Below, piece after piece: positions 1 to 59,919 of a stretch of 59,919 nt of DNA. Source of the stretch: Phycisphaerales bacterium (GTDB lineage: Bacteria > Planctomycetota > Phycisphaerae > Phycisphaerales > SM1A02); the NCBI GenBank assembly GCA_022446795.1, contig JAKVBX010000007.1, positions 59,788-119,706 of the forward strand, read 5' to 3'. The notes beneath the pieces were generated by a model that was given only the letters and a program-made list of their open reading frames with translations, did not search any database and was not told the origin of the DNA. A program made the translations under genes and the position numbers. Each line of letters starts with the position of its first letter. Position 1 is the stretch's first letter.

Positions 1-164
1 CTCGGGCACCGGTTGTGGATTTGAGCCACATGTCCAGACAGGGAGGGCGTAGAAGAAAGTGGTCGATCCAACCGCTCCAGGGTCGGCCGAACCATGCGGG
101 AAATGACGCAAGGGGGAAATCTGGCGGCCGCACGACCCCGCCACGACAGCCTCCACCTGTGGTG

Positions 165-195
165 GGCTCCCTGTGCCCGATGGGTACAGGGAGCC
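165..195. terminator. stem-loop, probable terminator
   Basis: A perfect 10-bp stem (GGCTCCCTGT/ACAGGGAGCC) with an 11-nt loop lies just past the stop codon of the minus-strand hydrolase. The plus-strand side is followed by TGTCTCTTTC; the minus side has no U-tract. It may end transcription in both directions. Nothing else gene-like is visible in bases 1-227. Confidence 0.5.
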
Positions 196-227
196 TGTCT
201 CTTTCGGTGTCCACGATCCGCTTGGAT

Positions 228-1169
228 CTAGTCCGAATGCAGGAACCGGGAGAGGTGCTGAATGGCGGTTCGAAACTCCGCCTCGGCGTTGGGGCTGATC
301 ATCCAGTTGCCGATGAACCCGTGGATCATGCCCGTGGCGACATGCATCTCCGTCGGCACGCCTGCGTCCTGGAGGCGTTGTCCGTAGGCGAGGCCCTCGT
401 CATGCAGCACGTCGGCTTCCGCAAGCAGGACCACGGCTGGTGGGAGGCCCGAGAGATCTTCCGCCTTGATCGGTGAGTACCGGACGGCTTCCCGGTCGGC
501 GGGATTCGGTGCGTACTGCTCGTGGAACCAGTTCATGATGTCGCGGCTGAGGATGTACCCCTCGGCGAACTCGATCATGGACGGGCGATCCGGGTCGTGG
601 TCGGTGATCGGGTAGACGAGGAACTGGGCCGCGACTGGCGGTGTATTGCCGTTTCGGTGGAGGTCCTGGGTCACGACAGCCGCCAGGTTGCCGCCGGCAC
701 TGTCGCCCCCGATGGCGACCCGGGAGGCATCGATACCCAGTTGGTCCGGATGAGTCATGGCCCACGCGGCCGCGGCCAAGCAGTCATCGGCGGCTGCGGG
801 GAAGGGATGTTGTGGGGCGAGTCGATAGTCCACCGACAGCACGGCGACATTGGCTTCGTGTGCCAGGAACGTGGCTACGGAATCCGCCAGGTCAAGCGTG
901 CCCAGGACCCAGCCACCACCGTGGAACCACACGACCAGGGGAACGTCGGTTCCGGGGTCGGGATGGTAGAGCCGTGCCGGTATCTCCCGTTCGGTGGAGG
1001 GGATCACCAGGTCCCGGATCTCGGCCATCTCGATGTGCCACGGTGGACTCTCCAGTGAAGCGACCATCGCCTGGACTTCTTCCGGACGGAGTGTGAGCAT
1101 CCTCGCAAGTTCGCTGCACTCCCACTGCTCGATGATCGACAGCATTTCGGGGTGGATCGTGACGGCCAT
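228..1169 (-). CDS. alpha/beta hydrolase, HSL/esterase type
   Basis: Probable carboxylesterase or lipase of the hormone-sensitive-lipase family, 313 aa, with no signal peptide, so cytoplasmic. The oxyanion-hole motif HGGGW is at residues 83-87, the nucleophile motif GDSAGG puts Ser at 157, and Asp253 (in AEAD) and His283 (in MIHGF) complete the triad. The reading frame extends 22 codons upstream, but the start at 1169 was chosen because it begins at the conserved part of the protein and has GGGAG seven bases upstream. The natural substrate cannot be told from sequence. It is followed by a stem-loop at 165-195 and lies downstream of two secreted Cys-rich genes with which it has no obvious functional link. 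Confidence 0.85.
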   Translation of the reverse strand: MAVTIHPEMLSIIEQWECSELARMLTLRPEEVQAMVASLESPPWHIEMAEIRDLVIPSTEREIPARLYHPDPGTDVPLVVWFHGGGWVLGTLDLADSVATFLAHEANVAVLSVDYRLAPQHPFPAAADDCLAAAAWAMTHPDQLGIDASRVAIGGDSAGGNLAAVVTQDLHRNGNTPPVAAQFLVYPITDHDPDRPSMIEFAEGYILSRDIMNWFHEQYAPNPADREAVRYSPIKAEDLSGLPPAVVLLAEADVLHDEGLAYGQRLQDAGVPTEMHVATGMIHGFIGNWMISPNAEAEFRTAIQHLSRFLHSD

Positions 1170-1247
1170 GGCATCTCCCGCGTGGCGGGGAGATGCTAGC
1201 ACGCCGAGACGTTCCGTTCTGCTGCGACGGGTCACTCCCCGCCTTCG

Positions 1248-2993
1248 TCAACAGCCGCCCCAGAGGTTGATGATCTCCAGCAGATCCGAGATGTCCACCA
1301 GGCCATCGCCGGTCACGTCCGCTGGGCAGGAGGGGCATTCGACCTCGAAGCACCGTTGCCCCGCGTGCCATGACGAACCAGCGGCATCGAGGCAGGCGGT
1401 ACGCAGCGTCCAGATGCAGGTGTTGTCGATGCAGCAGGCACCGAATGGTTTACTGCATTGCAGATGGGGGTATGACGAGCACGGGATGAATGGACCCTTC
1501 CAGTCTGCCAGGGGGTACTCGCCGGAATCCAGGCAGTTGCTTTCCGTTACGAAGACGCAATCATATTGGCCGGTGGTCGGGTTGATGAAGCAGCATGCAC
1601 CAGGGATAGCTGGTCCACCGCAGTCGACATCGGAGTCGGCACAGTTCAGGCCGGTATAGAACGTCCCGCCCATCTCCTCGCAATCACACGCCACCGTGTC
1701 AACGCAGTACACGGACCCGATGCAGCAGGCCCCGGGTTCGAGCATCTCTTCATCACACGGAACGCCATCGCCGTAGTAGTGTCCACCAAGGCCGTCGCAC
1801 GCGAGTTCGGTGACATCGGACAGGAACCACAGTCCCGAAAGGGGCACCTGGTAGCAGCAGCAGCCGGTGGCTTCCTGTGGATCACAGGGGACCTGGATGC
1901 AGGGGGCATAGACGAAGAACACACCACCGAGGGCATCGCAATCGCACTCGACCGTCTCGATGCACTCGACCGAGCCATCGTCATAGGTGATGCAGCATGC
2001 ACCGGGAGGGGATTCCGTGCCGTCGCAGGGCACACCGTCGCCGGCGTAGTAGCCGCTCTTGTTGTCACACTCTGCTTCCGTCATCTGGACGAGGATCCAG
2101 GACGTGCCATCTTCGTAACAGCAACAGCCCGTTGGCTCGACCAATGGCGTGATCGAGAGTTCAGCGTAGTCGTACGCCACCATGGGTTCGCCGGGCATGT
2201 AGAACTTCACTTCCAGGTACCCGTTGGTACTGGCGGGCCATCCGGAGAACACCATCGAGAAGGGCACCGTAGCCGTGGCCTGCTGGATCATGCCATCGGC
2301 CGTCGTGCTGTTGCCCTGCGGCGTGATCGAGACCGTCATCTCGGTGCCGGTGGCGGATCGGAGCAGCACGTGGTCCGTGGTCGAGTTGATGTCGTAGTCG
2401 CCGAAGACGACGTTGAGGTAGACCGGATTGGACGAGTCGGCATTGGGGACCGAGAAGTCAAAGGTGAATCCCGGTTGGCCGTAGTCGCAGATGTAGGGCG
2501 CAGCCGGGGGGGCATACAGGCAGTCCGCCCAGCCCAGCCCGATGCCGGAGACGGCGGAGTCGGTCCAGCCGGAGCCATTGGAGCCCAGGTCGGTGGCGCC
2601 ATTGGTCTCGATGTAGTTGCCTTCTGGTGTGCCCGCGATCTCAGCGGGTTCGCGATTGTCGAATTCGTCCGAGTTGTAGGTGTAGTTGTAGCTCGTACTG
2701 CTGGCGAAGGAGCAGTCGAGATCGGGAAGAAAATCACCCTGCGTCAGGATGTCCAGTCCATCGACGTTGATTGGATTGCCGGAGCCGTTGAGCAGGTTGA
2801 AGCCCGAGCAGGCGCCCAGGTCCGTGTTGACAAATGTCCAGCAGGAATTGAACGGCCAGCAGGGTTCTCCACTGCAGGGGGCCATCCCGGTCTGGAAGCC
2901 GAACCCGTCGACGTCGCCGAGGCGGATGTAGTCGAAGGTGGAGGGGCCTGCGGCGGTTGCGGAGGCTGCGGCAAGGAGTGTGATGGTCAGCAT
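1248..2993 (-). CDS. secreted Cys-rich GACC-module protein with C-terminal dockerin repeat
   Basis: Unknown function; 581 aa. A short hydrophobic signal peptide is followed by a roughly 250-residue N-terminal domain beginning FDYIRLGDVDGFGF. Next come alternating Cys-rich modules (GCCCY..., GACC...CxC...GGxFY...C) over residues 285-540, and a single dockerin-type loop (DVTGDGLVDISDLL) ending in WGGC at the C terminus. It is a paralogue of the gene immediately upstream (3138-4865), with the same domain order and matching motifs throughout, so the pair arose by tandem duplication. The very high cysteine content predicts many disulfides and extracytoplasmic folding. The repeat units also occur once in the papain-like protease at 32547. 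Binding or surface-coat roles are possible but not shown. Confidence 0.8.
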   Translation of the reverse strand: MLTITLLAAASATAAGPSTFDYIRLGDVDGFGFQTGMAPCSGEPCWPFNSCWTFVNTDLGACSGFNLLNGSGNPINVDGLDILTQGDFLPDLDCSFASSTSYNYTYNSDEFDNREPAEIAGTPEGNYIETNGATDLGSNGSGWTDSAVSGIGLGWADCLYAPPAAPYICDYGQPGFTFDFSVPNADSSNPVYLNVVFGDYDINSTTDHVLLRSATGTEMTVSITPQGNSTTADGMIQQATATVPFSMVFSGWPASTNGYLEVKFYMPGEPMVAYDYAELSITPLVEPTGCCCYEDGTSWILVQMTEAECDNKSGYYAGDGVPCDGTESPPGACCITYDDGSVECIETVECDCDALGGVFFVYAPCIQVPCDPQEATGCCCYQVPLSGLWFLSDVTELACDGLGGHYYGDGVPCDEEMLEPGACCIGSVYCVDTVACDCEEMGGTFYTGLNCADSDVDCGGPAIPGACCFINPTTGQYDCVFVTESNCLDSGEYPLADWKGPFIPCSSYPHLQCSKPFGACCIDNTCIWTLRTACLDAAGSSWHAGQRCFEVECPSCPADVTGDGLVDISDLLEIINLWGGC

Positions 2994-3137
2994 GGTCGTT
3001 CCTTCCCAGGACGTGCTGGTGTTCCCGGCATCGCACGGGTATGCCTGGTCTTGGTCCAGAGTAGTGGGTGGTCAGTGGTCTTCGGAGCTCAATCTCGTTG
3101 TTTGGCCTGACATGGGATCCAATGGCCCCAAGGGGGG

Positions 3138-4865
3138 TCAGGGGCACCATCCCCAGCCATCGATGATGTCGAGCAGATCGGTGATTCCGACGGCTCCATC
3201 GTTGTTCACATCGGCATGGCATGACGTGCAGGAGGCCTCGGCGCAGGACACGCTGGCCGTCCAGTGTCCACCGGACGCGAGGCAGGCGCTTTCCAGGGCC
3301 CAGATGCAGACCGTGTCGAGACAACAGGCACCATGCGGTTCGGCACATTGTGTTGCCGCGTCGTCGCTGCACGTCGTCCAGTCTCCAAGCCAGTGCGCCA
3401 TGAAGTAGGCGTCGGCGTTCAGGCAGTCCGTCTTGGTGGTCACCGTGCAGTAGGTATGGCCGGTCTCGGCTTCCGAGTGGCAGCAGGCGCCCTGTGGCGC
3501 GGGTGAGCCACACTGGACGTAGGAACAACTGACATCCACGTAGAAGGTCCCGCCGAGGACACCGCAGTCACAACTCGAGGTTTCGAGGCAACTGTCGTTC
3601 TCGAAACAGCAGGCTCCCATGGCACTGCCCTCGCCGTCACAGGGGACGTCATCGCCCAGGTAGTAGCCACCCAACTGGCCGCAGCGGAGTGCGGTGGTGT
3701 CCACTTGTCGCCACCAGCCGACGATCTGGTCGTAGTAGCAGCAGCAGCCCGTTGGTGATTGCACGGGACACTCGATGGCGGAACATGGTGTCAATTCGTA
3801 GAAGTCGCCGCCGAGGATCTCGCATTCGCAGTCCACGCTTTCGATGCAGGTTTCGAAACTGCCGGTGTTGTAGCAACAGGCGCCCGGGATGGGGTCAGCC
3901 TGTTCGCAGTCGGTGCCAGCACCGGAGTACAGGCCGCCGAGCATCGCGCACTGGGCTTCCGTCTTCTGGGACCGGACCCAGGTTCCATCGCCGGCGTCGT
4001 AACAGCAGCAGCCGGTGGGGACCACGAGCGGCGTGCGGCTGATCTCGACGAAGTCATAGGCCAGGTATGGCTCGTTGCCCAGGTCGAACTCCATCTCGAG
4101 GTAGCCGAAGGTCAACCAGGGAAACATCTCCAGGAAGACCATGTTGGTCGGTACGGCGGCGGTGGCGGCCTGGACAAGGCCATCTTCGCCCTCATCATTG
4201 ACCTGGGTCGTGATCGGGATCGTCATCTCGACACCGGTGAGCGAGCGGATGATGACGGTATCGGTGCCGGTGTTGACGTCGTAGTCGCCGAAGACGGCGT
4301 TGATATAGACCGGTTGGCTGTCGTCGAACTCGTCGACCAGGAAATAGAACAGGAACGTCGGCTGCCCTTGCCCGCAGATGTAGGGTGTCAGCCCGGGAAC
4401 CAGGTCGCAATGGTCCCAGCCCAGCCCATTGCCGCAGACGGCGACATCGGTCCAGCCGGAGCCCCTGGTCGTCAGGGGTGTCGCGCCACTGACTTCGTTG
4501 TCACCCCCCTGGGTGCCACTGGGCAGGATCTCCGCGGGACTTCGATTATCGAACTCATCGGAGTTGAAGTGAACACCGCCGAATCCCATGTAGGAGCAGT
4601 CGAGATCCGGGAGGAAGTCACCGGCTTCCAGTATCCCGAGGCCATCGATGTTGATCGGGTCGCCTGTTGCCGTGACCAATTGAAAATCCGAGCACTCCCC
4701 GAGATCGGTGTTGAGGTACGGCCATGGGGAATCGAATGGCCAGCACCGTTCGCTGCCACAGGGGTCGGTGCCGGTTTCAAATCCAAAGCCATCGATGTCG
4801 CCAATGCGAATGAAATCAAATGGCGTTCCGCTGATCGCCACCGCGAGGACTGTCGTGACAAGCAT
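3138..4865 (-). CDS. secreted Cys-rich GACC-module protein with C-terminal dockerin repeat (paralogue)
   Basis: Unknown function; 575 aa from the chosen start. The frame is open 35 codons further upstream, but the ATG at 4865 gives a signal peptide (MLVTTVLAVAIS), matches the start of the downstream paralogue at 2993 and has GGAG eight bases before it. The N-terminal domain (FDFIRIGDIDGFGF), the GCCCY and GACC modules and the final dockerin loop (DVNNDGAVGITDLL, ending WGWCP) follow in the same order as in the paralogue. About 120 bases upstream is a copy of a motif seen near other dockerin genes (4984-5000). There is no clear terminator between the two paralogues (144 bp), so they may be co-transcribed. 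Confidence 0.8.
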   Translation of the reverse strand: MLVTTVLAVAISGTPFDFIRIGDIDGFGFETGTDPCGSERCWPFDSPWPYLNTDLGECSDFQLVTATGDPINIDGLGILEAGDFLPDLDCSYMGFGGVHFNSDEFDNRSPAEILPSGTQGGDNEVSGATPLTTRGSGWTDVAVCGNGLGWDHCDLVPGLTPYICGQGQPTFLFYFLVDEFDDSQPVYINAVFGDYDVNTGTDTVIIRSLTGVEMTIPITTQVNDEGEDGLVQAATAAVPTNMVFLEMFPWLTFGYLEMEFDLGNEPYLAYDFVEISRTPLVVPTGCCCYDAGDGTWVRSQKTEAQCAMLGGLYSGAGTDCEQADPIPGACCYNTGSFETCIESVDCECEILGGDFYELTPCSAIECPVQSPTGCCCYYDQIVGWWRQVDTTALRCGQLGGYYLGDDVPCDGEGSAMGACCFENDSCLETSSCDCGVLGGTFYVDVSCSYVQCGSPAPQGACCHSEAETGHTYCTVTTKTDCLNADAYFMAHWLGDWTTCSDDAATQCAEPHGACCLDTVCIWALESACLASGGHWTASVSCAEASCTSCHADVNNDGAVGITDLLDIIDGWGWCP

Positions 4866-4983
4866 GGTTGGGCTCCGGGCGACCGTGGGTGATGGTCGCC
4901 ATTGCTTGAGAAAGGCACGAACGGTTTGCAGCGGCGCCGCTTTCCGACGGCGCAGGGAAACCAGCATCATTCGTCAGGAACTG

Positions 4984-5000
4984 ATCTTTCAGATGAACTT
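4984..5000 (-). promoter_or_regulatory. shared upstream motif, copy 1
   Basis: On the minus strand this reads AAGTTCATCTGAAAGAT, 15-16 bases alike to the copies at 32434 and 25313. It is 119 bp upstream of the Cys-rich dockerin gene start at 4865 and points the same way. No binding protein is known. The rest of the 238-bp divergent gap 4866-5103 shows no other clear element. Confidence 0.25.
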
Positions 5001-5103
5001 GCCAGAATGATGACAACGGTTCGGGAAGTGCGAAATCACATCTGTCATCGCCGCTTTGGTTGGTGTCGAGACTGCTGATTCGGCATCCTGTTAAGGTGGA
5101 GGC

Positions 5104-7410
5104 ATGAAGATCTTCCTGTTGCTGCTGCTGTGGTTATTCCCGGATCCCGCGCCAACCATCCAGTGGAATGGTGCGCACTGCGGAGTCGAGGACCGTCGTC
5201 TCGAGTTGATTACGGATGACCAGGCATTGGACCGAGCCTGGCGGCTGATCCATGGTGATTCACCTGATGGCATGCCGGACGTCAACTTTGATCGATGTCG
5301 ACTGGTGCTCGCGATCAATGGCCGCGAGCCGGGCGTTCATGGCGTCCATGCAACCGAGATCTCGCGGAATGACCAGGAGGCGGTGCTGAGCATTGACGCT
5401 CGGCCTGGCCGTCATCCTGATGTCCCTGGCGCGGAAGAGACAACGGCCTGGGGTCTGTTCATCGTGCCCCGGACACCTGATGCGCTTCGTGTTCGAGTTG
5501 ATGTGTCGTCGCCACCTGGTGGTGAGCCCCGGTGGGTGACGGCAGCGGTATTCGATGGCGGGGAACGCCAGGATCATGATGGTGATCGAGGGGCTCCCCG
5601 GGCAGCCGGGGACCACGGGAACGGTGCCACGGACGGGTTCCAGCCGGATCTTTCATTGTTGCAGCCGCGAAGAGCGTCAGATCGTGACCCGGACATTTCC
5701 GGATCACCGCACGCGGTGCTGTTCCGCCGGGGGAACAAGGAACTGCTGTTCATCGGAGCGGCCCATCAACGCGATATCGAGAATGACCCGACCCATCGAA
5801 TGGTCCGGGCCGCGATCGAGGGATTCGAGCCGGATGTCGTGATCGTCGAGGGCTTGACCACGAGCCAGGGACCGCAGCCGGAGCGATTCATCGCCAGCGC
5901 CAGGCGGCGGCTCAAGACTGGTCAACTTGGTGAATCACCCTATGCCGCGGTTCTTGCTGATGATCGTGGAGCGATCGTCATTGGCGGAGAGCCGGATCCG
6001 GAGGCAACGACGAGCATCGTGCGGGAGGCCGGCTATTCAGATGATGATCTGCTGGGCTTCCTCGTGGCCCGCAACGTGACGTCCATCGTCCGCAATGACC
6101 GGGAGGCGGCGAATGATCCCAGGCGAATCGGCCGGGCGATCACGAATCTCAAGCGACGCTTCAAGGTCGACTCGGATATGGATGTGGACGGCTTCAAGGC
6201 CTGGTTCCAGGAGCGGACCGGGCAGGCCTTCGATCCGCGTCGCGTGAGACGGGAAGTGTCACCGATGAAGGTCGATGACCCCAGCATCCTGCGGCAGATC
6301 GCCATCCTGGCGATGAAGGCCCGGGAGTACAACCTGGTCGAGCTTGAGGCTCGCATGCTGCAGGAACACGATCGAGTCATGGTGGTCTACGGCAGCGGTC
6401 ACCTGCGATGGGAGCGTCGACTGCTGGAGCAGATGCTGGGCGAACCGATCCTGGTGACGGATGATCTGTCGCCGGAGCACTTCGAGATGGTCCACGCGAT
6501 GTTCGAGGAGCATCTCCAGCGATTGCGGGAGCCCTGGACGCGTGAGCTCGATTCGCCGCCGTCCTACTTTGTCAGCCACGGGTATGACCCACGCTGGCAG
6601 GCGGGTGTTCAAGCAGGCATCGATGCCGCTCGTGATGTCCTGGGGAACTACGGGCCGGTTCAGGTCTACGTGGTTGGCCAGGAGGATGACGAGTTGTCCG
6701 ACCCCGCGCACCAGGACGAGATTGCCGAGGCGTTCTGCGAGATCCACAACGCGGGAAGCGATCGCACCATGGCGGACTGTCTCTCCAGTGATGGTCGGGA
6801 TATGGCGGACAAGGCGGTCGATGGGGCTTCGGAGGCCTTCATGACGATGGCCATGGACTCCGATCCTCCCAGGGCGGAACTGGTATTCATCAATGCACAC
6901 ACCTTTGGCGAGACTGACATGCCCACCCGTGGTATTCACGAGTACACCCATGTCTACCAGAAGGCCTTCGAGTTCACGCCGACGTGGATGATGGAAGGTG
7001 GTGCCGAACTACTGGCCTGCCACCTGGGTGAGCAGCATGGGTGGGGGGAACGAAACCAGACCATGGAGTGGTACGCCCAGAGCCTGGCGAGGGCGGAGGA
7101 CCTGGAGTACACGATCAAGGACATGGAGGAGATCGAGACGGCTTCGCCAGACGTTGCCCGATGGCATCGGGAACTGGCCTATGACGCCGGTGCCTGGGCC
7201 GTGGCCTACCTGGTGGACCAGTCGGACTCCCGGAGTATCCAGGAGTACTTCCTGACCTACTTTCCGATGGTCAATGCCAGCGACTGGAAGCAGGCACTCT
7301 GCGCATACACGGGTGCCGACAGCGTCGAGTCGTTCTACAGCGATTTCGAGGTCTTCATGGACCAGCCGCTGGAGGACCGACTGCTGTTGCTGGATCGGCT
7401 GAAGGACTGA
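5104..7410 (+). CDS. secreted PrcB-like / Tiki-like / gluzincin three-domain protein
   Basis: Function unknown; 768 aa with a signal peptide (MKIFLLLLLWLFPDPAP). Residues 20-140 resemble the PrcB C-terminal domain (VNFDRCRLVLAINGREPGVHG region). After a low-complexity linker (150-200), residues 204-455 look like the TraB/PrgY/Tiki superfamily: GAAH at 218-221, Glu249 in VVIVEG and GSGH at 430-433, the paired GxxH motifs and glutamate of Tiki metalloproteases. Residues 485-768 hold HEYTH at 612-616 followed by MMEGGAELL, a zinc peptidase of the gluzincin (peptidase MA-like) type with Glu631 or Glu635 as likely third ligand. Two putative metalloprotease centres in one exported chain is unusual. 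The odd linker could hide a compensated frameshift, but the frame stays open throughout. The gene is monocistronic and ends at the hairpin 7438-7463. Confidence 0.75.
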   Translation: MKIFLLLLLWLFPDPAPTIQWNGAHCGVEDRRLELITDDQALDRAWRLIHGDSPDGMPDVNFDRCRLVLAINGREPGVHGVHATEISRNDQEAVLSIDARPGRHPDVPGAEETTAWGLFIVPRTPDALRVRVDVSSPPGGEPRWVTAAVFDGGERQDHDGDRGAPRAAGDHGNGATDGFQPDLSLLQPRRASDRDPDISGSPHAVLFRRGNKELLFIGAAHQRDIENDPTHRMVRAAIEGFEPDVVIVEGLTTSQGPQPERFIASARRRLKTGQLGESPYAAVLADDRGAIVIGGEPDPEATTSIVREAGYSDDDLLGFLVARNVTSIVRNDREAANDPRRIGRAITNLKRRFKVDSDMDVDGFKAWFQERTGQAFDPRRVRREVSPMKVDDPSILRQIAILAMKAREYNLVELEARMLQEHDRVMVVYGSGHLRWERRLLEQMLGEPILVTDDLSPEHFEMVHAMFEEHLQRLREPWTRELDSPPSYFVSHGYDPRWQAGVQAGIDAARDVLGNYGPVQVYVVGQEDDELSDPAHQDEIAEAFCEIHNAGSDRTMADCLSSDGRDMADKAVDGASEAFMTMAMDSDPPRAELVFINAHTFGETDMPTRGIHEYTHVYQKAFEFTPTWMMEGGAELLACHLGEQHGWGERNQTMEWYAQSLARAEDLEYTIKDMEEIETASPDVARWHRELAYDAGAWAVAYLVDQSDSRSIQEYFLTYFPMVNASDWKQALCAYTGADSVESFYSDFEVFMDQPLEDRLLLLDRLKD

Positions 7411-7437
7411 AGAGACGCGAAGCGGGTACCTATGACA

Positions 7438-7463
7438 ACTCGCCTGGCCGGAGCCAGGCGAGT
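7438..7463. terminator. bidirectional stem-loop between convergent genes
   Basis: Perfect 11-bp stem ACTCGCCTGGC/GCCAGGCGAGT with loop CGGA, sitting between the convergent genes ending at 7410 and 7490. Neither side has a strong U-tract, so efficiency is uncertain. Confidence 0.6.
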
Positions 7464-7489
7464 GAGTCGTAATCGTACTTGTGACTGGA

Positions 7490-7810
7490 TCAGGCGCCGC
7501 CGGAGTTCATCTCGGAGATGAAGTCGTCCTTTCCCGAGGCGTCCATCGTGTCGAACTTCGACTTGCAACCATTGCAGCAGAAACCAATGGCGTTGCCCTT
7601 CCACTGGCTCGTTGCGCAGTTCTCGGGAAGCGCTCGGCCGGAGATCGGGCATGCATCATTCATCATGCCCAGGCGGGGCTCAGGTTGGCCGCACTGGCAG
7701 GGTGGTGGGCACTTGCAATCGACGCACGAGCAGGCGTTCTCGGTGGTCTTGCATCCACCGGCGAAGCACATGGTGCCGACGACGAAGAGAACGGTCAGAA
7801 GCTGTTTCAT
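7490..7810 (-). CDS. small YHS-like metal-binding lipoprotein
   Basis: A 106-aa predicted lipoprotein: signal peptide with lipobox FAGGC, lipidated Cys at residue 20. A Cys-rich spacer (SCVDCKCPPPCQC) follows, then a YHS-like segment with CPISG at 54-58 and GFCCNGCKSKF at 76-86. In YHS/TRASH families these cysteines bind transition metals such as copper or zinc. The start at 7810 replaces a frame that is open 46 codons further upstream but has no signal peptide in that extension. A role as an envelope metal-binding or sensing protein is inferred; no metal transporter is adjacent. It converges on the gene at 5104. Confidence 0.75.
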   Translation of the reverse strand: MKQLLTVLFVVGTMCFAGGCKTTENACSCVDCKCPPPCQCGQPEPRLGMMNDACPISGRALPENCATSQWKGNAIGFCCNGCKSKFDTMDASGKDDFISEMNSGGA

Positions 7811-7876
7811 GGCGGGGTCTCCGGAATGGGCGTCTGTTGAACCTGGGATCCTACCACGTTCTCGCCAAAAAGAGAG

Positions 7877-7920
7877 CCGGCCCCTCCGGACGCCGTTGGG
7901 GGGCGTTCCGGAAGGGCCGG
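7877..7920 (-). terminator. rho-independent terminator
   Basis: A long GC-rich hairpin (CCGGCCCCTCCGGACGCC paired to GGCGTTCCGGAAGGGCCGG, with mismatches) followed on the minus strand by CTCTCTTTTTGG. It lies 29 bp past the stop of the minus-strand gene ending at 7949, the expected place and strand for its terminator. Confidence 0.85.
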
Positions 7921-7948
7921 TCTGTCGATCGCACTCGTCGGTCGTCAC

Positions 7949-9259
7949 TCACCCAGTGACGGAGTTGTTGCTCAGGTAGTCGAGCAGTTCGGCGAGGCGG
8001 TCGACAACCATGTAGTCGAGGTTGTAGAGGTCATCGTTGACGTTGTAGAGATTCTCGGTTCCGTTCCAGATCAGGAAGTCTTCGACGCCCAGGTCACGCA
8101 TCACGTTGATCTGCAGGCTGACGTCTTCGAGGGGGGCGACTTCGCCGTGGTGGGCCGAGCTGCCGTTGAAGACCGTCATGCTGATCATCGGCATGATCTC
8201 GACCGGGGTGCCGTCCTGACGCAGGAGGGAGCGGCTCGTCTCGATGCCAAGGGCGGTGTAGTCAGCGATCTTGTGGTGCTTGACATCCTGGTTTCCCCAG
8301 GGCATGTAGATGACGGGGCAGGCGAAGTCGAGGCCCTCGAGGATCCCGTAGGCAGCGGCGTACTCGTAGCCACGCATCCGGCGAACCTGACCCTCGATCT
8401 GCGAGTTGCCGAAGGGATGCGGCGTGGTGATCTCGTACAGGCCGAGCTTGGCGTTGGGGAAGACGTCGCGGGCGACCTGGATGCGGAGGATGTAGGCGTC
8501 GAGAATGCGGTCCAGCATCTCGGGGTTGTACTTCTCGTGTGCGGAGTCCAGGTACCGGCCCCACATCCGCGGGCTGAAGTCATGGCCTTCGATGTCCAGG
8601 ATGACGGTGCCATCCGTATTGGTGTCGATGCCGTAGAAGTTGGCGTAGTAGCGGAGGTAGTCGGCGATCTCGTCGCTGGTGTGGTTGAGCACCTTCTCCA
8701 TGCCCTCGGGGGTACCGGTGTTGGAGACCAGGAAGCCGTAGGCGGACACGCAGACGGCGTTATTGCGGACGCCCAGGTTGTGGAAGGGGCTCGCGTCCTG
8801 GACATAGCGGTGCTGCAGCATCAGGGTGGCGCCGCTGAGGACGGTCTCGGCGAGGTCGGACTCGGAGGGGGGAGCCGGGCTGCCGTAGTTGGCGATCAGG
8901 ACCATCAGGTCGTTGACGTTGATCTGGGCATCCTTGTTGATGTCGCCGTGGCAGTCCGAGTCGTTGCAGGGCGAGCCCAGCAGGGGCAGCAGGGTCATGA
9001 TGTCGTTGACATCGACCCAGCGGTTGTTGTCCAGGTCACAGTCGGTCGGCGTGGGGTTGGCAACCTTGCTGGAACTGCTGGGGGAGGAGGTGACGGCCGC
9101 GACGGTTGCACGACGGTTGTTCTTGCGAGTGTCCTTGCGAGCGGCGGAGGCGTTTTGGGTGCGGCTCTTGCTGGCGGAGGTCTTGGTGGCGGCGGTGGCG
9201 TCGATGGAGGGCAGCAGCAGGGTGCTGGCCGCGATCATGGCGGTCAGGGTGAACTTCAT
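7949..9259 (-). CDS. secreted TIM-barrel-like protein with N-terminal dockerin pair
   Basis: A 436-aa exported protein. A signal peptide ending about ATAA is followed by a Lys/Arg/Ser/Thr-rich linker (residues 28-75). Then come two dockerin-type loops (DLDNNRWVDVNDIM and DINKDAQINVNDLM) and a roughly 270-residue C-terminal domain. That domain contains ILDIEGHDF, YEITTPHPFG, CPVIYMPWG and DFLIWNGTENL, the spaced acidic and aromatic strand ends expected of a TIM-barrel glycosidase. It is reminiscent of hyaluronidase-like folds but not assignable to a GH family by eye. Unlike the other nine dockerin proteins in the window, its dockerin is at the N terminus. The start at 9259 gives the signal peptide; the frame upstream is just open. 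A strong terminator follows at 7877-7920. Confidence 0.75.
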   Translation of the reverse strand: MKFTLTAMIAASTLLLPSIDATAATKTSASKSRTQNASAARKDTRKNNRRATVAAVTSSPSSSSKVANPTPTDCDLDNNRWVDVNDIMTLLPLLGSPCNDSDCHGDINKDAQINVNDLMVLIANYGSPAPPSESDLAETVLSGATLMLQHRYVQDASPFHNLGVRNNAVCVSAYGFLVSNTGTPEGMEKVLNHTSDEIADYLRYYANFYGIDTNTDGTVILDIEGHDFSPRMWGRYLDSAHEKYNPEMLDRILDAYILRIQVARDVFPNAKLGLYEITTPHPFGNSQIEGQVRRMRGYEYAAAYGILEGLDFACPVIYMPWGNQDVKHHKIADYTALGIETSRSLLRQDGTPVEIMPMISMTVFNGSSAHHGEVAPLEDVSLQINVMRDLGVEDFLIWNGTENLYNVNDDLYNLDYMVVDRLAELLDYLSNNSVTG

Positions 9260-9286
9260 GGTTTTGTTTTCCGTTCGAGGGGTGAG

Positions 9287-9300
9287 GGTGAGGGTCGAGG
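9287..9300 (+). repeat. 14-bp direct repeat, copy 1
   Basis: GGTGAGGGTCGAGG, identical to 9437-9450 exactly 150 bp away. The core TGAGGGTCG recurs a third time at 9837-9845 in a stem-loop. Confidence 0.6.
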
Positions 9301-9436
9301 TCTTGCTTCCGGTCGCTTGGCCGGCACCAGTGAGTGACTCAGTCGTGGAGTCGGTGTCGGGATTGAGGCAGACCGATCGCGCGGTCCGGGAGCAGGTGCT
9401 CATGGAGGGGTTCCGAGGTCAATGGAATGGAGGGTT

Positions 9437-9450
9437 GGTGAGGGTCGAGG
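9437..9450 (+). repeat. 14-bp direct repeat, copy 2
   Basis: GGTGAGGGTCGAGG, second copy of the repeat at 9287-9300, in the upstream region of the dockerin gene that starts at 9259. Confidence 0.6.
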
Positions 9451-9783
9451 CCGGGTCTGGGTTCGGTGGTCCCTCGCAGAGGGGCGAGGGGTTCAGAGGG
9501 CGTGGAGTGTTGAGCGTGCGAGTGAGTTTCGCTTGCCGTCTCCATTACCACATACGGTGGTCAGCCTGTCTTGTGAGCCCTGTTGGCAAGATTGATATCG
9601 TGAGAAGTTGAAACGACCTTTGGGTGTTTCATCGGACCGCGCTCATGTCTATTGATATGTACCGGACTGTGTCGACTGCTCTGGCGGGGCGGTCCAGGGG
9701 CACGCACGGCCCGTGCATGGCGAATCAACCGATTCTTTCTCAGATTCAGCACACATCTGCGAAGTCGACCCGTAAAAGGGGTG

Positions 9784-10418
9784 CTGGCGACAAATGAGGT
9801 GTCTGCCAGCGGGTTTGGTGACCGGTGATCGGACGATGAGGGTCGTCCTCCACCGGCCTCCCGGATCGCGAAGGCGATCTGAATGTACGCCCTGGGCTTG
9901 GTCAGCCAGGGCATCAGCCGAGAGGCAGCCAGGTGAGGGCCTGGCCGCATCGGCTGGAACGGGGGCCCATCCTGTCGAGCAGCAGCTCCAGGGCGGCTCC
10001 CAATCGAATCCGAGGCTCGCCGGTGCCAGCACCCACTGAGGTGCGGGCATCGGCCGTTTTGGCCTCCCGTAGCCTGCTGGCCGCTTCTTCGGCCGCGGGC
10101 CACCCGGGGCGGAAATGCCGCCAACCCGGCCATTGCAGGGGTCTGGAACGGGGAATTGACCGGGCGGCGGGGGAAGCACCAAATAGTCCGGCAAATCGAC
10201 ACACACATCGGGACTCACCCCGTATTCAAGGTGCTCCCAACATGTGGTGTGTTGATCTAGAGGCTTCGGCCTCTCGGGAGCAGACAGCTTGGCAGCCAGC
10301 GGATGGACTGAGGGGCTCATCTGCGATCGGCGGCTCGAATCTCGAGGGCGATTCGGACCACATGCCAAGAACAGTCCAGGCGCCGCCCCGCGGGCATCAG
10401 CTCGTGGGGCGGTGCCTG
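9784..10418 (+). ncRNA. candidate large structured RNA
   Basis: Consecutive, non-overlapping stem-loops pack this interval. 9784-9809 has 5+4 bp. 9822-9856 has CCGGTG/CACCGG outside GGACGA/TCGTCC. 9864-9879 has GATCGC/GCGATC, 9889-9912 has GCCCTGG/CCAGGGC, and 9915-9956 has CAGCCG/CGGCTG outside GCCAGG/CCTGGC. Further hairpins are at 10029-10044, 10052-10064, 10079-10094 and 10104-10129. A 14-bp helix with one bulged G pairs 10195-10208 with 10242-10256. 10259-10274 is AGAGGC-TTCG-GCCTCT, a C(UUCG)G tetraloop that favours the plus strand. The last hairpin, 10377-10418 (13 bp, then CATTTT), is a plausible terminator. Two loops are both TGAGGG. The conserved cores of RNase P RNA, tmRNA, SRP RNA and group II introns were looked for and not seen. 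The 5' end is unknown. It could instead be a long leader of icd. Confidence 0.35.
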
Positions 10419-10591
10419 CATTTTGGGGTCGACCCCGGGGAACCGGCCACGGGGAGTGGCGTTCTGAGGATCCGAGCCTCGGGACCCCGCCAGGGCCGTG
10501 CTAGAATCCGGGGCTCAGGTCCGCGAGCGGGAGGCGTCATGCCCACCGCCGTGGGCAATCACCGTCCCCAACACCCCATGACCCCTGTTGA

Positions 10592-12823
<2,232 letters not shown>

Positions 12824-13018
12824 CTACTCGGTCCACCAGGCCCGGACGTTGGTCCACAGCCGTGGTGGGAGTGCCAGGCAGATCAGGATCAGGCAGAGCG
12901 TGATGCCTGCCAGTCGCGTACTCGGTTCAGCGGTGGGGATCAGCAGGGCGATGACCAGGCCGGCAATGCCGGTCCAGCCCATGATGGGCCGTTTCATCTG
13001 CCTGACCCAATCGAGCAT
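12824..13018 (-). CDS. small two-helix membrane protein
   Basis: A 64-aa protein of unknown function. A short basic N terminus (MLDWVRQMKRPIMG) is followed by two hydrophobic segments (about residues 15-29 and 36-52), so a small inner-membrane hairpin is likely. The start at 13018 was chosen because GAGGAG lies seven bases upstream; the longer open frame to 13177 runs through the terminator of the neighbouring gene and is not credible. Its stop codon directly abuts that of icd. Confidence 0.6.
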   Translation of the reverse strand: MLDWVRQMKRPIMGWTGIAGLVIALLIPTAEPSTRLAGITLCLILICLALPPRLWTNVRAWWTE

Positions 13019-13141
13019 TCCGTGCTCCTCGCGGGTGACTGCGATCAACCGAACGGAGAATACCCGGTCCGCGGTGCCCCTGCACGATCCCGTTCGACCA
13101 CATGGCCCGGGGTGAACGGGCGATGGCCCGAGGCATGAAAA

Positions 13142-13167
13142 AGGCCGCACCCGTGTGGGTGCGGCCT
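13142..13167 (-). terminator. rho-independent terminator
   Basis: Perfect 11-bp stem AGGCCGCACCC/GGGTGCGGCCT with a 4-nt loop, followed on the minus strand by TTTTTCATG. It lies 37 bp past the stop of the minus-strand gene at 13205. Confidence 0.9.
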
Positions 13168-13204
13168 CGTGATTCAAACAGGCCTCGAGCCAGGGCTCGT
13201 GGCG

Positions 13205-14263
13205 TCAGTTCGTCGGGACATTGGCCATCGTGCTGGTTCGCTTGAACACACGGCCCTCGGGATTCATGTCGGCTGCCGACATCTCGGTGCCCCCGTAGTA
13301 CATCGTGTCGAAGTCGAAGGTCCGGCGGTTGGTTCCCATCAGCTTGCCCGTGCCGGTCCCATTGATGCTGGTACCGTCTGCCGCTCGCCCCCAGTAGTTG
13401 ATGGTCCACCAGGACTCAGAGCCCTTGTCTTCCATGTCCATCATGGACCAGTTGACGTTCAGCCCCTTGTTGTCCCAGTAGTGACCGCGAATGCCCTTGC
13501 CATTGTTGTTGGCATAGATGGTCTCGCAGGCCGTCATCATGGTCTGGCCATCCTGGGTCTCGTAGAAGCGACCCATGATGGAGCGGTTGCCCGGTCCCCA
13601 TTCGTACGTCTCGGTCCGGGTCGTCGGATTGCCGGCATCATCGGTCGTGGTCCAGGACCAGGTCCCGACGAGTTCCTTCATGGGGCCGCAGGACTCGGGG
13701 AACGTGTTGACCCGGGCCATTTCCGTCTTGTCAGGTTTGCCCGTGGCGTTCCACTTCGAGTCACAGGGCTGGAACGATGCTGTCCAACTGTTGCCGGACG
13801 CGCTTGGGAAGGTGTCCGTGGACTCGTACCAGATGGCCTCGCCCTTCTCGGCGGATTCGGTTCCGCGCCACGTCATGCCCTTGTCCGTGTAGCTGGTCAT
13901 CTTGCAACTGCCGTGGAAGGAGATGCCCATGTCCTGGCCGGTGTACTCGTAGACCAGGGTGTCGTGAAGATCGCTCCACGTCATCATCCCGGTGCCCATC
14001 GAGAGCGTCTTGCCGCCGGCACTGGTCATCCGCCAATCCACGAGGATCGTGTCCATCATCGAGTTCCACTGGAACTCGTGCTTGCTGGTGTACTTGATGC
14101 CGGCCGGGATGTTGGGCCAGGTGGTATTGGTCATTCCACCGGATTCCCACTGGCCGATGTAGGAGGCCAGGTGCTTCATGGCCTCGTCCTTCTGGTCGGC
14201 CATCGCCGACGTCGACATCATCGCCGCAGTGGCGGCCACGGTAATCGTGAGCAGTCTTTTCAT
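13205..14263 (-). CDS. secreted protein with two lipocalin-like (DUF1579-type) halves
   Basis: Exported protein of unknown function, 352 aa, signal peptide ending SAMA-DQ. Two halves share a pattern of GxW followed by a strand with H/Y-E-x-xW and M-G-R-x-Y-type strands: residues 33-170 (IGQWESGG...KHEFQWN) and 200-330 (VGTWSWTT...TETYEWGPGN...MGRFY). This resembles DUF1579-like beta-barrels. It is rich in Met, Trp and Thr. No catalytic motif is seen. It is monocistronic with its own terminator at 13142-13167. The family link is by pattern only. Confidence 0.65.
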   Translation of the reverse strand: MKRLLTITVAATAAMMSTSAMADQKDEAMKHLASYIGQWESGGMTNTTWPNIPAGIKYTSKHEFQWNSMMDTILVDWRMTSAGGKTLSMGTGMMTWSDLHDTLVYEYTGQDMGISFHGSCKMTSYTDKGMTWRGTESAEKGEAIWYESTDTFPSASGNSWTASFQPCDSKWNATGKPDKTEMARVNTFPESCGPMKELVGTWSWTTTDDAGNPTTRTETYEWGPGNRSIMGRFYETQDGQTMMTACETIYANNNGKGIRGHYWDNKGLNVNWSMMDMEDKGSESWWTINYWGRAADGTSINGTGTGKLMGTNRRTFDFDTMYYGGTEMSAADMNPEGRVFKRTSTMANVPTN

Positions 14264-14417
14264 CGTGTACTCCCGAGGACCGGACTGGGGTCGGGTAGAC
14301 CGGGGACTCGCCCCCCGTTGACTCCCGGAACCGTGGTACCGGTCGCTACAGGTGGGAGCGTACCACCGATGGCCTGGCGGGGCGTGACCGTGGTGTTCGC
14401 CCGGCTTGCCTGGTCGA

Positions 14418-15218
14418 TCAGTCTTCCCAGTCCTCGAGGAGTTGCAGGAGATCCGTCACATCGACCTGGCCGTTGCCGTCCAGGTCAGCCAGGCAATCGG
14501 GGCAGTCGCCGTACTGGTCCAGCAGGATCAGCAGGTCCTGTACATCCACGGATCCATCGCCATTCACGTCGCCGGTGGAAACATATGTGGCGGTGTGGGT
14601 TGTCCTCGCGAAACCCATTTCGAAGCCGGACTTGGTGTCCATGGCCTGGTGGGTCGAGACCATCTTGATACGCCAGCGGCCCTGGGGAACGGCCAGCACG
14701 TCATAGCCGTCGAACGAGATGGGATCGATGTAGGCATTGGCGCCCCGGGAGATGATTGGCTGGCTGGGGCTGCCACCGCCATCAAGGTCGCCCAGCCGGT
14801 GCATCTCGATCTGGACGGAACCCAGGCCAGCGGCCTGGAGGAACCAGCTTACGGAGATCCGGAGGTCCTCCTCGGCGGCAACGTCCATCGAAGCGATGAT
14901 GTCGTGACGGCTGAAGACGGAATGGACATCGGCCCCGAAGGCATCTCCCCAGCCGTTGACCTTGGCCGTGAACCCATCTGGCCGCAACTCGATCCGGGTC
15001 TCGGCGAAGGCCTGGCATGAGGCCGCTCCATCGATGCAGATGATGTGGTCATCCAGGCCGTCGAGCAGGTCGTGGTGATCGAATGATGTTGTCTGTCCGT
15101 CTCCGCAGATCGGATTGCTCCACGGGCCCATCCGGGCGAACACGTACATGCTCCCGCCGCCGGAGAGTTCCGTCAGCCCGGCGCCCAGGACCAGGGTGAG
15201 CAGGGTGGGGGTGACCAT
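14418..15218 (-). CDS. secreted protein with C-terminal dockerin pair
   Basis: A 266-aa exported protein of unknown function. A signal peptide (MVTPTLLTLVLGAGLTEL) precedes a roughly 190-residue beta-rich domain and two dockerin loops (DVNGDGSVDVQDLL and DLDGNGQVDVTDLL) that end the protein at LLEDWED. The start at 15218 was preferred to the open extension, which adds a polar segment before the signal peptide. It carries two linker cysteines (DCPDC) between the dockerin repeats but none flanking them. Confidence 0.75.
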   Translation of the reverse strand: MVTPTLLTLVLGAGLTELSGGGSMYVFARMGPWSNPICGDGQTTSFDHHDLLDGLDDHIICIDGAASCQAFAETRIELRPDGFTAKVNGWGDAFGADVHSVFSRHDIIASMDVAAEEDLRISVSWFLQAAGLGSVQIEMHRLGDLDGGGSPSQPIISRGANAYIDPISFDGYDVLAVPQGRWRIKMVSTHQAMDTKSGFEMGFARTTHTATYVSTGDVNGDGSVDVQDLLILLDQYGDCPDCLADLDGNGQVDVTDLLQLLEDWED

Positions 15219-15323
15219 GTCACCATCGTACGACCGAGGGGACATCGGGCGGTGCACAATCTGGCCGGCCTGGGCCGCAGGCGGCCCAGGGGTCCAGGAA
15301 ATCGCGTAGCCACCTTCGAAAAC

Positions 15324-15351
15324 GCCCGCGGGTCCCAGGGAACCCGCGGGC
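15324..15351 (-). terminator. rho-independent terminator of the LpoB-like operon
   Basis: Perfect 10-bp stem GCCCGCGGGT/ACCCGCGGGC, then GTTTTCG on the minus strand, 32 bp past the stop of the last operon gene at 15384. Confidence 0.85.
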
Positions 15352-15383
15352 GAAGAGGTGTCATTCGGTTGCCGGACCCGAGA

Positions 15384-15974
15384 TCAGAATCCGACGCTGT
15401 TCTTGGTGCCCTGCTTGGTCATGTCTACCGTCTTGGTCCAGGCTTCCCGCCCGGTCCGCATGTTGGTGAGCGTCAGCCGGAAGGTATAGGTGGTCTGTCG
15501 GACATTGCCGGCGCGTCGCTTGATCTGGGTGATCTTGCCGGTGAGGGTGAAGTCCGGATCAAAGACATCACTGGCGGTCTTGCCCTCCAGGAAGGCCCGA
15601 CGCTTCAGTTCATCCTGGGCGACCTGGGATTCGGCATTGCTGCCATAGGCGGTCTCCACCTCGGCCTGCCCGGAATTGACCAACTGCTCCCGCATGCGAT
15701 ACAGGACTTCACCGGTATCGAAGCGACTGCTGGTGTCATTCACGACCCGGTCGATCACGACACGTGCGGGTTGATGCTGTGCCCGGCGAAGCACGCCGGT
15801 GGCCAGCATGGAATCCAGCATGCCGGAGGCCGCTTTCTGGATGTCCTGGATATCGACTTCACCGACGCTGACGATGGACTGGGTTCCGCCGGTCTCGATG
15901 TAGGTGGCCTTCTGGCCGCAGCCGCCCAGGGCGATCGCAGCGGCAAGTGGCAGGGCGAGAAGTGGGATGCGCAT
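15384..15974 (-). CDS. LpoB-like outer-membrane lipoprotein
   Basis: Predicted lipoprotein of the LpoB (peptidoglycan synthase activator) family, 196 aa, lipobox IALGGC with Cys at 19. In gammaproteobacteria LpoB spans the periplasm to activate PBP1b. Here the family pattern is seen in SVGEVDIQDIQKAASGMLDSML, followed by VVIDRVVNDTSSRFDTGEVL and a C-terminal strand set (DFTLTGKITQIKR...YTFRLTLTN). Length is normal for the family. It is the last gene of a four-gene minus-strand operon, 56 bp after a second LpoB-like gene. A peptidoglycan role in this organism is inferred from family and context only. Confidence 0.75.
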   Translation of the reverse strand: MRIPLLALPLAAAIALGGCGQKATYIETGGTQSIVSVGEVDIQDIQKAASGMLDSMLATGVLRRAQHQPARVVIDRVVNDTSSRFDTGEVLYRMREQLVNSGQAEVETAYGSNAESQVAQDELKRRAFLEGKTASDVFDPDFTLTGKITQIKRRAGNVRQTTYTFRLTLTNMRTGREAWTKTVDMTKQGTKNSVGF

Positions 15975-16030
15975 GTCTGTAGTCTCCGGGCGAGCCCGAG
16001 CCTGGGCTCATGTTGTTCCTGACGACGTCA

Positions 16031-16996
16031 TCAGTTTGATCGCCGTACCTCGAGCGTGAAGTCAGTCGCGGCATCATTCGGTGCGACCGAGGTGATCGTA
16101 ATGGATCCACCACCGGGGACGGTAGCGGGGGTCCAGTTTGAAAGCTGGGTGCGAATCATGTTGCCTCGTTCGTCCAGCCACCTGAACTTGTAGGCGAATC
16201 GGCGGTAGCCCGACCCGGTATTGACGATGTCCACCTGGGCTTCCAGGGGGCCGCCACGGGTCGGGAACAGGCGGACCTCGCTGCAGGAGAGCGAGATGCC
16301 CTTGAGGACGCCGTTGAGCCGCTCGGGACCGAGGCGATCATCGCCGGGTTCGCGGCGGGTGCTGATCGTGTTTCGTGGCGCCGCCATGATGGCTCGCACG
16401 AACTGCTTGCTCAGCATGAATTGGTCTTCCCAGACGGTGTACTTGGCCTGCAGATCGATGAGCTCGCACTTGATGACGTAGTCATACTGAGTGGTCTGGC
16501 CCTCGCTGAACTCGATTCGGTTGATCTGCATGTAGAGGCCCAGCGACGGGGCGGGGGCGAGTCCTGGCTGGGTGACCGTCGACTGGTCGTACTCGGCGGA
16601 GTCACGCAGGTCGCTGATGTTCTGGGTCAGGCCCTCGGCCTTGGCCCCGGTACCACCGACATCGCGGTTGATCACGGCCTGGCCGGAGTTCACCAGTGTC
16701 TTGCGAATGGCGTTTTCCATCACGACCTTGTCCTGGTCGAAAACCTTCTGCCGGGTGTTGTTGTCCCAGTCGGCGATGGCAATGACCGTGGGGCCACCGT
16801 CGGCCTGGCGGAACCGTCCCAGGACACCGCTCTGGATCATCGAGTTCTTCATCCAGTTGGCGAACTGATCCCACTCGGTGGCGGTGAGCTTCTGGGCGTC
16901 GTTGATGGGTTTCATCTGGCTGCCGGTGCGGGTCTGGGCGCAGCCCAGGCCGAGCGTGGCCAGTGTCAGGGCAATGATGGCAAGGCGAGTGTGCAT
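16031..16996 (-). CDS. LpoB-like / YcfL-like fusion lipoprotein
   Basis: A 321-aa lipoprotein (lipobox LGLGC) that joins two domains. Residues 30-215 show an LpoB-like pattern: MIQSGVLGRF..VIAIADWDNNT..DQDKVVMENAIRKTLVNSGQAV. The C-terminal 95 residues match the YcfL (DUF1425) pattern: VRLFPTRGGPLEAQVDIVN, RRFAYKFRWLDERGNMI, then a T/S-rich strand ending the chain. In E. coli ycfL and lpoB are separate neighbouring genes; here they appear to be fused, and a second stand-alone LpoB-like gene follows. The start at 16996 (GGAAGGA upstream) replaces an open extension without a signal peptide. Confidence 0.7.
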   Translation of the reverse strand: MHTRLAIIALTLATLGLGCAQTRTGSQMKPINDAQKLTATEWDQFANWMKNSMIQSGVLGRFRQADGGPTVIAIADWDNNTRQKVFDQDKVVMENAIRKTLVNSGQAVINRDVGGTGAKAEGLTQNISDLRDSAEYDQSTVTQPGLAPAPSLGLYMQINRIEFSEGQTTQYDYVIKCELIDLQAKYTVWEDQFMLSKQFVRAIMAAPRNTISTRREPGDDRLGPERLNGVLKGISLSCSEVRLFPTRGGPLEAQVDIVNTGSGYRRFAYKFRWLDERGNMIRTQLSNWTPATVPGGGSITITSVAPNDAATDFTLEVRRSN

Positions 16997-17054
16997 GGTG
17001 AGGGTCCTTCCCAGGGGAGACGTCTGATTGCCCCGGGGTTGCACGGCGGGTGGC

Positions 17055-18512
17055 CTAGAAACGCTGATTCGCCTCGGTACTGCGAATGGCGGGTTGGACG
17101 GGGGTTCCGGTCATTTGAACGGTCACGACGGAGGGCTGAATCGCCATGGTGGAGGGCATGGTGACCACCACGATATTGGATTCACCCGGGACCACGCTGA
17201 CCGTGCCGAGATCTCGACCGCCGGGCCCGGTGAGGACCAAACGGCCATCAGTCGGGGTAGGTACCCGTGCCACCTGGACTTGCTTGGGCATGGTTCGCCA
17301 TGAGCGGAGATCGGCTTCGGCACTGGCCTGCTGGTAGATCGTGCCCATGACCGTTCCCCAGTCGCCCATTCCTTCCGTCATGCCGTAGGTGGCTGCGGCC
17401 TTGGCGGCCGCGCTGGCGATTTCCTGGCTGATGATGATTGGCAGGCGGGTCTTGAACTCGCTGCCGACGACGCTGTCCATATCGACCAGTGAAACGGTTC
17501 GCGTGGCGTCGCCGCCGCCCTGACTTTTGACTTCCAGGTATCGCAGTTCATCCCCATTGGTCCGGAGGACGGGGAAGGCCGCCTTGGCGGTCGGTACTTC
17601 CTGCACCGGGACCGGGACGACGATCTCCAACTCTTCGTAGTGGGGTGCCCGACCGGTCATGAAGTAGACCCAGGTCGTCGGGGGAACGGCGTATCGCTGG
17701 GAGCTCTCCAGCAGGAGCAGATCCTCGCGGACCGCAGGCTCGCAGTCGGGATTGGCCTGGACACACTGGCGGAAATCGAATCGGGCGTTGTCGCGATCGC
17801 CGTCATCCGCGGCATTCGTCAGCAGGTAGACGGCCCGCAGGTGGCTGGTGAATGGGTTCTGGTAGTCGGCGTACCCAGTCATCCGATCCAGGTTGCGGTA
17901 GTAGGACCGCATGTTGTCGGGGACGTCATCAGTCACGGCATCGGCGACATCGTCACGCTCGGCATCTTGTTCGACGGCACGCTGTTCGGCTTCGATCTCT
18001 TTTGCGTATCGCTTGATGGCGTCATCCTGCCAGTCGCGTGCCCGGTTGAGCTCGAGGCGGGCACCTTCGCGGTCACCGGTGGCCAGGTAGTTGATCGAGT
18101 TGAGTGAACTGGCCATGATCCGCTCACCCGGCGTGGCCTTGTAGGTGGCCATGGCCTGGTTGACTGCGGTCGTGGCAACCCCCTCGGTCACCGTGTACTG
18201 CGCCTTGGTGTCCAGGTAGGGGCGGATGTCTTCGTAGGCCAACTCGTAATGGGCCTTGCTGCTCTCGAAGTCGCCGGCGACCTGGGCGGTACGGGCGGCT
18301 TCGAGGTTGTAGATGACGCGTTCACTGGTATCGGACTGGCGGGCAGCGGCGCCGCTGGCGGCGGCGGCAGCGGCTTGCTGGTAGAGACCGTCGCGATAGT
18401 CGCTGGTGACCCTGTCCGCATGCTGGCGATAGGCCGACTGGCAGGCGGTCGCCAGCAGTAGGGCGGCGAAGGCTGGAATGGTGATGGCGAGCGTCTTGAT
18501 CTTGCTGGACAT
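17055..18512 (-). CDS. COG3014-like repeat lipoprotein
   Basis: A 485-aa lipoprotein (LLLATAC lipobox). The first about 250 residues are Ala/Asp/Arg-rich helices resembling TPR-like units (YNLEAARTAQVAGDFESSKAHYELAYEDIRPYL). Then come RYAVPPTTWVYFMTGRAPHYEELEIVVPVP and RTVSLVDMDSVVGSEFKTRLPIIISQEIASAAAKAAATY, the pattern of COG3014 proteins found beside LpoB and YcfL homologues in some gammaproteobacteria. The C-terminal part is a beta domain. Function is unknown; an assembly platform for the lipoproteins encoded next to it is a guess. The start at 18512 has AGGGGA upstream; 35 bp separate it from the CsgG-domain gene. Confidence 0.7.
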   Translation of the reverse strand: MSSKIKTLAITIPAFAALLLATACQSAYRQHADRVTSDYRDGLYQQAAAAAASGAAARQSDTSERVIYNLEAARTAQVAGDFESSKAHYELAYEDIRPYLDTKAQYTVTEGVATTAVNQAMATYKATPGERIMASSLNSINYLATGDREGARLELNRARDWQDDAIKRYAKEIEAEQRAVEQDAERDDVADAVTDDVPDNMRSYYRNLDRMTGYADYQNPFTSHLRAVYLLTNAADDGDRDNARFDFRQCVQANPDCEPAVREDLLLLESSQRYAVPPTTWVYFMTGRAPHYEELEIVVPVPVQEVPTAKAAFPVLRTNGDELRYLEVKSQGGGDATRTVSLVDMDSVVGSEFKTRLPIIISQEIASAAAKAAATYGMTEGMGDWGTVMGTIYQQASAEADLRSWRTMPKQVQVARVPTPTDGRLVLTGPGGRDLGTVSVVPGESNIVVVTMPSTMAIQPSVVTVQMTGTPVQPAIRSTEANQRF

Positions 18513-18547
18513 GTCGAAATCCCCTGTTGGCACAGTTCGAATGCGGT

Positions 18548-20719
18548 CTAGTCGGAAATCAACTGCTGCCAGATCGACGGCTGGTTGATTCCAAGGGTCT
18601 TGACGTTGGAGGTATCAAAGGTCACGCGGCTGTTCCTGAGAAACTCGGCCAGGGCCTTGGCCTTCTCCAGTTCCGCTTCTCGCATGACGGCGCCGTCCTT
18701 GAGACCTTCGAAGAACGCGGTCTGCTGCTGCCACTGCTCGCGGCCCTCAGGTGACAGGGCGACCGGGATCGTCAATGACATGCCGGGCTTGACCACGATG
18801 AACTTGTCGACCGGCGTGATCATTGGCCGCTCGATGCGAAGACGATGGGGGCCGGGGGTCATGTTGACCACGCCGGGCACGGTGCCCGCGAGCATGCCAT
18901 CAACCATCAGGTTGCAGGCCATCGGTTCCAACTGGTAGCGGTTGGCACCGATCACGTAGCTGCCATCGGGCTGCTTGCGGATCTCTGGAACGCTCAGGTC
19001 AGCCAGTGCGATCCGGATCTGGACCGGGATCTCCCCTGCCGCGGCGGTCGGTCGCCGCATGCCGGGCCTGGCCATGGCCTTCTGCACCGCTTCGCCGATC
19101 TGTTGGGCACTGTCACGGAGCATCGGGTCAACGTTGAAGGTCCGTTGCAGGTTGGGACTTTGCCGCATGCCGTCACGGGTCTGGCCCATGCCGGAGGCGA
19201 GGCTGGCTCCGGTGCCCCCGTCCAGGACGTTCCAGGCGACATCGAGCGTATAGAACACGTTGTCATAGTCGCCGAGCTGGGGGTCACGGATCTCGCGTCG
19301 GTCTTCCTGCAGTGACGTGATGGTTGCGACCAGGAGTCCATCGGCGCCCAGGTTGCGAGCGAGGGCGACGGCGGAACTCTGGTCAGAGAGCATCCGCTCG
19401 GCGAAGGTGTTCATCGGGTCATCGGTGCCGGCGTTCGCGCCGTCATTGGCGAAACCGCTGACGGCATTGAGGACCTCGGCTCGGTTGATGACCGCGATCC
19501 TCTTGCTGGTGAGCCACGTCGTGAGATAGGTCTCCATGACAGAGACCTTCTGGTCGGGCACTTCCGGGGAGACATCGCGAACGAAGATCGCCAGCGTGAC
19601 GGGCTTTGCCGATGCGGACGGTTGGCTCGGCGGCGGAAGCGGTGTGCTTGGCGTGGCGCTGGGTGTTGATGGCGGTGCCGGAGCGGCCGGCGGCGCGGGT
19701 GCAGCCGGTGGTGGCGTGGACGGAACCGGGGGAGCCGGGGGCGCGGGGGGGGCCGGGGCGGCGCCTCCACTGGAAGCGGAGCCACTGCAGCCACCATTGG
19801 GATCAACGGTCGGTGGAAGTCCTGCGGCGGAGAACCGCATGATGTTGCCCTTGTCGATGCCGAAGTCCTCGATGCACTTGGCCTTGGAGAACTTGGGGAG
19901 CACCGAGGTGATCCGGGCCCAGCCGAGCGGGATTTCCTCGGCGCCCAGTGATTCGCCCGTATCCGGGTCGATCATCTCCTCGCCGGGGTGGAAGATCTGC
20001 CAGTACTGACCGATCTCGACGCCCGTGCCCTCTCCTCGGTTGAGCGTGATGTTGCCCATGGTGTAGGCAATGATCTTGGCTGGGACCAGCCGGTTCATGA
20101 TGAGATTGGCCGACTGGGTGGCGAGATTCTTGGTGACCCGGCCGATCAGGGCATTCGTCGCCCGGCCTGATTCGACGGAACCGGGCATGACCTCGTTGGT
20201 CGCGGAGTCCTCGAGGGTGACGGAGGCCGATTCCAGCATGACGGCCGTCGTGGTGTCGAAGATCTGGAGCGTGGCCTGGATCTGGATGCTCCGCCGTTCC
20301 GCCGCGGAGGCGCCGAAGCCGCCCTCGACGACGAGTTCCCTGGTGATGTCCTGGTAGTTGTCGACGGTGACCGTGGCGACATACTTGGCGCCAGCCATCA
20401 TGAAGGCCCGGGCGACCTGTGGGTCGGCGGGATTGACATCGCCGGAATCAGCGATGTTCTGTTCCTTCAGGATCTGCTTGTACTTGGATCGCGCGACGAT
20501 ATCGAATCGCTTGGTCTGGTTGATGGTGTTGGCCAGTTGAGAGTCGGAGCCCTGGAGGATCTGCTCCAGCACGTTGAGTTGTCCCTGGCCAGCGGCCTGC
20601 TCCATCACCGCGGGCGTAGCCGCGATCTCCTGGATCGCGAGTCGGGGCTTTTGGGCGAGTGCCGGTCCAGTCAATGCCGTGATGGCAACGGCGGCGGCAA
20701 GGAAGCGTGGGATGCTCAT
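18548..20719 (-). CDS. double CsgG-like domain protein with PEGA domain
   Basis: A 723-aa exported protein (signal peptide ending ALA-Q). Residues about 25-200 resemble the CsgG fold (TKRFDIVARSKYKQILKEQ, AGAKYVATVTVDNYQD, IQATLQIFDTTTAVML). A 60-residue Pro/Ala/Ser-rich linker (about 325-390) leads to a second CsgG-like half (KPVTLAIFVRDVSPE, RIAVINRAEVLNAVSG, ALARNLGADGLLVATITSL). A PEGA-like segment then follows (CNLMVDGMLAGTVPGVVNMTPGPHRLRIERP). CsgG itself is a 280-aa lipoprotein pore; this one lacks a lipobox and is duplicated, so pore formation should not be assumed. It is first gene of the operon running to 15384. Confidence 0.7.
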   Translation of the reverse strand: MSIPRFLAAAVAITALTGPALAQKPRLAIQEIAATPAVMEQAAGQGQLNVLEQILQGSDSQLANTINQTKRFDIVARSKYKQILKEQNIADSGDVNPADPQVARAFMMAGAKYVATVTVDNYQDITRELVVEGGFGASAAERRSIQIQATLQIFDTTTAVMLESASVTLEDSATNEVMPGSVESGRATNALIGRVTKNLATQSANLIMNRLVPAKIIAYTMGNITLNRGEGTGVEIGQYWQIFHPGEEMIDPDTGESLGAEEIPLGWARITSVLPKFSKAKCIEDFGIDKGNIMRFSAAGLPPTVDPNGGCSGSASSGGAAPAPPAPPAPPVPSTPPPAAPAPPAAPAPPSTPSATPSTPLPPPSQPSASAKPVTLAIFVRDVSPEVPDQKVSVMETYLTTWLTSKRIAVINRAEVLNAVSGFANDGANAGTDDPMNTFAERMLSDQSSAVALARNLGADGLLVATITSLQEDRREIRDPQLGDYDNVFYTLDVAWNVLDGGTGASLASGMGQTRDGMRQSPNLQRTFNVDPMLRDSAQQIGEAVQKAMARPGMRRPTAAAGEIPVQIRIALADLSVPEIRKQPDGSYVIGANRYQLEPMACNLMVDGMLAGTVPGVVNMTPGPHRLRIERPMITPVDKFIVVKPGMSLTIPVALSPEGREQWQQQTAFFEGLKDGAVMREAELEKAKALAEFLRNSRVTFDTSNVKTLGINQPSIWQQLISD

Positions 20720-20752
20720 GATGTTCTCCCGGGTGTTGTGCCTGCGGATCAT

Positions 20753-20769
20753 CACCAGTTTGACTGGTG
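20753..20769 (-). promoter_or_regulatory. palindrome in the leader of the CsgG-led operon
   Basis: CACCAGT-TTG-ACTGGTG, a perfect 7-bp inverted repeat, 34 bp upstream of the start codon at 20719 and downstream of the TATAAT at 20795. It could be an operator or a leader hairpin. Confidence 0.35.
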
Positions 20770-20794
20770 CGAACGGCCCCGAAGGGGGAGGGCG

Positions 20795-20800
20795 ATTATA
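20795..20800 (-). promoter_or_regulatory. -10 box (TATAAT) for the CsgG/LpoB-like operon
   Basis: Consensus TATAAT on the minus strand (CTTCTATAATCGC), 76 bp upstream of the first gene. No TTGACA-like hexamer is found at 16-18 bp, so an activator or alternative recognition is possible. Confidence 0.5.
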
Positions 20801-21055
20801 GAAGGAGCGGAGGGCATTCGTCCTGAGCAGGAACAGTGCCGGCTGGTGCCACTGTAAGGGGGGCGACGCAGAGTGGATGACGGCATCGTGGCGTTCTCCG
20901 CCCCTTGTGGACGGTCATTCCTGGGGCTGGTTGTGGACAAAACCGGTGATTTTCGAGGAATGGCATCACCTGTGCCTGCGTACCACCCATCATGGTGCTT
21001 TGGCGGATCAACGCGCGCGATGTCGCCTGGATGTACCAGAGGGAGTACAACGAAG

Positions 21056-22588
21056 ATGATTCGAATGGCAACTGTCCTGCTGGCGGCGACGGCATCGAGC
21101 GCAGATCCCATTCCGATCCAGTGCATCGTCGATGTCCACTGTGATCCGATGGCCGATTCCCAGGCGGTTCAGGCGCAGCAGTACCTGGACTGGGTCGAGT
21201 GGGTTGACTGGGGCCTGGATCAGGCCGAGGCCGTTGGGGGCAGGATCTCCTTCCTCTCGACCGGGCAGTTCATGGAGTGGGTTCTCGAGGACCCGTCCCC
21301 CGCGGAGTCGGTCAATCTCATTCCCCGCCTGGCCGCCAGTGGTGATGATTTCATCGGCACGCATTCGCACAAGAAGTGGCGGCAGTCGGCCCACGTCTGG
21401 CCCGACCTGGGCCCGAACCCCACCGATGCAGAGATCGAGTCGCAATGGGTCGATCACCAGGACCTGGTGAACCTGGTCATCCAGGACCAGTTGGGCCTGA
21501 GCGATCCGGCCGAGATCCAGGCGATCAACTGCGTCCGCGGAGCGCATCTGCCCAGTGAATCGGATGAGGCGTTCTTCCAGGAATTGGCAGTGGCCTACAA
21601 CTTCCCGATCCGCGAGCAGGGTCCCGAGGAAGCCTTCTACGCCTACTTCGATCATTTCGTCTGGCATCCATTCCGTCCATCGACGGACAACCTGCTGGTG
21701 CACAATCCTGACGGGCCGATGATCATCTCACCCTTCGGTCCCGTGCTCGGGCCCATTGGTGTCCATCACGGCATCCTGCAGGACATGTCACACCGTGCCG
21801 TCAAGTCCCGGTTCATCATGGAACTTCTGAACTGGTTGGACGAAGCGGCCTTTGGTGACCAACCCCACGTCTGGTCGACCGGATGGAGTGCCCACTGCGC
21901 CGACCTGGTTCCAGGTGGTGTCTCCCATGACGCTTGGGCCGACATGTTCCAGTGGATGGCCACGCACTTCGTGAACGAAACGGTCGCGGGTCTGCAGGCA
22001 GTCGAGTTCAGCACCATGAAGGCATCTGCCCAATTGCATGAGCAATGGGAGAGTGACTATCCGGGCGTCGTGCCGTTCAGCTACGAACCGGAAGAGGTGG
22101 ACGTGGACGCCTACCCATGGTCACGAGCCATTCACACGTACCTGGTTCATCTGCACTGGGGGGTGGCCATGCCTCCGCTGGGCGTGGTTCGCTGGCATCA
22201 CCTGTCCGAGCCTGACAGTGATCGACAGGCCTATGTCCTGTGGACTCGGACCGGTTCCGAACTGGTCGTCGATCTCTCGACGCATCTCGACACTGGTCTT
22301 GACTGGGTTGCCGTGGAACCTCATCGTGGCCACTATCGTCACATCGATCCGGAGACGGTTCCGGTTCGGTTCGCGGGCACCATCCTGGTACCCAGCGATG
22401 CCATCGAGCAGTTTGAGTGGCTGGCTGATCTCGACGAGAACGGTGCCGTTGACATCACGGACCTCCTGGCGCTGCTGGACGCCTGGACGGGATGCCCTGA
22501 TCTTCCCGCGACCTGTCATGCCGACTTGAACGGAGATGGTCTCGTCGGGATCGACGACCTGCTCCAGTTGCTTGGTGACTGGGACTGA
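21056..22588 (+). CDS. secreted polysaccharide-deacetylase-like protein with dockerin pair
   Basis: A 510-aa exported protein. After a short signal peptide (MIRMATVLLAATASSA) comes a domain with IVDVHCDPMADS, GGRISFLSTGQF and DDFIGTHSHKKWRQ. The D and the HSH arrangement resemble the D-His-His metal site of NodB/polysaccharide deacetylases, followed by the RGAHLPSESDEAFFQEL motif. The C-terminal end has two dockerin loops (DLDENGAVDITDLL, DLNGDGLVGIDDLL) and ends LLGDWD. The frame is open 61 codons upstream, but the ATG at 21056 begins the signal peptide and has AGGGAG before it. Deacetylase activity is tentative. It converges on the gene ending at 22688, with a hairpin between. Confidence 0.7.
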   Translation: MIRMATVLLAATASSADPIPIQCIVDVHCDPMADSQAVQAQQYLDWVEWVDWGLDQAEAVGGRISFLSTGQFMEWVLEDPSPAESVNLIPRLAASGDDFIGTHSHKKWRQSAHVWPDLGPNPTDAEIESQWVDHQDLVNLVIQDQLGLSDPAEIQAINCVRGAHLPSESDEAFFQELAVAYNFPIREQGPEEAFYAYFDHFVWHPFRPSTDNLLVHNPDGPMIISPFGPVLGPIGVHHGILQDMSHRAVKSRFIMELLNWLDEAAFGDQPHVWSTGWSAHCADLVPGGVSHDAWADMFQWMATHFVNETVAGLQAVEFSTMKASAQLHEQWESDYPGVVPFSYEPEEVDVDAYPWSRAIHTYLVHLHWGVAMPPLGVVRWHHLSEPDSDRQAYVLWTRTGSELVVDLSTHLDTGLDWVAVEPHRGHYRHIDPETVPVRFAGTILVPSDAIEQFEWLADLDENGAVDITDLLALLDAWTGCPDLPATCHADLNGDGLVGIDDLLQLLGDWD

Positions 22589-22608
22589 ATCGACCTTCTG
22601 AAATGACG

Positions 22609-22657
22609 CCGCCCCACCAACGGAGCAGGTGAGTGCCTGCTGCAGTTGGCGGGGCGG
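22609..22657. terminator. stem-loop between convergent dockerin genes
   Basis: CCGCCCCACCAAC pairs with GTTGGCGGGGCGG (13 bp, one A/C mismatch) around a 23-nt loop. It lies between the convergent stops at 22588 and 22688. It shares the GGCGGGGC core with three other hairpins next to dockerin genes. Confidence 0.65.
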
Positions 22658-22687
22658 CCGGGTCTCCAGTGTCGCCACTGGCATGGA

Positions 22688-25126
22688 TCATCCTGTGCAG
22701 TTGAATGATGACAGGACCAGCAGCAGGTCATCGATATCAACGATGCCGTCGCCATCCACGTCATTCCCGGGGCTGCTGGAGCCCCAGGCGCCAATAACGG
22801 CCAGGACATCTTCAACATCTACGCTGCCACTGCCATCGACATCGGCAGGACACGGAATGGTCTCGACGAAGCCGAGGACATCGCTCCCGGCTTCTGTTCC
22901 GTGGTCCGACGACGCACAGATCACGGCGGTATCACCGAGCCAGGCCGCATCGATGGTTGATCCCAGGTCACCATCATCGATGGCATCCAGGTATGACAAC
23001 TGGTGGGCATCGGGGTCGCCGGCAGTCCAGCGGACCTGGCCGACGGCATCACTGCCACCATACGGTCGTTCCGACCAGGCGAGCAGGATCTCGTTCGACT
23101 CCGACAGGTCCGCCGCGAGACATGACGGTGCGTGATCACTTCCGGTGTCGATCTGCATGACGTCCTGGAAGTCGCCCGATGGTGTCATTTCAATCACGTG
23201 CAGCGAGGCGTCGTCCTCGTGGCTGTAGGCCATCACGCCATATCCACTGTCATTGACCGTGAACTCGAAATGGAGCGGATCCTCGGACAGTTCCGCGATG
23301 ACCAGGGCGCTGCCCTGTTGGCTTCCGCCGTTGCCATAGGTGCGATACTCCAGTTCGTAGTTGCTGGGTGTGCTATGGACATAGGCGACTCCAAAGAGGC
23401 CGCTTGGAAGTGCGACGACATGCGTCCGGTGATTGTCGTAGCCGGAGTAGTAGGACGTGCTCACCAGTCGGGCGTCAGCCAGATCTCCGTTGCTGTCGAT
23501 CATCCGGACGTAGGACAGGCGGTTATCCTCGCCGCCGCGGTCAAAGCCACAGCAGGCCGTGCCATCAGCACCAAGGGCCAGGTCGAGCGTGTCCGCATTC
23601 GTGCCGGAATTGTGGGGGTCATAGTCCCAGGTCGTGACCCGGACGTTGTCACCAACAGGCTGCAACTGCATGTCGAATCGCTGGAGGTAGGCATTTCCAA
23701 ATGACTCGCGATCGTCGGACCATGCAACGGCGATGCCCGACTCATTGGCACGGACAACGGGATCGGTGGCGTAGGCCTCCTGGTCGAGAACATCCTGGAC
23801 CCGGATCTCATCAGTGGTCGGCTGGCCATCGGCATCAAAGCCCCGGAGATAGATGACGAACTGGCTGTTTGAGGTGGTGAGCACCTTTTCCCGCCAGGCG
23901 GCTACGAATCCACCCCCGGGAAGGGCCGCGATGGCCGCCTTGTCCTGGTCGGCCGTGGTGGTGTCATCGCTGGCCTGCTGGACCGGGCCGTACTTGTCAC
24001 CGTCGGCATCGATCGCTCGGCAGTACACGTCCAGGTCAGAACTGGATTCGCCTTCTTGGTTCCAGGTCAAGACCAGTTCGCCACTTGTTCCGGTGGTGCT
24101 CTGCGAGAGCGAGATCTCGCTGATGGTGGCGCTTTCACCGGGGTTGTCCGCCGACTCGGAATAGAGCATTCGGCTGGAGTTCGCCTGGGGCAGTCCGTCC
24201 GGGGAGATCACCTGGAACATGATGTCCTGGTCCTCGGTCAGCCAGTACTGGTTCCAGCCGCCGCCGGCGCGTGGCGCGAACTGGCTGGCGTCGACGATGA
24301 TCGGGTCGCTGAGGAAGTTGCCATAGGCATCCGTCGTTCGGACGTAGTACTGCGAACTCGGGTTGTCATTTTCGGCAATCCAGTACAGCAGGTTCGTCCC
24401 GTCATCGGAGGGGAAGACCTGGACCTCGGGCGTGTCGATCGTCTCTTCACCGGACGCCAGTTGATGGGTGCTGCTCGGTGCCCCATTCTCGTCCAGCAAC
24501 TGGACATTCGGGAGCGTGAGGTAGGTGTCATCATGGAATGGGAAGGCCGCCAGGATGGAGTTGTCGGCCTGCAAGGCGATGAAGGGCCCGCCGATCCAGA
24601 ACTCGTCCGGACCAAAGAGCGTTGGGCCATGAAGGAGTGAGCCACTGGGGCTGTAGACGGCGGTGTAGAGTTCATCATGCCGCCAGGCGAAGACGACATT
24701 GCCATCGTGATTGATCAGGATGTCGGATTCGGATGATGGGCCCTCCGCGTTCGAGTCGAATTCGAAGATGGCGCTCGAGGCGGTGCCGTCGGAATCGAGC
24801 CAGATTCCGTGGGTATCGCCATCGTTCCAGCAGACGAGGATCTCGCCAGCTGGCCCGGTGACAACCGTGGGTCGATAGGAATAGCCGTCGAGTCCCGTCA
24901 GGGTCGAACTTGGGGCGGCAGGCGTGCCATCAGCGGGAATGAGACGCAGGCGAATGTTGAATTCGTCGCCTCGCCGGTCACGCCAGATGGAAATGACACC
25001 GTCCTCTGTGCGTACGCTCGCCCCGTGGTCTTGCCTCCAGCCCTGGCCGTTCAGTTCTTCATTGAGCGTGGAGGCGTCCCAGGCGGGAGCCGCCAGACAT
25101 GTCAGTGTCAATACGACGGAGATCAT
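22688..25126 (-). CDS. large secreted beta-repeat protein with C-terminal dockerin pair
   Basis: An 812-aa exported protein of unknown function; signal peptide MISVVLTLTCLAAPA. Residues 25-745 are repeating beta units of the type GxxVxxWxDxRxG / G...VxAWREK / IAVAWSDDRESFGNAYLQRFD, which suggest a beta-propeller-like fold. Two dockerin loops (DVDGSGSVDVEDVL, DVDGDGIVDIDDLL) follow, and the chain ends FNCTG. An N-flanking PCP and a C-terminal Cys frame the dockerin. It is a paralogue of the protein at 25558-28038: the same N-terminal sequence pattern (WRQDHGAS...RRGDEFNIRLRLIPADGTPAAPS) recurs there. The start at 25126 sits at the signal peptide. A surface-binding role is possible. Confidence 0.75.
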   Translation of the reverse strand: MISVVLTLTCLAAPAWDASTLNEELNGQGWRQDHGASVRTEDGVISIWRDRRGDEFNIRLRLIPADGTPAAPSSTLTGLDGYSYRPTVVTGPAGEILVCWNDGDTHGIWLDSDGTASSAIFEFDSNAEGPSSESDILINHDGNVVFAWRHDELYTAVYSPSGSLLHGPTLFGPDEFWIGGPFIALQADNSILAAFPFHDDTYLTLPNVQLLDENGAPSSTHQLASGEETIDTPEVQVFPSDDGTNLLYWIAENDNPSSQYYVRTTDAYGNFLSDPIIVDASQFAPRAGGGWNQYWLTEDQDIMFQVISPDGLPQANSSRMLYSESADNPGESATISEISLSQSTTGTSGELVLTWNQEGESSSDLDVYCRAIDADGDKYGPVQQASDDTTTADQDKAAIAALPGGGFVAAWREKVLTTSNSQFVIYLRGFDADGQPTTDEIRVQDVLDQEAYATDPVVRANESGIAVAWSDDRESFGNAYLQRFDMQLQPVGDNVRVTTWDYDPHNSGTNADTLDLALGADGTACCGFDRGGEDNRLSYVRMIDSNGDLADARLVSTSYYSGYDNHRTHVVALPSGLFGVAYVHSTPSNYELEYRTYGNGGSQQGSALVIAELSEDPLHFEFTVNDSGYGVMAYSHEDDASLHVIEMTPSGDFQDVMQIDTGSDHAPSCLAADLSESNEILLAWSERPYGGSDAVGQVRWTAGDPDAHQLSYLDAIDDGDLGSTIDAAWLGDTAVICASSDHGTEAGSDVLGFVETIPCPADVDGSGSVDVEDVLAVIGAWGSSSPGNDVDGDGIVDIDDLLLVLSSFNCTG

Positions 25127-25312
25127 GGTCGTTTCTTCCTTTAGTCAACAGTGGGTTCTGTGATTCGACCGAGCGACATGGTTCGGTCGGGCAACTCACC
25201 AGCTGAATCACTGGCTTCATGGAACAAAGCTGTCCAAAACCCCTGCGTTACCTCCAGCTATAAACTCTCTGTGATTTGTGAACCGCCTTTCATAAAAAGT
25301 GTTCGTTTTTTC

Positions 25313-25330
25313 GAGGTTGATCTGACAGAC
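25313..25330 (+). promoter_or_regulatory. shared upstream motif, copy 2
   Basis: GAGGTTGATCTGACAGAC, alike to the copies at 32434 and 4984, 187 bp upstream of the dockerin gene start at 25126 and in the opposite orientation to that gene. Confidence 0.25.
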
Positions 25331-25467
25331 CTTTTAGTTTCGATTGGTCACCGTGTTACAACAGTCCGCCAAGCGGCATGATCTGCAATCCATCAAAATA
25401 AAGTGCGCTGTAGTGTCATCGGCGCGCCGGCATGGCGAGATCCGGGTTGGAGCGATGTTCCAATGAG

Positions 25468-25518
25468 ACCGCCCCGCCGACTGAGAGCGGGGTGAACCGT
25501 TCATGCCGGCGGGGCGGT
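25468..25518. terminator. stem-loop after the dockerin gene ending at 25558
   Basis: Perfect 12-bp stem ACCGCCCCGCCG/CGGCGGGGCGGT with a 27-nt loop, 40 bp past the minus-strand stop. The minus side continues CTCATTGG without a U-tract; the plus side continues TGTTTTC. Confidence 0.6.
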
Positions 25519-25557
25519 TGTTTTCGTATGGCGACAGGGCTGGCCTGTCGCTCGCTG

Positions 25558-28038
25558 TCAGGCCTGGCAGCCGAAGGCCCCCAGCACGAGCAGGAGGTCA
25601 TCCACGTCGACCGTGCCGTTGCCATCCAGGTCAGCATCGGAGCCCGAGGCGCCCCATGCGGAAATCACTTCCAGGACATCGTTGACATCGACGGCACCAC
25701 TGCCATCCAGGTCGGAGGGGCACGGATTCGACTCGACCAGTACGAATCCGTCCATGCCCTGGCCAGCAGCGCCGTTCGCGGTCATGCCGATCATCAGCAG
25801 GTTGCCCTGGTATGTCGGGCAGGGCCGCTCGTGAATCGAGGCGTCCAGTGCCGCTGGCAGCAGCATGGGGGCACTGGCGGTTGACGCATAGGGTGCCACC
25901 GTGGCGTATCCGATCTGCTTGCTGTTGGGCCCGTTCTCCTGCGGAACGTACTCCTGCCAGGCGATCATGCGGGTGCCATCGCTGGCGACGGCCGGCCGCT
26001 GGTACACGCTCGAGCCGCCTGACGCCGTCGAGACCAGGATCGGGGTGCCGATGGGGCCGGTGTCATCCATGGGAATGATGAGCATGCCGTCGAAATCGCC
26101 CCAGGTATCAGACGTCGCCAGCATCACATCGCCGTTCTGGTTTGACGCCAGGCGTGGGTTGTGGACCCATGCGCTCGTGGCAAACAGGCCGATGGGCGCG
26201 CTCGGGGATCCACCGGCGGCGTCATACCGGCGGTAGTAGACCGTCTCGTCGTAGTTGGACGACATATGGACGTAGCTGGCGCCGAATCCGCCGTTCGAGA
26301 GCGGGGCGATCGAGGGGGAGTCGTAGTTATGGTCGGCGACGGAACTCGGGTTGATCCGGGACATGTTGCCCAGGGTGCCGTCGGCGTTGAGAACCCGAAT
26401 GTACGAGTCTCGACGAGAGATATCGCCGATCCGGGGCCAGGCAAAGGCGCAGGCGACCTGGCCGCTGTCCGTGATGGCGACGGTCGGCTGGGTTGCGGCG
26501 CTGAAGCTGCCATTTGGCGGCGTGCTCCAGGTGGAAATCGTCACGTTGCCACCAAGAGGCTGAAGGTCCATGTCATACCGCTGGACGAAGGCCTTGCGGA
26601 AGCCATCGCGGGAATCTGTCCAGGTGACGGCAAGACCCGACTCGGAAGAAGCAATGTCGAGACTCAAGGAGATTTGCGACCCGGCCGGTGTGTCCTGCAC
26701 TCGAACAGCGTCAGCGAGGGGCTCGCCATCGGCATTGAATGCCCGGACGAAGACCTCGGACAGGCCATTGCGGCTGTCCAGCCAGACCGAGAAGAAACCG
26801 CCTGCGGCACGGGAGGCCACGAGCGCCTGGTACTGGTCCTCTGAATCGGTGTCGTCACTGGTCGAGGCAACCGGGCCATCCGTGCCGCCGGAGATGCCAA
26901 TCGCGCGGTGCAGGATGTCGGTGTCCTCACCGTCAGAACTGGTCCACAGGAGCGTGGCATGATCGCCATGTCCGACCAGTTGAATGTCAGCAATGCTGGC
27001 TGCTGATGATGGCGGAAGGCACTGGCGATCACTCGGGTCCGCGGGGTAGCCGGTCGGCGCAATCCTGCGGGTCTGGACACGGTCTTCGGCTGATACCGGA
27101 TCGCGACTCATCCAGGCCGCGGCCCAGTTGTCGTCGGATGCCTGGGTCAGGACGAGGTCCCACGGGTTCGTGCTCAAGGCCGTGGAGTTGACCTCTTGCG
27201 GAGTACCGGTGGGGGTACCGGCGGCTGTGATGACCTGTGAGTACAGGACATATTCCGAATCGACGCGATCGGACCACATCACCAGGTTGTTACCAGTGGC
27301 ACCCGCCTCGATGGTGATCTCGAGGGACTGCACGGCCTCTTCGTTCAGGACATGCATGTCGCCCGTGGGCGTACCGTTGGCGTCAAGGTGACGGACCTTG
27401 GGTTGACTGAAGTAGGTCTCATCTCGGCCGATCCAGGCGACGACGAAGCCGCCGTCACCCTGGGGAGCGATGTCGAGGGGACCGAATTCGAAGTCCTCTG
27501 CCCCGAACATGGTGGGTCCATACAGCAGGGTCCCGTCGGGATTGAACACGGCGGTGTACAGCAGGCTCGTGGCTGACTTCCAGCCGATCATGACATTTCC
27601 ATTGGCACCGACGGCCAGGACTTCATTGCGGACGTTCCCGGTGACTTCATCGCCACTGATCTGGAAGCGGACCACGGGGCCATCGGGTGTGCCGTCGGAC
27701 TGCAGCCAGCGTCCACTCCAGCCGGTCTGGGCGGGGACGGACCAGGCCGAGAGAACCCGGCCATCGGGGGCATTGCTGATCATGGGCTCATCCGCTGAGT
27801 GTCCGCTGCTGATGGCGTAGCTCGGTGCCGGTGGGCTGCCATCGGTCGGAAGCAGTCGGGCCCGGATCGTGAATCCGCCGTCGCGGCTGTCGAGCCAGGT
27901 TGCGATCAGGCCGTCATCGCTCGAAGCGGTCGCATTCTCTACCTGGGTCAGCCCGGGCCCGCCGTCGTCGTTGAGGCGTACGGCCTCCCAGTTTGGTACT
28001 CCGCCGCATACCAGAGCAAGCGCGAATGAAACTGTCAT
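25558..28038 (-). CDS. large secreted beta-repeat protein with C-terminal dockerin pair (paralogue)
   Basis: An 826-aa exported protein, paralogue of the protein at 22688-25126. The start at 28038 gives the signal peptide MTVSFALALVCGG; the frame is open 45 codons further. The repeat region includes GLIATWLDSRDGGFTIRARL, GGFVVAWIGRD, GGFFSVWLDSRNG and GLAVTWTDSRDGFRKAFVQR, spaced as in a multi-bladed propeller. The C terminus has two dockerin loops (DLDGSGAVDVNDVL, DLDGNGTVDVDDLL) and ends FGCQA, with PCP before the first loop. Function unknown. It is separated from the paralogue by an AT-rich gap and a hairpin, so the two are probably transcribed separately. Confidence 0.75.
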   Translation of the reverse strand: MTVSFALALVCGGVPNWEAVRLNDDGGPGLTQVENATASSDDGLIATWLDSRDGGFTIRARLLPTDGSPPAPSYAISSGHSADEPMISNAPDGRVLSAWSVPAQTGWSGRWLQSDGTPDGPVVRFQISGDEVTGNVRNEVLAVGANGNVMIGWKSATSLLYTAVFNPDGTLLYGPTMFGAEDFEFGPLDIAPQGDGGFVVAWIGRDETYFSQPKVRHLDANGTPTGDMHVLNEEAVQSLEITIEAGATGNNLVMWSDRVDSEYVLYSQVITAAGTPTGTPQEVNSTALSTNPWDLVLTQASDDNWAAAWMSRDPVSAEDRVQTRRIAPTGYPADPSDRQCLPPSSAASIADIQLVGHGDHATLLWTSSDGEDTDILHRAIGISGGTDGPVASTSDDTDSEDQYQALVASRAAGGFFSVWLDSRNGLSEVFVRAFNADGEPLADAVRVQDTPAGSQISLSLDIASSESGLAVTWTDSRDGFRKAFVQRYDMDLQPLGGNVTISTWSTPPNGSFSAATQPTVAITDSGQVACAFAWPRIGDISRRDSYIRVLNADGTLGNMSRINPSSVADHNYDSPSIAPLSNGGFGASYVHMSSNYDETVYYRRYDAAGGSPSAPIGLFATSAWVHNPRLASNQNGDVMLATSDTWGDFDGMLIIPMDDTGPIGTPILVSTASGGSSVYQRPAVASDGTRMIAWQEYVPQENGPNSKQIGYATVAPYASTASAPMLLPAALDASIHERPCPTYQGNLLMIGMTANGAAGQGMDGFVLVESNPCPSDLDGSGAVDVNDVLEVISAWGASGSDADLDGNGTVDVDDLLLVLGAFGCQA

Positions 28039-28352
28039 CCTGGTGTATTCCCTTTGCGAGGTAAGAGCAATCCCGCTGTCCGTCCCGTTGGCGCACATGG
28101 ACAGCGACCTGACGTCGTGGTCAGCTGTTTGGGTGAAGATTGGGACCGCGGGGATTCCAAACCCGCCGTGCACTACCCTCTATCCCCTAGATGGCGAATG
28201 TGTCACGGAATTCGGATGTTTCTTGATTATTGCCACTATCGAGATCCGCCAAGCTGACCTGACAGGCTCATGGGTAAGTTGCAAGTCATTTCATGGCAAT
28301 GGTATAGGACCGTTTCGGCCTCGCGACCATCTTCGGTGGTGTCACCGTGGCC
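28039..28352. other. 314-bp intergenic region
   Basis: No gene recognised. On the minus strand TTGGCG is followed after 17 bp by TAATCA (around 28226-28253), a possible promoter for the gene starting at 28038. The fourth, weakest copy of the shared motif is at 28251-28267. The segment 28160-28300 is more AT-rich than its neighbours. Confidence 0.4.
28251..28267 (+). promoter_or_regulatory. shared upstream motif, weak copy 3
   Basis: AAGCTGACCTGACAGGC, 213 bp upstream of the dockerin gene start at 28038 and oppositely oriented, like copy 2. It abuts the CTTGGCGGA element on the other strand, which is also present upstream of 25126. Confidence 0.2.
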
Positions 28353-28817
28353 TCAATCGAGTGCCTTGACCGCCTCCAGGACCGCCTCGGCATGGTCGGG
28401 CACCTTGACCTTGTCCCAGCGTTGCTTGACCTTGCCATCGGACCCAATCAGGTAGGTGGTCCGGACAACGCCCATGTACGTTCGGCCGTACATGGACTTC
28501 TCCTGCCAGACGCCGTACTTCTCGCAGACCTTTGAGCCCACGTCGGCCAGGATCGGGAAGTTCAGATCATGCTTGTCGGCGAACTTGGCCTTGCTGGCGA
28601 CATCCTGGGGCGACACGCCCAGTACGACGGCCTTGGTTCGCTTGAACCGGGAGAGATCATCACGGAACTGGCAGGCCTGCTTGGTGCAGCCGGAGGTGTC
28701 GTCCTTCGGATAGAAATAGAGGACGACCGGCTGTCCCGCGTATTCGCTGAGCCGATGGGCTGTGCCATCCTGGTCCTTGAGGGTGAAGGCCGGGGCCTTC
28801 TTGCCGATCTCGATCAT
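28353..28817 (-). CDS. bcp: thioredoxin-dependent peroxiredoxin, Bcp/PrxQ type
   Basis: Reduces hydrogen peroxide and organic hydroperoxides using thioredoxin, cytoplasmic; 154 aa, the family's usual length. The peroxidatic Cys44 and resolving Cys49 are in DTSGCTKQACQFRD, the atypical two-Cys arrangement of PrxQ. Other family landmarks are FYPKDDTSGC, LGVSPQD, NFPILAD and YMGVVRTTYLI. It precedes a glutamine amidotransferase gene by about 55 bp in the opposite transcription order (both on the minus strand, bcp downstream), so the two may be co-transcribed. A TAAGAT box 35 bp upstream could serve as its own -10. Confidence 0.95.
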   Translation of the reverse strand: MIEIGKKAPAFTLKDQDGTAHRLSEYAGQPVVLYFYPKDDTSGCTKQACQFRDDLSRFKRTKAVVLGVSPQDVASKAKFADKHDLNFPILADVGSKVCEKYGVWQEKSMYGRTYMGVVRTTYLIGSDGKVKQRWDKVKVPDHAEAVLEAVKALD

Positions 28818-28872
28818 GGTGGGGGCTCCTCGTCAAGCGCCGAGGCGACATCTTACGACGTCCGGCGGACTG

Positions 28873-29604
28873 CTACAGGAACTCGGCGATGAAGCGACGA
28901 AGCAGTGCATTGGCTTCCGGGCAGGGGCCGCACCCGTCCAGGAGTTCCTGGGCCTGCGCTTCTCCAAAGACGGCCCCGTACTCCTCCCGGTACCTCAGGA
29001 AGCGCCGGCGATTGTCCTCGCCGGTCAACTCGGGATGAAACTGCGTGGCGTAGACCGGCGTCCCGTCGATCTTGATGGCCTGGTAGGGGCATCGATCGGT
29101 TTCGATCATGTTGATCACGCCCGTGGGCAGTCGATCAGCTCGGTCCTTGTGGCCGAACTGGACAGCGAACTCAGTGGGAAGTGATCCGAACAGGGGATCG
29201 CCGTCCGCGGTCGGGAGTCGCTTGGCCGTGCAGGTTCCGACCTCGGTGTTCTCACGGTCTTCGATGACCGAGCCACCGAGACCCACCACCATGGCCTGGA
29301 AGCCAAAGCAGGAGGCGAACATCGGGAAGCCGGCCTCGGCAGTGTCTGCGACGAAGTTGATCATGCCCGTGATCGGATCCGCCGGGTTGACCACGCCGAA
29401 GTCGCCCGAGCCACCCACGAGAACGGCGTCAACATCCTGGCGATGGGAGGCGGTAGGTGATTCCGTAAAGATGTCCAGTGTCCGGACCTGATCGACACCG
29501 ACGCCCAGTTGTTGGGCGAATGAGCGATGTTCCTCGTCGCGGATGACATCGCCGGGCAGGCGCGCCTGGAGAAGGAGAAAACGAAGATCAGCGGGGTTAG
29601 TCAT
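28873..29604 (-). CDS. class I glutamine amidotransferase-like protein
   Basis: A 243-aa stand-alone glutaminase-type domain resembling GMP synthase glutaminase. The nucleophile Cys99 is in FASCFGFQAM, and the His190/Glu192 pair is in QFHPELT. VLVGGSGDFGV (61-71) is the expected loop. Such proteins can act on gamma-glutamyl compounds or serve a partner synthetase; the partner is not visible here. The C-terminal tail contains a Cys pair (GCGPCPEA). It is cytoplasmic with no signal peptide, and is probably upstream of bcp in one transcript. Confidence 0.85.
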   Translation of the reverse strand: MTNPADLRFLLLQARLPGDVIRDEEHRSFAQQLGVGVDQVRTLDIFTESPTASHRQDVDAVLVGGSGDFGVVNPADPITGMINFVADTAEAGFPMFASCFGFQAMVVGLGGSVIEDRENTEVGTCTAKRLPTADGDPLFGSLPTEFAVQFGHKDRADRLPTGVINMIETDRCPYQAIKIDGTPVYATQFHPELTGEDNRRRFLRYREEYGAVFGEAQAQELLDGCGPCPEANALLRRFIAEFL

Positions 29605-29710
29605 GGAGCACCGTTCAGTTCTGATCCCAAGTCGGTAGTGGTACCGGTGTACGCTACCATGCCGTCATTGGCACGCGAGAGGCCAGGAAAGAGACCAACA
29701 GGAGATCGTG

Positions 29711-30193
29711 ATGAGCATGGAACAGCGGGTTGAGCAGTTGGAACGTCGCATTCGTCGACACCGGTTCGGAATGCTGGCGATGGGCCTGGGATTGGGCGCC
29801 GCCGTTTTCCTGGGCATGGTGCAGAAGGCACCGACGGAGATGACGCTTGAGCAGTTGATCATCACGAAGGATGGCAAGGCTCGCATCTTCATCGGAACCG
29901 ATCCGGAGAATGGCGGTGTTGGTTTCTCGGTCATGGATCCTGGCGGGAAGGATCGCATCAGCTTCGGCAGTGATCCGCTCACTGGAGAGTACGGTTTCGC
30001 CTTGGTGGACGATAAGGGCAAGGCACGGATCGCTGCGGGGACCAATCCACAGACCGGTGCCGGTATCGCCATCATGGATAAGAACGAAACGCCGCGGATC
30101 GTGCTGGGCGATGGTCTGGAAGGAGCTGGCGTGATGCTGATCGGTGCCGGAATGACCGAGGTGCCCATGCCCCAGCAGCCGGGCAAGAAATGA
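29711..30193 (+). CDS. membrane-anchored beta-repeat protein
   Basis: Unknown function, 160 aa. An N-terminal basic heptad-like helix (residues 1-20, EQRVEQLERRIRRHR) leads into one membrane segment (about 21-38). Then come repeats of about 28 residues with GKARIFIGTDPENGGVGFSV, GKDRISFGSDPLTGEYGFAL, GKARIAAGTNPQTGAGIAIM and TPRIVLGDG, which look like a small beta-solenoid or sheet. The ATG at 29711 was chosen over the GTG at 29708 because AGGAG is correctly placed. The stop overlaps the start of the next gene by 4 bp (ATGA), which predicts translational coupling. Confidence 0.65.
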   Translation: MSMEQRVEQLERRIRRHRFGMLAMGLGLGAAVFLGMVQKAPTEMTLEQLIITKDGKARIFIGTDPENGGVGFSVMDPGGKDRISFGSDPLTGEYGFALVDDKGKARIAAGTNPQTGAGIAIMDKNETPRIVLGDGLEGAGVMLIGAGMTEVPMPQQPGKK

Positions 30194-31086
30194 CAAGGGG
30201 TGACCAGTCGAGCAGCGTCAGTGTGGCGCTGATCGTGAGCAGCCTGTTGCTTGCGGGCTGTCAATCGAACACCACGGAACCCGGGCCTGCATCAGCGGCG
30301 GCCCGGGTTCCTGTTTCGACCGTGGATGATCCGCGATGGCCGTTGACGGACCGCGAGCGGAACGCCTTGACGCAGGCCCGCTTCACGCAGGTCTCCATGC
30401 CCTTCGGCATCCTGCTGGCTGCCGATGAGGACATGCCGCCGGCCTACGTGCGGCAGGCAGCGGCGATCCTGGCCGAGATGATGGACCAGGACATGAACGG
30501 GGTGGTCGATGATCCAGCCGTGGCGAAGGTCCTGGCGCAGCGCGACGTGTGCTGGCTGGCCATGCCCATGGACCACGAGGCCTGGGAAGAAGAACAACTG
30601 CCGCGACTCGAGCGGGTGCTGGGCTACGACATCATCATCCCCGAGTGGTGGATGGAGGTCCGCGGTGATGAGCCTGATGCGCGTGGCCAGGCGGTGATGG
30701 TCGAGGAAGTGCATCACTTCATCACCCAGTTCGGGTACAGCGAGGTCTATCCCGAGGCCTTCGGTGTCGATGACTGGAACTCGGTCATCGCCCGGGAAAC
30801 GCAGCGGGCCCAGTGCGACTTCTGGCAGCATCCGGAGAATGACTGCCCCGGGAGCCCAGCCGAGTACGGGGGGGACTGCAGTGACCCCAATTGCGATGTG
30901 GTGGAGTTCTATCAGCAGGTCGTGGTGATGCGGGCCGGCATGGAGCCGGGCTGGCTGGGTATCGGTTTCCCGGAGGATCGTGCGGCCCTGGAGGCCCGAC
31001 TTGGTGACGAGATCAAGCGCGTCATGGACGATCCTCGCTATCACCAGTTGCAACGGCCACTGACCTTCGCCTATCCCGTCGACTGA
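30190..31086 (+). CDS. lipoprotein of unknown function
   Basis: A 298-aa predicted lipoprotein (lipobox LLLAGC, Cys at 24) followed by a disordered Pro/Ala linker. The rest is a soluble domain with LTDRERNALTQARFTQVSMPFGILLAADEDMPPAYVRQAAAILAEMMD-type helices, then VMVEEVHHFITQFGYSEVYPEAFGVDDWNS. The acidic/His pairs (EEVHH, ETQRAQCDFWQHPENDCPG) could bind metal, but no known motif fits. It overlaps the upstream gene by 4 bp. A perfect 12-bp hairpin (30276-30311) lies within the linker codons, which is unusual inside a gene. Confidence 0.7.
   Translation: MTRGDQSSSVSVALIVSSLLLAGCQSNTTEPGPASAAARVPVSTVDDPRWPLTDRERNALTQARFTQVSMPFGILLAADEDMPPAYVRQAAAILAEMMDQDMNGVVDDPAVAKVLAQRDVCWLAMPMDHEAWEEEQLPRLERVLGYDIIIPEWWMEVRGDEPDARGQAVMVEEVHHFITQFGYSEVYPEAFGVDDWNSVIARETQRAQCDFWQHPENDCPGSPAEYGGDCSDPNCDVVEFYQQVVVMRAGMEPGWLGIGFPEDRAALEARLGDEIKRVMDDPRYHQLQRPLTFAYPVD
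30276..30311 (+). other. perfect 12-bp hairpin inside a coding region
   Basis: GGAACCCGGGCC/GGCCCGGGTTCC with a 12-nt loop, followed by TGTTTC, 83 bp after the stop of the gene ending at 30193. It has the shape of a terminator but lies in the linker of the coupled lipoprotein gene, so it may act as an attenuator or polarity element. Confidence 0.4.
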
Positions 31087-31122
31087 TATCATCCGGTCAA
31101 GACGTATTCGCGAGGACTGACC

Positions 31123-32343
31123 ATGTTCAACATCCTGTCTCTTGTCCTGCTGATGGTGTCCGCGGCTGCGCCCGGGCCAGTGATCGGTGATCTCACCAGT
31201 ACCTCGGTTCGGCTGTGGGTGCACACGGACGGTCCAAAGGAGGTTCCGGTGGTTGTCCGTGACGGTGAAGGTACACCCGTCCAGGAACTGAAGGCAACGA
31301 CTACCGCCGCCAACGGCAACTGCTCGACGATCACGATCCAGGGCCTGGAGCCGGGAACGCGGTATACCTACAGCGTTGGCGGTCAATCGCAGGAGGCCTG
31401 GTGGTTCCGGACACTGGCGGACCCTGCGCCGTCCTGTCGCATGGCATTTGGCTCCTGTGCGAATGAAAAGGAGGGGTCATCCAAGGTCTGGCGTCGGTTG
31501 GACGCGGAGAACCTGACGGCCCTGGTCCTGCTGGGTGATACGCCATACATCGATACGACCAATCTCGATCGACAGCGCGAGCGGTACCGCGAGTTTTCCG
31601 CGGTCCCGGCGTTCGGCACGCTCGTGGCACATGTGCCGCTCTATTCCACCTGGGATGATCATGACTTCGGTCGCAATGACACCGATGGCAACCTCCCGGG
31701 GAAGGAAAACAGCCGCCGGGCCTTTCGGGAGCATCGGCCCAATCCGAGTTTCGGAGAGGACGGCAAGGGGATCTACACGAGTTTCCGACAGGGACCGGTA
31801 GAGGTCTTCCTGCTGGATCCCCGCTGGTTCGCCCGGACCGAGGGCGAGGAAGAGGATCCTTCGTTGCTTGGTGCTCAGCAGTGGAAGTGGCTGGAGCGGT
31901 CGCTGGGGCAGTCAACGGCGCCGTACAAGGTCATTGCCGGTGGGATGGTCTTCAATGCCGCGGTCCGAAAGGGCAAGTCGGACTGCTGGGGCGTGTACCC
32001 GAAGGAATACGCGCGCTTGCTGGAGGTCATCAAGAAGACGGGCAGTACTGGTGTCGTCTTCGTCAGCGGCGATGTTCACTGGAGCCGGGCCATCCAGCAC
32101 GACACGGCAGACGTGGTCGGCTATGACGTCTTCGAGTTCGTCACCAGTCCCATTCATGAGCACTTGATCAAGGCCGCGGATGCGCCGCACCCTGGACTGG
32201 CCTTCAGCATTGGTGAGGTCAACAGCTTTCTGCTGCTGGATGCGGCGCCCGGTCCCGAGGGGCCGGTCCTGTCGATGAGCCTGTGCAATGCTGCTGGAGA
32301 ACGGCTGTATTCCAAGCAGTGGGACTCCCCGCCAGGGCAGTAG
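31123..32343 (+). CDS. PhoD-like metallophosphatase, secreted
   Basis: Exported alkaline phosphatase D-type phosphoesterase, 406 aa, signal peptide MFNILSLVLLMVSAAA. An N-terminal fibronectin-like domain (residues 18-95) is followed by the metallophosphatase domain with FGSCANEKE, LVLLGDTPYID, YSTWDDHDFGRND and FVSGDVHWSRA, the metal-binding Asp/His/Asn set of PhoD proteins. PhoD enzymes hydrolyse phosphate mono- and diesters and use Ca and Fe in known cases. It lies 36 bp after the lipoprotein gene, possibly the same transcript. The fold is clear, the substrate is not. Confidence 0.88.
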   Translation: MFNILSLVLLMVSAAAPGPVIGDLTSTSVRLWVHTDGPKEVPVVVRDGEGTPVQELKATTTAANGNCSTITIQGLEPGTRYTYSVGGQSQEAWWFRTLADPAPSCRMAFGSCANEKEGSSKVWRRLDAENLTALVLLGDTPYIDTTNLDRQRERYREFSAVPAFGTLVAHVPLYSTWDDHDFGRNDTDGNLPGKENSRRAFREHRPNPSFGEDGKGIYTSFRQGPVEVFLLDPRWFARTEGEEEDPSLLGAQQWKWLERSLGQSTAPYKVIAGGMVFNAAVRKGKSDCWGVYPKEYARLLEVIKKTGSTGVVFVSGDVHWSRAIQHDTADVVGYDVFEFVTSPIHEHLIKAADAPHPGLAFSIGEVNSFLLLDAAPGPEGPVLSMSLCNAAGERLYSKQWDSPPGQ

Positions 32344-32433
32344 AGTCGCCCATGTCCCCAGGCAGGTGAAGGCCTTCTCCAGGCCGCAGGGGATCGATCC
32401 CGGGGGCATCCCAGGAAAATCACACGGTTTCCC

Positions 32434-32450
32434 GAGTTGATCTGAAAGAC
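32434..32450 (+). promoter_or_regulatory. shared upstream motif, copy 4
   Basis: GAGTTGATCTGAAAGAC, 97 bp upstream of the papain-like protease/dockerin gene and in the same orientation. Nearly identical to 4984-5000 (minus) and 25313-25330. Confidence 0.3.
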
Positions 32451-32546
32451 GGTCGGCTCCGCTGTCGCATCTGCTCATGAGGCGACCGGCCTCGGCTCCA
32501 CAGGCAAGGGGGGCAACGGAACGAACAGATCCGGGAGGATCCAGCT

Positions 32547-33863
32547 ATGGCTATTCAGGAGACGTACAGAGAACAGGTTCAGGCATCCCCAGGCCGCCAA
32601 CAGCGGTTGCAGGCAGGACGCACATGGCGATACGCAGCAATCGCGTCACCCCTGCTCCTTGCGGTAGCGGCTGTGAATGCCGGCCCGACCCTCACGACAT
32701 CATCCGGCCTTTCCGACGCTGATATCACGGCGCTGGAAGCCAAGGGCATCAAGAATGGATGGACCTTCAAGGTCTCGAAGAACCCTGCGACCCAGTATGA
32801 CCTGTCCGAGTTGACAGGCCTGGTGGTGCCGGATGACTGGCGCCGAGATGCGCCATTCGACAATTCACCGCCACGGTCCGGTGTCGGCTTCCCGGCGACG
32901 TTCGACTGGCGTGATATTGGCGGTTCGGACTATCTCACGCCGGTTCGTGACCAGGCCGGGTGCGGCAGTTGCTGGGCATTTGCGCTCTACGGCAGTTTCG
33001 AGAGCGGACTGCGCCGCAAGTACGGTCTGTCAACGGATCTTTCCGAGCAGTGGTTGGTCAGTTGCTGCGGCCTGGGTGGCTGCGATGGTGAATGGCCGGG
33101 TACGGCTGCCAATTTCCTCCTGGGCACGCCGGCCTATGCCGATGCCTGTGGCGGTAGTGGTGCGGTGCTCGAGTCGGCGTTGCCCTACGCGGGCTACGAC
33201 GCCTCGTGTTCGTGTCCCTATGACCATCCCTATACGATCGAGAACTGGTCCTTCATCGGGCCCGAGTGGGGGACGCCGTCACAGCAGCAGTTGAAGCAGG
33301 CCATCCTGGATCATGGCCCGATCACCGTCTGCGTGACCGCCAACTCCGCGTTCATGTCCTACGGCGGTGGCATCTTCAATGCGTCCGACGAGAGCTGGAT
33401 CAATCATGCTGTCGTCCTTGTCGGCTGGGATGATGACCAGGGCGAGAACGGCGTCTGGATCATGCGTAACTCCTGGGGCCCCGGCTGGGGCGAGGGCGGA
33501 TACATGCGCATCGAGTATGGCACGTCCAACATCGGCTACAACGCGCTCTACGTGGACGTCGGCGACACGACCAACGGTGCCTGCTGCTTCGATGGTGGCT
33601 GCCTGTTCGGTCCCGAGGCCAACTGTGACAGCATCGGTGGCACCTTCCTGGGTGCTGGCGAAGTCTGCATGGAAGACACCTGCTCGCTTCCCTGCCCACC
33701 GGATATCGATGGTGATGGCACGGTCGGAGTCGATGACCTGCTGGCCGCGATCGGTGGCTTCGGTCTGCCCTGTGATGATTGTCCGGAAGACGTCGACGGC
33801 AGCGGTGCGGTTGACACGGACGATCTCCTGGCCATCATCGCCCGCTGGGGCGCCTGTCCCTGA
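32547..33863 (+). CDS. papain-like (C1) cysteine protease with GACC module and dockerin pair
   Basis: A 438-aa exported protease. An N-terminal segment with a hydrophobic helix (31-45) is followed by a short pro-region and the C1 domain. Gln136 and catalytic Cys142 are in DQAGCGSCWAFA, His287 in INHAVVLVGW and Asn308 in MRNSWGPGWGEGGY. After the peptidase domain comes one Cys-rich GACC module (residues 345-383), also found many times in the proteins at 1248 and 3138. Two dockerin loops follow (DIDGDGTVGVDDLL, DVDGSGAVDTDDLL), ending WGACP. The start has a strong GGGAGGATCC upstream. It probably degrades extracellular protein. Confidence 0.9.
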   Translation: MAIQETYREQVQASPGRQQRLQAGRTWRYAAIASPLLLAVAAVNAGPTLTTSSGLSDADITALEAKGIKNGWTFKVSKNPATQYDLSELTGLVVPDDWRRDAPFDNSPPRSGVGFPATFDWRDIGGSDYLTPVRDQAGCGSCWAFALYGSFESGLRRKYGLSTDLSEQWLVSCCGLGGCDGEWPGTAANFLLGTPAYADACGGSGAVLESALPYAGYDASCSCPYDHPYTIENWSFIGPEWGTPSQQQLKQAILDHGPITVCVTANSAFMSYGGGIFNASDESWINHAVVLVGWDDDQGENGVWIMRNSWGPGWGEGGYMRIEYGTSNIGYNALYVDVGDTTNGACCFDGGCLFGPEANCDSIGGTFLGAGEVCMEDTCSLPCPPDIDGDGTVGVDDLLAAIGGFGLPCDDCPEDVDGSGAVDTDDLLAIIARWGACP

Positions 33864-33890
33864 TCCCAGTATTGACGCCGTATTGATTCC

Positions 33891-33919
33891 AGCCCCGTCG
33901 GCCAGTGGTCGGCGGGGCT
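33891..33919 (+). terminator. rho-independent terminator
   Basis: 10-bp stem AGCCCCGTCG/CGGCGGGGCT with one G-U pair and a 9-nt loop, then GTTCAC, 27 bp past the protease stop. Confidence 0.7.
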
Positions 33920-33970
33920 GTTCACATGGGGTCCATGGATGCCGTGCATCGAGCTTGGTAGAGTGGCTCC

Positions 33971-35371
33971 ATGTCAATCAACGCAACCGTTCTCAGCATC
34001 CTGGTGATGGCGATGGGGGTTTCCGCAACGGAACCGCCACCGGAGCCGAAGCGACCTGGTGGTCCCAACATCGTGGTGATCGTCAGCGATGACGCCGGCT
34101 ATGCCGACTTCGGGTTCACGGGCGCAACGGATTTCCATACACCCAATCTCGATGCACTGGCTGCTTCCGGTGCCATCTGTACGCAGGGCTACGTGACGGC
34201 ATCAGTCTGCAGTCCCTCCCGGGCGGGCCTGGTCACGGGTCGATATCAGCAGCGGTTCGGCTACGAGATGAACCTGTTGGCGGGTCGGCCTGATTATTCC
34301 GAACTGGGCTTGCCGGTCGAAGAACGGACCATCGCGGAGGACTTGCAGGCCGTTGGATATCGAACGGCAGCCCTGGGCAAGTGGCACCTGGGTGGGGGCA
34401 AGCCCCAGCACCCGATGTCGCGGGGATTTGATTCCTTCTATGGCTACCTGGCAGGTTCCCGTTCGTACTGGGCGTATCCGGAGCCGAAGCGACTCTACAG
34501 CACGATTCGGGGATTCGATCCGGCGGATGAGCCGGAGGGGTTCTATGTCACCGAGGACCTGGGCCGAGAGGCTTCGGGCATCATCCTGCAGAAGGCGCTC
34601 AAGCCATTCTTCATCTACCTGTGCTTCACGGCTGTTCATACGCCCATGCACGCACAGGAGGAAGACCTGGCACGCTACCCGGACGTCAAGCCGAACAAGC
34701 GTCGCAAGCTGGCCGCGATGACCTGGGCATTGGATGAGGCGGTTGGCCGGATCATGGAGACGCTGGAGGCCACGGGGAAGCGCGACAATACGCTGATCTT
34801 CTTCATCAACGACAACGGCGGTGCGACCAACAACGCGTCCGACAACGGTGTCTTCCGGGGCATGAAGGGGTCCAAGTGGGAGGGCGGCATCCGGGTTCCG
34901 TTCCTGGTGTCCTGGCCCGGGCATGTTCCCGCGGGCACGGTCTATTCGAAGCCTGTCAGTGCTCTCGACATCGTGGCGACGTCCCTGGCCGCGGCGGGCG
35001 TCACGCCCGAGCGTGCCCTCGATGGCGTGGATCTGATCCCGTACCTCGATGGCAGTGAGAAGGGGGCGCCTCACGAGTACCTGTTCTGGCGCCGGGGTCC
35101 GGCGGCAGCCGTTCGCCATGGCCAGTGGAAGTTGATCCGCATTGATGATGGTCGGGTGCTGCTGCTGGACGTCGAGAACGATCCTGGCGAGACGACTGAT
35201 CAAGCCGCTGACCACCCGGAGGTCGTGGCCCAACTTCAGGCGGCCTTGACGAAGTGGGAGTCGGGCACGGTCGAGATGATGTGGACTGGCAACAAGAAGT
35301 ATGTTCAGAATCAACGCGACAAGCACAAGATGGATGTCCAGGGACGGGATGCGGAGCGAACACTTCCCTGA
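33971..35371 (+). CDS. secreted sulfatase (type I, formylglycine-dependent)
   Basis: Exported arylsulfatase-family enzyme, 466 aa. Signal peptide MSINATVLSILVMAMGVSA. The sulfatase signature CSPSRAGLVTGRY has Cys80 as the residue converted to formylglycine. Metal-site residues are in VSDDAGYADFG (Asp39/Asp40) and FINDNGG, and LGKWHLGG carries the conserved Lys and His. Such enzymes remove sulfate esters from algal polysaccharides in marine Planctomycetota. It needs a formylglycine-generating enzyme, which is not in this window. It is followed after 35 bp by the EF-hand gene, perhaps in one transcript. Confidence 0.93.
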   Translation: MSINATVLSILVMAMGVSATEPPPEPKRPGGPNIVVIVSDDAGYADFGFTGATDFHTPNLDALAASGAICTQGYVTASVCSPSRAGLVTGRYQQRFGYEMNLLAGRPDYSELGLPVEERTIAEDLQAVGYRTAALGKWHLGGGKPQHPMSRGFDSFYGYLAGSRSYWAYPEPKRLYSTIRGFDPADEPEGFYVTEDLGREASGIILQKALKPFFIYLCFTAVHTPMHAQEEDLARYPDVKPNKRRKLAAMTWALDEAVGRIMETLEATGKRDNTLIFFINDNGGATNNASDNGVFRGMKGSKWEGGIRVPFLVSWPGHVPAGTVYSKPVSALDIVATSLAAAGVTPERALDGVDLIPYLDGSEKGAPHEYLFWRRGPAAAVRHGQWKLIRIDDGRVLLLDVENDPGETTDQAADHPEVVAQLQAALTKWESGTVEMMWTGNKKYVQNQRDKHKMDVQGRDAERTLP

Positions 35372-35406
35372 TCGGGCTGGCATCAGTATTGACTGGAGAT
35401 GAGTTC

Positions 35407-36579
35407 ATGAACAACGTCAAGACATCAAGAGCTGGCCGTGGCCGATTCATCGGCGTTCGATGGTTGGTCCTTGGGAGCATGGTGGCGGTCGGTGGCCTGC
35501 TGGCGGCGGTGGAACCGGAGTCCGAACCGGAGGCCACGGTGGAGTCGGAGGACTACGTTCCCGGCATCGACATCCTGGACATGAATGGCGATGGTGTGCT
35601 GGATCCCTATGAAGCGATGGATGCGCTCCTGGTGATCCAGGATGAACTGGATGGAGAACCGGTGACCGTCGAGGCGCTGATTGAACTGGAAGCTGCCTGG
35701 GAACAGGACGCGATGGAGGATATCGATCGGATCATCAGCGAACTGGACGAGAATGATGACGGCCGTATCAGCCGGCGTGAAGCGGACTCCGATCTTCGCG
35801 ATTACTGGAGGGAACTCGACCTCAACCGTGACCGACTCCTGACGCGTGCCGAGCTGATCGAGGCCCATGATTTCGAGCCGCCGTACATGACGCGTGAGGA
35901 GATCGAGGAAGAAGTGGATGATCTGTTTTCCTCGATGGACAAGAATGGCGACGACATCATCAGCCGAAAAGAGGCCCGTCGGAACTGGGGATATGTCAAG
36001 GAATCGGATGCCAACCGTGATCGCCAGGTGACCCGCCAGGAGGTCATGGATGCCTACGTGGCGGACAACATGGACGTCGAATTCGAGATCCAGGGTGATA
36101 CGGCCCTGATGCGTGGCAACATCACGGCCGATACACCGGGCGAGATGCTGCGGTTGATCTTCGAACACCCGGAGGTGCGGAAGATCGACCTGGTGTACGT
36201 GCCCGGTTCACTCGATGACGAATCGGGCATGCGTGCCATTCGTTATGCCCGGGCCCATGGCTTCGATACCTTCATCAAGGCCGGGGGCATGGTGGCCTCG
36301 GGCGGAACTGACTTCTTCCTGGCCGGCGTCAATCGAACCTGTGAGCCGGGTGGGCTGGTGGGTGTGCATTCCTGGTCCTGGATGGGTGATGATGGCAATG
36401 AGCTGCCACGGGATCACGAGGAGCACCAGGCCTACCTGGAGTTCTATCGCGACATGGGTATCGGCGAGGATTTCTACTGGTTCACGCTCGACTCGGCAGG
36501 TGCGGATGACATCCACTGGATGTCGCAGGAAGAACTGCGGAACTACAACTGCGTGACGAGCCCGACTCCCAAGCCGTAA
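35407..36579 (+). CDS. EF-hand / ClpP-fold exported protein
   Basis: A 390-aa protein with an N-terminal membrane helix or signal segment (about 18-35). Five EF-hand loops follow: DMNGDGVLDPYE, DENDDGRISRRE, DLNRDRLLTRAE, DKNGDDIISRKE and DANRDRQVTRQE. The C-terminal domain (about 220-385) resembles periplasmic ClpP-like proteins (COG3904 type): GDTALMRGNITADTP, VYVPGSLDDESGMRAIRYARAHGF, ASGGTDFFLAGVNRTCEPGGLVGVHSWSW. The nucleophile serine position appears to read ASGGTD, so Ser is present, and HSW supplies the His; the triad is not proven. A calcium-regulated envelope protease is a reasonable hypothesis. The start at 35407 replaces a longer open frame. Confidence 0.7.
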   Translation: MNNVKTSRAGRGRFIGVRWLVLGSMVAVGGLLAAVEPESEPEATVESEDYVPGIDILDMNGDGVLDPYEAMDALLVIQDELDGEPVTVEALIELEAAWEQDAMEDIDRIISELDENDDGRISRREADSDLRDYWRELDLNRDRLLTRAELIEAHDFEPPYMTREEIEEEVDDLFSSMDKNGDDIISRKEARRNWGYVKESDANRDRQVTRQEVMDAYVADNMDVEFEIQGDTALMRGNITADTPGEMLRLIFEHPEVRKIDLVYVPGSLDDESGMRAIRYARAHGFDTFIKAGGMVASGGTDFFLAGVNRTCEPGGLVGVHSWSWMGDDGNELPRDHEEHQAYLEFYRDMGIGEDFYWFTLDSAGADDIHWMSQEELRNYNCVTSPTPKP

Positions 36580-36587
36580 TGCCTGGT

Positions 36588-37586
36588 CTAGCGTCTCCGG
36601 GTCTTGTTCTTGCGGGCCACCGTTGCCGCCAGGGCGGCTGCCTGCCATGAGTCGGGCCTGGCATCTGCTCTCCATTGCTCCAGCATCCAGCGTCCCATCA
36701 GGAAGGTCATGGTCAATTCCGACCCGGGGTAGGCCGCGCGATAGCGATTGCACCAGGGGTGAATCGGCAGCAGGTTCCAGGGCTGAGCGGATCCCCCCTT
36801 GGAGTGATGTACGAGATGATCCATCTGCCCGATCGTGGGCGAGACCTCCTCACGGCAGAAATGGCAGTATCCCTGGGTCTGTTGCCAGACCTGGGACTTC
36901 CATGATTGCCGCATGGTTCCTCGGTTTCGTTGATCCTCTTTCCGATTTGGTTTGAACCGGTCGTAATGGGCATTGAGTCGTTTCTTGTACGACTTCCAGT
37001 CTTCCTTCTCATCCCATGGCAGCGCGTCGTCGTTCCAGTGATGGTACTTGGGACGCTCGCGATCGTTGATGTACATGCGGCGTACCGACGTGACCAACTC
37101 GTCCCGTGATCCCATCACGTAGGGGTGATCCAGTTGAAAACCATGCAGCCCCCGGAGCAGTTGTTCCGCGGCGGGGCCACGGTCCGCGATCCAGTGTTCC
37201 TCGAAGTCCTGTCGCCAGCGATGGCTGGGCCAGTCCTGCTCCTCGCCCTGCTGTTGGACGTCCATCATCAGCCAAAAGCCGATTTCAGCGGCAATGGCGA
37301 TTTCACAGGAGCTCATGCCCTCGCGAATCGTGCAGCATGTCTCATGCGAGATGGTCGGGAGTCGATCAGGTCCGAAGTGCTCGATGACCATGTCATCACG
37401 CCCGACCGGTTGGCCACAGGTGTGGCAGTATCCCCGGCCCTGCTCCCAGGCGGACTGGCGGTCGTCTTCGGACAGGGCCGTGGTGATCACGTCATTTTCG
37501 CCAGGCCGATGAATGGCCTGGATCAACTCGCTGAATGACTCAACGGACAGCGGTGATCGATAGGTCTCGTGTGACGTGGTTCTCAC
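36588..37586 (-). CDS. protein with two HNH-type zinc modules
   Basis: A 332-aa cytoplasmic protein of unknown role, GTG start. Two copies of an HNH-like module are present. The N-terminal copy (about residues 50-90) has GYCHTCGQPV, DDMVIEHFGP and HETC. The C-terminal copy (about 240-290) has GYCHFCREEV, GQMDHLVHHSKGGSAQPWNLLPIHPWCN, which is a complete HNH nuclease pattern with its zinc Cys pairs. The first copy lacks the middle Asn and is probably structural. The region between is Trp/Asp/Arg-rich. No restriction-modification partner lies beside it. It converges on the EF-hand gene, with stops 8 bp apart. Confidence 0.75.
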   Translation of the reverse strand: MRTTSHETYRSPLSVESFSELIQAIHRPGENDVITTALSEDDRQSAWEQGRGYCHTCGQPVGRDDMVIEHFGPDRLPTISHETCCTIREGMSSCEIAIAAEIGFWLMMDVQQQGEEQDWPSHRWRQDFEEHWIADRGPAAEQLLRGLHGFQLDHPYVMGSRDELVTSVRRMYINDRERPKYHHWNDDALPWDEKEDWKSYKKRLNAHYDRFKPNRKEDQRNRGTMRQSWKSQVWQQTQGYCHFCREEVSPTIGQMDHLVHHSKGGSAQPWNLLPIHPWCNRYRAAYPGSELTMTFLMGRWMLEQWRADARPDSWQAAALAATVARKNKTRRR

Positions 37587-37849
37587 GACGAGGAGTATCC
37601 CACGAGGTCGCGAAGGCGGCCCTCAAGGCCTGGGGGCCTGCCCAGGCAGCGGATGAGGCCCCGGCGGAGTGCCTGGATACCCCCTGGGAGGCCCGAAAAG
37701 GCCATTGGTGACTGAAACTCACGGGTTTTCTTGATTGGACCGTTCCACGCGCTCGCAGTGTACGCGTGCAGATGTGGAGGCCGGAAGACTGGCCGTTCGC
37801 CGGTCGGCGGCGACGGGGCCGGTCCCTCCACCAACATAAGGAACACAAC

Positions 37850-39496
37850 ATGAAACCTTCAATGACGACCCGTGGATTTTCCGCGCTCCTGGCGACGCTC
37901 GTTCTCTCGACCTCGACCGTCGTGATGAGCGCAGCGGCTCAGGCAGAGGTCCAGGAGGCCTATGTCTACAACGGTGACTACTTCAAATTCACTGGCGTGT
38001 ATGGCGCCAACGGTGGCAACGAGATTGCGCATGCGATGGTCTTCAAGAACCTGGGGATGCTCGATGCCAATGGGCGGCTGCCCCAGGTCGATCTGACCGT
38101 CGACAATTACATTCGGCAGGGCGATGTCATCGTCGGACGAGTCATTCACTGCAATACGGAATCCGGTCACCTGGATGCCTGTATCTACGAGACCCTTGAC
38201 GGGACGAAGCGTGCCTATGACCTGTCGAATTCAGCAACACTCCGGCAGGCCTGGAACGAGGTTGCTGCTGATGGCGAGATCACCATCCTCAAGCATGGGT
38301 TGGAAACTCAGTTCTCCGATGAAACGTCCCTGTACGGCGGTGCATTGGCGCTTGATGATGGTGAGTTCTACGCCGGATTCCGTAACGAGGGTGACACGGC
38401 CGATACCGGAACGGGACTCGGTGTGCAGGCTGGTCCGTATGAACTCCCGCCGCGGCCGGGGGCAGCCATCACCATCAAACTCATGGTGTGTCATGGCGAC
38501 ATGGACTTTGATGGCTTCGGTTCCGGAACCTCCGTCGTGGACTCGGCGAAGAACATCGGCGGTGTGACCGCGGTCAGTGGCGCCGCCCACGAGATCTACG
38601 TTGGATGCACGGTCCAGTTTCCTGGCGCGACCGAGGCCCAGAAGAAGGCCGCTCGTCGAATGGTCGGGAAACTCGCGGTGGAGCGTGGGTTCGTGACGAA
38701 GGATGGCCGTCCTGACCCGGGAGCCCTGTTCCGATCCGGAACGCTCAAGGTCCGCACGAACATCCTGGATGACATCGAGTCCACGCTGGGCGTGACAGGC
38801 AAGCTGACCTGGTACGACACGGAGGACGTCTCTGCGGCGCCTCACTGTGAACTGGTGGATGGCCCGGCCAGTGATTTCTTTTCATCAGGAAATGTCCAGG
38901 GGTGCCAGGCGGTTGATGTCGATGGCGGGATCATCCACCGGGATGTCGACGGTCCGGGCCAGGACGAGTCGCTCACCAGCACGTTGATCGTGTATCCCGG
39001 TAGTGCACCCGGTCCTCGACCGATCGAAATCGTCGAGACTCAACTTGATGAGATGATCGTCCCCGACGGTCTGGCGCCGGTGTGCGCGCCCGTCACCGTG
39101 CGGAAGTACGGAGTCGATCCCGTGCTGGACCTCAACTGGGAAGCCGAGTTCTTCTTTGAATATCCCCAGGTCGGTCCAGAACCCATCGGGCTGTATCGCC
39201 TCGAGGCTGACGGAACGCTCGTCCCCGATGACTTCGGCTGGTACGACCCCTGGGCGTTCGTTGGCGGCACCATGGTTCGCGAAGGTGGGACCTATGTCCT
39301 GCTCGGCGAGGCGGTCGAGCCGCGAACGGCCGACTTCAACCTGGATCGCCGAGTGGATATTGATGACCTGCTGGAACTGTTTGACGCGTGGGGCGACTGT
39401 CAGTTGTCCTGGTGTCAGCATGACCTGGACAATGACGAGCGGATCGCCGTTGATGACCTGCTCGTCGTCCTCAGCCAGTGGGGCAGTGACTTCTAG
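37850..39496 (+). CDS. secreted protein of unknown fold with C-terminal dockerin pair
   Basis: A 548-aa exported protein (signal peptide ending AQA-EV) whose main domain is not recognised. It begins VQEAYVYNGDYFKFTGVYGANGGNEIAHAMVFKN and contains TVDNYIRQGDVIVGRVIHCN and a beta-rich middle. Two dockerin loops (DFNLDRRVDIDDLL, DLDNDERIAVDDLL) close it at WGSDF. The start at 37850 has AAGGAA upstream and gives the signal peptide; the frame is open 28 codons further. No operon partner. The 263-bp gap upstream (37587-37849) shows no clear promoter. Confidence 0.7.
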   Translation: MKPSMTTRGFSALLATLVLSTSTVVMSAAAQAEVQEAYVYNGDYFKFTGVYGANGGNEIAHAMVFKNLGMLDANGRLPQVDLTVDNYIRQGDVIVGRVIHCNTESGHLDACIYETLDGTKRAYDLSNSATLRQAWNEVAADGEITILKHGLETQFSDETSLYGGALALDDGEFYAGFRNEGDTADTGTGLGVQAGPYELPPRPGAAITIKLMVCHGDMDFDGFGSGTSVVDSAKNIGGVTAVSGAAHEIYVGCTVQFPGATEAQKKAARRMVGKLAVERGFVTKDGRPDPGALFRSGTLKVRTNILDDIESTLGVTGKLTWYDTEDVSAAPHCELVDGPASDFFSSGNVQGCQAVDVDGGIIHRDVDGPGQDESLTSTLIVYPGSAPGPRPIEIVETQLDEMIVPDGLAPVCAPVTVRKYGVDPVLDLNWEAEFFFEYPQVGPEPIGLYRLEADGTLVPDDFGWYDPWAFVGGTMVREGGTYVLLGEAVEPRTADFNLDRRVDIDDLLELFDAWGDCQLSWCQHDLDNDERIAVDDLLVVLSQWGSDF

Positions 39497-39517
39497 TCCT
39501 CCAGGGCTGATCGGGGA

Positions 39518-39554
39518 GGCGGGGCCGATGCGCCGGTTGGTGCATCGGCCTCGC
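39518..39554. terminator. stem-loop between convergent genes
   Basis: GGCGGGGCCGATGCGCC pairs with GGTGCATCGGCCTCGCC (one mismatch, one wobble) around a short loop, between the stops at 39496 and 39609. A strong bidirectional terminator candidate. Confidence 0.75.
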
Positions 39555-39608
39555 CCATTCCCGTGAGGCTGCGGATCATGCGGAAGGCGAGGGCGGCCCG
39601 TCCGGGAT

Positions 39609-40694
39609 TCACTCGCAGTCCTGCCCAAAATCATCCAGCAGGATGAGCATGTCAACGACGTCGACCGTGCCATCACCGTCGATGTCGGCGCTGGAGTCAC
39701 TGGTGTTCCAGGCCGCCAGCATGCCCAGGATGTCATTGATGTCGACCGTCTGATCGCCATTGATGTCACTGGGGCAGGGGACGGGACCTGGCTTGCGATG
39801 ATTCAGCATCCAGTCGACCGCCCGGGTTGCAAAGAGGTTCTGGTTCAGGGGGTCACTGTTGCGGCGGAAGTTCGGGACATGCTCTGAGCCGTTCATGGTC
39901 CAGAGCTCCACGGTGACTCCCTCCGTACAGTTCTGGCGATAGATCGTGCTCGTTGTTTCGTTGCCGCCGACGCTCCAGTCGAGATTGAACGCCGGGCCGC
40001 CGTCCTCGCTGATGACATCACACTGGTTGTAGTCGACCCAGTTGAGCACGGACTCCTCGGCGCCCGGGTAGCACTGGAAGAAGAAGCAGCCGCCGTCGTA
40101 CTCGATGGTCGAGTCGGCGGTTCCGTGGAGGTGCAGGACGTGGACCTGCTCGCTGGGCGTGCAGTCGGACGTGTCCAGGAAGGTCACTCCGGCCAGTGGG
40201 ACGATCGAGGCGATCAGGTCCGCATGGTCACAGGCCATGCGGTAGGACATGAAGCCGCCATTTGACAATCCCGTGAAATGAATGCTCAGGTCGTCCACGG
40301 CATACTGGGCCTGGACCAGTTCAACGATCTGACGAAGGTAGCCCGAGTCGTCGACGTTGGTATTGAAGATGTCGCAGCAGGCATCGGTTGCATTCCAGAA
40401 GGGTTCGTCGGTGAAGTCCCGGTTGCCTTGCGGCACGCAGAGCAGGAACTGCTTCTCGTCGACCTGGTTGGACAAGTTGTAGTAGGCCTCGATCTCGGGT
40501 CCGGTCTGGGTATATCCATGAAGGGCGACGATCAGCGGGAGGGGTTGGGTCCCGTCATAGTCGGAGGGCAGGTAGACGGGGACCAGGCCTCGGCCGTTGT
40601 CGATGTACTCCACCGTGGACCCATGGGTCACGGCGGGCAGAAGCAGGACGGTAAGTGTGGAGAGGATGAGGGGGTTGATCATGAACCTGAGCAT
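39609..40694 (-). CDS. secreted PHB-depolymerase/feruloyl-esterase-like hydrolase with dockerin pair
   Basis: A 361-aa exported alpha/beta hydrolase. Signal peptide MLRFMINPLILSTLTVLLLPA. The oxyanion motif is ALHGYTQTG, the nucleophile is in TGLSNGGFMSY, Asp is in HGTADSTI and His in GSEHVPNF, giving the triad of the poly-hydroxybutyrate depolymerase / LpqC-like esterase family. Cys pairs suggest disulfides. Two dockerin loops follow (DINGDQTVDINDIL, DIDGDGTVDVVDML), ending FGQDCE, with PCP before them. The substrate is probably an ester-linked polysaccharide or polyester, but unproven. The first Met of the frame is further upstream; 40694 was chosen for its charged n-region. Confidence 0.85.
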   Translation of the reverse strand: MLRFMINPLILSTLTVLLLPAVTHGSTVEYIDNGRGLVPVYLPSDYDGTQPLPLIVALHGYTQTGPEIEAYYNLSNQVDEKQFLLCVPQGNRDFTDEPFWNATDACCDIFNTNVDDSGYLRQIVELVQAQYAVDDLSIHFTGLSNGGFMSYRMACDHADLIASIVPLAGVTFLDTSDCTPSEQVHVLHLHGTADSTIEYDGGCFFFQCYPGAEESVLNWVDYNQCDVISEDGGPAFNLDWSVGGNETTSTIYRQNCTEGVTVELWTMNGSEHVPNFRRNSDPLNQNLFATRAVDWMLNHRKPGPVPCPSDINGDQTVDINDILGMLAAWNTSDSSADIDGDGTVDVVDMLILLDDFGQDCE

Positions 40695-40707
40695 ACGGTT
40701 GGTCTTG

Positions 40708-40728
40708 CGTGTGCTTTGTAAACACACG
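40708..40728 (-). promoter_or_regulatory. inverted repeat upstream of the esterase gene
   Basis: CGTGTG and CACACG arms separated by 9 bp (CTTTGTAAA), 13 bp before the chosen start codon and inside an AT-rich patch, as expected for an operator near the transcription start. A second inverted repeat, TCATCCGG/CCGGATGA, is at 40772-40802. Confidence 0.3.
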
Positions 40729-40886
40729 AATCTTTTTTCGGCAGCGCGACACCCGTGAACTCATCGTCGTGTCATCCGGCGCTGTCGGCGTAGACCGGAT
40801 GATGGGAAGTCGCTTGATGCAATGATCCAGTGATCGAATGAGGATGGCGTCCGTGTCGGAGTCAGATCATCGCCAGGATGAAAGAC

Positions 40887-40913
40887 AGCTGACACGCCCA
40901 GGGCGTGTCAGCT
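40887..40913 (-). terminator. terminator of the small lipoprotein gene
   Basis: Perfect 12-bp stem AGCTGACACGCC/GGCGTGTCAGCT with a 3-nt loop, then GTCTTTCATCC on the minus strand, 30 bp past the stop at 40944. Confidence 0.8.
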
Positions 40914-40943
40914 TCACTTCGTTCCGTGTGCATAGCTCGGTGG

Positions 40944-41228
40944 TCAGGGGCAATTGCCGTCAGCGACTTCGGCCATGACCTTGGTCCAGGCCATTATGAG
41001 CTTCTGTTGCGCTTCGGGCGGGAGGCTCTGCAGGGCCAGCTGGTATTCCTGGTTGAGCTCCAGCTGCCGATTCAGCGCTTCGGTCTTCGCTGTCATCGAG
41101 GCATTGGGATCCATCCCGACGCACATGACATGTTTGTACTCATCGATGAGTCCCTGGTACTGGTCTGCGGAATCCCCGCAGCCGGCCAGGATGATCGTCG
41201 TCACGGCAAGGCACAAGATCGTTTTCAT
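40944..41228 (-). CDS. small lipoprotein
   Basis: A 94-aa predicted lipoprotein of unknown function (lipobox ILAGC, Cys at 17), starting at 41228 with AGGAGAAC upstream. The mature part is a Gln/Glu-rich helical protein with a Cys-containing CVGMDPNA segment and a second Cys at the C terminus (DGNCP). These two cysteines may form a disulfide. It lies downstream of the M56 sensor gene but behind that gene's terminator (41299-41321). Confidence 0.65.
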   Translation of the reverse strand: MKTILCLAVTTIILAGCGDSADQYQGLIDEYKHVMCVGMDPNASMTAKTEALNRQLELNQEYQLALQSLPPEAQQKLIMAWTKVMAEVADGNCP

Positions 41229-41298
41229 GTTGATGTTCTCCTGATTGGCAAGTGCCAAAACCTTAGCAGGTAAGGATGTTGGTGTGCATCTAAGCAGA

Positions 41299-41321
41299 AA
41301 ACCCCGCCTGAAGCGGGGTTT
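41299..41321 (-). terminator. terminator of the M56/BlaI operon
   Basis: 9-bp stem AAACCCCGC/GCGGGGTTT with a 5-nt loop, then TCTGC on the minus strand, giving a GTTTTCT run; 34 bp past the stop at 41356. Confidence 0.85.
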
Positions 41322-41355
41322 CCTGGTCACTGGATAGACTCGTGAGCGTGTGGAC

Positions 41356-43887
41356 TCAGCGGTCGCGGCCGCCACACTCTTCCTCGTAGATGGCCCGGGC
41401 TTCTTCGCCGGTCATCTCACCGTTGGCGACGGCCATTCGAAGACGTGTGCCCAGTTCGCGGCAATCGTCCGTGGGCTCATCGCGGGAGGCCTCGTCCCGG
41501 CCGGTCTTGGCCTGGGCCATGCGGGCCTTGAGTCCCTTGTAGAGCGCGTCGGCCTGCTCCGGTGTCATGTCGCCATTCTTGACGGCGGACTCGACGCGAC
41601 GCTTGATGGCATCCCAGTTCATTCCACCGTCGGCGGACTGCTGTTTGGCGGCCATGTTGATCCGCATCTCGCGACGCATGTCACCCATCTTCTGGTCGGC
41701 TTCTTCCTGGGTCATCTTGCCGGATTCAACGGCCATCTGGAAGCGACGCTGCATGCGTTCGAAGTTTGCACGGGCATCACCGGCATCGGACTTCTGTTCA
41801 GCAGCCATCTTGGCCCGCAGTTCCTGGCCAAACTCGAGCAGCTTGGCGTCGGCGTCTTCCTGGCTCATGCGGCCCATCTCAACGGCCATGTTGAGTCGCT
41901 CCTTCATGGCCTGGAAGGCGGCGCGGGCCTCACCGGTTCCACCGGACTTGCCGGTGTCCTTCGCCTTCATGCGATTCAGGCGCTGGTTCATCTGCTCCTC
42001 GGTGATCTCGCCGGCCTTGACCATCTCGGTCATCTTGGCGACGGCCTCGTCATGGGCCTTCTGCTTGGCGGCGGCCTGCTCGGCGATCATGGCCTTCATG
42101 CGATCGAGGCGCTGGTTCATCTGCTCCTCGGTGATCTTGCCGGCCTCGACCATCTTCTTCATATCGGCCTGGGCCTTGGCGTAATCCGCCCGGGTCAGGT
42201 TGGACGTGTCGGTCTTGGCCTTGGGCTGGGCCATCATTGCCCTCATGCGATTGAGGCGCTGGTTCATCTGCTCTTCGGTGATGCTGCCGGCCTCGACCAT
42301 CTTCTTCATGTCGGCCTGGGCCTTGGCATAGTCCGCCCGGGTCAGTTTCGGGGCAGCAGCCTCGGGCTGGGCCACGGACTTGCTCATCCGGTCCAGCCGC
42401 TGCTGCATCTGCTCGCGCGTGATCTCTCCGGACTTGACCATCTCGGTCATCTTGTCGCGGGCTTCGGCGATCTCCTGCCGAGTGAACTTGCCATCTTCCT
42501 GCTTGGAATCGGTGAGGTGCTGGTAGACGGCGAAGACCTCGCCAGCCTCTTGGCGTGTCATCGAGCCATCGCGGACGGCGGTGCCGATGCGAACCCGGGC
42601 GTCCTTCATCATCCCGGCCTCGAGTTCCTGCTGGAACGCCATGATCTTGGTTGCGGCTTCCTTGCGAGTCATCTCGTTCGCCTGGTGGGCAGCCTTGATC
42701 TCCTCGGTGTACTCGTGAAGGGCGGCCTCGCTGTCGAGAATCTGCTGGGCGGCAATCAGGTACTCAGCCGCCTGGCTGGGCTTCAGTTCGCCAGTGCCCA
42801 GTTCCATGGTGATCTTGGCCAGGACCTCGCTCATCTCGAACGAGGGGGCATTCTCGGACGCGACCGTTCGTTCCCTGTCCTGGGCGAACGCCGGGCTTGA
42901 ACTGCCCAGCGTGGCGACGGCCACGATGGCGGCCGCGGCGGTGCAGGCCGTCAGGGCCTGCCAGCCGGCCCCATGGGTCGACTGGTGATTGGAAATTCCG
43001 AGGATTCGTGTGACGCGATTCATGAGTGAGCCTCCAGTGGCTGCAAGAGTGGTGGTCGGTTGTGCGCCGCGAAGCGACTCGAGCTTGAGCAGGGCTTCGA
43101 CCAGTGATTTTGGGTTCGAGGCCACGCGAATCGAGGCATCGTCACAGCAATGTTCGCGTTCGATGCGAACCTGCCGCGAGAGCCACCACGTGACCGGGTG
43201 GAAGAACAGGATGACCTCGATCATGCCCTGGATCATGTTGACCAGGTGATCGTGGCGACGGATATGAGCCAGTTCATGGACCAGGATGATCCGCAACTGC
43301 TCGGGCGTGAGCGAGGTCAGGGCGGTTGCCGGGATGAGAATGACCGGGCGGAACCAACCGATGACCATGGGGACATGAATCATGCCGCTCTTGAGCAGGG
43401 TCACGCCCTGGGCGATGCCCATGTCGATCTTCAGTGACTCGAAGACCTGCTTGATCTGCGGGGTCACCGGGGAGACCAGGCCGTTGCGAAGGCGATGGCT
43501 GGCCAGCCACTGCCATCCGAAGCGGACGCCCAGCACCAGGACACCCAGTGTCCACAGCCAAGCTGCCAGATCACCCCAGGAGAGGGATTGGTCGGCGGCC
43601 AGTACCTGCTCCGGCGCCTGATTCATCACGGTCACCAAGGCGGTGCCGGTGGCCAGGGTCGGCAGGGCGTTGATGGACTGGGCCAGGTACAGGACGGTTG
43701 CGATGAATGCCACCAGGCAGGCGCCCATGGCACCACAGGTGATGAGGTAGCGAGTGTCCGGACGACGCAGGTAGCGAAGGGCGGCAAAGGCCAGCAGCCC
43801 GATGATGGCACCTTGCCACAGGAAGTGCAGGGTGCCCCAGCCCAGGGCATACCAGGTCGTCGACAGGTCAATCGTGGCCAGCGTCAT
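41356..43887 (-). CDS. BlaR1/MecR1-type M56 sensor protease with helical-repeat extension
   Basis: An 843-aa membrane protein. Residues 1-270 form the M56 domain with several membrane helices; the zinc motif HELAH is at 204-208 and EREHCCDD near 243-250. A further membrane segment spans about 309-334. The usual C-terminal penicillin-binding sensor of BlaR1 is absent; instead residues 360-843 hold about ten repeats of the type KMVxxGxITEEQMNQRLxRM and GxMTxEEAxxxxxEF, a SHOCT-like helix-turn-helix array rich in Met, Lys and Glu. In BlaR1/MecR1 the protease cleaves a cytosolic repressor. It overlaps the BlaI-family gene by 4 bp. The stimulus is unknown. Confidence 0.85.
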   Translation of the reverse strand: MTLATIDLSTTWYALGWGTLHFLWQGAIIGLLAFAALRYLRRPDTRYLITCGAMGACLVAFIATVLYLAQSINALPTLATGTALVTVMNQAPEQVLAADQSLSWGDLAAWLWTLGVLVLGVRFGWQWLASHRLRNGLVSPVTPQIKQVFESLKIDMGIAQGVTLLKSGMIHVPMVIGWFRPVILIPATALTSLTPEQLRIILVHELAHIRRHDHLVNMIQGMIEVILFFHPVTWWLSRQVRIEREHCCDDASIRVASNPKSLVEALLKLESLRGAQPTTTLAATGGSLMNRVTRILGISNHQSTHGAGWQALTACTAAAAIVAVATLGSSSPAFAQDRERTVASENAPSFEMSEVLAKITMELGTGELKPSQAAEYLIAAQQILDSEAALHEYTEEIKAAHQANEMTRKEAATKIMAFQQELEAGMMKDARVRIGTAVRDGSMTRQEAGEVFAVYQHLTDSKQEDGKFTRQEIAEARDKMTEMVKSGEITREQMQQRLDRMSKSVAQPEAAAPKLTRADYAKAQADMKKMVEAGSITEEQMNQRLNRMRAMMAQPKAKTDTSNLTRADYAKAQADMKKMVEAGKITEEQMNQRLDRMKAMIAEQAAAKQKAHDEAVAKMTEMVKAGEITEEQMNQRLNRMKAKDTGKSGGTGEARAAFQAMKERLNMAVEMGRMSQEDADAKLLEFGQELRAKMAAEQKSDAGDARANFERMQRRFQMAVESGKMTQEEADQKMGDMRREMRINMAAKQQSADGGMNWDAIKRRVESAVKNGDMTPEQADALYKGLKARMAQAKTGRDEASRDEPTDDCRELGTRLRMAVANGEMTGEEARAIYEEECGGRDR

Positions 43888-44276
43888 GCCACATCCCCTT
43901 CGAGTCGATCGAGCAGTTCACGGATCCGTCGGATTTCCGTGGGGGAGGACTTCTTGAGGGAGAGGGCCTGGAGCGCGAGGTTGCCGGGGGATCCCTGGAA
44001 GGCTCGGTCTACCAAATCGCGGACGAGATTCCGCTGCGTCTGCTGCTGGGATTGCCTCGCCTTGTAGACCTGGGGCCTGACCGACTTGTCACAGGTCAGC
44101 AGACCCTTCTCGGTCATGATCTGCATGAACTTGAGCACGCTGGTGTAGCCCATGGCCCGCTGGGACTGGATGTCCTCGAAGACCTCCCGCACCGTTGCGG
44201 ATCCACGTTGCCAGATGGCATCGAGAATCGTGCACTCGGCATCGGTGGGCTTGGGAGATTGGCCATTCCTGGGCAT
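43884..44276 (-). CDS. BlaI/MecI/CopY-family repressor
   Basis: A 130-aa winged-helix transcription repressor, family length about 120-130. Landmarks: LDAIWQRGSATVREVFEDIQ and MGYTSVLKFMQIMTEKGLLTCD (recognition region), then RPQVYKARQSQQQTQRNLVRDLVDRAFQGSPGNLALQAL (dimerisation). BlaI proteins bind palindromes as dimers and are cut by the partner M56 protease. It shares ATGA with the downstream sensor gene, so the pair is coupled. A palindrome lies exactly in the promoter spacer upstream (44308-44336), indicating autoregulation. Confidence 0.93.
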   Translation of the reverse strand: MPRNGQSPKPTDAECTILDAIWQRGSATVREVFEDIQSQRAMGYTSVLKFMQIMTEKGLLTCDKSVRPQVYKARQSQQQTQRNLVRDLVDRAFQGSPGNLALQALSLKKSSPTEIRRIRELLDRLEGDVA

Positions 44277-44307
44277 GACGGTCCTATCTTTACTGAACGA
44301 GCGGGCG

Positions 44308-44336
44308 ATGTTAGACGAAAGATTTCGTCATATCAA
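44308..44336 (-). promoter_or_regulatory. promoter with palindromic operator for the BlaI/M56 operon
   Basis: On the minus strand: TTGATA (44331-44336), a 17-bp spacer and TAACAT (44308-44313). The spacer holds GACGAAA-TC-TTTCGTC, a perfect 16-bp palindrome (44314-44329). It starts 32 bp upstream of the repressor's start codon. It is the classic layout of a repressor blocking its own promoter. Known BlaI operators carry TACA/TGTA half-sites, so this sequence would be a different specificity. Confidence 0.65.
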
Positions 44337-44444
44337 GAGTCGAGGCGAAATGCGGCTGTTTCGCTGCCAGCAGTCCGGTCAACGCGGTTGGGCCGGCTCG
44401 GGGCAGGGGAGGGCATGGAGGCTGATGGGTACAGTGGAGTCCTG

Positions 44445-46073
44445 ATGATCCTGGCTTTTCTATCACTGGTCCTGGCTGCTGGTCTGCCGGTGGCGAGCCC
44501 GGGGGCCTCCCGTCCCAACGTCGTCTGGCTGACGGTCGAGGACATGAGTCCCTGGGTGGGCTGCTACGGCGATGACACCGTGCCGACACCGCATGTCGAT
44601 GCCCTGGCGGCTCGTGGTACGCGGTACACCAACGCCTTCGCGACCACGCCGGTCTGTGCCCCTTCGCGGTCAACCTTGATCACGGGCTGCTATGCCACGA
44701 CGACCGGGGCGATGCACATGCGAACCGGGAACCCAAGCCAGGCCTGCCTCTCGCGGGATCCTGCGGCGTATGACGACATCCCCAGCTACGAGGCCGTTCC
44801 GGCGACTGACGTGCGGTGCTTTACCGAGTTGTTGCGGGCCCAGGGGTACTGGTGCACGAATGCCAGCAAGCAGGACTACCAGTTCAAGGTGACGCCGACC
44901 GCCTGGGACCAGTCGGGACGGCAGGCGCATTGGAAGAACCGTCCGGATTCGGAACAGCCATTCTTCGCAGTCTTCAACTACACGGGAACCCACGAGAGCG
45001 GCACGTTCCCCGGGACCCGGCGAAAGAAACAGGTTACTGATCCCGACAGCGTTCCAATCCCGCCGTACTACCCCGACACCCCGGCCGTTCGAGCGGACGT
45101 CGCCAGAACCTATGACAACATCGCAGCCATGGACCAGTGGGTGGGCAAGCGGATGGCTGAGTTGGAGGAGGCCGGGGTGCTGGACAACACCGTGGTCTTC
45201 TTCTTCAGTGACCATGGGGTCGGTCTTCCCCGGGGCAAGCGGTGCCTGCATGATTCCGGGACCCGGGTGCCGCTGATCATTGCGCATCCCGACGATGAGG
45301 CTGGAACCAGCGATCGAGTCGTGAGCTTCGTTGATTTCGCGCCGACTGTCCTGTCGATCGCAGGCCAGGAGCCACCAGGCTGGATGATGGGTGATGCCTT
45401 TGACGGGGCCCACGTGGCGCCGGCCCCCGGCCTGGCCTTCATGCAGGCTGACCGCATGGACTCCGTCCGGGATCGATCGCGAGCCGTGAGCGATGGTCGA
45501 TACCGGTACATCCGAAACGACATGCCGCAGCGGCCACGGATGTACTTCGTGGCCTATTCCGACAACATCGCCATGATGAAGGACATCAAGGCGCTCCAGC
45601 GAGGTGGTGTCCCCGATCAGTGGCAACTGGTCAATGGCGTCAAGCCGCGAGAGGAACTCTATGACTCGCGCACCGATCCTCACGAAGTCGTCAACCGGAT
45701 CGATGACCCGGAACTGGCGGCGGTACGAGATCGATTGCGGGCGGCGCTGGAGTCCTGGGCGATCGAGACGGGCGATCTTGGTGCACTTGATGAGCGAGAA
45801 CTGGTCCGAACTCGCCTGTGGCCGCCCGATGGTGTGCAGCCCATCACGGAGGCGCCGAAACTGGTTCGTCGGCCCGACGGCCAGGCCGAGTTGATCTGTG
45901 CGACGCCCGGTGCGTCTATTGGCTGGCGTGAGAAGGGCGATGCGATCTGGCAACTCGCCGTGACACCCATGCCGCTGGTTGACGGCGTGGAGTACGAGGC
46001 CGTGGCGCATCGAATCGGGTTCAAACGCAGTCCGGTCGTGCGACTGGATGCGGGAAAGCCGGTCGACCAATGA
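44445..46073 (+). CDS. secreted sulfatase (type I)
   Basis: Exported sulfatase, 542 aa, signal peptide MILAFLSLVLAAGLPVA. The signature CAPSRSTLITGCY has Cys71 as the formylglycine site; metal and active-site residues lie in WLTVEDMSPW and FFFSDHGVGLPRGKR. The C-terminal 60 residues form a chitobiase-like beta domain (ICATPGASIGWREKGDAIWQL). An upstream in-frame ATG (44415) gives an acidic n-region, so the start at 44445 with GGAG seven bases upstream was preferred. It heads the transporter-lut-rha gene run and overlaps the next gene by 4 bp, tying desulfation to rhamnose use. Confidence 0.9.
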   Translation: MILAFLSLVLAAGLPVASPGASRPNVVWLTVEDMSPWVGCYGDDTVPTPHVDALAARGTRYTNAFATTPVCAPSRSTLITGCYATTTGAMHMRTGNPSQACLSRDPAAYDDIPSYEAVPATDVRCFTELLRAQGYWCTNASKQDYQFKVTPTAWDQSGRQAHWKNRPDSEQPFFAVFNYTGTHESGTFPGTRRKKQVTDPDSVPIPPYYPDTPAVRADVARTYDNIAAMDQWVGKRMAELEEAGVLDNTVVFFFSDHGVGLPRGKRCLHDSGTRVPLIIAHPDDEAGTSDRVVSFVDFAPTVLSIAGQEPPGWMMGDAFDGAHVAPAPGLAFMQADRMDSVRDRSRAVSDGRYRYIRNDMPQRPRMYFVAYSDNIAMMKDIKALQRGGVPDQWQLVNGVKPREELYDSRTDPHEVVNRIDDPELAAVRDRLRAALESWAIETGDLGALDERELVRTRLWPPDGVQPITEAPKLVRRPDGQAELICATPGASIGWREKGDAIWQLAVTPMPLVDGVEYEAVAHRIGFKRSPVVRLDAGKPVDQ

Positions 46074-46996
46074 ACCAGGATTCGCGACTGGACCGGATCA
46101 ACCGGATGATCATCCTGTCGCTCGTGATGAACATCGTCATGGTGGCGCTGTCCTTCGGGTTCGCGGCCCTGACACGATCCAATGCCATCCTGCTGGATGG
46201 CTTCTTTTCCTTGATCGGGCTGATCCAGGTGATCGCGATGAGAGCGGTCGTCCGGATGCAGAGTCGACCGGACGATCCCAGGCATCCATTCGGTTTCGGT
46301 TCGTTCGTTCCGCTGCTCAACACCATCCGGGGCTTGACGATTCTCGTCGTCTCCGCCTTTGCCGGAGTGCAGGCTGTCCTGTCGATCGTCGATGGGGGTG
46401 AGTCTCCCGACGCCGACCTCGGGATTCTCTACGGCGTCATTGCGGCAGCCGGATGCCTGGGGACTGGCTGGGTCATCGCGCGAGTGGCTCGTGAGTCGAG
46501 GAACCCGCTGTTGCGGGTTGATGCGCATTCCTGGATGATCGATGGGTTCTACAGCCTGGTCGTGGCGCTGGCCTTCGTCGTCGCCCTGGTCCTGCAGTCG
46601 ATGGAACTCAATACCGTCGCGCGGTACGTCGATCCGGTGCTGGTCCTGGTCCTGTTGTTGTTGGCCATCCCGTGGCCCTGGGGCTACGTGCGATCAGGGC
46701 TGAAGCAACTGCTGCTTCTTGGTCCGTCCCAGGCCATACGGGACCAGGCCATCGAGATCGTGAATGAAGCCATGCGGCCGCTGGAGCCGGACAGGGTCAC
46801 GTGTCGCGTGCTGTCGGCAGATGGTCAGATCTACATCATGTGTCATGTGCTGCTTCCGCCTGATCGCGTGTTGGCGGTCAGCGCCCTGGATGAGGCACGA
46901 TCAGCCGCCATCAGCCTCCTGGCCAGAAAATTCGAGGTGCAGGAGTTCGACCTCGTCGTCACGGGCAACGAGGACTACGGGCGAATGGTCGATTAG
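46070..46996 (+). CDS. CDF-family cation transporter-like membrane protein
   Basis: A 308-aa inner-membrane protein with six hydrophobic segments and a C-terminal cytoplasmic domain of about 90 residues (QLLLLGPSQAIRDQAIEIVNEAMRPL...), the layout of cation diffusion facilitators. The motifs HPFGFGSFVPLLNTIRG and VDAHSWMIDGFYSL are the CDF equivalents of HPYGxxRxE and HxxxD. The canonical ligand pairs are not fully kept: the TM2 site reads LLDGFFS (Asp then Ser) and TM5 reads HSWMID. Substrate therefore cannot be predicted. It overlaps the sulfatase gene by 4 bp (ATGA), and lutA follows after 61 bp. Confidence 0.8.
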   Translation: MNQDSRLDRINRMIILSLVMNIVMVALSFGFAALTRSNAILLDGFFSLIGLIQVIAMRAVVRMQSRPDDPRHPFGFGSFVPLLNTIRGLTILVVSAFAGVQAVLSIVDGGESPDADLGILYGVIAAAGCLGTGWVIARVARESRNPLLRVDAHSWMIDGFYSLVVALAFVVALVLQSMELNTVARYVDPVLVLVLLLLAIPWPWGYVRSGLKQLLLLGPSQAIRDQAIEIVNEAMRPLEPDRVTCRVLSADGQIYIMCHVLLPPDRVLAVSALDEARSAAISLLARKFEVQEFDLVVTGNEDYGRMVD

Positions 46997-47057
46997 GGAC
47001 CATCTGATCGGTTCCAGCGGGCCCATGCGGGTACGCTGGCAACCGCCGGGAGCATCC

Positions 47058-47798
47058 ATGAACGTCGCCTTCTTCGCCAGTTGCCTCATTGACCAGTTTC
47101 GGCCCGACGTCGGGCTGGCTGCTGTCGATGTGCTGGAGCGATGTGGATGCACCGTGATCTTCGATGAGCGGCAGACGTGTTGTGGTCAACCGGCATTCAA
47201 CTCGGGGCATCATGCCGAGGCTCGCGATGTCTGTCAGCGGGCCATTCATCTGCTGCATGAACAGGTCGTTCAGCAGGGGTGCGAAGCCATCGTCTGCCCA
47301 TCGGGGTCCTGTGCCGCGATGCTGCACCATGCCGCCGGCCTGTTGCAGGGGGATGATGCGGACATGGCCGCCAGCGTGGCCAGCCACGTTCATGAACTGG
47401 GTTCATTCCTGGTGGATGTCCTCGACCGGACCGACGTCGAGGCTGACTGGTCGGGTCGGGTCACCTGGCATGATGCCTGTCACGGCCTGCGCGACCTGGG
47501 CATTCGTGACCAACCAAGGCTGCTGCTGAACAAGGTGCGTGGCCTGGAACTGGTCGAGGCGACGACCTGTGATCGATGCTGTGGCTTCGGCGGTACGTTC
47601 TCGGTGTCGATGCCCGGCATCTCGCTGGCCATGGCGGACGAAAAACTGGACGAACTGGAAGGACTCGGCGTCGATGCGGTGGTGTCGGGTGATGTCAGCT
47701 GCCTGATGCAACTGGAAGGTCGACTGCGAGACCGGGGTTCATCCATCCGTGGACTTCACCTGGCGGAGATCCTGGCATCACGGGGGGCGGGATCATGA
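47058..47798 (+). CDS. lutA: lactate utilization protein LutA ((Fe-S)-binding, CCG domains)
   Basis: Subunit of the LutABC iron-sulfur complex that oxidises L-lactate to pyruvate; 246 aa, family length about 240. Two CCG-type cysteine clusters: TCCGQPAFNSG after SCLIDQF, and WHDACH followed by TCDRCCGFGGTFS. The start ATG at 47058 has GGGAG upstream; the longer open frame starting at 46764 overlaps the transporter in another frame and is not real. It overlaps lutB by 4 bp. Its position before the rhamnose genes suggests that the lactate comes from lactaldehyde. Confidence 0.93.
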   Translation: MNVAFFASCLIDQFRPDVGLAAVDVLERCGCTVIFDERQTCCGQPAFNSGHHAEARDVCQRAIHLLHEQVVQQGCEAIVCPSGSCAAMLHHAAGLLQGDDADMAASVASHVHELGSFLVDVLDRTDVEADWSGRVTWHDACHGLRDLGIRDQPRLLLNKVRGLELVEATTCDRCCGFGGTFSVSMPGISLAMADEKLDELEGLGVDAVVSGDVSCLMQLEGRLRDRGSSIRGLHLAEILASRGAGS

Positions 47799-49261
47799 GT
47801 GGATCGGGTTCGATCCATCACCTGAAGTCCCGCGAGTTCTCGACGCTGTATCCCTCGGCATTGGAGAACGTCGAACTCCGCGGTGCGTTGGCCTTCGGCA
47901 CCAAGCTGGTCAGTAACCGTCGCGACAACACGGTGGCCGCCGTGGACGACTGGCAGGATCTCCGCGATCGCGCCAGCGCCATCAAGGCCGATGTGATGTC
48001 GAACCTCGATCACTACCTCGAGACCTTCGAGCAGCAGGCCCAGGCGGTTGGCACGCATGTGCATTGGGCCAGTACACCGGCGGAGGCGCGGTCGATCATC
48101 ACGGGCATTGCCCAGCAGCATGGTGCCTCGCTGGCGGTCAAGAGCAAGTCCATGGTCAGCGAGGAGATCGGGCTTAACGAGGCACTGGAGCAGTCGGGCG
48201 TCCGCCCGGTGGAGACCGACCTGGGCGAGTGGATCGTTCAGATCGCCAATGAGACGCCATCGCATATCGTCGCGCCGGCCCTGCATCGCAGTCGTGAGGA
48301 CGTCCGTGAACTCTTCGCCCGTGTTCTGCAGCGACCGATGCCCGAGGATGCGGAGGGACTGACCGAGGTCGCCCGCCTGGAACTGAGGCAGGCCTTCGCG
48401 GACGCGGACATCGGGATTTCCGGGGCCAACTTCCTGGTGGCCGAGACCGGTTCCTTCCTGGTGCTTGAGAACGAAGGCAATATCCGGATGACCACCAGCC
48501 TTCCTCGCGTTCACATCGCGCTGGTCGGCATCGAGAAGGTCCTGCCGCGACTGTCGGATCTCGACGTGTTCCTCCGCTTGATTGGTCGGAGCGGCACCGG
48601 TCAGAAGCTCACGAGCTACCAGACGTTGGTCACCGGACCGCGTCGCCGTGCCGATGATGACGGCCCGGATGAGATCCACGTGGTCCTGCTGGACAACAGT
48701 CGATCATCGCTGCTGGGGAATGCCGTCACGGCCCAGACCCTCGGCTGCATTCGCTGCGGGGCCTGCCTGAATACCTGCCCGGTGTATAGACAGATCGGCG
48801 GTCACGCGTATGGATCGGTGTACCCGGGTCCGATCGGTGCGATCCTGACGCCGCAACTGGCTGGCTTGCACGAGGCGTCCCAGTTGCCCTTTGCGTCCAG
48901 CCTGTGTGGCGCCTGCCGCGATGTCTGCCCGGTCAAGATCGACATCCCCGAGGTCTTGCTGCACCTGCGGGCGAGGTCGGTTGAAGAAGGCCCGTCAGCT
49001 CGTGATGCGGTAACGAACAAGAAGATCCGGCAGCAGGGCGGGGGATTCCGGATGTGGTCGTGGGCCATGCGTTCGCCGTGGCGATACCGCATGGCTGGCC
49101 GCGTGGCACGGACCATGGCCTGGCTGGCGATTCGTGTCCCGCTGGTCGGTCGCTGCGCGGGACCGTTGCGGGGATGGACCGCCGGGCGATCGCTGCCGTC
49201 GCCTCCGAGGCGCAGTTTCCGATCCGAGATGGCGAGAAGGCGATCGGAGCGCCGCTCATGA
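47795..49261 (+). CDS. lutB: lactate utilization protein LutB (2x[4Fe-4S])
   Basis: Iron-sulfur subunit of the LutABC L-lactate oxidation complex, 488 aa. An N-terminal LUD domain (residues about 60-300, with AVKSKSMVSEEIGLNEAL and VAETGSFLVLENEGN) precedes two ferredoxin-type clusters: CIRCGACLNTCPV (Cys318-Cys328) and CGACRDVCPV (371-378). The C-terminal tail is Arg-rich. It overlaps lutA and lutC by 4 bp each, so the three are translationally coupled and made in step. Confidence 0.95.
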   Translation: MSGSGSIHHLKSREFSTLYPSALENVELRGALAFGTKLVSNRRDNTVAAVDDWQDLRDRASAIKADVMSNLDHYLETFEQQAQAVGTHVHWASTPAEARSIITGIAQQHGASLAVKSKSMVSEEIGLNEALEQSGVRPVETDLGEWIVQIANETPSHIVAPALHRSREDVRELFARVLQRPMPEDAEGLTEVARLELRQAFADADIGISGANFLVAETGSFLVLENEGNIRMTTSLPRVHIALVGIEKVLPRLSDLDVFLRLIGRSGTGQKLTSYQTLVTGPRRRADDDGPDEIHVVLLDNSRSSLLGNAVTAQTLGCIRCGACLNTCPVYRQIGGHAYGSVYPGPIGAILTPQLAGLHEASQLPFASSLCGACRDVCPVKIDIPEVLLHLRARSVEEGPSARDAVTNKKIRQQGGGFRMWSWAMRSPWRYRMAGRVARTMAWLAIRVPLVGRCAGPLRGWTAGRSLPSPPRRSFRSEMARRRSERRS

Positions 49262-49932
49262 CGACTCGCGAGGACATCCTGGCTCGCATCCGTGGTCACA
49301 TCGATGCCAGTGGTGTTTCTCCCCGGCCGACCGAGCCCGTCGCAGTTCGGACGTTGGGCAACGTCACTCAAGATGACCTCGTCGAGGAATTCGCCCAGCA
49401 GTTGGAAGGCGTTGCAGGATGCTGTCATCGAGTGGGCACCTTGGATGAGGCCGTCACGGTCCTGGCGAAGATCATCGCGGAGTCGGGGGAGGGAATGCTC
49501 GCCCGCTCGAGCGAGACCCGCGTCATCGACCTGGTCGAACAGGCAGCGGGGGCGTGGGAAGTCGCCACGGAGCAGTCACCACGCGAGGTCCTGCTCGACT
49601 GCGCCATCGGCGTCACCACGGCGTCATGGGGCATCGCCGAGCATGGCACGATCGTCATGCCCAGTGGAGACGCGGATCTCGACCGGGAGCGAACGAGACT
49701 GGTGGCCTTGCTGCCCCTGGTGCACGTGGCCATCCTCCGGGCGAGTGACCTGGTCGGGACCATCAGCGAAGCCATCGCCCGGGTGTCATCGCATGGCGTG
49801 GGGGATCGTCCGCTCCCGCCAACCGTTACCTTCGCGACGGGGCCGAGTCGAACGGCCGACATCCAGCAGGAACTGGTGCTCGGGGTACATGGGCCACATG
49901 CCCAGCACGTGATCCTGCTGACGGCGGAGTGA
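49258..49932 (+). CDS. lutC: lactate utilization protein LutC
   Basis: LUD-domain third subunit of LutABC, 224 aa. Family features: ILARIRGH at the N terminus, VTTASWGIAEHGTIVMPSG and the HPHAQHVILL-type C-terminal motif (GVHGPHAQHVILLTAE). The start ATG at 49258 overlaps the lutB stop as ATGA; the reading frame is open further upstream but lies within lutB. It is followed by a TACAAT box and rhaI. It lacks a Fe-S motif, as expected. Confidence 0.92.
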   Translation: MTTREDILARIRGHIDASGVSPRPTEPVAVRTLGNVTQDDLVEEFAQQLEGVAGCCHRVGTLDEAVTVLAKIIAESGEGMLARSSETRVIDLVEQAAGAWEVATEQSPREVLLDCAIGVTTASWGIAEHGTIVMPSGDADLDRERTRLVALLPLVHVAILRASDLVGTISEAIARVSSHGVGDRPLPPTVTFATGPSRTADIQQELVLGVHGPHAQHVILLTAE

Positions 49933-49942
49933 TCCGTGGGGA

Positions 49943-49948
49943 TACAAT
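49943..49948 (+). promoter_or_regulatory. candidate -10 box before rhaI
   Basis: TACAAT, with CTGACG 19 bp upstream (49918-49923), 42 bp before the rhaI start. It could give the rha genes a promoter separate from the upstream sulfatase-lut genes. Confidence 0.35.
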
Positions 49949-49989
49949 CCGGCACGCCGACCAGGGGTGCCGGTGATGGAGAGCAGACC

Positions 49990-51174
49990 ATGTCCTTGGA
50001 CTTCGACCGGATTGGTGATCGGCTGGGACAACTGGAGATCGAGTTGCCCAGCTGGGGATTCGCCGACACGGGCACTCGATTCGGAAAGTTCCTCCAGGAT
50101 GGATCGGCCATCACGATCGAGGACAAGCTCGACGATATTGCCGAGGTCAATCGGGTGACCGGCGCCTGTCCCATGGTGGCGATTCACGTGCTCTGGGATG
50201 TCGAGGATCCCGGGAAACCCGACAGCCTGGTGGAGGCCGCGGCGGCGCGTGGCCTGCGAATCGGTTCGATCAATCCCAACGTCTTCCAGGACCAGTGCTA
50301 CAAGCTCGGTTCCGTCTCCAACGAAGACCCGGCCATCCGGCGGCGTGCGATCGATCATCTCCTGGATTCGGTCAACCTGGGGAAGGCCACGGGATCCGAC
50401 GTGCTGACCCTCTGGTTTGCTGACGGCACGAACTACCCCGGGCAGGGGAGCATTCGACGAAGAAAGCAGTGGTTCCAGGAGGCGTTGCGCGAGGTGCACG
50501 ATGCCATGCCGGCCACCATGACGATGTTGATCGAATACAAGCCGTTCGAGCCGGCGTTCTATCACACCGATATCGCCGACTGGGGCATGGCCAGTGCCAT
50601 GGCTCGGCATGCCGGCGAGCGTGCACGAGTCCTGGTCGATACGGGGCACCATCTCCCGGGTCAGAACATCGAGCACATCGTGGCCTTCCTCGCGGATGAG
50701 AACATGCTCGGTGGCTTTCACTTCAATGACTCACACTATGCGGATGATGACCTGACGACGGGTTCCATGAATCCCTATGCGACCTTCCGGATCTTCCTGG
50801 AGATCCTCCAGGCCGAGCGGGACCAGGGGCGCCTCCTGCCCATCGCCTGGATGGTCGACCAGTCTCACAATCTCAAGCCCAAGACCGAGGCCATGATCCA
50901 GACGGTCATGACGATCCAGGAACTGTTCGCCAAGGCCATGCTTGTCGACCTTGAGGCACTCGATGAAGCGCGGTCCCGTGGGAACATCATCGACGCAGAG
51001 GAGTGCCTGAAGTCGGCCTACGCCACGGATGTCCGGGAGGCGTTGGGCCAGTGGCGTGCGGGTCGTGGGCTCCCCGCGGACCCGATGGCGGCACATCGAG
51101 AAAGCGGCTACCAGGGCAAGGTGGCCGCGGACCGCATCAAGCGCAAGCCCAGCGCATCCAGCTCATACGCTTGA
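49990..51174 (+). CDS. rhaI: L-rhamnose isomerase (RhaI type)
   Basis: Converts L-rhamnose to L-rhamnulose in the cytoplasm, first step of the pathway. The 394-aa length and sequence pattern match the xylose-isomerase-fold RhaI/Pseudomonas type rather than E. coli RhaA. Metal-site residues: MLIEYKPFEPAFYHTD (Glu), VDTGHH and GGFHFNDSHYADDDLT. The start at 49990 has GGAGAGC upstream and lies after a TACAAT box. It overlaps rhaB by one base (TGATG), so the two are coupled. Confidence 0.93.
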   Translation: MSLDFDRIGDRLGQLEIELPSWGFADTGTRFGKFLQDGSAITIEDKLDDIAEVNRVTGACPMVAIHVLWDVEDPGKPDSLVEAAAARGLRIGSINPNVFQDQCYKLGSVSNEDPAIRRRAIDHLLDSVNLGKATGSDVLTLWFADGTNYPGQGSIRRRKQWFQEALREVHDAMPATMTMLIEYKPFEPAFYHTDIADWGMASAMARHAGERARVLVDTGHHLPGQNIEHIVAFLADENMLGGFHFNDSHYADDDLTTGSMNPYATFRIFLEILQAERDQGRLLPIAWMVDQSHNLKPKTEAMIQTVMTIQELFAKAMLVDLEALDEARSRGNIIDAEECLKSAYATDVREALGQWRAGRGLPADPMAAHRESGYQGKVAADRIKRKPSASSSYA

Positions 51175-52694
51175 TGGATGTCATGACGGATCGTTGCTAC
51201 ATCGCCATTGACCTGGGTGCCTCCTCAGGGCGGGTCATGGAGGTGCGGGTTGGTCCGTCGGGACTCCGGCTCACGCAACGACATCGATTCACGCATCGCG
51301 CGGAGACACAGGAGATCAACGGTCAGCATCGACTGTGCTGGGATCTTGATCGCATCATGCAGGAGTTGGTCATCGGCCTGGGTGCGGTTGACCACCAGGG
51401 TGGCATCGATGCCATCGGCATCGATAGCTGGGGTGTTGATTACGGGCTGATCGACAAGGCGGGCGAACTGGTTGCCCCGGTGACCGCCTATCGCGACCTT
51501 CGGCATCACTCCAGCTACCAGGCGGTTCGAGAACAACTGGGATCCGAGCGGATCTATGAAGCCACCGGTATCCAGTTCCAGCCGTTCAACACGCTCTACC
51601 AGTTGGCGACCGATGCCCGGGATCCCGCCCGTCCGCTGGAGCGGGCGGATCGCATGCTGATGATGCCCGACCTGGTGGCTCATCGACTCTGTGGATCAAC
51701 GTCTGGCGAACGAACAAATGCGAGCACGACCCAGTGCTTCGATTCCCGATCCAACCAGTGGTGTCACGACCTGCTCGAGGCTGTTTCCGTTCCGGCATCA
51801 CTGATGCCGGAGGTCCGGGTCGCCGGTGAGTCGCATCCCCTTGGAATTCTGCATGATTCCATCGCGATGGCCGCAGGTCTGCCTGCCGGTATTCCGGTCA
51901 TGGCGACGGCGACGCATGACACGGCGGCGGCGGTTGTCGCGGCGCCGCTCGATTCGCCCTCGGCGGTGTACATCTCCAGTGGCACCTGGTCGCTGGTCGG
52001 GGTTGAGCAGGACACCATCACGGCGACCAGTGAAGCCATGGCCTTCAACTTCACCAACGAAGCGGGCGCCATGGGCACGACCCGCCTGCTCAAGAACGTG
52101 GCGGGCCTGTGGCTGCTGCAGGAGTGTCGCCGGACATGGGAGTCATCGGGCCAGGAGCAGTCGTGGTCCGACCTGGTCGAGATGGCTGGCGCAGCGGCTC
52201 CGTTTCAATCCATCATCGATCCTGATCATGCCGACTTCGCCTCGCCGGGTGACATGCCGTCCCGTATCCGGGATCGGTGTCGGGTGACCGGTGAACCGAT
52301 CCCGGGCAGCGAGGCCGAGGTGGTTCGCTGCATCCTCGACAGCCTGGCGCTTCGGTATGCGTCCTGCGTCCGGGAGATCGAGCAGTTGACCGGTTCGGCG
52401 TGCACGCGAATCGTCGTGGTCGGTGGCGGCGCCCGGAACCAACTGTTGAATCAGCTCACGGCTGACGTCACCAATCGCCCCTTGGTCGTCGGCTCGACCG
52501 AGGCCACGGCCCTGGGCAATGCGTTGATGCAGCATGCGGCGGTCGAAGGGATCAATCGACTGGCCGATGTGCGGGCCCTGGTGCCCCGGGACGAGCACCT
52601 GGAACCGGAGGATCATGGCCTTGGGTCGTATTCCCGGGAAGAAGTGGTCGCACGCTTCGAGCGTATCGTGGACAATGGTCCTTCCCCTGACTAG
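51174..52694 (+). CDS. rhaB: rhamnulokinase
   Basis: FGGY-family kinase that phosphorylates L-rhamnulose to L-rhamnulose-1-phosphate; about 506 aa. The N-terminal phosphate loop YIAIDLGASSGR, the substrate motif GIDSWGVDYGLID, the ATP-site motif YISSGTWSLVGVE and the C-terminal IVVVGGGARNQLLNQLTADV are as in RhaB. Either of two Met codons (51174 or 51183) may start it; the first is coupled to the rhaI stop. rhaD follows after 10 bp. Confidence 0.95.
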   Translation: MDVMTDRCYIAIDLGASSGRVMEVRVGPSGLRLTQRHRFTHRAETQEINGQHRLCWDLDRIMQELVIGLGAVDHQGGIDAIGIDSWGVDYGLIDKAGELVAPVTAYRDLRHHSSYQAVREQLGSERIYEATGIQFQPFNTLYQLATDARDPARPLERADRMLMMPDLVAHRLCGSTSGERTNASTTQCFDSRSNQWCHDLLEAVSVPASLMPEVRVAGESHPLGILHDSIAMAAGLPAGIPVMATATHDTAAAVVAAPLDSPSAVYISSGTWSLVGVEQDTITATSEAMAFNFTNEAGAMGTTRLLKNVAGLWLLQECRRTWESSGQEQSWSDLVEMAGAAAPFQSIIDPDHADFASPGDMPSRIRDRCRVTGEPIPGSEAEVVRCILDSLALRYASCVREIEQLTGSACTRIVVVGGGARNQLLNQLTADVTNRPLVVGSTEATALGNALMQHAAVEGINRLADVRALVPRDEHLEPEDHGLGSYSREEVVARFERIVDNGPSPD

Positions 52695-52704
52695 TGGAGC
52701 TTCC

Positions 52705-54894
52705 ATGTCGACCAGCTTGTCACCACAACATGTCACCTACGCCTGGAACGAATCCGAGGTAGCGGGCCTGGATGGGCTTGACCGACTCGTCTATCGATCC
52801 AATCGACTGGGTGATGACCAGCGAATCACCAATACCGGTGGCGGCAACACCTCCAGCAAGTTGATGGAACGTGATCCCGTCTCGGGGCGCGAGGTCGAGG
52901 TGCTGTGGGTCAAGGGATCCGGCGGTGACCTGCGGACCTCGGGGCGAGCCAACTTCGCTTCGCTGCGCATGGACGATCTTCGCCAATTGAAGGAGGTCTA
53001 CGCGGCGAGGCCGGCAACCGGAATCAAGACGGAAGCCGAGGATGAGATGGTCGGTCTCTACCGCGAGTGTGTTCATGCCCTGAACCCTCGGGCCTCGTCC
53101 ATCGACACGCCCCTGCACGCCTTCGTTCCAGCCAGGCATGTGGATCACACGCATCCCAACGCGGTCATTGCGATCGCGGCCTGCCAGCGGGGTCGGGACG
53201 TGGCGGCGGAGATCTACGGCAACGAGGTGCCTTGGCTGCCCTGGATGCGGCCTGGCTTCGAGTTGGGGCTCGCGTTGGAACAACTCTGCAAGGCGCACCC
53301 CGATGCCATCGGTGCGGTGATGGGGCAGCATGGGCTGATCAACTGGGCCGATGATGACCGCCTCTGCTACGACCGGTCGATTGACCTGATCGAGCGGGCG
53401 GCCCGGTACCTGGCGGATCATGATCGAGGCGCGGAGACCTTTGGTGGCTCCCGCGTTGCGGCCCTGGACGAAGACGGTCGGCGAGCGGTACTTGTTGAAC
53501 TGCTTCCGTGGCTTCGTGGTCGAGTCAGCGGCCAGCGACGGATGATCGCGACGGTCCAGGATGACGAGGCCCTGCTCCGTTTCGTGGGCAGCGTCGACGC
53601 GCCCCGGCTGGCGGAGATGGGCACCAGCTGCCCGGATCACTTCCTGCGAACCAAGATCCAGCCCCTGCTGGTCGATTGGGATCCGCATGCCGAGGACCTT
53701 GCGACGCTCCAGGAGAAACTGGATTCCGGTCTTGAGCGCTACGTGGCGTCCTACCGCGAGTATTACGACGCCTGTCGCCACGAGGACAGTCCGGCGATGC
53801 GGCCTCCGGAGCCGACGGTCGTCCTGGTCCCGGGCATCGGCATGATCGCGTGGGGGGCCAGCAAGTCGGAGAGCCGGGTCACGGCGGAGTTCTATCGCTG
53901 TGCCGTGGAGGTCATGAGAGGCGCCGAGTCGATCGGCGGCTACATGGCCTTGCCGCGACAAGAGGCGTTCGATATCGAGTACTGGCGTCTCGAGGAAGCC
54001 AAGTTGCAGCGGATGCCACGGCCCAAGCCGTTTGCCGGTCACGTCGTCGTGGTTGCCGGTGCCGGTTCCGGGATCGGCCGCGAGACGGCGACCTCGCTGG
54101 TGACCGAGGATGCAACCGTTGCCTGCCTGGACCTGGAGTTGGATTCGGCTCGGGAGACCGCGACCTTGATCGAGGCCGATCGTGGCCCCGGCATCGGGGT
54201 GGCGGGCCGTGGACTGTCCGCGTGCGGCATGTCCATCGGCATCGGTTGCGACATCACCAGCCGGAAGTCGGTTCAGTCCTCATTGCAGGACGTGATCATG
54301 GCCTACGGCGGTATCGATGAACTGGTCATCACAGCCGGGCTCTTCCCGACACCGGGCGAGGATGGCGTGGTGTCCGATGAGAACTTCGCCAGGACCTTGA
54401 GCGTCAACGTGCAGGGGCCATTCGTTCTTGCCGAGGAGACCGCTCGAGTGATGCAGGTGCAGGACCTGGCCGGCGCGATCGTGCTGACCACCAGTGCCAA
54501 TGCGATCGTGGCCAAGAAGGGATCGATTGCCTACGACGCCTCCAAGGCGGCGGCCAACCACCTGGTCCGGTCACTGGCCGTGACCCTGGCCCCGGGGATC
54601 CGCGTGAACGCGGTGGCACCGGCGACGGTCATCGAGGGCAGCACGATGTTCCCGCGTGAGCGGGTCATTGCGAGCCTTCGCAAGTACGAGATTGACTTCG
54701 ATGAATCGATGTCGGACGAGGCCCTGGTCGATCGACTGGGGCAGTTCTATGCCCAGCGGAACCTGTTGAAGGCGGTGATCTCACCGAGGGATCAGTACGA
54801 AGCCATTCGATGGCTGCTGGGGCCGGAGTCATCGCGGACGACCGGCCAGGTCATCCATGTTGATGGTGGACTGGCGGACGGTTTCCTGCGGTAA
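52705..54894 (+). CDS. rhaD: bifunctional rhamnulose-1-phosphate aldolase / lactaldehyde dehydrogenase
   Basis: A 729-aa fusion (TIGR02632 type, also called RhaEW). Residues 1-440 are a class II aldolase: zinc His in HVDHTH (145-150) and GQHGL (His209), with the NTGGGNTSSK phosphate site near 43-52. Residues 445-729 are a short-chain dehydrogenase: GAGSGIG at 452-458, Tyr610 and Lys614 in YDASK, and the substrate loop after it. The protein would cleave rhamnulose-1-phosphate into DHAP and L-lactaldehyde and oxidise the aldehyde to L-lactate with NAD. GGAG precedes the start. rhaM follows after 15 bp. Confidence 0.96.
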   Translation: MSTSLSPQHVTYAWNESEVAGLDGLDRLVYRSNRLGDDQRITNTGGGNTSSKLMERDPVSGREVEVLWVKGSGGDLRTSGRANFASLRMDDLRQLKEVYAARPATGIKTEAEDEMVGLYRECVHALNPRASSIDTPLHAFVPARHVDHTHPNAVIAIAACQRGRDVAAEIYGNEVPWLPWMRPGFELGLALEQLCKAHPDAIGAVMGQHGLINWADDDRLCYDRSIDLIERAARYLADHDRGAETFGGSRVAALDEDGRRAVLVELLPWLRGRVSGQRRMIATVQDDEALLRFVGSVDAPRLAEMGTSCPDHFLRTKIQPLLVDWDPHAEDLATLQEKLDSGLERYVASYREYYDACRHEDSPAMRPPEPTVVLVPGIGMIAWGASKSESRVTAEFYRCAVEVMRGAESIGGYMALPRQEAFDIEYWRLEEAKLQRMPRPKPFAGHVVVVAGAGSGIGRETATSLVTEDATVACLDLELDSARETATLIEADRGPGIGVAGRGLSACGMSIGIGCDITSRKSVQSSLQDVIMAYGGIDELVITAGLFPTPGEDGVVSDENFARTLSVNVQGPFVLAEETARVMQVQDLAGAIVLTTSANAIVAKKGSIAYDASKAAANHLVRSLAVTLAPGIRVNAVAPATVIEGSTMFPRERVIASLRKYEIDFDESMSDEALVDRLGQFYAQRNLLKAVISPRDQYEAIRWLLGPESSRTTGQVIHVDGGLADGFLR

Positions 54895-54909
54895 AACGAG
54901 GAGCAAGAC

Positions 54910-55245
54910 ATGGCATCAACGAGCATGCAACGGGTCTGTTTCCTCTTGAAAGTCAAGGCGGATCGGCTCGAGGCGTATCGGCGAGCGCACGAGACCGTCT
55001 GGCCCGAGATGCTTGAGGCGCTCAGCCGCCATGGCTGGACGAATTACTCCCTCTTCCTGCGGCCCGACGGCCTGCTCATCGGCTACCTGGAGACGCCCGA
55101 CTGGGAAGCCGCCTTGGCGGGAATGCAGGATGAGGAGATCAACGCGAAATGGCAGGCCCAGATGAAGGACTACTTCGAGGCCCTCGGGGCGGCCAACGCC
55201 GATGAGTCGATGCAGCCGCTGGAAGAGGTCTTCCACCTGGCCTGA
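54910..55245 (+). CDS. rhaM: L-rhamnose mutarotase
   Basis: Interconverts the alpha and beta anomers of L-rhamnose so the isomerase is supplied; 111 aa, family length about 104. The His and Trp pattern CFLLKVKADRLEAYRRAHETVWPEML, GWTNYSLFL and LIGYLETPDW matches RhaM. Strong GAGGAGC upstream of the ATG. Last gene of the rha run; it converges on the repeat protein ending at 55258, with no clear terminator hairpin seen in the 12-bp gap. Confidence 0.96.
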   Translation: MASTSMQRVCFLLKVKADRLEAYRRAHETVWPEMLEALSRHGWTNYSLFLRPDGLLIGYLETPDWEAALAGMQDEEINAKWQAQMKDYFEALGAANADESMQPLEEVFHLA

Positions 55246-55257
55246 TGATGAGAGTCG

Positions 55258-57426
55258 CTAGGGGGCGTCGACCGCGGCGCCGCTGGCCCCGGGTTGGTCG
55301 ATGTGATCACGCCAGCTGTGGCGGGCGCCATCGCCGAGGAACTCCCAGGTGTCGAAGGTCGACAGGTCACTCTCGCGATCGAGATCCCAACTGGACAGGC
55401 CCTCTGGCAACTTGAGATAGCGATCGGTTCCACCGCCGTCGATGAACAGCCCGACGTTGATGGGAAAGTCACGGCGGGTGCCGAAGCGTTCCTGGTAGGG
55501 CTGGCCGAACGAATTGGACCGGGCCACCCAGGTGTCGTTCCCGCTGCGGTCCCAGCACACCCCGAGTCCATTGACGTTGCCGACGCCGAAGGCGGAGTCG
55601 CTGCCGAAGTACCAGTCATCGCCACCACCGTCCTCGAACCAGCCCAGGGCGAAGTCGCGGCCGAACCCGCAGGCCCGGGAGGACTTGCCTCGCCAGATGT
55701 CATCGCCCGCTTCGTCGATCACGATGCCCACGGCGAAGTGGGGAGGACTCGCGATGGAATAGGAGTCCGACGAGTACTCGTCATCGCCGCCGTCATCATG
55801 GAGGAGTCCCAGGGCATACCAGTAGGCGCAACCGATTCCATAGATGCCGCACTGGTAGCGGTCGTTGCCCTCGCCGCCATCGACCAGCATGCCGACGCCG
55901 CCAGCCCAGGAGTGACCATCATCCATGTCGGCTCGGCGGCCGTAGCCGAACCCCTGGGTCATGTTCAACTGGGTGCCGTAGGAGTCGAACCACGAGTACT
56001 TGATGTGATCGACATCGGCGAGGTACTCGTCATCGCCCTGCAGGTTCACCAGCACGCCGCTTCCGCGTGTTCCCCCGTAACCCATGCCCTTGTGCAGCAG
56101 GCGATAGCGATCCTGTCCACCCAGGTCGGCGCTGGTCCCGGTACCGAAGATGCCGCAGCCCATGGCGCCGGTGTCGCCCTCGTACTGATCATTGCCGGCC
56201 TGGTCCAGGTGCGCTGCATGTCCCAGCAGGCCGCAGCCCAGTCCACCGATGGGCACGGTGTAGCGATCGTCGCCGGCGGCATCGACCAGGTAGGCATATC
56301 CCATGACACCGGCGGCGAACGCGGGTTGATGATCCTCGGGAGTTTCCTGGCGGAATCCGTCTTCGCCACCAGCGGGCCCATGGAACAGTCGTTCCTTCCA
56401 CGCAGCGGTGCCCGGGGTTTCGTAGGTGTCTTGTCCCGCGAGATCGATCAGTATCGAAATGCCCTGGTTGATGGGTTGCCCAGTGGCGGCGCCGCCGGAA
56501 TGGTGGTCATCGCCGGAGACATCAAGGCGGAGCAGGCAATGATCGTCGGGATGGTGATCATCACGTCCGCCGCAGAGATGCACCGATCCCAGGCGGGTCG
56601 GGAAGGTCACGTCGAACGGAGTGGTGGGGAGGTCCGCCTCGGTGAGGCTGGTCATGGCGGCATCGGTTGCCAGGGCGATGAGATTGCTGCCGCGAGCCAG
56701 GAGGTGGAAGTCAATGGCATCCAGCATGCGCTCGGTATCGAGCATTCGCCTGACCTCCGCGAACTTGGCGTCACCCGCGAGGTTGGCGTCATCATCGTCG
56801 GCGGCACGCCAGAAGAGCTCTTCATAGACCCGTTCCCGGATCGCTGCCAGGTCGAAGCCTTCCCGTTCCAGTGGATCAAGCAGCGCCAGTTTCCGGTAGG
56901 CCTCGGCATCGGCGACGACCCTCAGGATCACGGCGACCGCGGAGGCGACCGGTGCGGGCACGTTGTCGTAGCCGGGGGTCGACCTGATCTCGTCGACCGT
57001 CACGTCACCCAGGTTGGCCAGGGCACGGGCCAAGGCGAGATCACCATCCGCCTCGACCTGCGCGGAGGCCTCGGTCAGGAAGGAGGCGTAGTAGTTGTTC
57101 CGAACCCGGATGCCCGTGTTCGCCTGCGACAGATAGAGCAGGTCATGAAGACTGGGCGCCGCGGCCCGGGCCGCACCGGCATGTTCCCGCCCATACGGGC
57201 TGGCCTTCCAGGGGTCATTGAAGAACAGCGTGAACAGCGGCACGCGCCACTTGTCTCCGCCCCAGACGGCGACGACATCCTCGTCAAAGCGGAAGTCATC
57301 CCAGTCAACCTCGGCCAGGTCGAGCCCGGCCTGGAACGTCGCCACCTGGTCGCCGGCATGAGCGGCGAAGGCATCCGGTGGGCCCGCGAGCATGATCATG
57401 GCGAGCGTGGTGGCCGGGGTCATCAT
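55258..57426 (-). CDS. secreted repeat protein with DxGGxDxY motifs
   Basis: A 722-aa exported protein of unknown function (signal peptide MMTPATTLAMIMLAGPPDAFA). Residues 25-330 are helical and mostly Ala/Asp/Leu. From about 345 on there are eleven repeats of a D-x-x-G-x-D-x-Y/W unit: IDLAGQDTY, VDAAGDDRY, LDQAGNDQY, ADLGGQDRY, VNLQGDDEY, VDGGEGNDRY, HDDGGDDEY, IDEAGDDIW, EDGGGDDWY, WDRSGNDTW and IDGGGTDRY. They are spaced by about 30-50 residues with Gly-rich turns. The acidic spacing suggests calcium binding and a beta-solenoid. The start at 57426 has GAGGAG upstream. Context near rha and GH43 genes suggests surface carbohydrate contact, but this is only inference. Confidence 0.75.
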   Translation of the reverse strand: MMTPATTLAMIMLAGPPDAFAAHAGDQVATFQAGLDLAEVDWDDFRFDEDVVAVWGGDKWRVPLFTLFFNDPWKASPYGREHAGAARAAAPSLHDLLYLSQANTGIRVRNNYYASFLTEASAQVEADGDLALARALANLGDVTVDEIRSTPGYDNVPAPVASAVAVILRVVADAEAYRKLALLDPLEREGFDLAAIRERVYEELFWRAADDDDANLAGDAKFAEVRRMLDTERMLDAIDFHLLARGSNLIALATDAAMTSLTEADLPTTPFDVTFPTRLGSVHLCGGRDDHHPDDHCLLRLDVSGDDHHSGGAATGQPINQGISILIDLAGQDTYETPGTAAWKERLFHGPAGGEDGFRQETPEDHQPAFAAGVMGYAYLVDAAGDDRYTVPIGGLGCGLLGHAAHLDQAGNDQYEGDTGAMGCGIFGTGTSADLGGQDRYRLLHKGMGYGGTRGSGVLVNLQGDDEYLADVDHIKYSWFDSYGTQLNMTQGFGYGRRADMDDGHSWAGGVGMLVDGGEGNDRYQCGIYGIGCAYWYALGLLHDDGGDDEYSSDSYSIASPPHFAVGIVIDEAGDDIWRGKSSRACGFGRDFALGWFEDGGGDDWYFGSDSAFGVGNVNGLGVCWDRSGNDTWVARSNSFGQPYQERFGTRRDFPINVGLFIDGGGTDRYLKLPEGLSSWDLDRESDLSTFDTWEFLGDGARHSWRDHIDQPGASGAAVDAP

Positions 57427-57518
57427 GGCGGTGGTTCTCCTCTGGACGGGTAGCCTACGGCCAAAGCACGGGGAAGGCGTTTCGTCATCTACCATGGCCG
57501 GCCAGGAAGCCACCAGAC

Positions 57519-59075
57519 GTGAACATCGAGAATCCCATCCTGCCCGGGTTCAACCCCGACCCCTCCATCATCCGGGTTGGCTTGGACTACTACCTGGCGA
57601 CCTCCACCTTCCAGTGGTGGCCGGGAGTTCGGCTGTACCACTCCAGCAACCTGGCGGATTGGCGATTGCTTGGTCACGCGCTGACCCGCACATCACAACT
57701 GGACATGCGAGCCAACCCTTCATCAGGTGGCGTGTGGGCCCCGGCCCTGGGCTGGCATGACGGTGTCTTCTACCTGGTCTACACCGATGTCAAGAACCAG
57801 GAGTCGGGCTTCGTCGATGCGCACAACTACCTCGTGACGACGACGGACATCGAGGCGCCCGGCCAGTGGTCGGAACGGATTCCACTCAACAGCGGTGGGT
57901 TCGATCCGTCCCTGTTCCATGACGACGACGGCCGCAAGTGGCTGGTGAACATGACCTGGAATCACCGTTCCGACAACAAGAGCGGCGGCATCGTGCTGCA
58001 GGAATACGATTCCGACGCCGGCGTGCTCATCGGCTCGCCCCGGTTGATCTTCGCTGGGACGCGGCTGGGCGGCACCGAGGCGCCCCATCTCTACCGCCAT
58101 GGCGAGTGGTACATCCTGCTGGTGGCGGAGGGCGGCACGGGGTACGGGCATGCCGTGACGATGGCCCGGAGCCGTTCGATCGAGGGGCCGTACGAGGTCA
58201 GCCCGCGAAACCCGATCCTGACGTCGCGTGATGAGCCTACGTTGCCATTGCAGAAAGCCGGTCACGCGTCACTGGTGGACACGCCGGATGGTCGCCACTA
58301 CCTCGCCTATCTCTGTGGACGCCCATTGCCGGGTACCCGTTCATGCACGCTGGGCCGCGAGACGGCGTTGGTCGAGTGTCGCTGGACCGATGACGGTTGG
58401 CTCGAACTCGTTTCGGGCTCACATCATCCGGCCGTGACCGTCGAGATCCCGGAGGCGCCGCGGGAACCCGTGGATCAGCAGGCTCGTGTCACGTTCGATG
58501 GTCCGGCGCTGCCACAGGTGTTCAACACGCTCCGAGAGCCGCATCATGACACGTGGTGTTCAACCTCCGAGCGACCAGGCTGGCTGCGATTGCGGGGCCG
58601 GGAATCGCCGGGTTCCCGCTTTGACGTCAGCCTGGTGGCCAGGCGACTGGAGTCGCACGAAGCCACCTGCCGAACGTGCATGGACTTCCAGCCTGCTGGT
58701 GATCAGCAGTTCGCCGGCCTGGTGTGCTGGTATGACGAACGCAACTTCGCACTCCTGGGAGTGAGTTCAGTGGACGGTGCCGGCCGCTACCTGGCACTCC
58801 GGCATGCCAGTGGGGGCCGGTATCGGGAAGGCACGCCCGTGCCATTGGGTGATTCCGGCGTGGTCCATCTCGAGGCCCGGTTCCATGGTGTTCACCTGTC
58901 GTTTGCCTGGTCCGAAGACGGCGAGCAGTGGCACGATCTTCCGGATCGGCTCGATGCCGGTTTCCTGTCGGATGAGTCATGCGACGGCTTCACCGGGACC
59001 TTTGTCGGCATGAGCGTTCATGACCTGGCCGGGAACCAGGGGCACGCGGACTTCAATTGGTTCGAGATGTCGTGA
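57519..59075 (+). CDS. glycoside hydrolase family 43 enzyme
   Basis: A 518-aa GH43 enzyme, probably a beta-xylosidase or alpha-L-arabinofuranosidase. The five-bladed propeller begins NPILPGFNPDPSI with the catalytic base Asp14; Asp129 is in GGFDPSLFHDDDG and the acid Glu187 in LGGTEAPHLYRHG. A C-terminal beta-sandwich domain (about 330-518, FDVSLVARRLESHEATCRT onward) is typical of the XynB3-like subgroup. There is no signal peptide, so it acts on imported oligosaccharides. GTG start, with AGGAAG some 12 bases upstream. It fits removal of xylose from a rhamnose-containing polysaccharide. Confidence 0.9.
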   Translation: MNIENPILPGFNPDPSIIRVGLDYYLATSTFQWWPGVRLYHSSNLADWRLLGHALTRTSQLDMRANPSSGGVWAPALGWHDGVFYLVYTDVKNQESGFVDAHNYLVTTTDIEAPGQWSERIPLNSGGFDPSLFHDDDGRKWLVNMTWNHRSDNKSGGIVLQEYDSDAGVLIGSPRLIFAGTRLGGTEAPHLYRHGEWYILLVAEGGTGYGHAVTMARSRSIEGPYEVSPRNPILTSRDEPTLPLQKAGHASLVDTPDGRHYLAYLCGRPLPGTRSCTLGRETALVECRWTDDGWLELVSGSHHPAVTVEIPEAPREPVDQQARVTFDGPALPQVFNTLREPHHDTWCSTSERPGWLRLRGRESPGSRFDVSLVARRLESHEATCRTCMDFQPAGDQQFAGLVCWYDERNFALLGVSSVDGAGRYLALRHASGGRYREGTPVPLGDSGVVHLEARFHGVHLSFAWSEDGEQWHDLPDRLDAGFLSDESCDGFTGTFVGMSVHDLAGNQGHADFNWFEMS

Positions 59076-59076
59076 T

Positions 59077-59919
59077 TCAGCGATCTCGTCGCCAGAATCT
59101 CGACCAGGTCATCTTCAGGTAGCCAAGCAACCTGACGTGGTAGTAGGCCAGCAGGACGGGAAAACTGCGCGTGGTTTCCCAGGGGGTCTTGCCTTTCAGG
59201 CAGAGGTCGTTGTACAGAATGGCCGCGATGGCGAGGGCCATGAATCCAGCGGGGACCAGCAGTGGCCACCAGCCCAGGAAGGGCAACTGGCTCACGGCCA
59301 GGGGAAGCGACAACCAGGCCAGCATGAACGGGATCATGTCCCGGCGATGGGGGAGCCGGTGGCGGTAGACGAAGTCCGCTGCGGCTTGGCCGCCATGGAA
59401 CGCCTGGCGATAGAACGACCGCCTGTCGTAGTAGTGCTCGTGGAGCACGACGGCGGAGGGGTGGGCTACGAGTTTCCAGCCTGCGGCCTTCAGGTCTAGG
59501 GCCAGGCTCTCTTCATCACAGGCGCCGGAGAAGGACACATCCGGCTGGCCATCTTCACCGGGTGGTGGCAACTCGCCATCTTCGCTCCACATGCAGGCGA
59601 CCAGCGGCTCCCGACGAACGCAGAGGTTCCCGGCGATGAGGCGGCGAGCGGGGCCGGCATTCCCGATTCGATGTGTTCCACGGAAGGCCAGGTCATAGAT
59701 GGTGCGAGGGTCAGGATCCAGGACCAGGCCCGTCACGGCCGCAACCTCGGTGTCCTCCATGGGCTTGACCAGTTGCTCCAGCCATGTCGGCTCAGCCAGG
59801 CAGTCACTGTCGAGGAAGGCGATGAAGTCGCCCGTGGCAGCCTGGACCCCACGGTTCCGGCTGGCATTGGCGCCACGGTTCTTCTCATTGCGGAGCACAA
59901 CCAGGTTCAATTCCGGGTG
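59077..59919 (-). CDS. family 2 glycosyltransferase, partial (5' end beyond the window)
   Basis: C-terminal 280 residues of an inverting GT2 transferase; the N terminus lies past base 59919. Visible motifs: LRNEKNRGANASRNRGVQAATGDFIAFLDSDC (the DxD-type nucleotide-sugar site is FLDSD), CDEESLALDLKAAGWKLVAHPSAVVLHEH (the ED/ExxxxxL-type acceptor region), then two to three membrane segments (residues about 200-255) and a basic tail. This layout suits a membrane-associated glycosyltransferase for cell-surface polysaccharide. Its stop codon is 2 bp past the GH43 stop on the other strand. Confidence 0.88.
   Translation of the reverse strand, partial: HPELNLVVLRNEKNRGANASRNRGVQAATGDFIAFLDSDCLAEPTWLEQLVKPMEDTEVAAVTGLVLDPDPRTIYDLAFRGTHRIGNAGPARRLIAGNLCVRREPLVACMWSEDGELPPPGEDGQPDVSFSGACDEESLALDLKAAGWKLVAHPSAVVLHEHYYDRRSFYRQAFHGGQAAADFVYRHRLPHRRDMIPFMLAWLSLPLAVSQLPFLGWWPLLVPAGFMALAIAAILYNDLCLKGKTPWETTRSFPVLLAYYHVRLLGYLKMTWSRFWRRDR

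Follow-up and report, generated by a model that had tools for sequence, protein, structure and literature searches.

A strongly folding candidate RNA element beside icd in a Phycisphaerales bacterium and a covarying, genus-wide family of RNAs with GAGGG loops

The window (the whole 59,919-nt stretch of Phycisphaerales bacterium DNA analyzed here) contains an intergenic region that separates icd from a divergently oriented gene for a secreted protein, and within this region lies the stretch 9784-10418, which has a GC content of 66% (Table 1). The product of the secreted-protein gene gave no family match above a cut-off and is presumably dockerin-like, as judged from its repeats. Comparisons within the genus covered six genomes, namely the genome that holds the window and its relatives G144, G145, G146, G147 and G148.

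Table 1 Features of the secreted-protein gene-icd locus (window coordinates; starts and ends of units A and B are putative).
Feature	Position	Strand	Basis
Secreted-protein gene, proposed regulated gene	7949-9259	-	start set from a comparison to the G147 protein
Leader of the secreted-protein gene (nine CCCTC), proposed target	9260-9546	-	site count
Promoter-like block of the secreted-protein gene (TCACAAG..CGTATGT)	9550-9576	-	conserved in G147; assigned by eye
Promoter-like block 1 (ATTCAGCACACA-N15-CGTAAAAGGGG), before unit A	9744-9781	+	two-box matrix, 11.0
Unit A, with two UGAGGG-loop hairpins	9778-10189	+	folds
Hairpin GGACGA[UGAGGG]UCGUCC	9831-9848	+	fold, loop-motif scan
Hairpin GCCAGG[UGAGGG]CCUGGC	9928-9945	+	fold, loop-motif scan
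Promoter-like block 2 (AATCGACACACA-N15-CGTATTCAAGG), before unit B	10194-10231	+	two-box matrix, 16.3
Unit B, three-way junction closed by UGCUCCC/GGGAGCA	10230-10418	+	fold
Hairpin with C[UGAGGG]G loop	10299-10324	+	fold, loop-motif scan
Hairpin CGAAUC U[CGAGGG]C GAUUCG, resembling the family P4 loop	10336-10355	+	fold
Final GC-rich hairpin, then TGCATTTT; possible terminator	10377-10418	+	inverted repeat I1
TGCTAGAAT, extended -10-like element of icd	10499-10507	+	by eye, in all six genus genomes
icd, monomeric isocitrate dehydrogenase; neighbor outside the system	10598-12823	+	PF03971, E 0, 1278 bits

An earlier note, made from the letters of this DNA, had proposed a large structured RNA at this place, and the folding analysis bears out that the stretch is an outlier. 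Its minimum free energy was -346.9 kcal/mol, far below that of dinucleotide shuffles (plus strand, z -7.46; minus strand, z -7.98; 20 shuffles per strand); both strands folded equally well, so the strand is not given by folding alone. When the window was tiled into 93 stretches of 635 nt (mean z -0.89, sd 1.24), 9784-10418 had the lowest value at -6.95, followed by a runner-up at -4.0. Regression of folding energy on dinucleotide content, based on 560 stretches (589 cut) that all came from elsewhere in the same genome, placed it at a residual of -5.6 sd, the next lowest being -3.3. At a scale of 200 nt, z values of -3.1, -3.0 and -3.4 were obtained in the first half and weaker values in the second. 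Since values down to -4.8 occur elsewhere in the window at this scale and the stretch is not extreme there, the folding signal resides in the series of hairpins and in no single one of them. The hairpins named in the earlier note were found in the sequence and in the folds. Rfam 15 returned no match in the window at the gathering threshold, and three sub-threshold matches under relaxed settings. The runner-up 635-nt stretches of the window lie at 38994-39628 and 22484-23118 (z about -4.0).

The key feature of the element proved to be its repeated TGAGGG loop, which had previously been seen on two hairpins. Between 9744 and 10430 the plus strand carries four YGAGGG, all of which lie in hairpin loops when one stem mismatch is allowed, compared with about 0.015 such hairpins expected from a 440-kb background sample. 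This background was lowered by two for the family copy of the same genome (see below), from which one such match was listed; without that correction the expectation is 0.016. Under a stricter test that allowed no mismatch, only two TGAGG of the element lay in hairpin loops, and a genome-wide count of TGAGG in hairpins showed no enrichment. The GAGGG 5-mers of unit A were predicted to be unpaired with a probability of 0.8 (0.32 for the unit as a whole), but the two of unit B with only 0.52 and 0.55 when all 641 nt were folded, which counts against the pairing model set out below.

Instead of a single 635-nt molecule, the element probably comprises a pair of tandem units starting at about 9778 and 10230, each preceded by a promoter-like block. 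These blocks were scored using a two-box matrix whose training set comprised the promoters of six RNAs and of four genes at other loci, with the window and the G147 icd locus excluded. Eighteen matches were listed in 907,414 positions; the top one belongs to the training set, some overlap one another and several more fall within genes. Among the 18, block 2 ranked 5th, the block at the same place in G147 4th and block 1 13th. Block 1 is the weaker of the two and also gave a weak match (15.4 bits) to R1, a core sequence profile described below. The second-best match in the sample, AACCCTCACACC-N13-TCCGTAGGTGG at L069:14620 on the minus strand of contig C9, falls within a predicted gene and precedes another predicted start by 180 nt. 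No terminator was seen at the end of unit A ahead of unit B. Unit B also holds two YGAGGG hairpins and the final GC-rich hairpin, for which the earlier note had described a following T-run. The hairpin itself stands, with 19-nt arms that are 84% complementary and are followed by TGCATTTT, but it is long and GC-rich with a poor T-run, and a terminator scan made no call.

The closest counterpart was found at the same place in G147, where the same secreted-protein gene and an intergenic region of ~1 kb adjoin icd. Alignment of the two intergenic regions revealed one core, window 10194-10267, that is 83% identical over 74-75 nt. It includes the 14-bp helix 10195-10256 of the earlier note, which exists in the window but is poorly kept in G147: 9 of 22 pairs of the core hairpin are broken on the aligned columns, although a one-base shift would restore some. 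The helix was on these grounds dropped as an RNA element, and the core was re-read as a promoter followed by an RNA 5' end; the 5' arm of the helix falls in promoter-like block 2, and most of the core consists of promoter-like block. Unit B and its G147 counterpart are both predicted to form three-way junctions closed by UGCU.../...AGCA, with the outer helix rearranged once the 242-nt G147 RNA is folded in full, and the G147 element folds only moderately (z -2.76). In G147 (L011), a 17-bp hairpin with the loop AUGAGGGAAG precedes the icd start by about 200-240 nt and is the one clear YGAGGG hairpin of that copy. In searches with the core pattern, genome contigs yielded the G147 contig only, viral contigs yielded none, and a sample of 397 genomes of the class (with G147 outside the sample) yielded only the genome of the window. 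The G147 element as a DNA query against 181 family genomes produced, beyond the two known loci, only matches of 20-32 nt in five genomes, and blastn found no homologous DNA in the surroundings of the remaining secreted-protein gene and icd copies.

Elsewhere than at the icd locus, a structured RNA of ~290 nt was identified beside polysaccharide-type genes in all six genomes of the genus. The core sequence profile R1 had given weak extra matches at window 9744-9833, a span that takes in the beginning of the element, and at a locus in G148 (E 0.024), and still weaker ones in G146 (E 0.17-0.33). Reading of the neighboring loci by eye then showed that the G148 locus follows a paralogue of the secreted-protein gene, and that the same place holds an RNA-like element in each of the six genomes. 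The six copies were aligned over 352 columns, for which RNAalifold predicted 74 pairs, 31 of them changed on both sides, with 91.2% of cells paired. These 31 double changes compare with 16.1 in shuffled alignments, and none of 500 shuffles reached the observed value on four of five measures; the fifth, the number of further pair types, was not above shuffles (77/500). Sliding the pair partners as a control lowered pairing to 37-45%. The P3-P4-P5 domain gave the same picture, with 13 of 25 pairs double-changed and 0/500 shuffles as high on four of the five measures (347/500 on the fifth). Folded singly, three of the six copies had z values of -4.9, -6.3 and -5.5. The GAGGG 5-mers of P4 and P5 were unpaired with probabilities of 0.80-0.84, against about 0.3 for whole RNAs, and a third GAGGG in the 5' domain of five copies was unpaired with 0.22 to 0.88. 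All six copies end in a strong hairpin, followed by six or more T in three copies, by a broken T-run in two and by no T-run in the copy of the same genome as the window. Of the ten RNAs or units counted, some of which overlap, nine have no CCCTC of their own. Neighboring genes include a family-2 glycosyltransferase (PF00535) and an O-antigen-ligase-like protein that scored below its cut-off.

A covariance model of P3-P4-P5 (R2) found one copy per genome in all six genomes of the genus. Among 175 other genomes of the family it gave no convincing match, with hits in G022, G077 and G078 at E 0.2-0.4 taken as chance, and none of the 396 others in a 400-genome sample of the order reached E 0.01; the two samples overlap and were searched with stricter filters, under which weak matches are lost. 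Rfam gave no match at the gathering threshold in any of the six family loci, nor at the icd locus of G147. Overall, a real and covarying genus-wide family of GAGGG-loop RNAs is well supported, so far found in one genus of planctomycete bacteria only. The portions of the literature on small or structured RNAs of Planctomycetes and Phycisphaerae that were consulted contained no description of it.

The relation of the window element to this family was traced through G147. R2 had no credible match to the element (two chance-level matches elsewhere in the window had E 2.7 and 3.8), and the element is for this reason called a divergent relative and not a family member. A profile built from the six copies had its best match in about 450 kb at the G147 icd-locus element (E 1.3e-4 for columns 1-147; E 7e-4 for the full-length profile), with the first ~45 nt and the promoter-like block making up most of the match. 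In the window, six-copy profiles gave weak matches in the right order and on the right strand, at 9749-9787 (E 2.6, third of its profile) and, for the middle part of the family, at 10306-10362 in unit B (E 0.67, best of that profile). Kinship would thus run as a chain from the family to the G147 icd-locus copy and from there to the window, with both links lying mostly in the promoter and the 5' end. The element shares with the family a two-box promoter-like block followed by a GGKGUGC start, and, in unit B, two adjacent YGAGGG-loop hairpins about 30 nt apart (loops at 10309 and 10343), with the U-type loop first in unit B and the C-type first in the family. On this chained evidence from sequence, the window element and its same-place counterpart in G147 are read as a divergent, probably tandem relative of the family, although the resemblance may also have arisen independently out of a common promoter and loop logic.

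Several other readings of the stretch were weighed against a functional RNA. GC-rich intergenic DNA might form hairpins by chance, and both the base composition and the modest z values at the 200-nt scale are in keeping with this, but the lowest z of all tiles, the regression residual, the excess of the loop motif and the covariation in a related RNA family make it very improbable. The earlier note's alternative of a very long icd leader, or of another cis-acting element of icd, has the position upstream of icd on the same strand in its favor, yet the conserved -10-like TGCTAGAAT, about 90-110 nt ahead of the icd start in all six genomes (by eye), lies downstream of the element and upstream of icd and so separates the two. 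Furthermore, four of the five relatives have a small gene next to icd, and their sequence there shows no similarity to the element. The element thus lies neither between this promoter-like sequence and icd nor before icd in most relatives, and the leader reading can be given hardly any weight. The note's other proposal, a free structured RNA, gains support, and the related ~290-nt family shows covariation.

A protein on the minus strand of the core was considered as well, because the core reads TTCWxHLEYxVSxxVCVD in both the window and G147. The minus-strand translation of window 10183-10269, KPLxxxTTCWxHLEYxVSxxVCVD in both genomes, found no relatives. Similarity fades beyond the core (39% overall), the open frames are unequal (283 and 100 aa), and searches of 181 family genomes, viral contigs and Pfam gave no convincing relative, those of plasmids a best E of 4 and of PDB a best E of 1. 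This reading was rejected accordingly, and the chance that a small protein accounts for the core is minimal. More serious is the possibility that the family RNA functions elsewhere and the window element is a decaying or unconstrained duplicate that has kept its GC-rich hairpins. R2 does not match the element, its body fails to align with the family, its good conservation with G147 is confined to the promoter-like block and 5' end, and the counterpart there folds only moderately. Conversely, the element outfolds every other sampled stretch, carries four YGAGGG hairpin loops and shares the unit B junction with G147, and we regard decay as unlikely.

A candidate target of a functional RNA lies next to it. 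The 288-nt leader of the secreted-protein gene contains nine CCCTC, against 0.27 expected, which is the top count for a span of this length on both strands of 440 kb (the next is 4), and three of the nine are placed at 9277-9294, just ahead of the start codon. Leaders of the orthologues, each delimited by the start codon and, approximately, by the promoter-like block, contain three CCCTC in G147, G145 and G148, two in G144 and one in G146 (0.13-0.22 expected in each), whereas two homologues in another genus, which has no R2 match, have none in 290 nt each. At least two CCCTC within 60 nt occurred in one of 215 usable upstream regions, namely that of this gene when 9403 is taken as its start. 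The six whole genomes contain seven instances of the pattern CCCTCN{1,4}CCCTCN{1,4}CCCTC, three of them in the leader of this gene, and one of its reversed control. The gene (window 7490-9403 in this comparison) adjoins icd in only two of the six genomes and in the remaining four is found in a polysaccharide-type locus, divergent from its paralogue. A copy of the RNA lies within about 2 kb of it in every one of the six, including the two with the gene beside icd, which argues for a working link.

Taken together, we favor, with somewhat better than even confidence, the interpretation that a trans-acting small RNA is encoded on the plus strand of the stretch and acts by base pairing, its GAGGG loops binding CCCUC near a ribosome-binding site. 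The RNA would be transcribed as the two tandem units, at about 9778-10189 and 10230-10418, whose hairpins would present the repeated hexaloop [C/U]GAGGG. These loops would pair with CCCUC(A/G) in the leader of the secreted-protein gene (9259-7949, minus strand), where three such sites crowd the ribosome-binding site, and translation would be altered as a result; repression is the simplest guess. In four genomes the secreted-protein gene has a promoter-like block of the type found at the RNA (assigned by eye; these sites were used in training the matrix), and in the window the block of the divergent gene falls below the cut-off of the matrix. As gene and RNA have the same kind of block, such control would form a feed-forward loop, a circuit we infer from these blocks.

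Pairing was scanned by an accessibility-corrected, ungapped search of 317 entries. By best site, the secreted-protein gene ranked 55th for unit A, 5th for unit B and 6th for the family copy of the same genome; by number of sites it ranked 3rd, 3rd and 1st, or 1st, 1st and 2nd when entered with its other start. These ranks indicate that the CCCTC array is distinctive and that no one site is exceptional. The low CCCTC counts in the leaders of G146 and G144 (1 and 2) speak against the pairing model, and the CCCTC run could serve another purpose, for example as a DNA-binding site. A more specific form of the pairing model, which we put forward only tentatively, is a multivalent comb in which identical GAGGG hexaloops bind the CCCUC array and both combs grew together in this species (four loops, nine sites), where the target gene sits beside icd with its own RNA copy. 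If so, the number of loops and the dose of RNA, instead of one seed, would set control.

The YGAGGG hairpins might instead bind protein and not mRNA, as a sponge of the CsrB kind for some RNA-binding protein. Proteins of the CsrA type bind GGA, and the sponge RNAs CsrB and RsmZ consist of many hairpins repeating one loop motif, with GGA in most loops; multi-hairpin sponges of such shape are known. The element resembles them in its many hairpins with one repeated loop motif, and the same loop recurs on separate hairpins and is kept through covarying stems. However, the YGAGGG hexaloops surveyed carry GAGGG without GGA, and a sponge would leave unexplained the complementary CCCTC array in the mRNA of the adjoining gene, so that we consider it a rather doubtful alternative to base pairing. 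Other large structured bacterial RNAs are OLE, GOLLD and ROOL. With these, and with the Rhodopirellula-1 motif that is listed for Planctomycetes (PMC2864571), the element shares its nature as a structured intergenic RNA, but neither the window nor the family loci had a gathering match to the Rfam models searched.

The nearest known parallel to the base-pairing model is LhrC of Listeria, which the consulted part of its report describes as a multicopy small RNA family with redundant identical pairing sites, whose binding impedes translation of a target encoding a cell-wall-associated protein (PMC4132741). The present RNAs would resemble it in these respects. The element has, in its sequence and predicted fold, several exposed identical sites complementary to those around a ribosome-binding site. 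The polarity is reversed, however, as the LhrC sites are CU-rich and here the RNA would provide the GAGGG loops and the mRNA the CCCUC, and LhrC was proven by experiment whereas the window RNA is known from its sequence and predicted fold. The window RNA would thus amount to the LhrC principle with several sites and reversed polarity. The inventory of small RNAs is still very thin for the Planctomycetes-Verrucomicrobia-Chlamydiae group, to judge from the part of a review table that assigns it 8 entries versus 345 for Proteobacteria (PMC9029176). Within this group the RNA would be a covariation-supported family located next to polysaccharide-type genes, and its target would be concrete and open to testing. 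RNA and target leader can also be traced together in two genomes in which the target gene sits at a different place.

Blocks of the same kind also occur at a further locus of this genome. Upstream of the window (C67), two tandem similar genes (L065:10094 and L065:13035) are both preceded by a GCACACA/TCACACA...AGCATAG/AGCGTAG block like that of the RNA and secreted-protein genes, and a wider regulon is possible.
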